Source: Lobosporangium transversale (lineage: Eukaryota; Mortierellomycota; Mortierellomycetes; Mortierellales; Mortierellaceae). From it: a stretch of DNA of 64,000 nt. Shown piece by piece: positions 1 to 64,000 of the stretch; positions within the stretch are counted from its first letter, which is position 1, and every line of letters begins with the position of its first letter. Position numbers and translations under genes: made by a program. The notes below the pieces were generated by a model that was given only the letters and a program-made list of their open reading frames with translations, ran no database searches and had not been told where the DNA came from. The stretch covers positions 186,001 through 250,000 of the forward strand of contig NW_019028996.1 in the NCBI RefSeq assembly GCF_002105155.1, in the 5' to 3' direction.

Positions 1-779
1 CCAACCAGCTCATACCAGCGGCTGTTTCTGAGACCACCGTTAGACGACGGCTCAAGGAGTTAGGATTGACAGCAAAGAGGCGTGTACATAAGCCAGCTTT
101 ACGTCGACGGCATATTAAAGCTCGTTTGCATTTTATCAAAAAGTATAAGGAATGGACTCTGGAAGATTGGAAAAAGGTTATTTGGTCAGATGAATCGAAA
201 ATAAACCGAATCTGCTCTGATGGCGTGCAGTGGATCTGGGACGACAACCCGGGACGCCTCACTCGCAGGTCGGTGCAAGGCACTGTCAAGTTTGGGGGTG
301 GTAATGTTAAAGTGTGGTCATGCTTCTCATGGTACGGACCTGGATACATTGCAAAGATTGACAATAATATGGACGCACAACTTTACATCAAACTACTGCA
401 GGAGGATCTACAGATGTCGCTTGATGACTGGGGCCTAACTAAAAGCGATATCGTCTTTCAGCACGACAATGACTCGAAGCACACGGCGAAGATTGTTAGG
501 AAGTATTTGGAGTCAGTACATCTGACAGAAGAGGAAGGTACACTTCTAGAGTGGCCAGCACAATCCCCTGACCTCAACCCTATTGAACACATGTGGGCAG
601 AATTGGATAGGCGGCTCTCTAGGTATCCGGAGCGAGCTAAGAGCTGTGATGAACTATGGGAGCGAATATCGGTTGAATGGTACAGGATCCCAGTGGACTT
701 CTGCCGCAAACTCATCATAGGTATCCATAAGAGACTCCAAGCTGTCAGTGATGCCCATGGTTGGAATACTATCTATTGA
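1..779 (+). CDS. Tc1/mariner-family transposase, 5' end cut by window
   Basis: The frame is open from base 3 to the TGA at 777-779, so the start lies before the window. The first ~35 codons look like the C-terminal helix-turn-helix of the Tc3/Tc1 DNA-binding region (basic, with VRRRLKELGL and KPALRRRH). The DDE_3 catalytic domain follows, with SDES (first Asp, base ~189), QHDND (second Asp, ~465) and SPDLNPIEHMW (catalytic Glu, ~585). The family excises and pastes DNA into TA targets. The visible part has no stop or frameshift, so the copy could be intact. The spacing between the second Asp and the Glu is 39 residues instead of the usual 34. No terminal inverted repeat could be identified downstream. 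Confidence 0.9.
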   Translation, partial: NQLIPAAVSETTVRRRLKELGLTAKRRVHKPALRRRHIKARLHFIKKYKEWTLEDWKKVIWSDESKINRICSDGVQWIWDDNPGRLTRRSVQGTVKFGGGNVKVWSCFSWYGPGYIAKIDNNMDAQLYIKLLQEDLQMSLDDWGLTKSDIVFQHDNDSKHTAKIVRKYLESVHLTEEEGTLLEWPAQSPDLNPIEHMWAELDRRLSRYPERAKSCDELWERISVEWYRIPVDFCRKLIIGIHKRLQAVSDAHGWNTIY

Positions 780-2010
780 TGTAAGGTTATGCCTCACAAA
801 AGAATAAAGATCTTTGGCCACCGAATGGGCACATGTGAAACTGATTCAATGACCTGCATGAACAAAAAAGTCATTAGCTATTCAAATGAGACAAGCTAAT
901 GTCACAACGCATCACTATGACGTAGAAGAAGACGGGAGCTTTATTAAACCAAAGTGTGAGTGGTGTATGCATATACGGTTTCTAGGAATGAAAAAAAGAA
1001 ATGCACATGGGAATGAATTATTGAATCAGTTTTGCATGATAGTGTATGAGCCTGAACACCTTTTATTCTCAGAGCAAGAGTGTAGAGTCTATAAAAAAAA
1101 AAGTATTTAAGAGGCCAGTGATTCCGATTCCTTGTTATCATGCAAGCAGTTAAAGATGTCAATACGGGGCCAAGGTCGATTATTAGACTGTCTGATTTAA
1201 TACGGTAACGCATGGAGAGGCAGTTAGAGCCATATGTTAAAAACAACTCTTTCTCTTACAGCTTCGCTGACTCCTTCTCATCTTTCTTCGCCTTTCATAT
1301 TTCAGCCTTCGCCCTTTACCAAGGTATAGATTTGTCTTCTGTATCCAGACCAACAGTGTACAAGGGAGAAAGCATTCACTATTTTACATGGGGAATATGT
1401 GGGCCTTATCAAACAATCGCCAGATTCAGCTGTTGTGGATTGGATGCACAGGCGTGGAGTATAAAGATAAATGGGTAGGATAAAGAAGTGCTATTTTTTA
1501 TTATTTTTACTTGAGGAAGCGAGTGCCTCGTTGCCCTAATAAACATAAACTAGAAACGAAAAGGAGATTGCGAGCGCCTCGTTGCTCCAGTAGACATAAG
1601 CTTGAAGTGAAAGGAGATTAATTGGAAAAGATCAATGGAGAGAGCGAGATTTATACGATTAATGAATGAATTAGGTGAAAGTAAGGATTAATTAGTGGGC
1701 AGAGATGAAAGAACAAGCGACAAGCAAATGCTTGTCACACAACAAGTAAACCTTCCTGTTGCAACAAGATTGGGCTTTATTTGAGACCGGTTCGTCGGGG
1801 AAAACAAAAATGTCGTGTTTCTTTCGACAAGCATGAGGCTGTGGTGTGCTATCGATCAGGCACATGTACTGGCAAACTTTTTTTTTTTTTTTTTCTTTTT
1901 TTTTCCATTCATTCATTCAAACTCGGACATTAGCTTTTTATTTTATTTTATTTTATTTTTTTTGCACTCCTTCTTTTAACGTTAATAACCTATCAACCAC
2001 ACCTTCAACT
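780..2010. other. Intergenic, no gene recognised
   Basis: Short open frames here have no recognisable motifs and biased composition. The stretch contains the end of the Tc1-like element (boundary not located), one imperfect ~51-bp tandem duplication and, from 1878, T-rich sequence just upstream of the acireductone dioxygenase start. Confidence 0.5.
1519..1619. repeat. Imperfect tandem duplication, two ~51-bp units
   Basis: Two adjacent units (1519-1569 and 1570-1619) share GCGAG-GCCTCGTTGC, then ATAAAC/AGACATAA and GAA-AGGAGATT blocks in the same order. Similarity is clear but diverged. Confidence 0.6.
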
Positions 2011-2234
2011 ATGCGCGCTTATCTTTACGACAACCTTGACACTGACTGCAGACTGCCTCATGAGCTTGAGCCTTCGGTTCCTGTCTCGGCTGAAGAATTA
2101 GCAGCTTCCGGAGTCCTTTATTGGAAGTTACAGGACGAGAACTTTGAGGAGCAAATCGACAAAATCTGTGAAGAACGTAACTACAAGAACCGTGACCAGG
2201 TATTTGTAGTATTAATGTCTATAACTAATTACTC

Positions 2235-2266
<32 letters not shown>

Positions 2267-2814
2267 CAGCTGTCCCCCTCCCATGCCCTTGTGCATGTTT
2301 TAAACATGACACTCACTTTTAAATCTAAACACTGTTTTGGTATTTCACTATTTTCCGTCAATATGTTTAGATTACGGTTTCCAAGGAAGGTCTCGGTGCC
2401 TTGTTTGACGAGAAGATCAAGACGTTTTTCGCAGAGTAAGTCATCAATGCTATATGGATGAAAAATTCTATTATCCACCCCATCCAACCAACCAAAAAAA
2501 AAAAAAAAAAGTACTAAAAGAAATATCTTCTTCGTTTCCTTTTCTTCAATCCGTGAACATTTAAAAAAGGCATTTGCATGAGGACGAAGAGATTCGTGCA
2601 ATTCTTGAAGGCACTGGATACTTTGATATCAGAGGTAAGTAAGCCCTTTTTTAAAAAAATAAAAAAATAAGCACAAGGCATCTTGAACTTACCTTGCTGC
2701 ATTTTTTTTTTTCTCTTCCCTCTTCCATTCATCAACAGATAGACAGGATCGTTGGGTTAGAATTAAAGTTGAAGCTGGTGATTTAATTGTTTTGGTAAGA
2801 CAGACTTAACCACG

Positions 2815-2850
<36 letters not shown>

Positions 2851-3181
2851 ACCGATGTATGTGTATATTAATATATTTTTAAATGAATAAATAATTAGCC
2901 CGCTGGCATCTATCACCGCTTCACTCTCGATACCAACAACTACCTCAAGGCTATGCGTCTGTTCAAGGAGGATCCTGTTTGGACCCCTCTTAATCGTAAG
3001 GAATAAGTTTAAATGATTAATTATTATTATTATTATTTTTTTTTTTTTTTTTTTTTTTTTGTAGAAGCAAAATCTTAATCGTATTAATGTCTATATATCA
3101 CGGGGATTGGTTGTTGTTTTAGGTCCATGTGATGAAAACCCACACCGCAAGGCCTATCTCGAGGTCATTGCCGCCAATTAA
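2011..3181 (+). CDS. adi1: Acireductone dioxygenase (methionine salvage)
   Basis: Six exons: 2011-2199, 2371-2435, 2570-2634, 2739-2794, 2899-2995 and 3123-3181, giving 176 aa, the usual length for this cupin family. The enzyme oxidises acireductone to the 2-keto acid precursor of methionine in the cytosol and nucleus, using Fe2+ or Ni2+. The metal ligands are visible: H86 and H88 in HLHEDEE, E92, and H131 in [16 protein letters not shown] and [11 protein letters not shown] are family hallmarks. The exon 3 acceptor lies in an A-rich stretch (TTAAAAAAG), not a pyrimidine tract, but it is the one that restores the HxH motif. Introns carry long A or T runs. Confidence 0.95.
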
Positions 3182-3361
3182 AAAGAGAGGGTATTTAAAC
3201 ATTGAGAAGATTAAGTGCTTTCTTGGTAGAGCTATTTTTTCTTCTTTTCTTTTCTTTTCAAATCACTACCCTAGTCCCCCACTCTATTTTTGCACATATT
3301 CATCCAGCTGTAAGCTGTAAGGCATTTAACTTTGCGGACAAAAATATAATAAAAAAATATA

Positions 3362-5482
3362 TCATGTCAGCAACTGAAAGCGACATCGTGTAGCTGTTTG
3401 ATCAATCTCCCAATCTAATCCGACAATAGCTCCGATAGAGGAAGCTGCTGGTGCTGATGCTTTTGGGGTCTCGTCCAGATCTCTTAATCGTTCTATTATT
3501 CCTTCTATTCCGTTAGAAAGAATGGCTCTGATGCTCTGTCGAGTTTTGATCCAGAGACGCATACAATCCTTAGACTTAATCGTAGCGACTTTATCAGATA
3601 TGGCTGTGTCCCCTCTATTAGGTAGCTCCTGACTATAATAACCAGTTGACGGATGCTGCTGTTGCTCCACTTCTAGTGCTGGATCTTGTACTTCAGCCAC
3701 TATGAAGCAATCTGTCCAAAACCCAACAATTTGTTGAAGCCAAAGTTCACGTTCAGAAGGTAGCGGCTGAGGATTGGCAGGTGGATTATTGATGCTTGCT
3801 GGTGATGATATTCGATTCTCTTCAAAAATCAAGAGTTCTGGATTTTGTCCACTAAAAAAAAAAAAAAAAAAAAAAGAGCAGCATAAGCCGATATGTAGTG
3901 AGAGGTAGTTTTTTTTTTTTTTTTTTTTTTTTTAAGAAAAATAATAATGATAAATAAAAAGCACCTACGAGGCGCGTTGAATCCACTCGAGGCTGTCCTT
4001 GATTTCGCTCAATGCCTGGTTAGCCATTTTAATATATTGAACACGTTCACGATCTTCATCGTTGGTATGGCTCGTCATTGATATAGCGGACGGGAATGTT
4101 TGAAATGTTTCTGGCTGCGGCTGCTGTTGTTGTGCGCTGTGAGCTGTTGCTGCAGTTCCTACTGTTGGGATCTCAGTTAATTCACCTCTATAATTGTATG
4201 GTGAGGGTAAGGCACATAACGATGAAGTGGCTACTCGTGTCTGGCCTTCAGGATTAACACTTTTATAAAAATGACCACTGAAACATCCAATTAATATGAT
4301 TAGAGTTGGGATCGAAGGTTCAATAGTCTCTCCGCTGCCGCTGTTAAAATGATTATCATTACTATTATTATTATTATAGTTGTTCTTATCGTCGTTCCTA
4401 TTGTCATTGTGCTTCTCCCACCGCTTCACCCTTTCCTGCCTATGATGATGATCCTCATCCTCGTCCAAAGTCGGACTAATGCCTTTATCCGTTACCCATT
4501 TATGTTGATGATGGTACCCAAACGTTTTATCTTGTGTATCTTCTGGGTCGAGGTGTATGCATCGAAAGAAGGACTGAAGATGAGCAAGCGTAGGCACATA
4601 TCGAATCTGGATTCTTGACCATAGATCTGCTCGAAATGGCTCCTCATTGACATTGGCATTATTGTCGCTATTATTATCATCTTTATCGTCATCCTTACTA
4701 TCGTCATCATCGAGGTTAACAGTATTGGTTTTGTATTCAAGACTGCTTCCAGAAATAGACATGGGTTGGCTCCTTGATTCTGCTCTTCCTTCTTCTCCTT
4801 CTATTCCCTCATCCTCTGCTTCTTCGATGATTTCTGGTAACAATGAAGGCAGCATTTGAGCCAACTGTATCTGGGAGCCTAATGATCCTTGTTGGGTTTG
4901 TAGCTGGGATTGGGTTGCAGATATAAACTCATCGTATCCGTCTGGCCCAGGGCCTGAAGGAAATAAATGCTGCCACGGTCCGGCATGATCATTGCTTATC
5001 TTATTAATTGATTCATCTACGCCTGAATTTGTTCCTGTTGCTGTTGTTGTTGTTATGGCGTCTGATGTTTGTTGTAATGGACCGTTTTTTGTTTTTTGCT
5101 TTGTTTCATGTTCAGGTGGAGCATAGAGTTTTTGTTCATGAAGCATCCATTCTTTGAGATGAGCCTTGGTATCTGTTATTATCAGGACTGTTCGGTGCTC
5201 ATTATCACTCTCTTGAAGATAATTCAAAGCATACTGGAATATATAGCTAATAAAAGATAATAAGAAGAATTATCTGTAAGATAATCAAGCTTCACGGTCA
5301 ACGTGAGCACATCCTGCATATACATTTTTTTCTTTTTGCCACTAATTTGCATGTTACCGTAAAGGCAAGTTTGTCACCAACGCACTTGACATGTTTTTTA
5401 GAACAAGTCGATTCAGCTGTTCATTTTGTAGAATGGCCTTTTGTTTGACATGAGCAGGAAAGAAATTGAGGACATTGACCAT
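3362..5482 (-). CDS. Hypothetical protein, possible RecA-fold (SWSAP1-like)
   Basis: Three exons on the minus strand, 5482-5358, 5246-3969 and 3851-3362, join in frame to 630 aa. The start is the first ATG after an A/T tract. I do not recognise the family with confidence. Two hydrophobic strand-like stretches (VLIITDT near residue 60 and LIILIGCF near residue 320) flank low-complexity Asp/Asn/Glu-rich linkers. IRYVPTLAHLQSFFRCIHL followed by PTLIILIG loosely recalls the arrangement of SWSAP1-type RecA paralogues (resemblance only). No Walker A motif is present. The C-terminal exon is mostly helical and rich in Gln/Pro at its start. The long acidic linkers contain AAT/GAT trinucleotide runs, so they may differ in length between strains. 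Confidence 0.55.
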
Positions 5483-5682
5483 TGAGGGGAAAAAAAAAAA
5501 GGTGAAGAATGGACAAATTGAATTATAAAGATGCTGCACCAAAATAATAAAAAAATGAAAGGAGCAAGCGCATTTTTGCTCGCGCTCCTTCACGGGAAAT
5601 TATGTCGCGTGTATGTGCAAACAGCTCATTCATGACGCGCTTTTTATTTTTATTATTTTCGATCCAATACAGGTTCTTTCCA

Positions 5683-8252
5683 TTATTCCTGAAGCTCTAC
5701 ATAGTTGGCTATAGACATCGATAGATACAAATACATTGAAAAATGAGCATATTATCAGCTAATTTACTCTTTCTTTTTCTTTTTTGGTCAACATCATGAA
5801 CATCAGATAAAAAATATATGTTCTTCATAAAACTTACATGGGAAAAGGCCATTTGTGCCATCTTGTGCTAACCCGCTCCACCAGTCATCACTGACGAACT
5901 ATAGAAAGAAAAAAGAAAAGAAAAGAAAAAGTTGGGTTAGTATTTAACAGTACTATGTTTCAATTGTTATTTGCCTTATATGTTGCATACAAATGAAATA
6001 AAAAGAATAATAAATCCAGACAGCAACTCTCTGATCCTTACTTCAATATCTCTGATAATATCACCCTCCGAGAATGAGATCTCGTTAGGCTCTCCTGCAT
6101 TATAGTCGTACAAAGCAACTGCTGTGGGCTTAGCAGACAGCACCTCATCCACTGCGGCAAGTCCTGATTCATCTCCTGCATAGGTATCATGTGCGTAGGC
6201 CTCCTGCTCTTCTGCATAATGCGCCGACGTTCCCTCAGCAGCAGCAGAATCTTGCCCAATGACTTCGACATAATTGGCTACAGAAAGAAAAGCCGAGAAG
6301 AATGTTATCGGTTAACTTTATATACATATACTCAGTCTCATCCTAATTTCATTCTAAAAACAGAGTAGAAAAAATCCATCAACTTACCTGGGAAAAGACC
6401 GCTTCTGGTACCATCTGCGCTCTCACCGCTCCACCAGCCGGGGTCTAGCTCCTGGACGTTGACAAGGATTTCACCTTCAATTAATGTCATTTCGTTCTCT
6501 TCTGTCTTCTCATAATCGTACAAGACAACTGCCTGGACTCCTTGGCCGGCATCGGCGGGTGCAGACTCGTCTCCATGTGTATCCTCAGCCTCCTGATGTG
6601 CCGAATAATCACTTGCATTAGCAGTAGCAGTAGCAGTAGCAGCAGCAGCAGCAGCAGCAGCAGCGGTGGCAGCGGCTCCAACGCCTATAGCAGCAACAGC
6701 TCCAACCCCCACGGCAGCAACGGTAGCAGCAGCAGCAGCCCCAACCCCCATAGCAGCCGCAGCAGTACCTACCTTAGACTGCTGATTTGTGTTTTTCCTC
6801 TTGCTCTTGTTCTTGTTCTTGTTGACGTCTCTTCTCTGCGGCCTCTTCTTCCTCACGCTGTTCTCTCAAACGTCTCTCCGCTGCTTCCCTCTCCTCCTTC
6901 TCACGCTGTCGTCTCTTTTCTTCTTCTTGAGCAGCGGCCTGTTCACGAACCTGAGCTTGCTCACGGGCCTTAGCGGCCTCACGTGCAGAACGAGCAGCTT
7001 CCTCTGCTTCTGCTCTCTCTCGTTCCTCTCTTTCTCTAGCAGCACGCTCCTCACGTGCACGTTCCTGGATCTCCTGCTGTGCACGCTGCTGTTGTTGTTC
7101 CTGAAGGCGCTTTTCTTCAGCTTGTTTTTGAGCGTTGGATTGCCCTAAGGCTTGACGTTCTTTAGCTTCTCTAGCTTCGATTTCACGCTTAATCCGTTCT
7201 CGCTCTTCCTTCTCACGTGCCTCACGCTCCAGTCTGATTTGTTGAGCCTTGTTCATACTAGGTTCATTGCGTGTAGGAGTAGGGATGGTGGGAGCTCCTG
7301 TTCCCGAGCTTGCGCCTGCTCCTGCTCCTGCGGGGCGGCCATAGTTGGTTAAAGAGCTTGGAGGAGTAACCTTGTTGAAAGATATCGTTTTCGTGCCTCC
7401 TGTGTAAGATGAAGACCCTACTGACGTCTTCCACGTTCTTTCTGGAGCTGGAGGTGCAGGTTTGGATACTTGTGGAGTAGAAGGAGTGGACGGTGATGAT
7501 GATCCGAAAGTCTTTGTCGCTGCGAGTCCATACTGTGAGAAGAGAAAGTAGAAAGTAGAAAATCAAGAAATGTAAAAAAAAAAGTTAAAAATAGGCTCAA
7601 ATAAAAGATTAAGGACAAAGTACTTCCTTCATTATTCCCATTACCTTCGGTGCAGGCTGAGGCTTAGTAGGGTTACGCTGCATGGCTGAAATATCTGGAA
7701 TCTCCGTTTTCTTGTATGCAGATTGAAGAGGAGTGATCTTTTCAGGTTTATAATCTTCCTTGTGGATCGAATACTTTGAGCCAGAGCTCTCATCAAGTCT
7801 CTTCATAATATGAGATGGTGCGACATCATCTTCACAGCGAGCATTGATTTGTAAATGATATCCCTAATATCAAATTGAAAATATTGATATATGTAAGAAA
7901 AAAAAAAGAATTCATATTACTCGCTTCGTAAAATCTTATATCGCTGTAACATTTTTCCTTTTTTCAGACTCTTTTTTTTCTAAAGCCCAAATATAAAAAA
8001 CATGATATCATATCGAATACATTGAGATATATCCGTTGGATGTTTGACAAGTAATTATGAGTAACCATTATCACTTTTTTTTACCTTGAGGAAATTTGCA
8101 ACATCAGCAAGGTGGCTGCTGAAGAGGCCCTTCTTGAACACTGGAACACCATCACCGCACTAAAAGATATGAAAAAGAAAAAAGAAAAGTTTTCTTTTTG
8201 TCAGCTTTTTTTTTTTTTTTCTTACCAGTATGCAGTATGATAGAGAAGAAAG

Positions 8253-8283
<31 letters not shown>

Positions 8284-8554
8284 CTTTTACCCAAGCAATT
8301 AGGACAAACTTGTTGAGTTGAGAGTAAGGATCGACAACTCTAACAAATGCATATTGGATTTTACCGTCCATGAATTCTCCCTCTAGTTCCTCAAGCCCTC
8401 CTTTACCCTGTCCGAGCACCTTGAGGTCATTGGTGCCCTTGTCATATCCAAATAGGGCCCAGTTGTCGCTAGTCTTGGGATCTCCGGTTAAAATTGTGTC
8501 ATAGGCCGCCTTGAGGTCGTGACCATACGTTGTAAAGTTAACTTGCAAACTCAT
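5683..8554 (-). CDS. abp1: Actin-binding protein ABP1 (ADF-H, coiled coil, two SH3)
   Basis: Minus-strand exons are 8554-8291, 8159-8085, 7863-7645, 7532 to ~6775, SH3 exon ending at 6388, 6277-6042, 5898-5838 and 5708-5683. The first three exons encode an ADF-homology domain (SDNWALFGYDKG, CGDGVPVFKKGLFSSHLADV, GYHLQINAR). A Pro/Ser linker follows, then a ~150-residue Arg/Glu-rich coiled coil and two SH3 domains (VVLYDYE...WWSGESADG and VALYDYN...WWSGLAQDG), each ending GLFP-(A/S)NYVE. In this family the protein links cortical actin patches to endocytosis and Arp2/3 activation. The join between coiled coil and first SH3 is a problem: the coiled-coil frame stops at TAA 6776-6774, and the SH3 frame enters through an Ala/Gly/Val-rich stretch encoded by GCT repeats in another frame. 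Either an intron with a weak donor or an indel lies here. Confidence 0.9.
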
Positions 8555-8714
8555 TGGTTGTCAAAAAAGTAAAATAAAAGGAAGGTGAATGATGAATGAA
8601 AAAATAAAAAAGTAAGATGAGAGAAGAATGAGCCGTTATTATTTTTTTTATTACTCTGCTTTCCACAGATGATGTCTTTTCTTAAACTTTAATTTGAATT
8701 AATTGCGACAAAAA

Positions 8715-8747
8715 CGTCACTCGATTTTTTTTTTTTTTCGAGTGACG
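8715..8747. promoter_or_regulatory. 10-bp inverted repeat with T13 loop upstream of abp1
   Basis: CGTCACTCGA and TCGAGTGACG form a perfect 10-bp stem around 13 T's, about 165 bp upstream of the abp1 ATG. Each arm carries a TGACG half-site of the ATF/CREB type. Function is inference only. Confidence 0.3.
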
Positions 8748-8927
8748 CGTAACTGTTGTTGGACGCGATTTACCAAACGCGTAGGTAACTAACTAGCTTA
8801 GAGTTAGAGGCTATAGCATTTTATTTTCTATTATTTATGTATTTCTTTTTTTTTAAGTATAGATAAACTTTTTTTATTTCCTTCTTCAAGGTCTCAACTT
8901 TTTTTACAGTTACTATCCAACAGACTG

Positions 8928-9319
8928 TTATCCATATGCAGGCTTGCACTCTCCCTTGCCACAATCGCAACACTTGCGAGGAGTAATCACACACCTTTGA
9001 TCCTTGCGACAAGGAGGACAGCTCGGAGGGGCAAAACAGTATATACAATCTAGAAACAAAAAGCGAGTACATATATTTATAAATAAAGAAGCAACTAGCC
9101 CTTATTGATTGCCAGGAAATCTAGAATAATGGCTCATAGGATGAAGAGAGGAAGGAGGAAGGATGAAGAAATGGGTATAAAGCAAAAATAGTAATAAAAA
9201 AAATAGACAAAATATCGTCAATTACCTTTACACCATGTGGCTGGAGCAGCTTCAACAGAAGAGGTTGCCATGGCCAAGATAGCGGCAATGATAAGGATGG
9301 TAAACTTTGTAATGATCAT
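8928..9319 (-). CDS. Small secreted Cys-rich protein, Opy2-like module (paralogue 1)
   Basis: Two exons, 9319-9226 and 9049-8928, encode 71 aa. Residues 1-~25 are a signal peptide (MIITKFTILIIAAILAMA, then SSVEAAPA). The mature part carries CIYCFAPPSCPPC, CVITP, KCCDC and GEC, spaced like the cysteine-rich domain of Opy2, the membrane anchor of the yeast HOG pathway. Unlike Opy2 there is no transmembrane segment after the signal, so the product is probably secreted or wall-associated (inference). The intron is phase 1 after a 94-nt first exon, exactly as in the next gene. An additional Cys (CCDC) distinguishes it from the neighbour's modules. It was found by joining exons; neither exon alone looks like a gene. 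Confidence 0.75.
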
Positions 9320-10393
9320 TGTAATGTATCGCTGCTTTTGTTGTTTGGAGTAGAAAAATAAAAATAAAAAAATAAAAAATAAAAAAAAAAAAAAAATAAA
9401 AAAAAAAAGGTCAGTAGTAGCACCTCTTTATATCACAAAAAGAAGAGATATAAAATGGTCACCAAAGGTCAATGTGCCCCATTGATAACGGGTGAAAGAG
9501 GAAAGAGTCATCAATGGTGATATGCTATTTTGCTATATCAATAAAATGTACCGCTGATAGATCGATAGTAGACAATGAATCCCTTCACTGCCATTTGAGC
9601 GCATTTCAGGTCGAGAGGTCTGAGCAGATGATCACATTCTGAGACCCAATTATTCAACAGCAATACACCCTTCTTCTCTACATACATCGTGCATGACACG
9701 CCCACACCCTGTCCGTGCCAATTAATTACAGGCTTTAATACAAATGTTAACAATAAGGCCTACGCACAATATCTACACCTTTCCTCAAACTTATACCAGT
9801 AATGATATACTTGGCCCCTGTCAGCATGCATGTGTGTGTGGAGGCAACATTGGAGAGTGTAGCCCCCACACCTTTTTTTTGTTTTAGCCCTCGTCCCTTG
9901 TATGGTCAACATCTAATTACATTGGATATGATATGGTCCTTTGTTTGTCTTTTTTTTTTTTTTTCCTTTCTTCTTGAAAAATAAAAAACTACCTGACGCC
10001 AAAAGTCGATCATCCCATGTTGGTGCTTCACCAAGTAAAAAAAATATATATTTGTATATTCCTATTTATTTAAGCCATTCGGAAAATTTCCCATTTGTTT
10101 ATTAAACCGAATGTAGCCAAAGTTACACGAAGGCTGTAAATATTAAAAAATCGCGTCTCTAGTATACATACATTTTGCTTTTTTTTTTTTTTTAATCAAT
10201 TTTTACTTGTTCCGAAGTTCATACTCGGATTCATAATAGATGCATGTGATTTTCTTGTTTTTTCCTTTTTTTCTTTATTAATTAATAACAGACTATCCGC
10301 TTTTCAGGTTTTTGCATGAGATCTAAAGCGCATTGGTATTAAAACGCGTCTAAGTCTCAGACAGACATTTTGCACTTGTTTTACTCGATCCAT

Positions 10394-10425
<32 letters not shown>

Positions 10426-10428
10426 CCT
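9320..10428. other. Intergenic spacer between the two Opy2-like genes
   Basis: AT-rich with several A or T homopolymers. It must hold the promoter of paralogue 1 and the 3' end of paralogue 2. Open frames here show no motif. Confidence 0.5.
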
Positions 10429-11054
10429 TTACTTGGGCGTGCAGTAGCCGTCGCCGCAGTCGTGGCAAGTAGCTGGGATGATCACACACTTCTCATCTTC
10501 ACCGCAAGGAGGACATGTAGGAGGAGCGAAGCAATAGATGCAGTGGCCCGCTAAAAAAATAAAATAAAATAAAATACTTTGTTAATGGAATAGAAATACA
10601 TGGTAATAATGATATATAAAAGAGTAAGGGCCCTTACGCTTGGTCTGAGTCTCAGCTGGCTTGCACTCTCCCTTGCCACAATCATGGCAAGTGGCAGGAG
10701 TAATCACACACTTGAAGCCAGTTCCGCAGGGAGGGCACATTGGAGGAGCAAGGCACTTGATGCAAGCTAAGATTAGAGCAGTAATGATAGTAAATAACGA
10801 TAATAATAATAAAAAACATTAATAAGTATTCAACAACAAGCATTCAATATTGCAGACTGAAGGCTATTATAGTGGTAGTAATAGCAATCATTATAGTAAT
10901 AGTAATGATTATAGTAGTAATAATAATAGCGGTAGTAGTAGCAGTAATACGTCTACGTACATGTAGGCTTGGCAGCGGGGGCGGCTTCAACAAAAGAGCT
11001 GACCATGACCATGGCAGCGGCAATGAGGAAGATAGGGAACTTGGCGGCAATCAT
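10429..11054 (-). CDS. Small secreted Cys-rich protein, two Opy2-like modules (paralogue 2)
   Basis: Three exons, 11054-10961, 10766-10638 and 10550-10429, encode 114 aa. A signal peptide (MIAAKFPIFLIAAAMVMV, then SSFVEAAPA) precedes two tandem modules, each with eight cysteines spaced CxxC-x5-C-x2-C-x5-C-x6-C-x2-C-x4-C (CIKCLAPPMCPPC... and CIYCFAPPTCPPC...). Each module is one exon bounded by phase-1 introns, and the middle exon is symmetrical (129 nt, phase 1-1), so it can be gained or lost without a frameshift. The first exon is 94 nt, the same as paralogue 1, and its leader is similar, which points to a tandem gene duplication. No transmembrane segment follows the signal. Function is unknown; the module resembles the extracellular cysteine-rich part of Opy2. 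Confidence 0.8.
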
Positions 11055-12988
11055 TATTGGATTAATTGGATATCTTGTTTAATGCGGGTGCGAAAAATGC
11101 TAAAATGTAAAAAGATGCTGATGATTGTGGTTGATGATGGAAAAGAGGAATCCCAAGAGAACTACCTGGTCCTTTTATATGAATAAAAAAAATAAAAAAT
11201 AAAATAAAAAGAGCATATATCATCAAAAAGAATATCGAATGCCAATATATTTTACCTGCGTGCTACTAGGCGATGTCCTACAGTCGCAGCAACAAAAACA
11301 CAAAAGATAATATGAGGAGTATTCTATATGTGTTCATTATCCGCTCTTCCTGCTTGAGAGAATTTAAAAAAAAAAAATAAAAAATAAAAAATAAAAAAAT
11401 AAAAAAATAAAAAAAAAAAGTAAGAAAGAAAGAAAGAGAGAAAAGCGCCGCTGATCAATGAATCATTGATCATGGACAACGACTTTGCTGCATGCATACA
11501 TTCGCTAATTGGAGCTCAGATGTCCACCTATTGATGATATACAACTGCGCGATTAATGCATCGGATGAGAGAAGGAAAGACTCATGACGGACCACTGGAC
11601 TGGCTACTGCGATGTATAAAAAAGAATAAAATAAAAACCAACTTCATATTTTCTTGCTTTATAAAGAGATGGTATTAAGTAGTATATATATACAGATATG
11701 TACTGCGTGTGAGCGGACAGACAGGAGAAAGAAGAATATCGAAGCCCCAAACATGTTTGATTCAATAGTTTTGAATTACTTTGTTTTGTTTTGATTTGTT
11801 CCTCTTCCATTTCATCTTCATGTTCGTAAAGCTCAGATATCGCTGACTTCAATTAAACAATCAGATAGCCATATACACCATTAATAGTCCTGGGCTGTTA
11901 TATTTGCTTAAGAGTACGGAGTGCTTGCCATTGCTATACAGAAGCAGGAAACTAGTCCCATAAGGAGTTCATAGAGAGAGGATGGGGTGCATTTATCGCG
12001 CGGAATGTTGGCTGCTGTGCTTCTTCAGTAAAGATGTATATTCACATGCGGTGATTTACAAAAAAAAAGATATGGAAATGACTAACAAAACCACCGCGCT
12101 ACACCACGAACCACTCTCCCAAACTCCTGCTGCCTGTTGATAAAATAATGGCGTTATTTGACGCCATAATTATAGTTATAACCATAACCATAACCATATT
12201 TCATTCTTTTTTAATTCATGTCAACCTTCCTTTATTTTCTCTGACATATTCCGCAAGTATATATAATGTTATATACTAAAGCCTGCCTTGCCCCTTTTAC
12301 CCTTCGCTTGCGTATTCAGGCATTCAGGGATACTTTCATTGTTTGCACTAAATGAATATATATTTATATGTCTATATAAACATGCATGTCCTTAAGAGTC
12401 GAGACTCGTCTGGAAGAGACACTCGTGTTCGGATACGGGTCCGACGCAGCCATTACGGACGAATGATCTCACAAATATTTTTTTTTCTAGTGTCCCAATA
12501 GAATTTTCTTTCCATTCTCTTAATGCCTTGTGCCCTATTTGAAGATTGGCCTTGAAGAACCCTTAGTCATGACATCCGTGCAGTATTCAAAACAAATAAG
12601 GCAACTATGGGGGAAGAAAAGAGAGCAATTAGCAGAGCATTTGTTAAGGATCTTTTTAATGCAAGTCGGACGTTTAATCCTTCCATGCACGCCAGCCAGA
12701 GTCCAAACATTCTTTGTGTCCATGTTTTGATCTTACTTTTCTATAAACTCAGACGTCTCCTCATTTCCCTTTTTTGTCTATTTTCCCATGAAGAAAGTTC
12801 CAGCAATCAGCTGGCCCATGTGTTCCATTCTTCTATACCTTCCCTTCCACTCTTTTCATTCCTTACTCCACCGCTTATTCCACTCTTCATTCAATTCCAA
12901 CTCAGTACTTGACACTTACCCGGACTAAATTCATTCTCCTCTTTCTTGCGCCCCGCCACAGTGTCGGGCACTGATGTTGGCACCGAAT

Positions 12989-13024
<36 letters not shown>

Positions 13025-13380
13025 AAAGCAAGAGCCGAAACATTTCGTAGTCATTGACTGTCAAAAAAAAAAGAAAAAAGAAAAAAAAGAGAATAGCTCG
13101 GTTCTTCTCTTTCGTGATTTCTCTCTAGACTCTCGTGAGATAGAAGTTGACCGTGTATCCCTTCCCCAATACTATTCCTTTAAAGGCTCACGAGCAGAGG
13201 ACAGACATATAGAAATATATATGCAATGTCCAGTGTCTCTTTTAAAAAATTCACGCCACCAATCATTGTATATAGTTTATTGGCTAATATGGAGGTTATT
13301 GAAGTCCTGAATGGCTCTTCATCCATAGTAACAAATGCCTGTACTTGATTGGCACATTCCTCACAGCTTAATTCAGGTTC
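11055..13380. other. Intergenic, no gene recognised (2.3 kb)
   Basis: Contains A/T homopolymers, a near-perfect palindrome at 11452-11472, a 7-bp hairpin ATGGCGT/ACGCCAT at ~12148-12167, and ATAACC repeats near 12176-12200. Open frames of 60-100 codons (for example 12607-12912) have no motif, intron-exon pattern or plausible context. Confidence 0.5.
11452..11472. promoter_or_regulatory. 21-bp palindrome upstream of Opy2-like paralogue 2
   Basis: TGATCAATGA and TCATTGATCA are perfect 10-bp arms around one base, about 400 bp upstream of the ATG at 11054. The symmetry suits a dimeric DNA-binding protein; this role is inferred. Confidence 0.35.
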
Positions 13381-13812
13381 ACTGGTGATGAATCAGTATA
13401 AAAGTGAAGGATCTTTTTCTCAACTCCAGGGATAATGTATAATGCGGCTCTCTAGTGCTAAGATGAGACATATAACACCTAGAAAATACTATAAAAAATG
13501 TTAATAAAACATATTTGTGAGTATTTAGAAAAATATTGCGATGACTGAGCGATACTTGATGTTCAGAGGTGAGGTCTACCACAAATGTATATCCAAAGTT
13601 TGTTAAGGATGTTTGAAACAAAGTTTACTCCAAAGGCAAATTCCAAATTTCGATTGGGGTTGAGTGAATGTTGTTGCCTATCACATACGATAAGTTGTTT
13701 ACAGACTGCAATTTTTACGTCGGCGAAAATAAGGTTCAATATCCCGATGAAAATCCTTGACGAAAAAAATATTTGCGAAACTCTCTAGACTATTGCATAG
13801 TCGAACTTGCAA
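13381..13812 (-). pseudogene. 3' part of decayed Crinkler-like P-loop NTPase gene, split by transposon
   Basis: On the minus strand this is the continuation of the NTPase relic at 19766-20385. Removing the transposon and one TA joins the two flanks in one frame, which stays open for 37 further codons before a stop at 13701-13699. After that the resemblance continues in shifted frames (TQPQSKFGICLWSK, then FGYTFVVD, a Walker-B-like hydrophobic stretch plus Asp), so the host gene was already decaying or has decayed since. The assignment to the fungal Crinkler-like NTPase group rests on the Walker A half. Confidence 0.55.
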
Positions 13813-13814
13813 TA
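13813..13814. other. TA target-site duplication, left copy
   Basis: TA immediately precedes the first base of the left terminal repeat and is matched by TA at 19766-19767. This is as expected for the Tc1/mariner/pogo superfamily. Confidence 0.8.
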
Positions 13815-13963
13815 TCCAGACATCCCACTGTCAAACTTGTCCGGATAATAATTAGGTTTTACTAAATTGGGTGGTATTCTAAACTTTATAAAATATATAT
13901 ATATACTCAGGTGATATTGCATTTACGGGTTCCCCGAAATGCACATCTGGTGAAATGTCCGAC
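13815..13963 (+). repeat. Left terminal inverted repeat
   Basis: Begins TCCAGACATCCCACTG and pairs with 19621-19765 read on the other strand, including TCAAACTTGTCCGGATAAT, TTTATAAAATATATA and GCATTTACGGGTTCCCC. Motif TGTCCGGA or its complement occurs at its edge (one mismatch), at 13838-13845, and again just inside the repeat at 13984-13991. Confidence 0.9.
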
Positions 13964-14200
13964 AAGATTTGTCTGACGAAATATCCGGACAATTCTACGC
14001 CTCCACTGCGCCTCTTTGCCCAGCCCCACTACGCCCCATGACTTCCACACGGCGTCCCCGAATAGTATAAAAGCCATCATTATTGTAGCAGATTAGGGCA
14101 GACTTGAACAATAAATCATTTTTGAACCCACCACCGCTTGCTACTATTCACAACATATCACCTGTTCCCTTACATTAAACAATCGCATCCAAGCATCAAA

Positions 14201-16074
14201 ATGGCAACTGGAAAACGCTCCACAGAGTCGGCTCTTGCTTATGAAGTGACCAAGAAGACCAAATATACAAAGTCTGAAATAAAAACGATTGAACGCAAGC
14301 GGAAGGAGAGGTACTTGGCTTCTAGATTGTGCAAGGAATTGCGATATGTATGCTCCCCTTATCCTTCCTTCAGTTGACAACCACGCCATCCCAATGGCGA
14401 AGGTGTGTTTGACTCTAGAACAAAAAATCGAGCTCCTTGATATATACGAATATCTTTTGCTTCGACAAAAAGATACTTTAGAAGCTTCGGTGACCTGGTT
14501 GGATATATGCTTCCGAAGGCTACTTTTTACGACATGTAAAGAAAGAGAAATGTGATTCGACAACAGGCTCCGTTGTATCCAAAGGGCGCATGTTATATGA
14601 CTCAGCGAAAGAATTTTCAGCTTGAGGCGGTGCTCTTAAAATGGCTGCCTGGAAGATCAGCAGAAGCGAAACAATCCAGTCAACTAAAGGATGATAAAAC
14701 AAGCGGCTAAAACCACCTATATTGTCCTCACCGACCAGAAAAATCCTTTTGACTCGGACTCCAACGACATGATGCCGTCTTTTTCAGCTTCCTGGTTCGA
14801 TGCTTTCAAAAAGCGTCATAACATAACGTATTGCCAGCTCCACGGAGAAGTAGCATCGGTTGACCTTAAGGCGATTGAGCCTGAACTAGTCGAGATTCGG
14901 CGGCTATGTTCCCAAGCCTGACAACATATACAACTGCGATGAGACAGGATTTTATTTCAAGGAGCTGGAGCACAAGTCTTATACAACGCAGGTCTCGAAA
15001 GCCGGTATCAAGGCAAATAGGAGCTGCCGTGTTTCCATTCTATTTTGTATCAACGCTTCGGGCACATCGCTCCTCAAGGCAGAATCCATGAGTGCATTGA
15101 AGACACTAGTCATTGGTAAGGAGAAGCAACTACTGAAAACCTTGGTAAATATTAAATATTAGACATTAACTTGATGTGATATATTTTATATACTAGGCAA
15201 AAATATCGCCCAGGGCATTGACGAAGAGTCGGCAAGTAAGATGGTTGTGAGGAAGTCTGAATCGGGGTGGATGACAAACCATATCTTTGTGAAATGGTTG
15301 AAAGAACTCGATGACCAGCTCACGGAGCCAAGCCTACTTCTCCTAGACTCAGCTCCACAACACAAAAACATTGATATGCGCGACCCTTTTATCAATTAAT
15401 CCTGGAAGCATCTCCGCGTCCGACGACTCCTGGTGAACCCAACATCTGTTACGCAGCCCCTTGACGCAGGTGTTATTAGTGTGTTCAAGCGAGCATTCCT
15501 TGAGATGCTTATCCGTGAGTCGCATCTCATCCGAACGTTTGACATGGCGAAGGCTATTTTTAATGGACACGCGTGGTCGATTATCCCATATGCATGGAAT
15601 TCCGTTAAAGCGACAACACTAAGGAATTGCTTTGCTGAAACGCCGGTCCTTCCTGAAGAGATGCGGCCGCCCTTCAAAACCATGTCGACTACCAATGCAG
15701 AGCGGAACCATGAGCTCCGGTACATGCGACGTCACCTTTATGAGAGGCAAGAAAGGACGTACTTCGAGCACTTGGTTGCCTCAGTGAATGAGGCAAACGG
15801 CTGGAACCTCAACCGCATTGCGGAGAAAGATGTGCAGGATGTTTTGGAGGATAAAAATGGGCCATGCCCTTCTATAGAGGATTGTAACTTTCCTGATCTT
15901 TCCGATGGAGTCCAAGAACCCATTCCACCCCCTGTGAGCAGCATGCATAGTTCACCTCTATCGAAGGAGTCACTTCATACTTCGGTTGAGCTACTGGCCA
16001 AGTTGTCTGGTGGGCATGATATGCGCACTCCGGAGGGAATGGAGGCCATGCTGGATAATGCAAAAAAAAAGTAA
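14201..16074 (+). pseudogene. CENP-B/pogo-type (DDE_1) transposase, decayed
   Basis: Starts ATGGCAACTGG with a Lys-rich leader. Successive pieces in different frames show a psq-type helix-turn-helix (LTLEQKIELLDIYEYL), a CENP-B second helix-turn-helix (QLEAVLLKWL, WFDAFKKRHNI) and the DDE_1 catalytic core. Core motifs are NCDETGFY (Asp at 14938-14940), LLLLDSAPQH (Asp 15346-15348) and QPLDAGVISVFK (Asp 15463-15465). An intron GTAAGG...CTAG at 15116-15196 keeps frame within the core. Breaks: several frameshifts between 14360 and 14930, and an in-frame TAA at 15397-15399 just before the third Asp. The C-terminal 213 codons (to 16074) are intact. The protein is therefore not expected to be made from this copy. 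Confidence 0.85.
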
Positions 16075-16292
16075 CATGAGTAGTGTGCGCCATTTTTTTG
16101 AAAAAGCTTGTAAGAGCTTGTGAAGACGAGAATAGGGAACAGGTATCTCCACAAAAAGATATGCAGGATGGCTCCCAACGAGACGAAGAATTCCAGAATC
16201 CTTTTAATTAAAATATAATTATTCATATTTCATTGCGATCGTTCATTGATTTTGGTTGCAGTATCTCCTTTTTTTCGCTCGCGAATGTAGAC

Positions 16293-16478
16293 CTAGCTCT
16301 GAACCACGCTATCGCCTCGCCCTGCCAATCCAACTTTGGCTGGGTGAATGACCTGTAGGTCCTGGCGGCTCTCAAACTCCGTCAGCGCCCGTTTCAAGTG
16401 GTGCCAGACGAGGACAATGGAGACCACGTCGGCGGCCAGTTGTGTTTCGAAAAAAGCTGTCACGTAACATTGGTTCAT
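16293..16478 (-). other. Open frame fragment in the transposon spacer, unassigned
   Basis: A 61-codon minus-strand frame with protein-like composition (FFETQLAADVVSIVLVWHHL, then RALTEFESRQD) lies antisense to both element genes. No family recognised. It could be a residue of another insertion. Expression is not supported. Confidence 0.25.
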
Positions 16479-16593
16479 TAATCTTGTCCAATCAACTTCA
16501 GGTGTATTAACTGTTTAACATTAAGTAGCATTGAACTTCTTCAACTGTACTCAGCGGTTACAAATAATACATCGTAAGGTCCGTAATTGATTT

Positions 16594-16649
16594 ATTCATT
16601 TAGAATTATTCATTTAGAATTATTCATTTAGAATTATTCATTTAGAATT
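16594..16649. repeat. Four tandem copies of a 14-bp unit
   Basis: ATTCATTTAGAATT repeated four times without mismatch, in the spacer between the two genes of the transposon. Confidence 0.9.
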
Positions 16650-16679
16650 ATTAAGTGGGCTGTAGATTTCATGAGCACA

Positions 16680-16720
16680 TTCTTAGCGAACCTTTGCTTA
16701 GTACGCGGCGAGGCGGCGGA
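16680..16720. repeat. 41-bp direct repeat, copy 1
   Basis: Starts TTCTTAGCGAACC and ends GCGAGGCGGCGGA. An identical copy is at 16782-16822. The GC-rich end contrasts with the AT-rich surroundings. Confidence 0.9.
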
Positions 16721-16781
16721 TTGTGAGATGCATTCACAGTTAATTAGACGTTATAACATTAGCTTCAGGATACTGAATCTT

Positions 16782-16822
16782 TCTTAGCGAACCTTTGCTT
16801 AGTACGCGGCGAGGCGGCGGAA
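16782..16822. repeat. 41-bp direct repeat, copy 2
   Basis: Identical to 16680-16720. GTTATAACAT occurs close to both copies (near 16750 and 16844), so the pair may mark ends of a nested element or a regulatory duplication. Confidence 0.9.
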
Positions 16823-16958
16823 AGACGAGTTGGATCGAACAATGTTATAACATCACATCCACTTAATGATTCTTTGATTTCTTTTGTTTTTGTGTAAATT
16901 GAAATTTCATTACTTATATTGAATCGTTCACGAGAATCATGAGCGTATAGAATCACAA

Positions 16959-19196
16959 ATGCGAAGCGTATCATCAGCTCCACAGGAAAAACTACCTCCT
17001 CTTCATCCTGCCGACTCAGTTGAACCATGTGTGAATGACCCGTTGAGTTGGGCACAAAAGAAAGCTAAAAGGGGTGAAGATATAGAAATGTCGAAATTCG
17101 CCGAAGAGCTTGGGTTCCATTGTGAGGAAGATGCACATCCGCTATTTATGCAAGTTTTACAATCAACAACTGTACCGTATATCATAAGACGACGTTCGCT
17201 TAATCAGTACAAAGTGTGGAAGGCATCTAAAGGTGGTGAATTTTGGGCAGACCGAAGAATTCGCTATCAAGTCCGAATGTCCACGAAGTCGGCTGTAAGC
17301 GAGATAATCGAAGGAAGTGGGGCTGTTAGAGAACATTATATCAGCGTCAATAATTCAACTTTGATTCCACTTTTATCAAACAATTCGAGGTGGGTCCGAA
17401 ACGAGGTAAGAGTTACTATTATTTATACTTATATTTGATATTGTTTGTTATTGTTTGTTGCTCTCATTCAATATTTGCATGGCCGACGACTGATAGTGCT
17501 ATTTTCGTCTGCTCGCACTCCATTATTTGACTGAGGCTCGGGCTTATCATCACCAACACTGTCGCCTCCGCGCCGTCCGCTCTTTAATATCAACAACGAT
17601 GAAGGAGCTGTCACAGGAACTTTCGACAATCACGAACAGCTGTCTAGCGGAGACAAAGGTGATGAGGGTGAGGTATTTGGACGACCTTACAGTGGAACTG
17701 TAGATATGTCCTGGATTAATGAGCGGCCAGAATTCACATTCCGTTTCCCGCTGACAAAAGACTGGGGACCTCGGATAACTGAGTCCTACAACAAGATCAA
17801 GCAGAAGACATCTTTGAACTTCAAGCAAATAGATCAGATTGCGTAAGTAAGTTTGACTCCATACAAATGAGACTCACGTTCAAGCGAAATTACACAAACT
17901 AATCGACGTGATGAAATGTATCAATCTAGGCTGCTCTCTGGTGTCCTGCATTTTGACAAAGAGCATGTTGGATTCAAGACTGCTGAGATCTCAGCTATCA
18001 CAAAGGAAGTTCTCCGTCGGTTTTATACCAGCGAGCTGCAAGAGAAAGACGTAAAGCGGTCGGTAGAAGCAGCTGCACTATGGAGCGCTTGGGTCCAGGT
18101 TCGCGGATATGGCTATGGTTGTTGTTGACATTATGTTTTTTTGACTGCTTGTTTGTTTTGAGCAATGCATAATGGGCACCAATCACCTTTTTTTTTTTTT
18201 TTTTTTTTTTTTTTGGTTGTTGACTGCAGAATTTGGGATCAATGAATCTCTTGAGCTACCTATCCAAGGACCTTGAAACCGCCGAGGAACCCGAGATCGA
18301 TCTTAGGTCGGTCGTTGACATGATAATGGGATCCTATTACACATGCCAAGAAAAAGACATATTACCTGTTTTGTTTGTGGCTCTGTATGTGTTTCGACAC
18401 TACAATACATGGTGCGAGATTGAAAGTGAAAGTGATATTATGTCGTCCGTCATCGTGCCGATTTTACGTGAATTTATGAATATACCAGGCCATATCCAAT
18501 TCAAATGGCAATATCATCCTGATTGTTTAGCCGTTTGCATATAGGAAGATGGGATGTTCTTTTGGTTTAATTGTCGTTATTCCTTTTAGCAGTCTTAACA
18601 GTGCATCGACTGCGGGCGAGAACAGAAAAGCTGCTTTGGCTCAGGATGGGCAAGCCAGGCAACCCGACATTGTGGGTCGAACAGAGGGAAAACGTGAGGT
18701 ATATTATGGAGAAATCAAGGGTATCCACCCCACAACACAGTCAAAGAATGCGGATACCCTCCGCATTGCCATTTTTACAAAAGACAGCCTCGATGATCTA
18801 CTCCCCGGTCTTGAAGAAGATCTGCCACTCATAAGCTTCCAGTCTGTCGGCCCTGAGATAGTGTTTTTCCTTGGTGCAATGATTGGCAATACTGTCATCC
18901 ATGCAAGGATCTCTGAGCTTACAATGCCAACCTGTTCATCCGAACTTAAATCAATGGATCAAATCTTTTTCTTCCAATTGTTTCAGATTCAATCATTGGT
19001 CCGGATTACTAGCAAGTGCCTAAAGGGAAAGCGACAGGGGCATGTAAAAGACAACAGTCCATTTCCAACACTGAGCATGCCTCATCGAAATATGAAGCTG
19101 GGAATTCAGTCCAAATTGAAGGTGGTCAAGCGCGGGGGCAAAGATGTCATGGAGGTGAAGGAACTCAAGCGCAAAAGGAGAACAGCGGAGGCGTAA
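16959..19196 (+). CDS. Transposon-borne protein with PD-(D/E)XK-like nuclease motif
   Basis: Exons with clear borders are 16959-17405 (ATG start), a second ending 17842, 17930-18098 and 18230 to ~18530; the last runs ~18590-19196. The start of exon 2 (~17560) and the join near 18530-18590 are unresolved and may be damaged. The last exon holds QPDIVGR (Asp at 18666-18668), then YYGEIKG (Glu 18711-18713, Lys 18717-18719), followed by KNADTLRIAIFTKDSLDDLL. This D...ExK layout with a downstream DxxR-x5-KD helix resembles restriction-like nuclease domains common in uncharacterised Mucoromycota proteins (family resemblance, not a search). Upstream exons (residues ~1-400) are not recognised. The C-terminus is very basic (KLKVVKRGGKD, KELKRKRRTAEA), fitting DNA binding or nuclear targeting. 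The gene runs the same way as the transposase and ends 424 bp before the right repeat. Confidence 0.6.
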
Positions 19197-19620
19197 ATGA
19201 TATGAAGGAGGAGGAGGACTCAGTATAACTCAATGCTCTCTACACTGTTCTATTGTCGTACGCTAAGAACTAATCCCAGTTATTCCGAACTAGTGCTTGA
19301 AGGTCGTCATCATAATGGATCTGCTCTTTCAGATAGTTTTCTGTTTTTAAGTATACTTTCTTTAACACCAAAAAAAAAAAAAAAAAAAAAAATTGTGAAG
19401 CGACATGATAAGAGAAAACTATCCAAATGCAATAAACAAAATCGTCTCAATATGTTTAGCAGATGTGAGTGAGAAAATGCAATAGGCAACGATAGAGCCA
19501 AGGGAAGGCAAGACCAAGAAACAAGGGAGGGAAAGCCGAGCCCGAAAAAAAAGGTCTTGGAAGCCTATTCCACAATATCGAACGTGTTTCGTTCCTTTTG
19601 TAACTGAAAGGAACGCAATC

Positions 19621-19765
19621 GTCGGACATCTCGCCAGATGTGCATTTAGGGGAACCCGTAAATGCAGTATCATCTGAGTATATATATTTTATAAAGTTTA
19701 GAATATCACCCAATTCAGTAAAACCTAATTATTATCCGGACAAGTTTGACAGTGGGATGTCCGGA
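19621..19765 (-). repeat. Right terminal inverted repeat
   Basis: Reverse complement of the left repeat, ending exactly in TGTCCGGA at 19758-19765 with another copy at 19735-19742. It lacks four bases of the left copy's TATATA run. Confidence 0.9.
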
Positions 19766-19767
19766 TA
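19766..19767. other. TA target-site duplication, right copy
   Basis: TA directly follows the last base of the right terminal repeat; partner of 13813-13814. Confidence 0.8.
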
Positions 19768-20385
19768 TCATAGCAATATTAGTGTTTACCGATAGGTCAA
19801 CACCAGCCCCAAGATTGACAGAAGTAATCAAAGACCAGACATCATCTGATCCGCGGTCATCTCGACCAGCATTGAAATAAAATCACCAGTTTTGCGAGAG
19901 CATGTCCATAACTGTTCGAGTCTTTCCACAGCCAGATGCTCCTAAAGTGAGCAAAAGCTGAGACTATGCGACAAAATATGTACAAGGATCTCTTTTGCCT
20001 TGTTATTAGAGTCGCAGCTCATATAAGAGCCATCCAAACCAGGAGGATCAAAGAATAGGAGTGATGGTCTATGTGTCGCCTCTCTTTTTTCTGACTGAAA
20101 TCGACGCCAAGCATCTGGGAAGCCTGACATTGCGCCGTCTGTTACTGGTAATTTAACGGTGCCATAAATATAAGCCTTGATAAATCAGACCAATCCTTGG
20201 AATAAAATTCCTTCTCAATGCTGCTAAACCGTTTATTGGCTATGAGTATTTGAAATACACAAGTTAGTAAAAATGGTAAATTGATGAGTATCAAATATAA
20301 AACATAAAGGCATTTTTGCTTACGTTCTTCAAGGGGTATACGAAAACCAAACTGCGGTTAACCGCCTATGAACGCAAGACACAGA
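19766..20385 (-). pseudogene. 5' part of decayed Crinkler-like P-loop NTPase gene
   Basis: Read on the minus strand, an upstream exon fragment (~20385-20325, donor GTAAGC) is followed by a stretch with GFPDAWRRFQSEK and a Walker A loop LGASGCGKTRTV (near 19935-19905). The frame changes just before the P-loop, and an in-frame TGA follows it ~12 codons later. This order (aromatic-rich linker, GxSGCGKT, then FYFNA...D) is seen in the NTPase part of fungal Crinkler-like proteins (inference from memory of the family). The coding frame runs straight into the transposon boundary and resumes at 13812. Confidence 0.6.
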
Positions 20386-21264
20386 ACATTTGGTGAGATT
20401 ATAAATAAGCGTGGATATCCCAGACATCAAGGACCTTTTCCTCCTAATCTTTCATCCGTCTGGCATGAATTGATGTGAGAGGGGATGATTCTGGCGAGAT
20501 TGATGCCCTCAACAGCATGTAGCATTAATATACCGAGAACTATTAATATACTGACGACACAATCCATGTTGTATCACATTTTACCGGTCAATCGCGTGGC
20601 AGCCTTGGCCACATTCTTGATGTTTTTTTATTCCATGTCCCTGGACGCCTAGAGATTCAAGACGCGCCGCCTTCACATACTGACACTGAATTGGCCGAAC
20701 ATACAACTAATATGATCTCATTGGTCACAGGTTGCCATCCCGTGCACGCACCATGGGGCTAAAACGACATTTATGTCTTTAGAGCGGAGCTGTCATCCTA
20801 GCTCCTGGTTAAACGTTCTGGCGCCTTGGATGATGATAATTGATGGGTCTTCCGCAAGTGGCAAGCATCCAGATGACAAAGCATACGAGAAAGGACAATT
20901 TCCTATGCCAGCTGTCCTGGTGATAATAATATGGTTTTGGGTCTCATCATCAGACTCTCACTGGGTTCTCCACAGGATTCTTCATCTCTATCCATTTTTA
21001 CAAAACTCTTTGATAATAGTATCACAAAAATCTGCCCTTTCTTGCACACAAGATCGCATGATGATCACAGGAAGCTTTATAAAGTTCTAAATGCCCCAGT
21101 AGAAGGGAGGACGGATTAAACCGCTCTATCTATTCGTCTAAAAGGTAAGTGGATAATGATGGCTTCATTCATAAAGAATGAACCATTGTAAAAAATTCTC
21201 AAGGAACGGGTATAATGCTTTTTTTAAAAAAGACAAAATTTCATCCACTTGATTGGTATTCGAT
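20386..21264. other. Intergenic between two Crinkler-like relics
   Basis: No gene recognised. A 105-codon plus-strand frame (20773-21090) has no motif. The stretch separates fragments of what appear to be two different Crinkler-like genes. Confidence 0.4.
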
Positions 21265-21925
21265 TTAATTCTTCAGATTCGTACCGGCTGCTCCTCCTGA
21301 ATATGCAGCTTCGATGTCGATTTTTATGACACGCTGTCTTACATGTTTTAAGCATACATATGGATTCTTGACGACCGTATCTTTGGTGGTAAGAAAGTTC
21401 TGAACTTTAAAATTATCATATACGTCTCCTGGCACCACAAAATAGATGAAAATGGTATCGTCACTTCCATTCGGCTTTGATTGCTCTCCAGTAATATAAT
21501 CAATTATCTCCTTGAATGGTGCTTGCTTGATCGGATGTTTCTCTGCTACTGTGACCTGAAATAGCTTGTTGGGTCCGGATAAACACCTCTTCTGGATTTG
21601 CTGGAAAATCAAGAAATCCTGTTTCGCCTGACTGGAGATCCTTAAAGGGAAATCTAATATCACCACGTCGAAATAAGTAATGAGCATAGACTTCAAATAC
21701 CGGGCCTTTAGCTATATCCTCTCCGCCTTTGACAAGGTTCGCCAACACATCGACCCAAGTGTTATCTTTTAATTTCTCCATAATCTGTGATTCGACCCAA
21801 CGAGATGCCCACACCAGGTAGAAGTCGAGATGGTCAGAAGTGGGGACTCTATGGAGTAAACGACCACTAAATGCACTCGCATCTTTTCCTCGTGCAAAGA
21901 GGCTTACAAGATCTGCTGGCTGCTA
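21265..21925 (-). pseudogene. C-terminal fragment of a second Crinkler-like protein
   Basis: Minus-strand pieces in two frames read ASAFSGRLLHRV, FYLVWASRWVESQIMEKL, KGPVFEVYAHYLFRRGD, then after a frameshift near 21590 HPIKQAPFKEIIDYI and IFIYFVVPGDVYDNFKVQNF. The order (Gly-Arg-Leu-Leu-His, GPxFExxxH, then FVVPxxxYDxF near the C-terminus) matches the downstream half of fungal Crinkler-like proteins as I know them. A stop upstream of ~21925 and the frameshift make it a relic. Its N-terminal half is not visible. Confidence 0.5.
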
Positions 21926-24900
21926 CAGAGAGTGGCTTTGGCCCCAATATGGCTCCCTGGGTGGAAATAAAGAGGTATCTTATTTGTAAATGAAAAGAGA
22001 AAATAAAGGGTAGTGCTCTCTTCATTGCAAATGTCGACACCAAAAAATTTTTGCTCAAAAAAATTTGACCTCTACTTTGAGTACGGTATACCATTCACAC
22101 AATGTCAACAATATACGATGCGAGAGTATATACATATTATGGGCCTGAACTCTAAGCGTACTTTACCACTCTACACCTTCTTCTATTACATTCCTTGCTT
22201 TCACACACTTTACCTTCACATATCTTTCACTCTTCATTTGAAAAGAAAAAAAAAAGATATGTTCCATACATTCATCTGTCAGACCTTCGCCACCTGCCAA
22301 ATGGGTCATCAAAGCATGGCAAGTCCGATGAGACGGAGGTTTGAAGAGAGCTTACAAGGAGGAGAACAGGTGAAGGAATATGACTGGGCTTATAGGCCAA
22401 TCGGCTCTGCCCTGCTTGCATTGCTTGAATAGGAGATGGAAAAAGGGGAAGAAAGGAAAAATGAGGTAGAAAGGTTTAAGACTGCAGCCGAACTTCGATG
22501 TAGTGCTTGCTTGACGTAGGTTGCTCTTGCAGCAAGGATGTGTTTGTCCTATTCTAAGGATAGCCAAGCTCAAGTCCTTGGTCTAACGGCACTCACTCCA
22601 CCGAGTTGATCTCCAGCAGCCGTCCCGCATACCTCCACATGAACAACTGTTCGCTCTCTTTCAATCCCACAATCTCCCTCACAAAAAGAGGACAAGGGAC
22701 CTACGTACCATACTGATGCATTGTCTATAATAGAGGTAGCTAAATAGCCAAGTAATGATCATAAAAGAGTACCTCCTACACTACAAAAGTAATGCTAGAA
22801 AGCCTATCTAAAACTATGGGAATGATAATTTACATTACGTAGTTCTTCTGCGAGGAACAATCTAGTGTAACAGTTAAATTCTAGCATTTTCGCTTGCATA
22901 CCCGCCAATGCTAAAATGCTTAACTTTATTTTTGTTATTGCATTAGGTGAGGAGAATATCGGTGTATTTCCGAAGGGACTACATCTATATAATTCACGTT
23001 TATCCACTGTTCTCTACTTTTGCCACTATTACATTTATTTTTATTTTATTTTATTTTATTTTATTTTTGGATTTTATTATCTATATTAGTTAAAGATCCC
23101 TCTCAATGCTACGCCTCATGGCATGTAGCCTGTGCAGCAGCGACAGACATGGCAAGAGACTATGCCCTCAGAATGTAAGGAATGTGGTAAGGCCTTCTTA
23201 TCTTTTTGTTTTTATGTTTTTGGAATATATAAACATTAATAATATTTTCCCAACTGATAAAGACAGAACGATTTTTCCCAATCGCCTCGCTCCCCCTTCC
23301 ATTCCACGTCTGTATGTGGGTGCAGTTGTCCAGGCCATGTGCGCAGTTCATACCCAAATAATGAAGAATGAGTGATTTCGGTATTTAACAATCGTAGAAA
23401 ACTTTTTTTTTTTTTTTTATTTTATTTTATTTTTTTTTTGGCATGGTAGTGGTTGGTGCATGCTGAGCTTAAGCTTATATACCTTCTATAACTTGAATAA
23501 CGCTGCCAGCAACGATGTGCAGAATGTTGGGTCAATTCGAAGGCAAAGGTTCCTATTTTATATTCATTAGATTTTGTCATTCTTTTTTTAACCCTCCATC
23601 ATTATTACTTACCTGCAGGGCGAGCACCGTCAACCAGCTCCTACAGTGTATAAATGCAGTATCTGCAGTTGCCTAGGAGTAGATGTAGACCATGCTCAAG
23701 TAATAAAGGGTGGAGTTTGATTTTCAACGGTTTGATTTTTTCTTCTCAGCAATAGACTATTAATCCTTAGTTTTTTCCTGTTTACTGCTTGCTTTAATAG
23801 CGTTGTTAGTAACTCAGTGCAAAATGGCGCTAGGCCTGTGTGCACACGAAGTATTGTTTTGAAGATGGTGGAGATGAAAATGAAAGACCCGTGCAAAGAC
23901 AAGGGTGTGCTACTTTTTGTTCGGTTTTTTATTGGCTTATTATACTGTATTATACATTGCGTGTACTTAATCTTACACAATTACCATTTACCATTTACCA
24001 TTGACCTTCAGAATACACGAGCGTAAAGGTGATCCTTCTGTTGAGGATGCTCCTTCTACCGAAGATAATTCCTTTGCCGAAGACAACTTTCTACCACCCG
24101 CTAGAAAAAGGTTTCAGCAAGATTTCGTTTCGGGTTCCAATATTATGCAATATAGGTACCGGTCAGTTGCCATTATTGCGGTGCCTTCATGTTTATTGAA
24201 GAATGTGTGTGCAACGCAGTAGTAAAAGCCGGCCAGAATTTCCTTTATGCTGTGGGAGAGGTCAAGTGGATATTCCTCCACTTAGCCTTGGTTTAACTTC
24301 TTGATGGGCAGAGCCGCAAGGTAAGTTATTCCGTTAACACATATAAGCATATAACTGCGCTCTTTCGTTCACGTCCATGGAAGTGAACCTTGATAAAGAC
24401 CTTGCGAACAACCTATATGGAGTGTACACGCTTTGTATCATTGGAAGGGTTGGTACTCTGATTGATCCTATGAATCCAACTGAAGGCGCTGCCTCTCTGT
24501 TCCTGCAGGCTCACGCTCACATTCATGACCCTGCTCAGCAAGCAAGACTCCGTAATAACCATTTCGGGGATTCCTTGATGAAGGCCTGTTGCAGTAACCA
24601 CAGCAGCTCCTTGAACTACACTACCCGATAGCCCATACGCTCAAAGACGTCAGAGAATGTGCGCACGAGGATATCATGCGGCTGAAGGTCGCCATCTGTG
24701 CTGGGCCTCAGCATGAGGGGAGAGGGCAAAGGCGAATGCAGTACAGGCCCTCTCATCAACTGGAATCGTGCTATTGATGGCTGGCGCCAGTAGTAAGGTT
24801 TCTCAGCAAGGCATCATAATTGAAAGCGGAGCCAGTGGTTTGGAAAAAACCAGTGAGGTTCATCCAGCTCACGAGAGTCTCCATAATAACCTCTTGCATC

Positions 24901-25714
24901 CAAAAGGCGAGGACTGGACATATAAAAAATATAAAAAATGGCCTAGGCCAGGTCAAACCTCTGCAGGGCCTCATGGTGACAGCTATGACGGTAGCGAAAA
25001 CGGCCAGCTAGAGGTGGATGTAGGTGAGGGCGATGGCCGAGCTAGGAAAAGTCGAGAATACGCCAAGCTGGAGGAGTTTTACACGTACAGGCTGCAGATT
25101 CGTCCTTTGAGCTCAACAGACCAGCGATTTTTCATCAGGATGGATACATGCTTGACTTATTAGTACGCTACCGATCAATACAGTAGGCTTGAGGTGGATC
25201 AGCTTCAATTCATCAGCGAGAACTAATCTAAGCTGAAGACGGATCCATATATCGGTGTTGTGGGTGCAATTGAACTTAATCTCAGACCTGGGCTATACAT
25301 GCGGGACATTGTCTACAAGGATGCTTTGTAAATAAGCATCCTCTCATTTACTACCGTATCTTCCAAATATTCTGCCTTATTTTGTGTTTTATTTTTTGTT
25401 TATTTTACTACTGTACGTACATAGCACTCCTAACTGATCTTCTTTTTGCAACGGAAATAATGGAAATCTTTTGCCAAGTTCTCCCTTTTGTTATTGTTAT
25501 TATTCTTTATAGGAAAACTAGATGAAGACTCAGTCGTTTTTACAAGACCAAGGGCTGGTGTTATAATTGTGAATGAGAGAAAACTACCACGGTATTAAAA
25601 CATGACGTGGAGCATACAATCCTCTCTAGGTTTGTTTCTGATCCCTGTATCTACAAGGGAAAATGTGTATAGAAAATAAACTTCTATAGTTGAGAGCGTG
25701 GGGGGGAAGACGCG

Positions 25715-25747
<33 letters not shown>

Positions 25748-26680
25748 CCCGCTCGGAATTTGTCGGTCAAAAGGGTTGAAGTTTGTATTTAGGAGAAAGT
25801 TGGCCGCATGCGGCTAAATTGCCGTCGTGGCTTGTGCACACACAGATTTTTTTTTTTTTTTTGGATGCCGGAGAATCGCGAACTTTAAAAAAAAAATGGA
25901 TTCACAGAACAGACGACCAAGATTTTATACTTTCTTTGTCGTATGAACGTTAATAGATATTTATTAGATCTCCCCCTCTCCTTCCTCAATTGTCCGTGCC
26001 TACATGGGAAACTGGTTGGGGAGAGAGCGAGAGAGAGAGGAAACAATAGGAAAGAATAGGATAGGAAAAGTAGAGAGCCATGTTTTAATCTTTTAACAGA
26101 TGGCTACTGAACCACAGCGAAGTTCCTTTACTCCGACTTGCCTTACTTCGCATTGACTGACAGTTACAAGTAGTTCAGTTTTAACAACTAGTCCATACTC
26201 TTTATCCTCCTACAGCGCAATAATAAAGGATTAAAAAAACATGATAACATGTTTATGATTGTAAACTCGATAAATATGAAAGTGCGAAGTAAAAGAGGTA
26301 GAAACTTGAATACAAGAAAAAAAAGACCGAGACAAGAAGAGAGAGAAGATGAACGAAAGCGAAAGAGAGAGAAAGAGAGAGATAGAATGAATGAGCGGGT
26401 TTTTTTCTGCTGAATTGGGTGATAATGGTTTTTGTAAAGAGCGGGCTTGCAAAAAACCTTGCAATCAAAAAGCAGATTCTAATCTCCCACAATCAATTCG
26501 CGATAAGTGATACACACATTATCATTATCAAACCAAATAAATTTATTTTGTTCTCCCACACTTTTTTTTATCTTTTTTTTTTTTTTTTTTATCTTTTTTG
26601 TCCTTCTTTATTCATTCTCAAACTCATCCTCATCCATTCTCTCTCTCTACCTTTACCCTTTCCTTACCAGCAACCGTAGA
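21926..26680. other. Gene-poor 4.8 kb with faint relics
   Basis: No intact gene could be built on either strand. Long homopolymers (e.g. T-run 25718-25745) and AT-rich stretches alternate with protein-like fragments broken by stops (for example 24377-24631 and 24768-25163, +) whose families I do not recognise. The last ~200 bases, with a pyrimidine-rich stretch at 26560-26640, are the 5' region of the pyruvate dehydrogenase E2 gene. Confidence 0.45.
23090..23720 (+). pseudogene. Possible extended-PHD zinc-finger relic
   Basis: Plus-strand pieces read SQCYASWHVACAAATDMAR (~23101-23157), VVQAMCAVHTQI (~23328-23363) and VYKCSICSCLGV (~23646-23681). The C-x3-WHVxCA and CxxH layout resembles the distal part of an extended PHD finger as in JmjC/PHD proteins, but stops and undefined introns separate the pieces. 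Low confidence. Confidence 0.25.
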
Positions 26681-27029
26681 ATGATCTCCTCATCTGTCTC
26701 TCGTTTGGCTCTTGCCACTGGACGTCGCACTGTCCAGCGTGCTGCCACCCTTATTCCTATGACCAGGACTATTGTCTCTCACAACACTGTTCGCGCTTCT
26801 TCCGCCACTCCAAGGTACATTCTATAAAACGTCTACACTTCTTTCTTCCGCAACAATAATAATAACAATGATCACCATCACTACAGCAACAGCAGACCAT
26901 AGGAGGACGTGTTTTTTCTTTCTTTTTTTCTTTATTTTATAAATATATTGCAAATGATGTTTTAATGGAGATAGATCACCTTCCAGGAAAAAAGATTCTC
27001 GATACTCTGGCTCGAATGATGTTGTGGCA

Positions 27030-27060
<31 letters not shown>

Positions 27061-28901
27061 TACCTCTTCAACGGATTTGGTTTTTTTCTTTTGCAGAAAA
27101 GATGGATTTGAGTGTGTGGCGTTCATATACGTCACAATGTGGTTGCTAAGTGTGATCTAAAAGAACTGAGAAAATAATTTCAGAAAGGCGCGCGTCGCTA
27201 TTTCATTCAGATATACTTTTTATATCAGCAAAGCAGGGAATTGTGAAACTGGAAATGGAGTAAAGTCAATCGAAGTTTTTTTTTTTTTTTTTTTTTCTTT
27301 CATAAAAAAAAAAAAAAAAAAAAAAAAAATGGCGCGGAGAGGAAGAGAGAGAGGAAGAGGAAGAGTAGGAAGGTGTAGACGGACTTGCTAGGTGCTCACT
27401 CCCCAACAGATTTTTTTTTTCTCAGCCAGCAAACACAGCTTGCGCATTTTTGAAAAAATCTCTTGGGACCAGCTTCATTTACCCACAAACTGAAAAAGGC
27501 GGGCACTTTTGTATTTTGTATTTTCTTTTATTATTATTATTTTTTCCATCTTTGATAATAATGTTGTTGGTGCTTACCTGTGTCTTACTGTTCTGTTGAT
27601 CTGCTGACAACCAATGTTACTAAAGAGAGAGGAGTTGCTTTCTATCCATATACATCTTTCTCATCTACCTTCCCTTCTCCGAATACCGCCGATTCAAAAT
27701 AATAGTTGGTTTTTCTTTTTTTCTTTCTTTTTTTTTTTTTTTCTTCTCCTTTCTTTGATCTAACAATGTTTTTGTGTGTAATCTGTTCCTTCTGCATATG
27801 CTTAATAGTGCGTCTCGCCATATCTTGGCTGCTTCCTCAGTCCAGATCAAGTCCAACATGGCTCGTTACTATAGCTCCAAATGTAAGTCTTGTCGATCTG
27901 TGTTTTTTTTTTTTGTTATTATTCCAGCAAAGAGATGGGATGCTCCAACCTTAACCCACGCAATTTGTGGGTCCGTTAGAGACAGAAAAGAACGTCCATT
28001 GCTTTACATGAAAATTATGCGCAGTAGTAAAATAGTAAATAGTGCGAGCCCATGTGCCCAAATATGTATGACATAGTCCGTAAACATTAACTTTTTTATT
28101 ATTTTTATTATAATCTAGCATACCCTACACACATCACTATCAACATGCCGGCCCTCTCACCTACCATGACCATGGGGAACATCGGAACATGGCAAAAGAA
28201 GGTTGGAGATGCTATCGCCCCTGGTGATGTGCTTGTAGAAATTGAAACCGATAAAGCCCAGATGGACTTTGAATGTCAGGAGGAAGGTTATCTTGCAAAG
28301 ATTTTGGCTGATTCTGGATCCAAGGAGGTCAACATCAATCAACCCATTGCTATCATGGTTGAGAACAAGGAAGATGTAGAAAAGTTTGCTGACTTTACTG
28401 CTGCTGATGCTGGTGGCTCTGCTTCTGCTTCTGCTTCTGGCACTACCAAGAAGGAAGAAGAGGCTCCAAAGAAGGAAGAGGCCCCAAAGAAGGAAGAGGC
28501 CCCCAAGGAGGAAGAAGCACCCAAGAAGTCTGATACCACTAACGCTCCTCCTTCTCGCTCTGATGCTGGTAAGAGACTTTGTTTCATATTCAAAAGAAGA
28601 CTATTGTTATTATTATTATTATTATTTTATTTTCATGATTATGTAGCTCAGATAGCTGGTTAGAAAATACGACATTCAGCAACATAACATCCTGACTATC
28701 GATTTCTTTTCCCCCTTCTCCTTTTCCCCTTCTCCTCTTCCCCTTCTCGTCCTCCTTTCCCATTAGACCGCATCTTTGCTAGTCCTATTGCTAGAAAGAT
28801 CGCCAATGAGAAGAAGATTGATTTGGGCGAGCTCTCCGGAACTGGACCCAATGGCCGTATTGTGAAGGCTGATGTTGAGGGTTACACCCCTGCACGTACG
28901 T

Positions 28902-28933
<32 letters not shown>

Positions 28934-29833
28934 CCCCTTCTTTTTCAAAATATTTGAAGAACAGGAAAACCAGCTTTGCAATAAGGGAGGGTGTTAGAAA
29001 TGTGATTTTTGCAATGATCAATTGTTTTAACTGACAGACTTTTTTTTTTTTTTTTTTTTTTTGAATCAATCAAACTTCATCGACACGATTCGATTACAGC
29101 CAAGGCTGCCTCGGCCCCCGCTACTAAGGCAGCTCCTGCCCCTACTAGCGCTGGTTACACTGATATCCCAATCACCAACATGCGCAAGATCATTGCTCAG
29201 CGTTTGACAGAGTCCAAGCAGAATGTTCCTCATTACTACGTCACAGTTGAGATGGAGATGGACAAGGTCTTGAAGCTCCGCGAGGTCCTTAACAAGGCTT
29301 CGGAGGACAAGTACAAGTTGTCGGTCAACGACTTTATTGTCAAGGCATCGGCCCTTGCTCTCAAGGCCGTTCCCGAGGCCAACAGCTCGTGGCAGAATGA
29401 TTCCATCAGACAATATCACACTGCCGACATCTGTGTTGCTACCTCGACTCCCTCTGGTTTGATCACCCCCATTGTTGCCAATGCCGAATCCAAGGGCTTG
29501 GCTGCCATCTCTAACCAGGTCAAGGATCTTGCCAGTCGCGCTCGCGCTGGCAAGCTTGCTCCTCACGAGTACCAGGGTGGTACATTCACCATTTCCAATA
29601 TGGGCATGTATGGAGTCAAGCACTTCACTGCCATCATTAACCCTCCTCAGTCCTGCATCTTGGCTATTGGTGCCACGGAGAAGCGGGTCGTTCCTGGTGA
29701 GGATGGTGAGGTCCGTACTGCCTCTATTATGGCTGTGACCTTGAGCTCCGATCACCGCACTGTCGATGGTGCCGTCGCAGCTCAGTTCTTGAAGGCTTTC
29801 AAGGGTTATATTGAGAATCCACTCAAGATGTTG

Positions 29834-29839
<6 letters not shown>
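26681..29839 (+). CDS. lat1: Dihydrolipoyl acetyltransferase, pyruvate dehydrogenase E2
   Basis: Five exons: 26681-26814, 27809-27882, 28119-28568, 28767-28895 and 29100-29839, giving 508 aa. Order: Arg/Ser-rich mitochondrial presequence (~1-65), lipoyl domain ([16 protein letters not shown], lipoyl Lys ~115 in EIETDKAQ), a Lys/Glu/Pro hinge (AP-KKEE repeats), the E1/E3-binding domain (ASPIARKIA...[13 protein letters not shown]), an Ala/Pro hinge, and the catalytic domain ending with DHRTVDG (His ~481, Asp ~485). It forms the core of the matrix pyruvate dehydrogenase complex and transfers acetyl to CoA. Intron 1 is unusually long (994 nt) and packed with A and T runs. Its convergent neighbour is a fatty-acid synthesis reductase of the pathway that supplies lipoate precursors. 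Confidence 0.97.
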
Positions 29840-29865
<26 letters not shown>

Positions 29866-30219
29866 GACTCCTCCGCCATACAAAATACTACTACACCCGA
29901 TTTCTTGTCATCCAACCACTGCCATTTCATAGAGAAAAAAAAAAAAAAAAAAAAAAAAAAACGAAAAAAGCAAAAAAAAAAAAAAGGCCTTTTTTACTTC
30001 ATCCGTCCATACTTTTCCTTCCGACCTTTATCTTTTGTTTTCTGTCCACTCCAATCGACTTTTCCTTAATGTACAACTGTCATTTTATTTTTTATTTTTT
30101 TATTTCTTTTCTTGATTAAAGAAAAATAAAAAATTAAGCATTCTGGCAATGTTTTGCCACCAAAAAGAAAAAAAAAGAAAAATAGATTACTGTGACGTGT
30201 TTTTGCGAAATGCAAAGAT

Positions 30220-32136
<1,917 letters not shown>

Positions 32137-32212
32137 CTAGACCACAAGGACGAAAAAAAAAAAAAAAAAAAAAAGTTAGGTCATGGCGTGAGATATTTGG
32201 GGTAACAATTTG

Positions 32213-32246
<34 letters not shown>

Positions 32247-34413
32247 AATATAAATATAAATATAAATATAAATATAAATATAAATATAAATATAAATATA
32301 AATATAAATATAAAAAGTAAAAAATGTGTGTTAGGCTCTATAAGGAAAAAATTAGCCCTTTGAGCATATGTAATATGTAATTGAACATGATAGATTCATA
32401 GAGCAGAAAAGCAACTCGGCTCGGACATATATTGGCAAAAGCCACCTTATCAGCTTATCAGAAAAGAAAAATTAAAATAAAATAAATAAATAAATAAAGA
32501 GCAGTTTCGATGCCATGGAGTTGGTGTGAAAATGACATGGAGTTGGATGATTATTTGTGAATGTGACGTCTGTATGTGGTATGTGTGGTTAAAAAGGGAA
32601 AGATGCATAGTTTATTACATTTGTAGTGTAAGAACGGCAAAGTGGTGAGCACATTGTTTGAATGACAGGGACGGATCTAGCCAGTCTTGCTGCTGTCATG
32701 ATGTCAGGCCACAATGAGAATTCGTGAAAAAGATTAAAAAAAAAAAAAGAAAGAAAAGCGCCACTGTGCTGTGCTGTGTGCTGTGTGCTGTGTGTGTAAG
32801 AGAGAGAGATTATTTTATTTTTTTTCCAGTTCTATATTTTCACGCGTGATATGCGTGCGAGTTGTTAGGGGGTTGATGATGTGTGCACCCTTATTTCGGA
32901 CATTTCAGGCATTTCTTTCCACGCGTCTGTGTCTCCTTCGACCAATCCAAATCTTTTGTTTCCCCTTGTCCTACATCCCTGAACAATCATTGGGACAATT
33001 GGAGACAGTAACGCTAAAGTGGTGCAATTAGAAACGATACCAAGCTCATGGGACAAAAAAAAAAATTCGATGGGTCTAATAAAATCAAACCCCCTAGACG
33101 GTGAGAGTGCAGTAAATTATTATCTCTTCCCCTCTTTACACATCGATCATCCTTCTCCTACATACACATACATCTATCTATACACATACACACATAACAC
33201 ATTCATCTATTCACATGCGTTATACACCATTCACATGTACAAGTATACACTATATTCAATATACAAATATGGGAAATAGTAAAAAAAAAAAATAAAAAAA
33301 AAAACTGAAAAAACTGTAATTCTACATTTATTGTTTAGCATATTTAGTGTATGAGGAACATTGCATTTTGGCCAAAAGGGCGATCAAGGACCAGAGAGTG
33401 AGGAAGATGATGATCCTGTCTGATGACTCCTTTGGACTTGAACCAATGAATAGTCTAGTAAATAATAATGAGAATAGCTTATCCTACTCCAAATAAACAT
33501 CTTTTTTACAACTTTACACACATTACTAATGCAGCATGTTAAAGTTTACTTTTTTACATTCATATTGTAAAAATAAAAATAGTATTCAATCATTCTACAC
33601 GTCAAAGTGTCTATATATTCCTATGTGAGCATGTGCTCATGCTCAGCATTTACATCCCCAGGATAGTATCTCATAGTAGGAATAACACCATAAAAAAGGG
33701 CGTTTGCTTAGAAAATACAAAGAAACACAAACACAAATAACATTTACGTACTTTCTTCCTTTGCTCTTCTGCTCTTAGTTTTTTTTTTTTTTTTGTACCA
33801 AGCAAACTGACCTTTTTTCTTGTAATCTGTGCATAAATGCATAAACGAGAGCAAAACGAACCCTTTTTTCTTGAAAGGAGTCCACATTTACATTCTTTTG
33901 CTTATTCCTTACAGATGGGCATAGTTTTTTTTTTTTTTTATTTTTTATTTTTTGTTTCTTTGAACAATTGTCTCAATTAAAACACAGTTGATTTTGTTTA
34001 TGTTAGCAGATTTTGTTTATGTTTGTTTGTTCGTTCATTTGTTCATTTGATTGTCTGTTTGTTTGTATTTTTTGCCGGGTCCTGTATTTTTCTCTGTCCC
34101 TTATCCTGGTTTTTACTCGATCTGTAAAAAAAAAACCTTTAAATTCCATCCATTTCTTCCCTCTCTTTTTTTTTTTTTCCTCATCTTCTTTATCATCTCA
34201 ACTTTACTTTGCCTTCTTCTTTACTCTCCTTTCTTCTTTCTTCTTCCACTCCTGCTTCTTTCTTCTTCCTCAATAAAAAAATAAAGTACACATACCGTAC
34301 CGCTCAAATCAATCTCTCTCTCAAAAAAATAGAAAAAAAAAAAAAAAAAAAAAAAAAAATCACGTTACTTCTTTTTACTATCAGATCTATCTTATCCCCA
34401 AATTAATTCAAAC
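32137..34413. other. Intergenic, unresolved 5' exon of oar1 plus no other gene seen
   Basis: Should contain the first exon and promoter of the reductase (minus) and the 5' region of the poly-Q gene (plus). Contains the TAAATA repeat, CTGTGTG repeats near 32767-32795 and several homopolymers. Open frames at 32771-33031, 33019-33279 and 34013-34276 look like low-complexity artefacts. Confidence 0.45.
32245..32313. repeat. TAAATA microsatellite, ~11 copies
   Basis: Uninterrupted hexanucleotide repeat directly after a 28-base A run, upstream of the reductase exon at 32136. Confidence 0.95.
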
Positions 34414-36064
34414 ATGACTACCACTCCATCCACTCTTATTGCGCTCGCTGATGAAGCCAATGCAAGCCCCGTGATGACTCTTCAACAGGTCACTGACACT
34501 GTCTATGGAGTCTTGAACAACTCCGATCCCATGCACCTTGAGCTAAAGTACGTAATCAAACATGAAATAGTATAATTATAATAATAATAATGACCATAAT
34601 GTATAATATCCAATCACCTTGTTTTTCATGAACGTACCACTTATCCATCTATTTTTTTATTTTATTTTATTTTATTTTTTATCTTCCATAAACATAGTTC
34701 GCTCCGTATGACGAATGAAACAAGAATAGCCGAGCAATCAGCCTGTCCTGCGAAAACTCTCTTGCCATCGGAGCTTGTGCCAGCTGACTATGTGATGAAT
34801 GAGCAGCTCTCCATGTCACCAGAGCCGGTTGTAAACGCTGTGGAGAAGCAGGTATTGTCTATTTTATATCTCTACTGAATTATGTTTATAAAAAAAGTGT
34901 TCGTCATGTCCGTGTGTCTTAATGAGCTAGAAGAAAAAAAAAAAAAAAAAAATAGAACAGAACAGAAGACATTTGTCATTAGTCTACATTTTATTTAAGC
35001 GCCTTTTTTTTTTTTTCCCTCTCTCCTTTTCTTCTCCCCCAACTCAATCGCCGATTCAGAGCTTCAAGACTACACCAACAACGCCAACAACCATGACTAC
35101 TACTGTTACTGCCTTCGCGAAAGCTGGACTGCCCCTTGATACTAAAGTCACTAATGTCCATGTGGACATGATGCACCCGACCTACAACGGCAATGGTCAT
35201 GACGAAATCAATCCTTATAAAGGTGAGGTTCTCACCCAGAATTTGGACTTTATTCCCCTATCATCAAAGACTTCCTCAGCTCCCATCCAAGCATCAATGT
35301 CAGCATCAATGTCAGCATCAGCATCATTGCCCTCCCCCTTAGTTTCACCCACACCTTCACCTACAACTGCCACCTTTAATTTCGCGCCTGAGATCACATC
35401 CCGCACCGGAGATGTTTTCCAATCTACCCGAGATGGTCATCACGGTGGGCCCAGTGGGAACGGCTCTGGAGCCAACGGCGATAACAATGGTCGAGATCGC
35501 CCAACCCCCGCTCAAGACCTTAGTTCCGCCATGTTGGAAGCGAATCAAGAGATTCGGCAGTTGAGAGAACAGCAAACACAAGAGGCAATGACAGATCGAG
35601 TGAAGCGGTTGTCAAAATCCAATGCAGATAGTGATTCGGACAAGGATAGGTTTTTGAGAGGGTTCGTTGACTTGGGGATGGAGATGGAGATGGAGATGCA
35701 ACAACAACAACAACAACAACAACAACAGCAGCAGCAGCACCAGCAGCACCAGCACCAGCAGCAAAATCCTCCTCAGCCATGTATGCCTTCCTTTGCAACA
35801 GGTCATAGTGTCAGTCCCTTTGATACCTCCGCTCCTGTTGCTGCTACACAACATAACGAGGTTGTACGGCGCATTGCTCAGAGAGTCAGCCTACAATTGC
35901 GAGCCGCCATTCAACGAGGTGACTCCTCCATTATAACCTATCATTCCTTGATCGCTCAAGAAATCGTAAATACCCAAAAGACAGGAGAGCTGCCTATTTC
36001 TCCTGCTGGCAGTCGCAAAAACTCTGTTGATGAGGGCAAAGCCCAAGAAATGGAGCTTGCTTGA
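34414..36064 (+). CDS. Hypothetical poly-Gln protein
   Basis: Three exons, 34414-34547, 34698-34851 and 35060-36064, give 430 aa starting MTTTPSTLIALADEANA. The family is not recognised. The protein is largely disordered: Thr-rich stretch, Ser/Ala/Pro segment with SASMSAS repeats, a Gly/Asn stretch, then a run of ten Gln followed by Gln/His (35698-35762, CAA/CAG/CAC codons). Two parts look ordered: a short coiled coil before the Gln run (residues ~295-330) and a conserved-looking C-terminal helix pair (RRIAQRVSLQLRAAIQRGD, then SLIAQEIVNTQKTGELPIS). PAGSRKNSVDEG resembles a basophilic kinase site. It may be a regulatory or nuclear scaffold protein, but nothing fixes a function. Confidence 0.7.
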
Positions 36065-36186
36065 AAAAACAAAGAGCCTGAGCAATGACGCGTGGGCACA
36101 CACGACTATTATAATTAAAGTTTTAATTTTTCTTAATTCAAATATATATATATTTATATAATAAATCACCTAATTATTATAAATCC

Positions 36187-38467
36187 TTAGTCGTCCTCAT
36201 CAAAATTGAAGCGTGCACGCTTAGACTAAAAATAGTTTGCAAGATAATGTTAGAAAATAGATTTGTTTTAAATGGTTTTTCAATAACACAATAACCTTTA
36301 AAAAAGAATAATGATAATGATAATAGCAATAATAAAAAACTCACCTGTCGACTTGATGACAAGAACTCTTCCTCAATCTCAAATGGCTCATCCTCATCCT
36401 CATAAATCCGTACATCCTCAGCTACCCTTAGATATAGCTGCTGCTGCTTTTGTTGTTGTTGGAGGGCTTGTGACGACTGTCTCTCCTGCTTTGGATGGTT
36501 AACTGATGCTAAAGCATTATTTTTGGTATTTGTCGTCGTTGCCTTTGCGCTAGTCGCTGTCTCCTCCATTTCTAAACTATTCAGCTCTCCGAGCCATTCT
36601 GAGTCATCATCTAAAAATAAGGCGTTCTCAGGTTGTGTGAGATCAAGTTCGCCGTGACCCTTATCATGTGTACTTTTCCCTTGCGCCACCGTTCCCCTGT
36701 CCTCCCCCTTCATCGCCTCATATTCTCGTTTAGAAGGTATTGGAGATGGTTCTGGCGCCTCGCCTTCATTAAGGACCGTCGCCAAAGCGAAAGTCTATCA
36801 AAAAAAAAAAAAAAAAAAAAAGTAAGAATAAAAAGATATCAAACTTATAAACAGAATCTTTTATTTCATCAAACACTTACTCCGCTCACAATGCTTTCAA
36901 CTTGTACTCTAAGGAGTAATGGCCTAATATAACCCAACAGACAGGCAAGTCCAAATGACATGAGTATTTGTACCTAAACAAATCATCCATAGAGACTATA
37001 ACAAAAAGGACAAACGACTGGTGTCTTACCGACTCCTAGCATCAAAATACCCATCTAATGGCAGACGAAGTGTCACTGCAAAGGCAATGATTGCCTTTTT
37101 TTTTTTCACAAGTGTAAAATAAAAGAAAGAGCAACAGAAAAGTATAGTCGGATCAATTTGTTTTTCCATACTTTCCTGCATCAAAAGGTCAAAAGGTTGC
37201 GCGTGAATGCATCCATGTTGCTTACATACTTTGAATTCCTTTAGCGAAAATGTGATCTCGACTTCTTCCTGTAGCTTGTAAAACTCCAACGCGCTCCTGT
37301 TGATTGGTACAACAGTCGTTCCAAATCTACCTGACGCCTCTAAAAGAACATACATATATATTGATTGATCCATTGATTGATTGGTTGATTGCAATCAGTA
37401 TTTCAAAAAGCCTAAAAGTGAAAAAGGGATGGATGGACATATAATTTTTGACGGAAACGGATCTTACTCAGTCCTCCTTCATTTGCATCTAGAAAAGTCT
37501 TGAAAGTGACTCCTTCTTGATGACACTTCATCGAGATTTCCTCAGCCTTGGATGAAAAATTCTCTGCAAATCCAATCAGTGCAGCAGGCGGGAGACTCCA
37601 TGAATTAGAGCAGGATTCAATAGAGTCTAAGACTTGTAAGGGCTCCGGACACGATTCGTAGAGTAACTTGTGGATTTTAATGAACCCTATGGTGTGTTTG
37701 TGATATAGATATGAATATCAATATATATATACATGTTTATGGAAACTATTCCTTAATGCGATTATGGCTTCTTTTTTTTTTTTTTTTTTTTTACCATATT
37801 TGAAAATTATTTCAACTGTTAAACGACAATTTTCTCCAACGCCTTCAGCCGAGTTCATAAATAAGCAGAGCTTTTCAATCTTGGACTCCACGTTGCCACG
37901 GATCTTGCAAGCTGATACCAAAGCCTTTTGAAGGAAAAAAAAAAAAAAAAAAAAAAAAAAGAAAGAAAGAAAGAAAGAAAGAAAGGAAGAAAAAAACCTA
38001 TTAAAACCTACAAGAATACACTCACATAAAGAACTTAGGCTATGACAATACTGTTTTTTTCTCTATTTTTTTTTTTTTTTTTTTTACCTTGGCCAAAACA
38101 GTACATCTCAAATAAGGGCCTGAGCTATCATGTTTAATTGCTTCTGCAGTTGTATCTAGATGATAGCTCTCAAAAAATACCCGGGTAAATGTAAAGGTTG
38201 CGAAAGCAGAACGTGTGATGTTGAGAGTCGAGAGGATGAATCGATCCGGTCGAGCTTCTACCACGATATCGTCACCGATCTTGGACAGACATACCAATAC
38301 TGCTTGGAAACCTGTTATCGTTATGGTTTTTTTATGTTTGTTATTACAGTGTGATGTGAGAATTGTAACAAGTAGGAGAAAAAAAAAAAAAAAAGAAAAG
38401 AAAACTGGGCGAGAGGAAGAAAGGATCCTTTACCTTTGATGGAGATAGAAGGAATGATGGCCCTCAT
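36187..38467 (-). CDS. rad9: RAD9 subunit of the 9-1-1 checkpoint clamp
   Basis: Nine minus-strand exons: 38467-38434, 38311-38088, 37924-37795, 37686-37468, 37339-37230, 37094-37030, 36923-36881, 36794-36345 and 36225-36187, 437 aa. The PCNA-like N-terminal part is recognisable by LSKIGDDIVVE, ITRSAFATFTFTRVFFESY, RCTVLAK, a conserved MKCHQEGVTF region, FSLKEFK, LPLDGYFDA and TFALATV, in the order of human/S. pombe RAD9. A disordered acidic, Gln-rich tail follows, ending SKRARFNFDEDD. The protein forms a ring with RAD1 and HUS1 loaded at DNA damage to activate ATR/Mec1; the tail is the phosphorylated part in known orthologues. Two introns have poly(A) right after GT. It lies head-to-tail 180 bp downstream of the tepsin-like gene. 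Confidence 0.93.
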
Positions 38468-38647
38468 GCGTAATTTTTTTTTTTTAATTACAAAATAACT
38501 TTCGCACGATAAAAATGCAAAGGAAATGATTGAGAATGAAGAAAAAGGAATGAATGAATTGCTTCAATGGAATGTGGGAAATGGAATATTGCTTTTATTA
38601 AGTTTTGCCACCATTTGATCGCACACAAGCATAGCTCGCCTTGTATT

Positions 38648-41169
38648 TTAAGGTTTGTCTGAAATGTCCAAAAGAGTCATGTTGATCAAAGACATTGCCC
38701 GAATTTTGCCACTTGATACGCTTGAACGAGATGACCCTCTGTACTCATTCTTGATATACTTTGCTAACTATTTTTTTATTATTATTCAATACCAGGAAAC
38801 CATTTTAAGTATCCAAAAAAAATATATGCCAAGATTGAGCAATGAGAGAAAACTTTGACTTACATGGGACGAAAGTTCTTGAACAGAAGGTTGGGCCGCT
38901 TCAAGGCACATGGGCCCCATCAGCGTCTTTGACAGGACTGGAAGTGATGAGCAACCCATCAATTCTGGTTCAATCTTTGGATGTGCCAGAAAAGCATCCA
39001 ATACAAACAAATATCGCTGCGGTGGAAAGTGTTTTTATCATTCAAGCATCGAGAGTATACTCAGTTAGTCAAAAATTATTAGTCGCTTCATATAGCGTCA
39101 AAGGGTTAAAGAAAAAGTAAAATAAATTAAAATAAATTAAAAAAGACTCCTACTAATCGTCGCTCCCAGTTTTCATGTTCAATCCAGTCAATCATGTCTC
39201 GCAAGAGTCCTGTCATTACAGGTGTCCCTTGATTAGTGGCGTTCAATGCATTCAAGTCTTCACTCTGATCCACCAAAGACGATGATTTTTCTTGTTCGAG
39301 TGCAGCGACAACAACGTCGCAGATATCCTTGGCAATCCCCCAGAATACAAACGATATATCAATCTCAGTCTGTTGTGCTGGGGTCGAATTCGGTACTGAA
39401 AACGTAGTGTCTATCAGATCCTGTGTGGATGATTTATTTGACTTGTCTTCCGTCAACAAATCCGATAATAGCGACTGTTGCAATTTCGACCGCACAAGTT
39501 CTGTCTGTACATGTTGTGCCCGTTCATATACCAATCCTGCAGTCTCGTTCCTAAACTGGACAGACCCTGTCCCAGAACGCGCAACAGGGAACACATGGGA
39601 AGCCGTCATATCAAGTAGAGAAGCCCGTATTCCAGATCCATCCTTCGATGATGATATCTCATTCCAACCACCTGCCGCCATGCCTTGTACTCGTACTGTT
39701 CGTTTGAAAGGGTTTGTGCCTATCAACGCGACAGCTCCTTCTTTGGCCTTACTACTGGTATAGTTTGGATTATTATGGATTCCACCATGAGTTTCATCAC
39801 GCATACTATACTCGCCAACAAAGAGCTTTTGTCGCCGCTGCTCTTGTTCTCGGAAAGCAGCACGCATAGCCATCGGTGGTGGAGGCGCTGTCATGTCCTG
39901 TAGTTTTTCCACCAACCGTTTCATCAATGTAGGTTCTATTATCATTGTCGGATTTAAAAAAAAAAAAAAAAAAAAAAAAATCAAATAAATAAACTTTGTC
40001 GTTGGTTGACGGAGATCCTTCGAGCCTGTTGCTAGAGAGCATTAAATTGCATGCTTTTAGGAAGTTCATCGATATACCTGAATTGACATCATCATTCTCA
40101 AATTCTGGGTTCCCGAAGCCCGGAAGTGGAGGCATAGGCTTTTCGTCCTTCTTTTTGCTTTTTTTCTTTGGGATGCTTGGTCGAAGTGCATCCTTTTCAC
40201 TATCAGAGTCATCATGCTCTTTTTTTTATTTGAATTGCGGATTAATTTTAAAACTGAGGCTCTTTTTTTTTTTTTTTTTTTTTTTTTAGTTCTTTTACCT
40301 GGGTTTCCAAATCCTGGTAAGCCTTGAGTACTATTCCTCATTACCATCGCTTCTTTGTCTGTAAAACTATCCGAAAATCCCCCAACCAACTCTTCTTCCT
40401 GGACTGGATTCGCATGCATATACTCGATTAGATCCTACTCCGTTTTATATATATATAAAGATGTTACGTATTAAACTATTTCAGAATTGAAATTACAGTC
40501 TTTCCATTATCATTATCCACTTCAGTTTTTTTTTTTTTTTTTTTTTTTAAAAAAAAAAGTACCTCTGCAACATTTCTTATATCTTCGTTAAATCGATCCC
40601 CATGAATTTCATCCCATTGCCCTCGATATCCAACTATCTCTGCTAAAAGCCCCTTTCCTCGTCTTGCCAGATTAGTTCGAAACTCGGCTGAACCACTCTG
40701 AGCAAGCTGTCGGAGGATTTTGAGTGCCTTCAATAATACATGGGGTGATGATGAATAGGTCAACGATGAACTGGAGGTCACTGCTCCACCGCCAACACCA
40801 CCACCAAGGTTGGACAATGAGGATTTATCACCATTCACAGGAGTAATGATTTTGAGAAGCTGTGAAAGGGTGACAGAGCTGGTCCCAGGAGATTGCGTTA
40901 GACCTATTATTTTAACCGATTTGTTTTAAAATTTTAATACAAGTAATTTTTGTATTTGTGTTTTTTTTTTTTTTTTTTTTTTTTTCTTAATGTCCAGAAA
41001 AGTGGTTTGATATTTCCGTACGTGCAATCTCTGGAAACAAGTATCCAGGTGTGGGCTTTGTGTCATTCGAAATTGCTTTGGAAAGGACTGCATGCGTTGT
41101 GATGGTATCAATGGTTGAGCGTGTGATTTCGGTGATTTTTGTTTTCTTTTTGGAATCTGTGTTGTTCAT
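38648..41169 (-). CDS. Tepsin-like ENTH/VHS-domain protein
   Basis: Seven minus-strand exons: 41169-41022, 40903-40563, 40434-40299, 40218-40078, 39935-39154, 39016-38864 and 38767-38648, 606 aa. Residues ~20-165 read as the ENTH-type domain of tepsin: AVLSKAISNDTKPTPGYLFPEIA, then TQSPGTSS, LLKALKILRQLAQSGSAEFRTNLARRG and GQWDEIHGDRFNEDIRNVAE. A disordered part follows with two copies of LPGFGNP (202-208 and 240-246) around a Lys-rich stretch. A helical C-terminal region of ~330 residues includes a dense IAKDICDVVVAALEQ and DMIDWIEHENWERRL segment. Tepsin is the accessory protein of AP-4 coats at the trans-Golgi. This is inferred from the ENTH domain; epsin-type lipid-binding features were not seen. 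Confidence 0.75.
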
Positions 41170-41639
41170 GGCGAATAAGAGGATTTTTTTACAAATGGAA
41201 TTTTTTACATTCACTCATTTATTTCGAGTTGGTATGGTTGACATGTGTGTGTAACATTTCATGAACGGCGCAGTCATAGTGATCGAGCCAAAGACGCGTC
41301 GTTCAGGAGGGACAAGACGCGCTTTAACCTAAATACCTAAATATGAACCTTTTTTTTTTTTTTAATGTTTTATTTCTTTGAGATAAAGTAGACTCAGGAG
41401 GCACGGATAAGAGACAAAAAGGGTGTCAGGTTAGGACCATCGCTTTCAGACTTTAAAAATTCATTTTTTTGGTATGATCGCATTGAGAGCTGAGGCCACC
41501 TCATACTACATTCCAAGGTCTCTACTAGTTGTAGTAGTAGTAGTAGTAGTAGTAGTAGGGATATCACCATAGTTTGGCATAGTGCTCTATTATTATCATC
41601 GCCAAGGGACCATGTTGCTTTGATGCTTAGCCCTCATGG
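41170..41639. other. Intergenic with TAG microsatellite
   Basis: 470 bp between the tepsin-like start and the end of the next minus-strand gene. It includes a (TAG)n run at ~41530-41558 and a T run near 41350. No gene. Confidence 0.6.
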
Positions 41640-43622
41640 TCAGTTATGCTGGCTGGGGTCTGAAGAAGAAGAGGAGGAGGAAGGCCCTTTACGAATCACC
41701 ATTAAAGGTACCACCACTATCACAGCTACGAACACCAAGAAACATAGACAGTTTTTCCAGTGTTGGTTCATCGCCCTTGAATACCGCCTTCGATGCCTCT
41801 GTGGTGAATTTGGCGGTTTACTACTTTCCAAAAGATACTCAGCGAATGTATCTGGACCATAGACTCCCTGACTCACGTGTGGTATCTGGTTCAGTGAACC
41901 ATCCTGAAGTTGCTGTCGTCGAGGTTGATCAAGAAGATCCTCAGCGCCATCACCTGTTCCTTCAGCAGTAGGACCCTCGCTACTTGCTCCACTAGGCCTT
42001 GTAGATGTCGTTGTTATCTTTGAGATTGTCGACGAACCAGTTTCTTGTGGTGAAAGCATTCCTCCCTGTGAGGCAAAGCTTACGTCTTTGGGTTGTGGGG
42101 CAGAGCTACTATTACTGCTCTTACTGGTGTACACTTCTTGAATCGGAACACTTCTTTGAAATCTCTTGTGCCGGCCTTTCAGCAATGCCTGGCTACCTAC
42201 AGCCGCATTACTGATATCCCCGCCATCGGCTCTCGCCTCTGTCCCATACTCATGCTCATGTGCAATAAACCAAATATGTTCTCTGTGCTCTGCCAAGCTT
42301 GGGCTAGCAGCCCCAGCACCTACATTGGTATCAGTTCCAATGCTAGGACTATTATTAGCATCAGCAGTACTAATACTGGCAATAGCATGGGAAGCATCGC
42401 CAGAGTTATGCCCATCCAAAGAATGTTGTCTCATCAGTAAATCGTGGCGACTAGAAGAGATGTCGACATTTTCAATACCATAAAAGGGCACATCATATAA
42501 AAGATATTGTTTTGTACGGATTGGACGACGAACCCCTAGAATAGGCCCCGGATCAACTTGTGGATGGACCTGATGACCAGGAGAGCATGGAATAGAGGCC
42601 AAGGTGCTTTTGTTCTTTTGAGATTTTGTTCTAGAGGTACCAAGTAGATAATGGCTGCTATTGTTATACGAATAAAGATGATAAGGACTCCTGCCTAGTG
42701 AGGTCGAGCCACTCGAGGATAAGTTCTTTAATCGCACAGGGAGAGATGGCCTCTTGTAGTCAATACTTGTTAATGAAGGTCTATTCGGGTACTTGAAATC
42801 ATTGCAAATGCCACTACTGACGACAACGCCATTCGCCACTTGTAAATCTATGGAAGGAAGCATGCTATTCTCCGCTCTGCTTCCTCGAGTTGCTGCTGTA
42901 GTTGGTAGAGGGATCAGGGTTGTGCGTGGATGAGGATCTAGACTGTATTCTGTGTTGTTCTTTGAGGCATCATTCGTAGCGACGATACTGTTGCTGCCGC
43001 TTGCTTCGCTTTGGTTTTGGCTTCGATTTTGGCTTTGATGCATTGATCGCTGCCCAATGAGCTCTTTACGAACATCAGTCAAAGATTCGTTCTGCACTAT
43101 CGCCTTCACTGTCACAGGTCGAGGATCGTTAGAGGATGAAAAAGTGATTCCTTTCCCTATATTTTGTTGATTCAATTGAAAGAGTGGTATCTTGTCGATA
43201 GAAGGGATCGACGGTGAGGGTTCTGTCTTGTCGATTATATCTCCTCGCCATTGCTCAACCACAGGTGGATGTGAAGGTGGTGAGGGTTCATGCTCCATAC
43301 TAAAGGGCTTGACCTCGGTCTCGGTCTCGTTCCTGGCTCTGTCGTAGTTAATGCCCTGTTGCAAGGTATTGAATAAAGAATGGTTATTAGGTGGTGTTTG
43401 TGGTGAGGACAGATAGCGGAGTGGTAGAGACGACGGCGTTTGTTGAAGAGAAGCAACGGCTTTTTGCCTGCTCTGGTCACTGACAATATGCTTTGTGATA
43501 ACAGGATGAAGCGCTGGTTGCTTAACTTCATGATAAGGCGCATCTTTGTCAAGAAAGTCAAGGACCTGGTGTTCAATGAGATATGAATGATGTTCTAACG
43601 CTGTTGGCTCGCTTTCTTTCAT
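41640..43622 (-). CDS. Hypothetical tail-anchored-type membrane protein
   Basis: Single exon of 660 codons starting MKESEPTALEHHSYL. The family is not recognised. Nearly all of the protein is Ser/Pro/Gln-rich and looks disordered. A single hydrophobic segment (about residues 625-643, CLCFLVFVAVIVVVPLMVI) follows Arg-rich HRRRYSRAMNQHWKN and is followed by only 17 residues (RKG then a Ser run). That topology is typical of a C-terminally anchored protein facing the cytosol. VYGPDTFAEYLLESSKPPNSP just before the membrane segment looks like a conserved short motif. No signal peptide. The uninterrupted length in an intron-rich region argues that it is a real gene. Confidence 0.7.
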   Translation of the reverse strand: MKESEPTALEHHSYLIEHQVLDFLDKDAPYHEVKQPALHPVITKHIVSDQSRQKAVASLQQTPSSLPLRYLSSPQTPPNNHSLFNTLQQGINYDRARNETETEVKPFSMEHEPSPPSHPPVVEQWRGDIIDKTEPSPSIPSIDKIPLFQLNQQNIGKGITFSSSNDPRPVTVKAIVQNESLTDVRKELIGQRSMHQSQNRSQNQSEASGSNSIVATNDASKNNTEYSLDPHPRTTLIPLPTTAATRGSRAENSMLPSIDLQVANGVVVSSGICNDFKYPNRPSLTSIDYKRPSLPVRLKNLSSSGSTSLGRSPYHLYSYNNSSHYLLGTSRTKSQKNKSTLASIPCSPGHQVHPQVDPGPILGVRRPIRTKQYLLYDVPFYGIENVDISSSRHDLLMRQHSLDGHNSGDASHAIASISTADANNSPSIGTDTNVGAGAASPSLAEHREHIWFIAHEHEYGTEARADGGDISNAAVGSQALLKGRHKRFQRSVPIQEVYTSKSSNSSSAPQPKDVSFASQGGMLSPQETGSSTISKITTTSTRPSGASSEGPTAEGTGDGAEDLLDQPRRQQLQDGSLNQIPHVSQGVYGPDTFAEYLLESSKPPNSPQRHRRRYSRAMNQHWKNCLCFLVFVAVIVVVPLMVIRKGPSSSSSSSDPSQHN

Positions 43623-43693
43623 TGCTACAGGAAGGTATAGGGTATAGGATAGTACTAAAGAAGATTTAAAAAGCTGTAAAAATCATTAAAGCG

Positions 43694-43729
<36 letters not shown>

Positions 43730-43919
43730 TTTATTTTATGTTCAGAAGCAGACGGCCATGCTAGCGATTGTAAAAAAAGATGATTGATCAGGGGATCGGC
43801 GCAATAGCTTCAACAATAATCAGCTTCTTTTTTTATTATCATTCGCTTTGTCAACGCATTATTTACAACAAAGAGTGATTTCTTGCTCTATGGTATTTAC
43901 ACCCCCATGGCGAGAGATG

Positions 43920-43953
<34 letters not shown>

Positions 43954-43961
<8 letters not shown>

Positions 43962-46545
43962 AGGCAGCCTCGCGCTGTAACCACTTGAAGCCTGGGCTGT
44001 CCTTGACCAAGAAAGGTGAAACCTTGGCTAGGCACTCAGCGTGATAGGCGTTGATCCATTCAATCTCCAGGTGTGTCAGTAGTGAGCGGTCGATCATCTT
44101 GAGTTGAATAGGGACTAAAGTCACATGTTCAAAACCATAGTAACCACGTCCTCCAAAGTTGTTGAGAGTCTCGACTTTGCGCACCAGCATGACGTTCTCA
44201 ATACGGATACCGAATTTCCCATCCTCGTAATAGCCGGGCTCGTTTGTCAATGTCATGCCTGGGACCAAGGGAATATCGTTGTAAGCAATACGAGTGCCAC
44301 ATCCGTGAGGTCCCTCATGTACGTTCAAGAAAGCACCAACGCCATGTCCAGTTCCGTGGCGGAAATCGAGGCCATCAGCCCATAGAGCACGACGAGCCAA
44401 AACGTCCAAAAGATACCCAGATGTGCCTTCAGGGAAGACCGCAGTGTCGATGGCGATGTGTCCTTGAAGGACACGAGTGAAGGCACGCTTCTCAAAGTCA
44501 TTGGGCGTTTTGAAGTGGAGTGTGCGAGTGACATCAGTTGTTCCATCGATGTATTGTCCGCCAGAATCGCAAAGGTAGACTAGATCAGGATTGATGCGAG
44601 CAGCTTTAGGCTTCTCAGGTTTGTAGTGAATAATGGCTCCGTTAGGGCCTGTCGAAGAAATGGTGTCGAAGGAAAGACCAACAAATCCAGCTTGCTCACT
44701 ATGAAATGGATTTTTTTAGATAAAAAAAAAAAAAAAAAAAAAAAAAGTTACAGAATCAGATCAAATAATTGAAAAAGGTCAAACATAATTGATATGAAGG
44801 AACCAGATCAAAGAATATTGCTGTTATTGCCTCAGGAAGATACATACGCTCTGAACTGCTCCAAGCGTGCAGCACCATCGGCCTCATCAAGCTCGACGCC
44901 ATTAGTAAGTTGTTCCTCAAGCCAAGCAAAGTAATTGATAAGAGCAGCTGAGTCGCGCAAGTGGCACTGGCGCATACCCTCCAACTCTGCCTCGTTCTTA
45001 ATGGCCTTGGCATCCGTGACAGGAGAACGGGCCTCGACAGTATTATCTTTACCTAAAGCAACAGCCATAGCAAGGTTGGTACGGGTACCTAGAAGGAACT
45101 TTTGCTTGTTGGTCTGAAGGGTTGGTGCCAAAGCACGGAGGTCATCAAAGAGGCTTTCGTAGGGTTTGATGGTGACCTCAGCTCCAAGGTGATCCCTGAC
45201 CTCTTGCGAGACCGACTTCTTCTGAAGATATAGGCTGACATAGTCAGGAGTGACGACAGCATAGGAGAAGAAAACGGGGTTACAGTGTACATCTGATCCA
45301 CGTAGGTTGAACAACCAAGCAACCTCATCTAGACCGGAGACAACAAATCCAGCTACACCTTTCTTCTCAAGGTCTTTGCGCAGCTGCTCGATTTTCTCAG
45401 AATGAGTGCGACCTGTAGTCTTTGTGGTGAGAACGAGCAATTTGCTGGCAGGACGAGCTGGGCGATTTTCCCAGACCAAATCAACCAAGTTCTCAGTGGG
45501 GACCAAGGTCGATCCAACCTTGGCGAGATCAGTCTCGAGCTTCTTAGCATCGGCTATCAAGTGAGAAGAAAAGTGGAATAAGAAAAAAGTCGGACTGTCA
45601 ATTTCTACTGATGCTCTGTTTTTTTTTAGACTGAACCCACTTTTCCACCACCGAGTCGCAAGCCCAAATGTCCAAGCTATGATAGTACCCCTGTCCTGAA
45701 TGATGCCATTTGGTCTTTTGACGTCAAGGCGGATCCTAGACCACAGCAAGTCACATAATAAATTTATTACATCTTATAACTTACTGGCGGTGAAAACAAG
45801 AGGATCGATACCAATTCGGGAACCAGCAGGGAGGTTCTGGAAACGAGGGAAAAATAAACCGCGGCAAGGGTTTTCGCAATCAAACGACAGGCAGAATGGC
45901 GTATCACTTTAGTCTCGAATACTGGCAAAAGTAACTAAAAATATTTAAAAGAAACCGATGGTCCCGTATAGAATTGGTTGTGTTGATTTACCTTGACAAG
46001 GTACTCCTGCCAGGTAGGAACCTCGGGGAGGCCAGACTTCATCAAAGTCCAGTTTGTGTCCAATTGCTGCGAAGCTTGCAAGAAGTAACGGCCATCTGTG
46101 AAGAGTGCAGCCGAATCCATTGAGACAACCGCCAATCCTGCAGAGCCAGTGAATCCAGAAATATAGGCACGACGTTCATCGCATTCGGCAACGTATTCAC
46201 TCTAACGCATGGAATAAATGTAAAAAAGGACAAGAAGAAAGAAAAATGTTGGTGAGCATGGCTTTTTTGTCTTGATGATTCAGAAAAAAAAGGTCATGCT
46301 ACTTGCAATTGGTGATTGCAATGGCCACACACCTGATGAGCATCTTCTGAAGGAACAACGCTACACATTCAAACGATTTAGAAGCACAGTAATGAGCGTG
46401 AGAAAAATAATTGATTGCTGATAAACATTATGTATCAGATAACAAGAGGTCAGGAAGCGAGTAAGGCTTACAATGCAGTAACATTGTGCTTTTGCATCAA
46501 CTCACGCAGCTTTTGCAGACGAGTTGTGGTGTTGGTGGCGGTCAT
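43954..46545 (-). CDS. ampp: Xaa-Pro aminopeptidase P
   Basis: Six minus-strand exons: 46545-46472, 46360-46333, 46201-45992, 45836-45785, 45553-44848 and 44698-43954, 604 aa, matching the ~610-620 aa of cytosolic aminopeptidase P. The enzyme (M24B, two Mn2+) removes an N-terminal residue before proline. N-terminal creatinase-like domains show [20 protein letters not shown] and FTGSAG...[10 protein letters not shown]. The catalytic domain shows [17 protein letters not shown] (two Asp ligands), [16 protein letters not shown] (His), [17 protein letters not shown] (Glu) and GFEHVTLVP (Glu). The start [17 protein letters not shown] fits the family. No signal or targeting peptide. Exon 2 is only 28 nt. 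Confidence 0.95.
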
Positions 46546-48535
46546 GATGGAAGGATATAGGAGGCACAGTGAGGGAGGATCAAGTTGAGGAAAGAAGAGC
46601 GAAGAAAAAAAAAAAAAAAAAAAAGTGGGGAAGTGGACTTTTTGTACTAAAAGGTTCAGCCAACCAGTGCACGGCGATACTCAAGTGAGCCTGCGGATCA
46701 GAATGCAAGCACAATCAAAGAGACAGAGCTGATGGGAAAATGCTCAATAGAAAAGGATGGTATGGACCCCGCATTTGGAAGCGTATTTCAATTTCACTGC
46801 CCCACATCACTGTTCACCCTCATTTCTTCTCTTTACCTCTTTGCCTCTTCACCTGATGGGTGTTGATCTCAATGTTATTCTTTGTTCTTTCAGAAATAGT
46901 CGAAACACAGCAAAAACACAACCAGTATCCAACACGCGTAGAAAAAAAACCCCCGGAGTACACACGCCGCTTAATTTCTGGTGGTCGTGTACAAATGAAG
47001 TAAACAACAGTGATTTGTTCCGAAGCAAAGGCAACTCAAGCTGTCAACACTTCAACGATGGGGGAGGGGTCTAGACTAAAAAATGGAAACAATTTATCAT
47101 CTCGCTCACTCAATTGGAGTCAGGGGTTCCGCGTTGGGGAACAAAATCCATAGAAGCAAACAACAATATATAGATTTGACAGCATATTCTTGACATGTAT
47201 CCGGTATTTGGCTTATCTGGACCATAAACCTAACTTGAATTACCTGAGTGCATTCCGTTGCTTATAATTTTCACTATGCTATTACCACTTTTTGTGCCCT
47301 CATGGACCTAATATGGTCTGTCCAAGAGTGATTATTCAAGATTGCACTTGACGATATTCAGAAAGGGTCTGGTAATATCTATTTGACATGGCTCGTCTCA
47401 TTGTATTCTCGAAAGTGTGTGTTTTTTTTTTTTTTTTTTTTTTATTACGTGCATTTTGTTACCTAGATCGATGCTTCTCAGGTTGTCTGAATTGAGGACT
47501 ATATTAGTGTAGACACGCACTGAAATTAGGACAATAATCATGAGCCGCATACTTTTTTGGAATGCATTTAGGACGTTGCATGATCCAACACTATTCCAAA
47601 TAGCCACAATGAACTTGAAGAGTACTAAATTCAGTCCACTCACAAACCCATTAGCTGTCAAACATTTTCTGGAAGCTAGAAATGACATCGAGGATAGGGA
47701 ATATCATATCATCATAGAGGTAGTCTAAAACCCGAGAAAGAGAACGAGTCGATCTAGTGACCTCGGATTTGCAGTAATCCGCATTTGACCTTGATGTCTC
47801 TGTTTTCTTTGAGGATTGGAGAGCACTGGGGGCACTCTAGTGCGAGAGACTATGGCCAATAGTCCTGCTGCTGATGGTAAATAGCAAACTTCTTTTCATG
47901 CCGACGGCAGGAAAGCCATGAAGACGGAGTATATATAGATCCTTGGTAGGTTGTTGATGTGGTTCGTAAAAGGCAAGCTGGAAGTTGAAGAAACCTTTGT
48001 CTTATTAATTGATCTTGTCAACTTGTCAACTTGTCAAATAGAAGGAGATCAAGTGATATCGGAGCAAATCGTCATTACAGCATTTTGGATCAAAGGAGTT
48101 GATAAGCTGTTTAAATACGCGTATCTCGGATTTCAACTCCGCCCACAGCATTGCCGCACAGTCAGACGCAAATTATCAGTCGCATGGGCAGGGATGAGAA
48201 AAAGGGGAAGGTGTGATGGACTAAATAAGGAAGGAGTATCGCGTGTGTTTCCTTGTGTCCAAGGACTCTCTCTCTCTCTTATCTCCATTGTCTTCTTTCT
48301 TCTTTCTCTTTCTCTCTTTCTCTCTTTCTCCTCTATTCCTCTATTCCTCTCTTTCCTCTCTTCCTTCCTTTTTTTTTTTTTTTTTTCTTCTTTTCTTCAT
48401 TCACTCATTCTCCTCATCTCTTCTACAGTTTCTGAACAAACTCTTGCTCAACTATTGACAGACTTTATTCTTTACATCAAACAAGCTTTTCACCCGCCAC
48501 ATCCTCCACCTCCTTCTTCCCCCTTTTTTTATATC
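46546..48535. other. Intergenic, no gene recognised (2 kb)
   Basis: Contains the aminopeptidase promoter on the left and, on the right (~48270-48480), a long CT-rich pyrimidine stretch just before the RAB32 ATG at 48536. A continuous frame from 47951 runs into the RAB32 exon but its upstream part is low complexity, so I do not treat it as coding. Nothing recognisable at 46750-47900. Confidence 0.5.
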
Positions 48536-48675
48536 ATGTACGACGATAACCATTACCCAACCGACATCCGTGAATATCTTTACAAAATCCTTGTCATTGG
48601 CGACCTCGGCACCGGCAAGACCTCAATCATCAAGCGCTACGTCCACAACATCTTTTCTATAAACTACAAATCTAC

Positions 48676-48706
<31 letters not shown>

Positions 48707-50397
48707 GACATGACAAGCGACTGCATGACATGACATTACAAGATGAAATGGCATGAACAAGGCATGAAACGACTTGACTTTTGCATGACAAAAGGGAGGA
48801 GTGAAATCTCTCTTTCTTTGTGACCTATTGACACAATACACTATCTCTGGGACACCTTTTTTTTCTTGTTCAAACAAGACCACAACAATTACGACCACCA
48901 CAACAGCAACAACAACAAAAGGAAAGCTCTACTGTGGACACGAGATGTTCAATCTACTCACTTTTTTTTATTCGCTCTTCTTTTTTTTTTTTTTTTTTTT
49001 TTTTTTTCCTTCTTTTCTGGTCTCACCTATTCTTTAAATGACAGATCGGCGTGGATTTTGCGCTCAAGGTCATCCAATGGTCACCCGATACCGTTGTTAG
49101 GATGCAATTGTGGGACATTGCAGGCCAAGAAAAGTTTTCCGGATTGACAAGGGTAAAAAAAAATAATACTTTTTCTCGCCTCTCATCAATCTTTTTCTTC
49201 CAGGGTTGTGATACAGAAATTTCGTCAAAAATGCAGATGATCACGTTCAGACACACAATTGGATACAGTAAGAGCAATCATACAGTTGTTCTCTCTTTCT
49301 TATTGCGCCATCTCAAAGAAAAAAAAGATTATGCAAAGTGAGACGGGTGGTTCGGGATTTCATGTTGTCTTTGTACTACCAGGATGAGCCATATTGTTGC
49401 TGCAGATTCGCCCTGGAGATCGCATTTTCTCAGCATGTCTTTTTGTTTTGACCTCCTTTTTTCCTTGTGTCTTGTCCAACACCCGTAGCACATGGCATTA
49501 TTGTTAGATGTTCGAAGCGTACAGGAAAAAAAAAAAAAAAAAAAAAAAAAGAGCTTTGAGTCAGTCCCATTATCACTTGGTTGTCGGGAAATATTCCTGT
49601 TAGAACCATTAGGTGATGACTGGAAGGTTTTTGTATCACCCTTTTTATCGCAAATCATGTGTATAGGTGTTATCTTTTTAAAACAAAACCTTGGAACAAC
49701 GGCTTTCCGGATGCGGATCGGGTTTACTAGCAGACTTTGTATGCTTGATATTGCCTTTATTTATTTTCATCTCTATATCCTATCCTTGTGTTAAAATTAG
49801 GTGTACTACAAGGAAGCCGTTGCAGCATTAGTTGTGTATGACGTGACCCGCCCAAAGACATTTGAGGCAGTACCTAAATGGAAAGCAGATCTGGACTCCA
49901 AAGTCTCACTGCCTGGAGGAGAACCTATCCCTGCTATTCTCCTCGCCAATAAGGTATATCCAAATATATTGTTTTTTTTTTTTTTTTTTTTTTTTTTTCG
50001 TTTGTTAATCTAGCTTTCAATTATTTTTTTTTGAAGACTGATCTGCATGAAGATCCAAACGCAGGACTCGATCCACAAGAAATGGACAAGTTTTGTGAAG
50101 AACATGGATTCCTGAAATGGTGTGTAGGCCTACTGGAGATAAAAAAAAAAAAAAAAAGATCTATGCTTTGTTTTGATACGCGAGAGATCTTTTACATAAA
50201 CTAAAGCAAAAAGAATATTTTTTTGTGGTTCTAGGTTCGGAACTTCAGCCAAAGACAACAGTAACATTGATGATGCAGCTCGCTTCTTGCTGGAGGAGAT
50301 CATGAATAAGGAAGCAGAGCATGCGCACCAACAAGCACAGGATACAACAGACAGAGTGCAGTTGAACCAGCCCCGTGCAAAAGAGGGATGCTGCTGA
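48536..50397 (+). CDS. rab32: RAB32-family small GTPase
   Basis: Five exons: 48536-48676, 49045-49152, 49801-49953, 50037-50119 and 50235-50397, 215 aa. P-loop GDLGTGKTS (22-30), switch I/II with IGVDFALKV and WDIAGQEKF (70-78), VYYKEAVAALVVYDVTR, nucleotide motif ANK-TD (exon 3/4 junction, ~132-136), TSAKD, and a C-terminal Cys-Cys for geranylgeranylation. IAGQ in place of the usual TAGQ is the hallmark of the RAB32/38 subfamily, which acts on lysosome-related organelles and mitochondria-ER traffic in animals. All five exons are needed for the GTPase fold. Intron 1 starts GTAAAAAA with ~28 A's, intron 2 with GTAAAAAAAA. Convergent with the methyltransferase that follows. Confidence 0.96.
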
Positions 50398-50835
50398 TTG
50401 ATTGACTTTCGCTCCTATGGATGTCTCTTTTGTACACACGTGCAACTAAAAAGCCCTCTAAACCAACCAACATGCACCCGCAGGCATTTACATGGCGTAT
50501 ATTGACGCTCTTTTTTCCTCCTTTCCCCTTTCCCTCCTTGTCTCATTTTCGCTCATTCGCTTTTAGCCTCTCGTCCTTACTGCCTCTTTTCAAACGTATT
50601 CCGTTTTTTTTCTCTCTCTTTCTTCATCTCACAATGTATTGGGTCTCATTTTTTCATCCTTTACGATCCCCCTACTGTGTACAATAGTTAATAATAAAAG
50701 CTTGACCATGTTTAAGGACAGGATCAATTCTTTACTCTTTTGTTTTGCTTTTTAATATTTATTATTATTATTATTTATTATTATTATTATTTATTATTAT
50801 TATTATTCTTTTATTTTATTTTATTTTTATTTTTT

Positions 50836-51690
50836 TTAAGAATCTTGGGAATATGGAAATTGCTCTGATTTGTAGTTTACAAAGCATCGGAAATCATTCG
50901 ATAATCCATTTTGATGTCCAGGATGGAAAGTCGTCAGCTGGAGTCCGTCGGCTTTCGCGATCTCAAGCATGACAGCGCCTGTGCATAAGACTACTTTGCC
51001 ACCCTTCTTGAGTAACATACGCACGGTCTGCAAAGTCTTTGTGAGACACTCTTCGCTCAAAAATGGAGGATCGACCACAATCATATCGACCGATCCCTTG
51101 AGTTCGTCCGCCAATCGAAATTCGAGAGGCTTAGAGTAATCGTAATGAATAAATTGACGACCATAGACATCGAAACGGGTGTCGTATTCGAACAAAAAGA
51201 GATTGTTGGGGTTTGGAGGGCTCATGGACTAGGAAAAAAACATCAGGAAAAAAAGAGGAAAAAAAAAAAAAAAGTTATTATTGTGTATAAACATACTTTT
51301 TTTTTTTTTTTTTTTTTTTTTTTCCCCCTTCTTCTTCTTCTTCTTCATCTTCTTTACCATCAATTTTACATAGGCAGTGGGCGAGCTGATACAACAGACA
51401 ATACTCTGTTGATCTGTGTTGTTCAGGATCTCTCGAGCCAATTTCTCTGAAGTAGCGTCATCATACCAAAACTGACTTAATTGCCAATCTTCTCTGAAAA
51501 AATCCATGGTGATAGCAGGCTTGTTTTGAGTGTTGTTATTTTCATGACTATCCTGAGCTTCATCAAAACGTTCCTCTGCCTGCTGACGAAGTGTCTCGAA
51601 TCGTTCCTGTTGCTCCTGTTGCTCCTGCATGACTTGTTGAAGAGCCTTGAGAGTCTCGGGTGATAGTTCGAGGTCAGAATCTGAATCCAT
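50836..51690 (-). CDS. efm5: eEF1A lysine methyltransferase (EFM5/EEF1AKMT1)
   Basis: Two exons, 51690-51358 and 51228-50836, 241 aa. The N-terminal Gln/Glu-rich helix is followed by DFFREDWQLSQFWYDDATSEKLAREI, CCISSPTAYVKL (cofactor-side strand), LFEYDTRFDVYG, and the catalytic DPPF motif (VVDPPFLSEECL, 164-167), then VVLCTGAVM and FRCFVNY near the end. This matches the N6-adenine-MTase-like family that methylates a lysine of elongation factor 1A using S-adenosylmethionine. The intron donor (ATG|GTAAAG) precedes ~55 bases of A-rich sequence. Its start lies 221 bp from the start of the divergent slm3 gene. Confidence 0.9.
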
Positions 51691-51911
51691 TGTGTTTCTT
51701 TTATGTGTGTGTGTGTTCGGTGATTCTGTAAATTCGTAAAGTCAATGTCGGTTGAATAAAAGAATGAACGAATGGAAGTTTGCTTTCAACGCTTGTTGTT
51801 TTATCACTATCGTGACTGTCGTTGTTTCATAAATGTAAAAAAAAAAAAAAAGTCGGAAGGGTCCTTCCACTTCTCTTTCTTGAAATTGCTAAAGACCAAC
51901 TTTGTTGAAAA
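51691..51911. promoter_or_regulatory. Shared divergent promoter region of efm5 and slm3
   Basis: The two ATGs (51690 minus, 51912 plus) are separated by 221 bp, which must hold both promoters. It contains GT repeats, an A14 run at ~51838-51851 and no clear TATA box. Confidence 0.5.
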
Positions 51912-52878
51912 ATGACACACTTGTATTCAGGAACCAGGCAGAATAGTGCTCACTTCTTAACAGCCTTTAGACAACTTGCCAGGCTACGGTGTCCAGGACA
52001 GCACTACTCTTATCATCATCACCACCATCAATCAAAATGTTCTCGTCCTATGAATCTCCTAGTAAGGATATCTAGGACTTTTGTATCTTCATCCTGCTCG
52101 ATCTCTCCTTCTCCCTCTCCTCTTTTCAACCGCTTATCATATTATGGAGCAATACCATGCACAAAGTCAAGGCATATTCAACAAAGCACCTTGATTCCTT
52201 GCCATCATCATCATTATTCCACTGCTGCAACTATAGAAACAACCAATGCAGCAGAAGGAACAAGTTCATTTGCAGATGATGCATCAAATCTCTACCTCAA
52301 AGAAAACAAAAGAAAAGAACGAGTCTTGTTATTGATGTCTGGCGGTGTGGACTCCTCTATGTGTGCACATATCTTGCATCATCAAGGATACGATGTGACG
52401 GGTCTATATATGCATAATTGGAACCATCAAGAGGAAACTCAGGATGAAATCCCTCTACCTGTTACTGAAACCATATCCGATGGTGGTAATAACCATACCA
52501 GCAACAACACCAAAAATAACAACAACAGCAATAATAATAATAATAGCGTTAATAAAACTCCACGCACTAGTCGAATCCGACCAAAGACTTGTACCTCGGA
52601 ACGGGACTGGGCAGATGTACAAGCAGTTTGTGCTCAAATCGGGATCCCTGCACTTCGACTTGATTTCTCAAGACAATATTGGAATCAGGTCTTTGAAGTG
52701 ATGCTGCACGAATATGAGCGTGGACGGACACCCAATCCTGATATTTCTTGTAATCGAGAGATCAAATTCGGAGAATTGATTGAGTGGTGCCATCGTCATG
52801 GAGGTCTGGGCAAAAATCGGAGTCGAAAACAGGAGAAGGAGCAACAACAGCAAAAACAACGAGGACAGAAGCAAGCGA

Positions 52879-52953
<75 letters not shown>

Positions 52954-53974
52954 GGCAGGGGCAGGGGCAGGAGCAGGGGCAGGAGCAGGAGCAGGGGCAA
53001 GGGCAGGAGCAGGAGCAGGAGCAGGAACATTATCCAGGATGGGATTACCTTGCTACGGGACATTATGCTCGCGTAGAACGGAATCCTCTCACAGGGCAGG
53101 CTCGCCTCCTACGTGCTTTAGATAATAATAAGGATCAAACATATTATCTTTCAACACTTTCAGAAAAAGTCCTCCAACATGTTATCTTCCCATTAGCACA
53201 ATTTGATAAACCCACTGTGAAGAAAATGGCGCTAGAGTATGGCGCTTCCGCTCAGTGGTCACATCTCAAAACTGCTGCAGAAAAGAAGGAAAGCATGGGG
53301 ATCTGTTTTGTAGGGCAGCGGCGTCGTTTTGGAGAGTTTTTAACAGAGTATTTAGAGATGACTCCTGGTCCAGTTCGAGTTGATGATTTGAATGGACCTT
53401 TGATTGGACAACATAAAGGACTTTACAGATATACGATTGGTCAAGCTTCAACTGTGGTTCATGGTCATCAAAAATGGGTTGTTTTAAAAACGGATCTGGA
53501 GACCAATACTTTAGTGGTCGTGGATGGTACACAGAATCCTAAACTATTCTCGCCTGGGTTGGTCGCTGAAGATTGGCACTGGATCGCTGGGACTCCGCCT
53601 CAGAAGTTGCTCGATATCTTATCGTCAACAGAGTTGCACAAGGAACAGTTTCCATTCACAGCTCAAATCCGACATCGCCAAGTCCCTCGTATGTTTTTTT
53701 TTTTGTGGCTCTACTATATTTCACAAAATCGATTTTCGATTTGCTAAAGCTTTTTTTTTTTTTTTTCGATACTCAAGAACCCTGTACAATTGAGCCAATT
53801 ATCGGTAGGGACAATGGAGCAAACGATGTGAACTCTGTAACAGAGTTTCGAGTACATTTCAAGGACCTTCAACGAGCAATTGCCCCAGGACAACAGATCG
53901 TATTATATGATCAAGATGAATGCCTCGGTGGCGCCGTCATTCGCTCCAGCCTTTTGTCCGAATCTACCCCATGA
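51912..53974 (+). CDS. slm3: Mitochondrial tRNA-specific 2-thiouridylase (MTU1/TRMU)
   Basis: Two exons, 51912-53688 and 53778-53974, 657 aa. A long basic/Ser/His-rich leader (~1-130) suits mitochondrial import. The PP-loop SGGVDSS (143-149) binds ATP. Catalytic cysteines are C280 in [11 protein letters not shown] and C465 in [28 protein letters not shown] and LYRYTIGQ are family motifs. The enzyme thiolates wobble uridine 34 of mitochondrial tRNAs for Lys, Gln and Glu. Two insertions make it far longer than the ~380-420 aa norm: an Asn-rich loop (~residues 196-217) and a Glu-Gln repeat of ~50 residues (from ~324) between the first catalytic Cys domain and LATGHYAR. The core is collinear and unbroken. 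Confidence 0.95.
52881..53026 (+). repeat. GAGCAG hexanucleotide repeat inside slm3
   Basis: About 24 units of GAGCAG with some GGGCAG variants. They encode Glu-Gln and Gly-Gln dipeptides in the frame of slm3. Confidence 0.95.
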
Positions 53975-54078
53975 TCATAAAGCAAGAACGTTATCATAGA
54001 CAGATCACTTAATAGAAGAATAAGAGTATTTATATGATACGGATTAATGAAATGAAAAGTCTGTACTCTATACATCTA

Positions 54079-57054
<2,976 letters not shown>

Positions 57055-57818
57055 GATGGCGGCAAAGCGTGCGTCCAGGGTGGGAGACCGGATCTCTTAT
57101 GAAGACAGGAAGAAGCACCCTTCAGGGAAGGGATACAAATTGTCGTTATTATGTTTTGGCAGGATGAGATTAAGTTGACCCGTCTTCAGAGAATGAGAAA
57201 GGATGAAAGAAGGTGAGAACCGAGTAGAAGAGAGAAGGAAGAAAACTAGATGAGATGGATGCAAAAGAGATGATGGCGAAACATTCGGGGGGAAAAAAAA
57301 AAAAAAAAAAAAAGGTTACAATATCCATCATATTCATCAAATAATATTAAATGTACTTTTTATTAAAATTACACATTCAACATTCACACATTTTATCCGT
57401 CTTTGTAGCCTTAAAACGAATGAAAGATCTAATGAAAAAGATTCCTGCGAATTTGGGTTGAAAAAGAAGAAGCCAGCGTTGTACGGCATCCATCAGCATG
57501 TACACGTGCTGAATCCATATTGGAGCAATGCTTTCCAACATATATTTGTAAAGAATGTGACCCATTAACCAAAGCACGTTCCTGAGACGCAGGAGCCAAC
57601 AGGGCAACATCATATTCTTCTACGCCACTCATTGGGTAGCATTTTTTTTTTCTTTTAGTTTGTCACACAACGCAACAAGTTCACACGCATAGTCTACATG
57701 TACATGTACTTTTGTATTTCCAAACAGAGCAGAACTCTTGATCGATTGTTGAAGTATGTCTTTTTTTATTTTTACATTGTTTTTGTGGTAAAGTCTTTTC
57801 ATATTTAAACATATTATT
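57055..57818. other. Intergenic between calreticulin and msc2
   Basis: Promoter of msc2 and 3' region of calreticulin. The two small minus-strand frames near 57377-57632 overlap each other in different frames and have no motif, so I see no gene. Confidence 0.55.
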
Positions 57819-59272
57819 TTACAATTCATCCTTAACGGTCTCCTTCTTGGTTTCCTTTGTCTCCTTGACGGCCTCTTCCTCCTTCACTGCCACAGGCTCG
57901 GGTTCAGGCTCGCTGACTGCCTCAGGCTCAGGCTCTGTCTTTGTCTCTTTGGTCTCCTTGGCCTCGGTCTTCTCATCATCCTCATCAAGCTCATCAGTCT
58001 CAACTTTCTTAGTCTCTTCCTCCTTAACGGCTGCTGCTTCCTCCTCACGTTTCTTCTGTGCCTCTTTCTCCTCCTGTTCTTTCTTCTCCTTAGCCACAAG
58101 AGCATCGGTTTCCTTGGGCTTGTTCTCCTTCCACTGGCTCAAGTACTTGTCGGCGAGCTCGGCATCAGTGGTGACAACAATGTCATCAAAGATGCTACCA
58201 GACTTAACTTGCCAGAGATCCAAGCCAACACCGGCAATCTTGTAGTGAGCGAGCTCGGGATCCTCCTTAAATTCGGGGTTAGGAATCTGCTTAGGTGTCC
58301 ACTCGCCCTTGTAATCAGGGTTGTCAATGTACTTAGGCTCCCACTCCTCAAAGTCAGGGTTAGGGATCTCAGCGGGCTCCCATTCTCCATCGGATTCATC
58401 ATCCCAATCCGCGGGCTTGACAGCATCGGGATCAGGGATGTAGCGGGGGATATCGTCGTAGTTGTCAGGCTTGACATGGTTAGGTTCCTGGATTCTAGCA
58501 TCATCAACCCAGTCTTCGGGCTTCTTATCATCAGGATCAGGGATGGTGCGGCTGGGATAGACATCCCACTGCTCCTCCAATGGAACATGGTCAGAGATAA
58601 GATCACCATCGACATTGAGAGAGTACTTTTGGTCAGGATGAACAACTAAGCGGTAAAAGTGAGTCTTAGAGTCGCGAGGGACGGGGAAATTCTTCTTGAT
58701 CAGATAGTTCTTGCCCTTGTAGTTAAAGATGACATGAATACGGTTCTCAGAGCCACAAACATCAGGACCAAACATGATTGCATACTCAGAGTCGCCATTG
58801 AAGGACTTGGCATCATAGTTCTCAGGTAGAAGCTTGAGGTATGATCCACCGCACTCCTGAGGTTCTTCTTGCTTCACAGTGTATTGGACGAAGAGATCCT
58901 CCTTTGAGTTGTCAACAGTCGACTTGAAAGGGGTAGAAAGAGAATAAAAGCGGTGATCCTGTTTGGTCTGTAGTCCTTGGTTGTATTCCTTATCAGCGTA
59001 GAAAGTACCTGAGGAAAGCTCGACCTTACCAAGGTCGTCCCTGTGTGAGGAAATCATCCAGCGCTACAGATAGCACATACAAAAAAAAAAAAAAAAAAAA
59101 AAAAAAATCACGTTAGATATAACAATTGGTTTTGACACATGCTCTTCAGCACTTTATATGAACTTACGTCTTCCCACTTATCATCCGAGAAGGTTTCTTC
59201 AAGATAAGTCTGACCAGCAGCAGAGACCACAGCAGCAATAGCAAGAGATACAAGTAAGAGGGTGGACTTCAT
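57819..59272 (-). CDS. crt1: Calreticulin (ER chaperone)
   Basis: Two exons, 59272-59168 and 59063-57819, 449 aa. Signal peptide MKSTLLLVSLAIAAVVSA, then a lectin-like globular domain (CGGSYLKLL...YAIMFGPDVCG, with the disulfide-forming Cys pair), the proline-rich P-domain with PDPDDKKPEDW, PDPDAVKPADWDDE and type-2 repeats GEWEP/EWEP/GEWTP, and the C-terminal globular return (GLDLWQVKSGSIFDDI). A long acidic Lys/Glu tail ends in KDEL for ER retention. There is no transmembrane helix, so it is calreticulin, not calnexin. It binds monoglucosylated glycans and Ca2+. Start chosen by the signal peptide. Confidence 0.96.
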
Positions 59273-59926
59273 GATTCTGATATTAATATGATGTTATCTG
59301 TATGCGTATGTGTATGAATGTCTATGTGAGAAAGGGATAGAAAAGGTGCAAGAGGGGAATGAGAATGAGTAAGAATGGGGAAGTGAACAAGAGTTGATGA
59401 GAAAAGAAGGAGATGGAAGATGAAAGAAAAGGATGAGTAAGTACACTAGTAACGTATTTATACAGTCTTTCGTGTTCCTATTGGAAAGTAATCGAGTCTC
59501 ACTTCGCCATCGCGACTTTTTTTTCTCTTTCTGCCTGTGCAACTATACTCAAACTCTATTTCACTCACAGAGTTTTGATTTAAATGATTTACACAGAAGA
59601 CATGTCCATGGAATGTATTCAATCAAAGAACTGTTCCACAACCAGCTGCTCTTTTTTTTGATCGCGATAATACGATGCAATGCCTCCCATTGACAAATGA
59701 GAGACAGCCATGTCATTATCCCTAAGAAATTTATTTCCTGTGGGCAAATCATATCCAGCCATGGGCAAAAAGGACAGAAATCCAAAGGGAAAAGGGCTCA
59801 TTGAACATGGCTCCTTACGGCTGATAAAAAATGTAAAGCATGCGTCGCTATCGATCCATTTATCAACACATTATCCGTCCAATACACAACCACAACACCA
59901 TAACCATCCCAAACAAACCTTTATTT
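59273..59926. other. Calreticulin promoter region, no further gene
   Basis: No convincing coding sequence. Short frames on both strands overlap and lack motifs. Confidence 0.5.
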
Positions 59927-60501
59927 TTAAAAAATACAGTTGTTTTGGCTGGTCACCAGCCTCAATGGGACTTGAAAGAATAAAGTGACTTGGTCATCGC
60001 TTATAAAGGTTCTAGAAATGGTCAAGTCCTCAAGGTGGGTGTATTCCAGTAGTGTTTCCCATGTCTTTTGTAAACTCGAACATTTAAGCTTGAGCTTAAT
60101 AATTGTGGAGCTGTCAGACAATCAAATTCAGAACATGGCGCTGATCCTTGGCTGCCCATATTGACCACTCGATGGATCGGAGGCGATCCTAGCCTTGAAA
60201 TGACGTGAACTCATTTGGGAAGAAATCATTACTCAAGCTTTTCAATGTATTTCTTGTGAGTCTCTAGTGCTTCTTTAGTAGAACACCTTGAATCAGGTCT
60301 AATGATGATCGTTTTCCATACGGATTTGACAAGGGTATCGTGGAAAGCCTTGGAGGTGCCAAGGCAATTAGCGATGTCTCCTTGAGAAAGGAAAGTACCA
60401 ATATGTGTATAATTTCTGGAATGTCTAGTATTGCTGAAGAAAATGAAGATACTAATGTTAAGGGTAGGATGACATGTGTAGTGTAGATTTGAGAGTGTCA
60501 A
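59927..60501 (-). pseudogene. F-box / leucine-rich-repeat relic
   Basis: Two minus-strand pieces: 60501-60229 with GTFLSQGDIANCLGTSKAFHDT, then LVKSVWKTIII, typical of the F-box start of Mortierella-like F-box/LRR proteins; and 60121-59927 with STIIKLKLKCSSLQ and TWETLLEYTHLEDLTIS, an LRR start. A stop at 60229 and a frameshift near 60120 separate them and the LRR part ends early, so the gene is truncated or decayed. Intact relatives would recruit targets to SCF ubiquitin ligases. Confidence 0.6.
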
Positions 60502-61412
60502 GGAAAGCGAAAATCTATCTCATGATCAGAGAGCTGCGTTATATGTAGGGTCCTCAGATATTATGACGAGCAGTACGACCCAGATGGTATTTTAGTTATC
60601 CAAAGTTGTTGCTAATCGACAAATCTTACATTAAAAAGTATCTCTAGCTACAATTACATTGCGCACTATAGTGGCCGTATTAGCATAGAAAAGATCCGGG
60701 AGTGAGTTTGATTTTATATTACCAGAGTAAATGCATATAGCCTTCAAAGGAACACTATGTAGCTATGTGCATTCATATTGTTAATTATACTATCTGCTGG
60801 AGCCATCAAATGTAATTCAGCTCTTCAAGATCGCCAACAAGCGGCTTGAATGGTCTTTTTTTATTGCGCTACCACGGATGAGTTCAAAGGCGGGCTGGAC
60901 ACCGTTGGTATGATCGAGGCCTGATGTCTTCGCGGTCTTGATTTTTTTCTGGAGCTACCAATATTATCGTTGGGAATAATGTTCGTTGGAAAAGTTGTCA
61001 ATCCTCTTTCAGCAATGTAGAAGAGTCTCAGTTTGGTGAGCTTGCCTTATATCTCCCTCCCTGTATGACATTCCAAGGTGAAGCCTGGATTAATATTCCT
61101 GCTTGGAGGCATTTCCACTTGCATTAAAGCTTTATATAGAAGGGCATACATAGCACTCGTTATCAATCATGCCATTAACTTCAGATCTGTTACCCCTTCA
61201 CCTTAGGCAGTTTTCTACCTGTCGTTAACAGCTAAGCCACTAAATGTCAATTGCTGTGCTTGATATTCTATTCACGTGATGTTGAAGACGTGAATGGTTT
61301 GTGTAACGCGTCCCATCCTTACAATTCTTACCATTCTTACCATTCTTCCTTTACCATCATTTATTAAAAGTCAAATTCATTTCTTTATCGAAGCTTTTTT
61401 GACTCAAAGACG
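60502..61412. other. Intergenic with weak LRR-like trace
   Basis: Minus-strand GKLTKLRLFYI near 61010-61045 resembles an LRR repeat and might be part of another F-box/LRR relic; otherwise no gene is visible. Right end is the SppA promoter region, with TTACCATTC repeats near 61318-61350. Confidence 0.35.
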
Positions 61413-64000
61413 ATGTCGACTCCATCACCGCCACCACCACCACCGTCGACATCGACATCTGCAGCAAACATCGTAGGATCCAGCGCCCTTGAAGGTTCAC
61501 AAAATGCTGGTCAAGAACATGGGTCTGGAAACAACTGGAATTCCGCTCAGAAGCAGCAACAGCAACAACAAGGCAGATCACAAAGGAGGATTCCCTCTGT
61601 GTTTTCAAGAACATGGGCTCACCGTGGCAAGATCACTTTTGGTCTCTTCCTTGCCTATAGTGGAGCTAACTTTTATTAGTATGAAGCTTACTTGATCTTG
61701 CTTGATCTGCAATTTCAGCTGATCGTAAGGCCATTTTAATTTTGTTAAAGATCAATTAAATTGTAGCCATAACGCTTTTTTTTTCTTTTTTTCTTTTTTC
61801 CTTTTTTCATTGGTTATGTCACCGTTTAAATGCAAATAGCAATTGGAGACAACAGAAGATCAGGGATACTATTCCACCAAACACAGTGCTTCACTGGAGA
61901 GTTACAGACGGGTAAGCGCCTTTGTGCAAGGAAGAAATTGAATTAAATGCAAATTGGCGATGTAACGTTCTGATAACATTGTACACCATCCTTTATAGGT
62001 CAATTGTAGAAACAGACACCGATAAAGGCCACCTTCAAAAGCTTCTTAGGGCTGCAGGGGGCGATACACCCACTCCAGTCTCAACACTACTTGATGTTGT
62101 TACTGCTATTAAACATGCCAAGGACGATCCAAGGATCGTAGGTATCATGGCCAACTTTTCAACCTCTAACAATAAAACACAGCAAGCTAAAGGGCTAGGA
62201 TTGGCTCAGATCCAAGAACTACGAAGTGCCATCCAAGAGTTTAAGGAAGCCAAGGCTAAGGCTCTTGGTGGTGAAGATAAGGTGTCCCTTATTGCATTTA
62301 CAGACTCATTTGGTAGGTCTATATTTTTTGTAGAATGAATAGATGTGTCTGCTTTAATTACATTGTCTCATTTAATGCATTATATGAACTTGGCTTTTTT
62401 TTTTTTGGATCATATAGACACTCAAACGCAGTATTACTTGGCATCAGTGTTCGATAAAGTGTATATGCAGCCTACTGGAGGCATTCCTTTGGTTGGCTTG
62501 TCATCGACTGTCCCCTTTTTCAAAACTCTTTTGAATCGCTTCGGTGTCCAAGGTAAAGTGGAATAAGCCTTGTGCTTGAAAAATGTTTTCTTGATGGCCA
62601 AAAAAATAAAAAAGCCTAATCCTTTTTTCGTTTTATTAATGCAATAATCAATTACCTAGTGCGCTCTGAAGCTCGCAAGGAGTATAAAAGCGTGATCAGC
62701 CCTTTCACGGAGACAGAGCTTCCACCAGCACAGAAGCAAAATCTCTTCGATCTTCTAAAGGGTTTGAACTCACAGGTTTTGGCTGATATTGCGAAATCTC
62801 GCCAGAAAGCTCTTGGAAGCGATCCAGTTGAGAAACTGAATCATTTAATTCAAGTTGGTCCATTCATGGCTTATGAAGCAAAGGATGAAGGACTGGTGGA
62901 CGGGCTTCTATACAAAAGAGACTGTGGCAAGATCGTCGAGCAAAATGGTGCATTTGGACTGGCTCACTATATCCGCGTTAAGGGCAAGGAGCACACAAAC
63001 AAGCTTGCCAAGACAAAGGAACCCAGCCTTGTTGTGGGGATCGTTTACCTGATTGGCGGCATTAAACGGTACAGTGCTTTTTTTTTTTTTTTTTTTTTTT
63101 TTCATTCATCTTCGAAGCAACGAGTAATGGTGTTTTTTTTTTTATGGCTTGTAGTGGTGGTGGCGACTTTGGAGCCAACACCATTGTCAAAGGCATTAGA
63201 GAGGCAGCAGATGATCCTACAGTTGACGCAGTCGTCTTGAGAATTGATTCTGGCGGAGGAGACGTGGTTGCTAGCGACACTATTGGAGATGCTATTCGCT
63301 GGTGCCAAGATGAAAAGAAGAAACCTGTTATTGTTAGTTTTGGGAACACCTCTGCCAGTGGAGGATATTTTGTATCAACTCATGCCAAGGCTATTGTTGC
63401 TCAACGTAAGGCTTTGTTTTTATGTGGTCTGTTCTGAACTAGACATGATCAGACCATAACGGTTTTGAGTACAACTAACCTAAATGGTTCCATCCTTTCG
63501 TCTGATCTGGTGAAATGATAGCGACCACTATCACCGGAAGCATTGGCGTCGCTTCCATGCGACCATATTTCACTCCCGAGTTCTTCAAGATGATTGGTGT
63601 CAGTGTTGAGCAGTTCTTTACTGGATCATCTGATACGTCACTGCTCAATGATCTGGAAGGTGCTGCGTTGACACGCTTCAAACGACAAATTGATGTCACA
63701 TATGCAGATTTCCTCAAACGTGTTGCCGATGGACGAAAGATGACATTGGAGCAAGTTGAAGACATCGCTGGTGGGCGTGTCATGAATGGGAAAGAAGCTT
63801 TGAAAGGTAAGAAACGTGCAAATAAAAAAGGGGAAAAAAAATATATAAATTGTATTCGAGAACAATGCCTTTTAGCTGATATAATATAACTTTGTACCTT
63901 CCTCGCTTGATATTGCAATTTAGCTGGATTGGTAGATAAACTTGGAGGACTATCGTATGCTGTCCGATTAGCAGCTGACTATGGTCTTGAAGCGCACAAG
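61413..64000 (+). CDS. sppA: SppA-like S49 signal peptide peptidase, 3' end cut by window
   Basis: Eight exons so far: 61413-61678, 61840-61911, 61999-62312, 62418-62552, 62660-63068, 63155-63405, 63522-63806 and 63924 onward. A Pro/Ser- and Gln-rich leader is followed by RTWAHRGKITFGLFLAYSGANFY (possible membrane segment or targeting region) and two tandem crotonase-fold domains. EYKSVISPFTETELPPAQ matches the region around the catalytic lysine of long SppA, and VLRIDSGGGD plus FGNTSASGGYF (Ser nucleophile) the catalytic serine region, then TGSIGV. Long-form SppA degrades signal peptides in bacteria and sits in thylakoids in plants; the fungal location is unknown. Intron borders are canonical. 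Confidence 0.92.

Follow-up and report, generated by a model that had tools for sequence, protein, structure and literature searches.

A decayed pogo-superfamily transposon of Lobosporangium transversale that probably captured, and moved with, a Mortierellales gene for a predicted nuclease

Structure of the locus

The window, that is, the whole stretch of 64,000 nucleotides analysed (positions 186,001 to 250,000 of contig NW_019028996.1), contains a broken pogo-type transposase gene and, in the same orientation and inside the same terminal repeats, a second, multi-exon gene (gene 2) whose product has a basic C-terminus. These elements of the original sequence-only reading are all present. Loci elsewhere in the genome are given C numbers and related proteins P numbers. 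The features, in window coordinates, are as follows.

13679–13795, no strand: left flank common to the C39 and C82 copies, a sign of duplication and not of separate transposition
13798–13963, plus strand: left terminal inverted repeat of the pogo-type element; flanked by CA here and by TA in C39 and C82
14201–16074, plus strand: broken pogo transposase gene, with HTH_Tnp_Tc5 within 14688–14921 and DDE_1 at about 15028–15633
16589–16821, no strand: inter-gene spacer, with a 14-bp tandem repeat (16589–16658) and identical 41-bp copies (16680–16720 and 16781–16821)
16959–17405, plus strand: first exon of gene 2, encoding the N-terminal header domain; architecture as in M. alpina P0007, with a frameshift near the exon end here
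17536–17842, plus strand: gene 2 exon 2
17930–18098, plus strand: gene 2 exon 3
18230–18507, plus strand: gene 2 exon 4, followed by a non-GT donor in the window copy
18593–19196, plus strand: gene 2 exon 5, main part of the predicted PD-(D/E)XK nuclease domain and the basic tail
18666–18719, plus strand: catalytic motif PD...GEIK (Asp 18666, Glu 18711, Lys 18717)
19621–19768, minus strand: right terminal inverted repeat, outermost 14 bases gone
19769–21489, no strand: right flank common to C39 (1,721 bp) and C82 (first 914 bp only)

Element ends and transposase

The window copy is bounded by inverted repeats of 90 nt (97%) and 67 nt (93%). Comparison of copies showed that the others start, after a flanking TA, with CAGTCGAACT(T/C)G..., which places the real left end of the window copy at 13798, where the flank is CA and not TA; beyond 19768, the outer 14 bases of the right repeat are missing. 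The TA-flanked ends first proposed, 13815 and 19765, were therefore misplaced, the TA used being internal to the repeat. Terminal inverted repeats with a TA target duplication are present in C62 and C51.

Matches above cut-off to DDE_1 (PF03184) and HTH_Tnp_Tc5 (PF03221) were obtained with the window pieces and with C51, in agreement with the earlier assignment of the first gene to the DDE_1 transposases. The D codons of the window gene lie at 14938, 15346 and 15463, and in both C51 and the window 38 residues separate the last two D (DD38D). The “pogo/Tigger” label thus holds for pogo, on the basis of the two domains, but not for Tigger as a strict family name, the Tigger spacing being given as DD29-36D in PMC7386202. 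The window transposase is decayed, with several frames and stops, one stop lying within the catalytic exon; the same three catalytic-exon stops occur also in C39 and C82. Together with the exon 1 frameshift and the non-GT donor after exon 4 of gene 2, this bears out the description of the copy as decayed. Gene 2 is broken in three of the four element copies. That of C82 has an open frame across 601 codons, but one acceptor site is not AG.

Gene 2 and its predicted fold

Gene 2 belongs to a Mortierellales protein family (P0001–P0011, P0014, P0026–P0085) with swappable N-terminal parts. Its nuclease exon has 67% identity to M. antarctica P0003 and its full architecture matches P0007. The D...ExK positions read from the sequence are exact when counted in the exon-5 frame. 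In the AlphaFold model of P0007 the motif (D445/E460/K462) is located at strands 446–450 and 455–462, and the same motif strands appear in the domain model, made with P0077, in a block with pLDDT 84–91; some 38 N-terminal residues of P0077 resemble read-through, which makes the first helix and strand of that model doubtful. Structural neighbours of the domain in the PDB gave modest matches only. Motif, modelled topology and these neighbours together predict a PD-(D/E)XK fold for the C-terminal domain. The restriction-like nuclease of the sequence-only reading is consistent with this predicted fold. Sequence searches of Pfam, NCBIfam, PADLOC and the PDB gave no match over threshold to the family core. 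An LRR_6 match was obtained for P0002 alone, located in a C-terminal extension, and the Crinkler N-terminal domain PF20147 was absent from gene 2 exon 1 and from the family members scanned.

Copies and insertions

The window, C39 and C82 hold near-identical copies with common flanks (117 bp left, 914–1,721 bp right), which rules out three insertions; they are counted as one. In C62, 158-bp identical repeats (TA|CAGTCGAACTCGTAATATCCGG) are flanked by TA and enclose both genes. C62 is a second insertion, independent of the window lineage, and since it holds both genes the unit moved as a whole. The claim of two genes between the same ends is thus seen in two independent insertions.

Eleven loci carry the nuclease domain. 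Only four (window, C39, C82 and C62) lie inside verified repeats and seven are outside verified elements, so that gene 2 is best seen as one member of a larger family that was captured. The chance nesting that a gene found mostly outside such elements had been said to indicate is partly matched by this distribution, the four inside all being copies of the window element.

A Sailor-like transposase lies downstream of gene 2, on the same strand, at C41 and at C8; a putative Sailor end separates the two genes, and gene 2 was rejected as a regular Sailor (DD82E) component. No Sailor-like transposase match lies closer than 10 kb to any of the remaining nine gene-2 loci. The repeats around a gene-2 relative at C40 (74% alike, several overlapping, without clear TA ends) were likewise rejected as an element. 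At C124 a gene-2 relative and a pogo-type transposase lie on one strand, 5 kb apart, and a C73-type end is seen at about C124:23671–23815; no repeat pair was found in the stretch searched there, which excludes about 23671–23815, nor within the stretch searched at C36.

Pogo elements elsewhere in the genome

A different nuclease gene, of the Crinkler type, a kind known from effector proteins, lies inside the repeats of two more pogo lineages, C51 and C73/C13. With the flanking TA, the repeats read TA|CACCAAAATTTTGTTTATCCGG in C51 and TA|CACTCCTGTCTCACTC in C73. C51 has an unbroken transposase frame, and its cargo matches the Crinkler N-terminal domain (PF20147, 1.1e-15) and PD_DExK (3.5e-7), header and body being in one frame with a stop, either an intron or a break, in between. 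The idea of a pairing of transposase and nuclease gains strength from these lineages. A Crinkler-type match also adjoins a transposase at C33. Eight pogo elements of 2.1–2.8 kb, each with a repeat pair, match neither nuclease type; two of them, C113 and C52, end in the same TA|CAGTCGAA.

Origin and role of the nuclease gene

The reading that we favour, and consider reasonably likely, is that a pogo-superfamily transposon of L. transversale, now decayed, captured a Mortierellales nuclease gene as conflict-type cargo and moved with it as one unit. A cut-and-paste pogo element would have taken up a member of the family, after which both genes would be mobile together. The cargo protein would be a modular DNA-cutting enzyme, in which swappable N-terminal headers are placed on the predicted PD-(D/E)XK domain. 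Since there are pogo elements that lack this cargo, the transposase alone may suffice for movement, and the nuclease would attack rival or foreign DNA or help the element to persist in some other way, a role already suggested for Crinkler/RHS-type proteins. Pogo elements have probably taken up nuclease genes repeatedly, and the cargo is probably of the conflict type and not transposition machinery.

A less likely account, but one with real weight, is that a host gene was transduplicated by chance into a pogo element, where it hitch-hikes and decays without function for the element. The dN/dS of 0.94 between element copies is near 1, so that selection on the cargo is not demonstrated, and against the C41 gene, which lies outside, the ratio shows constraint (0.28); the gene 2 ratios against C39 and C82 (0.51 and 0.48) rest on only 14 and 8 changes and are uninformative. 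The three broken copies and the seven loci outside verified elements are also as expected for a passenger. However, the frame of gene 2 is stop-free across 567 codons despite about 11% divergence (P 0.0035), and the second nuclease type in two further pogo lineages is not favoured under repeated chance capture.

It is improbable that the restriction-enzyme fold has a non-catalytic, nucleic-acid-binding role, since D, E and K, unneeded for binding, are kept in 46 of the 51 aligned relatives. We give very little credence to an accessory role of the nuclease in excision, target cutting or repair, of the kind that the second ISL2EU gene might have: such a combination is workable, as PMC4482050 describes ISL2EU, DDE elements with two genes of which one encodes a YqaJ exonuclease, but that paper terms the function of such additional genes unknown, the eight short elements have repeat pairs without these nucleases (C113 and C52 even with the same ends), and the two cargo nucleases are unrelated and differ in orientation. 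The suggestion that the nuclease helps to target breaks or repair is hence not supported.

Beyond the favoured reading of capture and joint movement, we put forward tentatively that Mortierellales pogo elements may be a weapon-carrying transposon lineage that repeatedly acquires and spreads genes for PD-(D/E)XK nucleases whose headers can be exchanged. If so, cut-and-paste elements of a widespread fungal superfamily, including C51, would be vehicles for effector or conflict-type nuclease genes, giving Crinkler-like genes a concrete route by which they could multiply and shuffle in fungi, and the soil fungus would offer a system in which this can be tested. Crinkler-like nucleases would then pass through a stage as selfish cargo of transposons before turning into host effectors, and the “transposons to toxins” idea would become directly testable.

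Comparison with known systems

Among the papers listed, judged by titles and the openings of abstracts, we recognised none that describes Crinkler or REase genes within pogo elements. The element resembles the pogo superfamily of IS630-Tc1-mariner (Tigger, Lemi, pogoR, Fot) in DDE_1 and HTH_Tnp_Tc5, in its inverted repeats and in the TA target duplication (C62, C51), and differs in the extra nuclease gene. In the pogo survey PMC7386202, elements measure 1.2–5.2 kb, against 5.8–6.0 kb here, and have one or two ORFs encoding transposases; DD38D, beyond its Tigger range, falls within its Lemi and pogoR ranges.

Compared with ISL2EU (PHIS superfamily), both the transposase superfamily and the nuclease family differ; moreover, the second ORF is found in most autonomous ISL2EU candidates, whereas only some pogo elements carry one here. 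The other Mortierellales members of the gene 2 family have no function name.

Ties of Crinklers to mobile DNA were proposed earlier (Zhang et al., 2016, as cited in PMC5289972), and as links between CRN genes and transposons section 11 of PMC5289972 names Helitrons, a gypsy insertion and RHS retrotransposon hot spots; pogo is not among them. Although gene 2 is without the Crinkler header (no Pfam match), which is demonstrated only in the C51 cargo, it is like the Crinkler and CR (Crinkler-RHS-type) proteins in combining a variable header with a REase-superfamily C-terminus.

Structure of the window element

The inverted repeats described in the sequence-only reading, which placed a TA-flanked pogo/Tigger unit with a nuclease-like second gene at 13815-19765, are real, and its D/E/K gene stands, with the codons for D 18666, E 18711 and K 18717 where they had been located; the ends require correction. 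Because the element in other copies ends as TA followed by CAGTCGAACT(T/C)G..., the left end in the window lies at 13798, and 14 bases are gone from the right end.

Surviving window element: 13798-19768

Gene 1 contains DDE_1 and HTH_Tnp_Tc5 domains, consistent with the DDE_1 transposase originally proposed. The element belongs to the pogo superfamily, and the label ‘Tigger’ does not strictly apply (DD38D). To its right lie two multi-copy repeats (20266-21919 and 21917-25445), whose many genomic copies are mostly 88-99% alike.

Gene 2, the predicted PD-(D/E)XK nuclease gene, has five exons, a structure backed by relatives and by other copies. One protein search gave 14 related proteins and a profile search 69; five of the 69 rows lack a name, and the others bear genus names of Mortierellales. 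The N-terminal part (header) of the family is of several kinds: exon 1 in the window matches exon 1 of the M. alpina protein P0007, and headers of the P0007 type and of the type of P0003 (M. antarctica) occur with no nuclease match nearby at eight and six places in the genome, respectively. The database proteins P0012 and P0013 have an N-terminal header in common with the gene on contig C41, and a different C-terminus.

Copies and independent insertions

The pogo element captured a nuclease gene and the two have moved together. DNA searches of the whole 42.7-Mb genome found repeats, transposase and gene 2 together at four places: the window (C38:186001-250000) and contigs C39 (98% identity), C82 (97-99%) and C62 (86-91%). 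The genome is probably that of Lobosporangium transversale (Mortierellaceae), as a gene on C41 is 100% identical to a protein of this fungus over 55% of the query. Other copies might have lacked gene 2; all three hold it. The flanks on both sides are common to the window, C39 and C82, which are therefore one insertion, later duplicated. The C62 element (5,822 bp, with 100% identical repeats of 158 bp and TA at both sides) has no sequence in common with the window copy outside the element; the two-gene unit has thus inserted twice, independently.

Of the four copies of gene 2, that in C82 is open over 601 codons, though with one non-AG acceptor; the other three (window, C39, C62) are broken. 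Frameshifts and stops interrupt the transposase in the window, C39 and C82. In C62 its binding and catalytic parts read through, with stops there only where the C51 transposase appears to have an intron, and with a break near the C-terminus.

Between the window and C62, gene 2 gave dS 0.115 and dN 0.108, a ratio of 0.94 (95% 0.69-1.37). The 567 codons compared contain no stop, where neutral evolution would give 5.8 (P 0.0035). In the comparison with exons 2-5 of the C41 gene the ratio was 0.28, and the compared pieces include one stop codon; for the window transposase it was 0.70 against C62 and 0.26 against C51. The family is thus constrained, whereas the branch carried by the element shows relaxed constraint or fast evolution, or was kept open until recently only.

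Genomic location of the nuclease domain

The possibility that gene 2 lies mostly outside such elements is partly borne out. Eleven nuclease-domain loci were picked from 52 matches, leaving out the weak fragments C37:622141 and C1:895907; four are the element copies, a fifth, on C124, is separated by 5 kb from a pogo transposase and lacks a proven pair of repeats, and the remaining six are free of DDE_1 matches out to 5 kb. The C124 relative (L078:6388-6936), near that pogo-type transposase, has PD...GEAS in place of GExK. On C41 (L030/L053) and C8 (L073), gene-2 relatives lie upstream of Sailor-like (DD82E) transposases on the same strand, with an apparent Sailor end in between. Upstream of the C41 gene is an ORF that we presume to be TnpB/Fanzor-like:

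ORF: C41:423045-423911 (L030/L054)

Other pogo elements with Crinkler-type nuclease genes

Three further pogo elements combine a transposase with a Crinkler-type nuclease gene or match, C73 and C13 forming another subfamily.

C51:1312089-1316430 (L029/L055), complete TA-flanked pogo element, 4,342 bp, repeats about 150 bp
C73:404161-411507, pogo element
C13:274997-280049, pogo element

In C51 the transposase frame is unbroken (661 aa). The Crinkler gene, with a PF20147 header and a body whose C-terminus matches a PD_DExK model, lies convergent to it between the element's repeats; 137 bp separate the ends of the two genes, and no more than 0.2 kb lies between the start of the header and the other repeat. 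Header and body share a reading frame that a stop interrupts between them, which places an intron, or a break, there. In addition, C51-type repeats make up short palindromic elements, each about 330 bp long, at five loci:

C108:16576-16907
C35:700449-700780
C1:873343-873686
C2:16466-16808
C35:17344-17674

C73-type ends likewise occur in close inverted pairs.

The C13 and C73 elements are 99.4% identical over 3,065 bases compared, and in both, mostly from match positions, repeats of about 200 bp surround transposase and nuclease match; C73 has an extra Crinkler-type nuclease match at 405567-406565. Their right flanks differ, since C13 homology ends at TA outside the right repeat. In Gamsiella, the N-terminus of a pogo transposase and a nuclease part, 34% like the C51 one, are found in a single protein, P0020. 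This hints that the two genes are neighbours in a second genus as well, or else that gene prediction fused them.

Of 27 Crinkler loci, four have a DDE_1 match at a distance of 3 kb or less, two of the four being copies of a single element; uniform placement would give 0.16. The 27 loci are what remains of 43 Crinkler matches once the 16 weakest are set aside, and 43 of 44 DDE_1 matches entered the count, one fragment having been merged. None of the eight best DDE_1 loci matched a nuclease query; five showed a repeat pair within the stretch examined, in elements of 2.1-2.7 kb. With C113, C52 and C65, eight pogo elements thus gave no match to the queries, which covered nuclease cargo only, against five carriers (window lineage, C62, C51, C73, C13), numbers that are not a frequency, as carriers were partly found via their cargo.

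Role of gene 2 and relation to known systems

The pogo transposase alone would move the unit, and the cargo product would be a nuclease acting on DNA. Among possible roles we favour conflict-type cargo, at roughly even odds, since a second nuclease type occurs in two other pogo lineages; that recurrence makes a mere passenger the less probable reading, though a tenable one. Least probable is that the nuclease assists transposition, because elements lacking this cargo have their own repeat pairs.

The headers of the gene-2 family resemble the header-plus-effector modularity of CR proteins, as described in section 11 of PMC5289972, which also links Crinklers to other mobile DNA. Among DDE transposons, ISL2EU likewise offers a known case of a two-gene element with a nuclease domain (PMC4482050). 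Our literature search, which most subscription journals lay outside, found no pogo element with such nuclease cargo.
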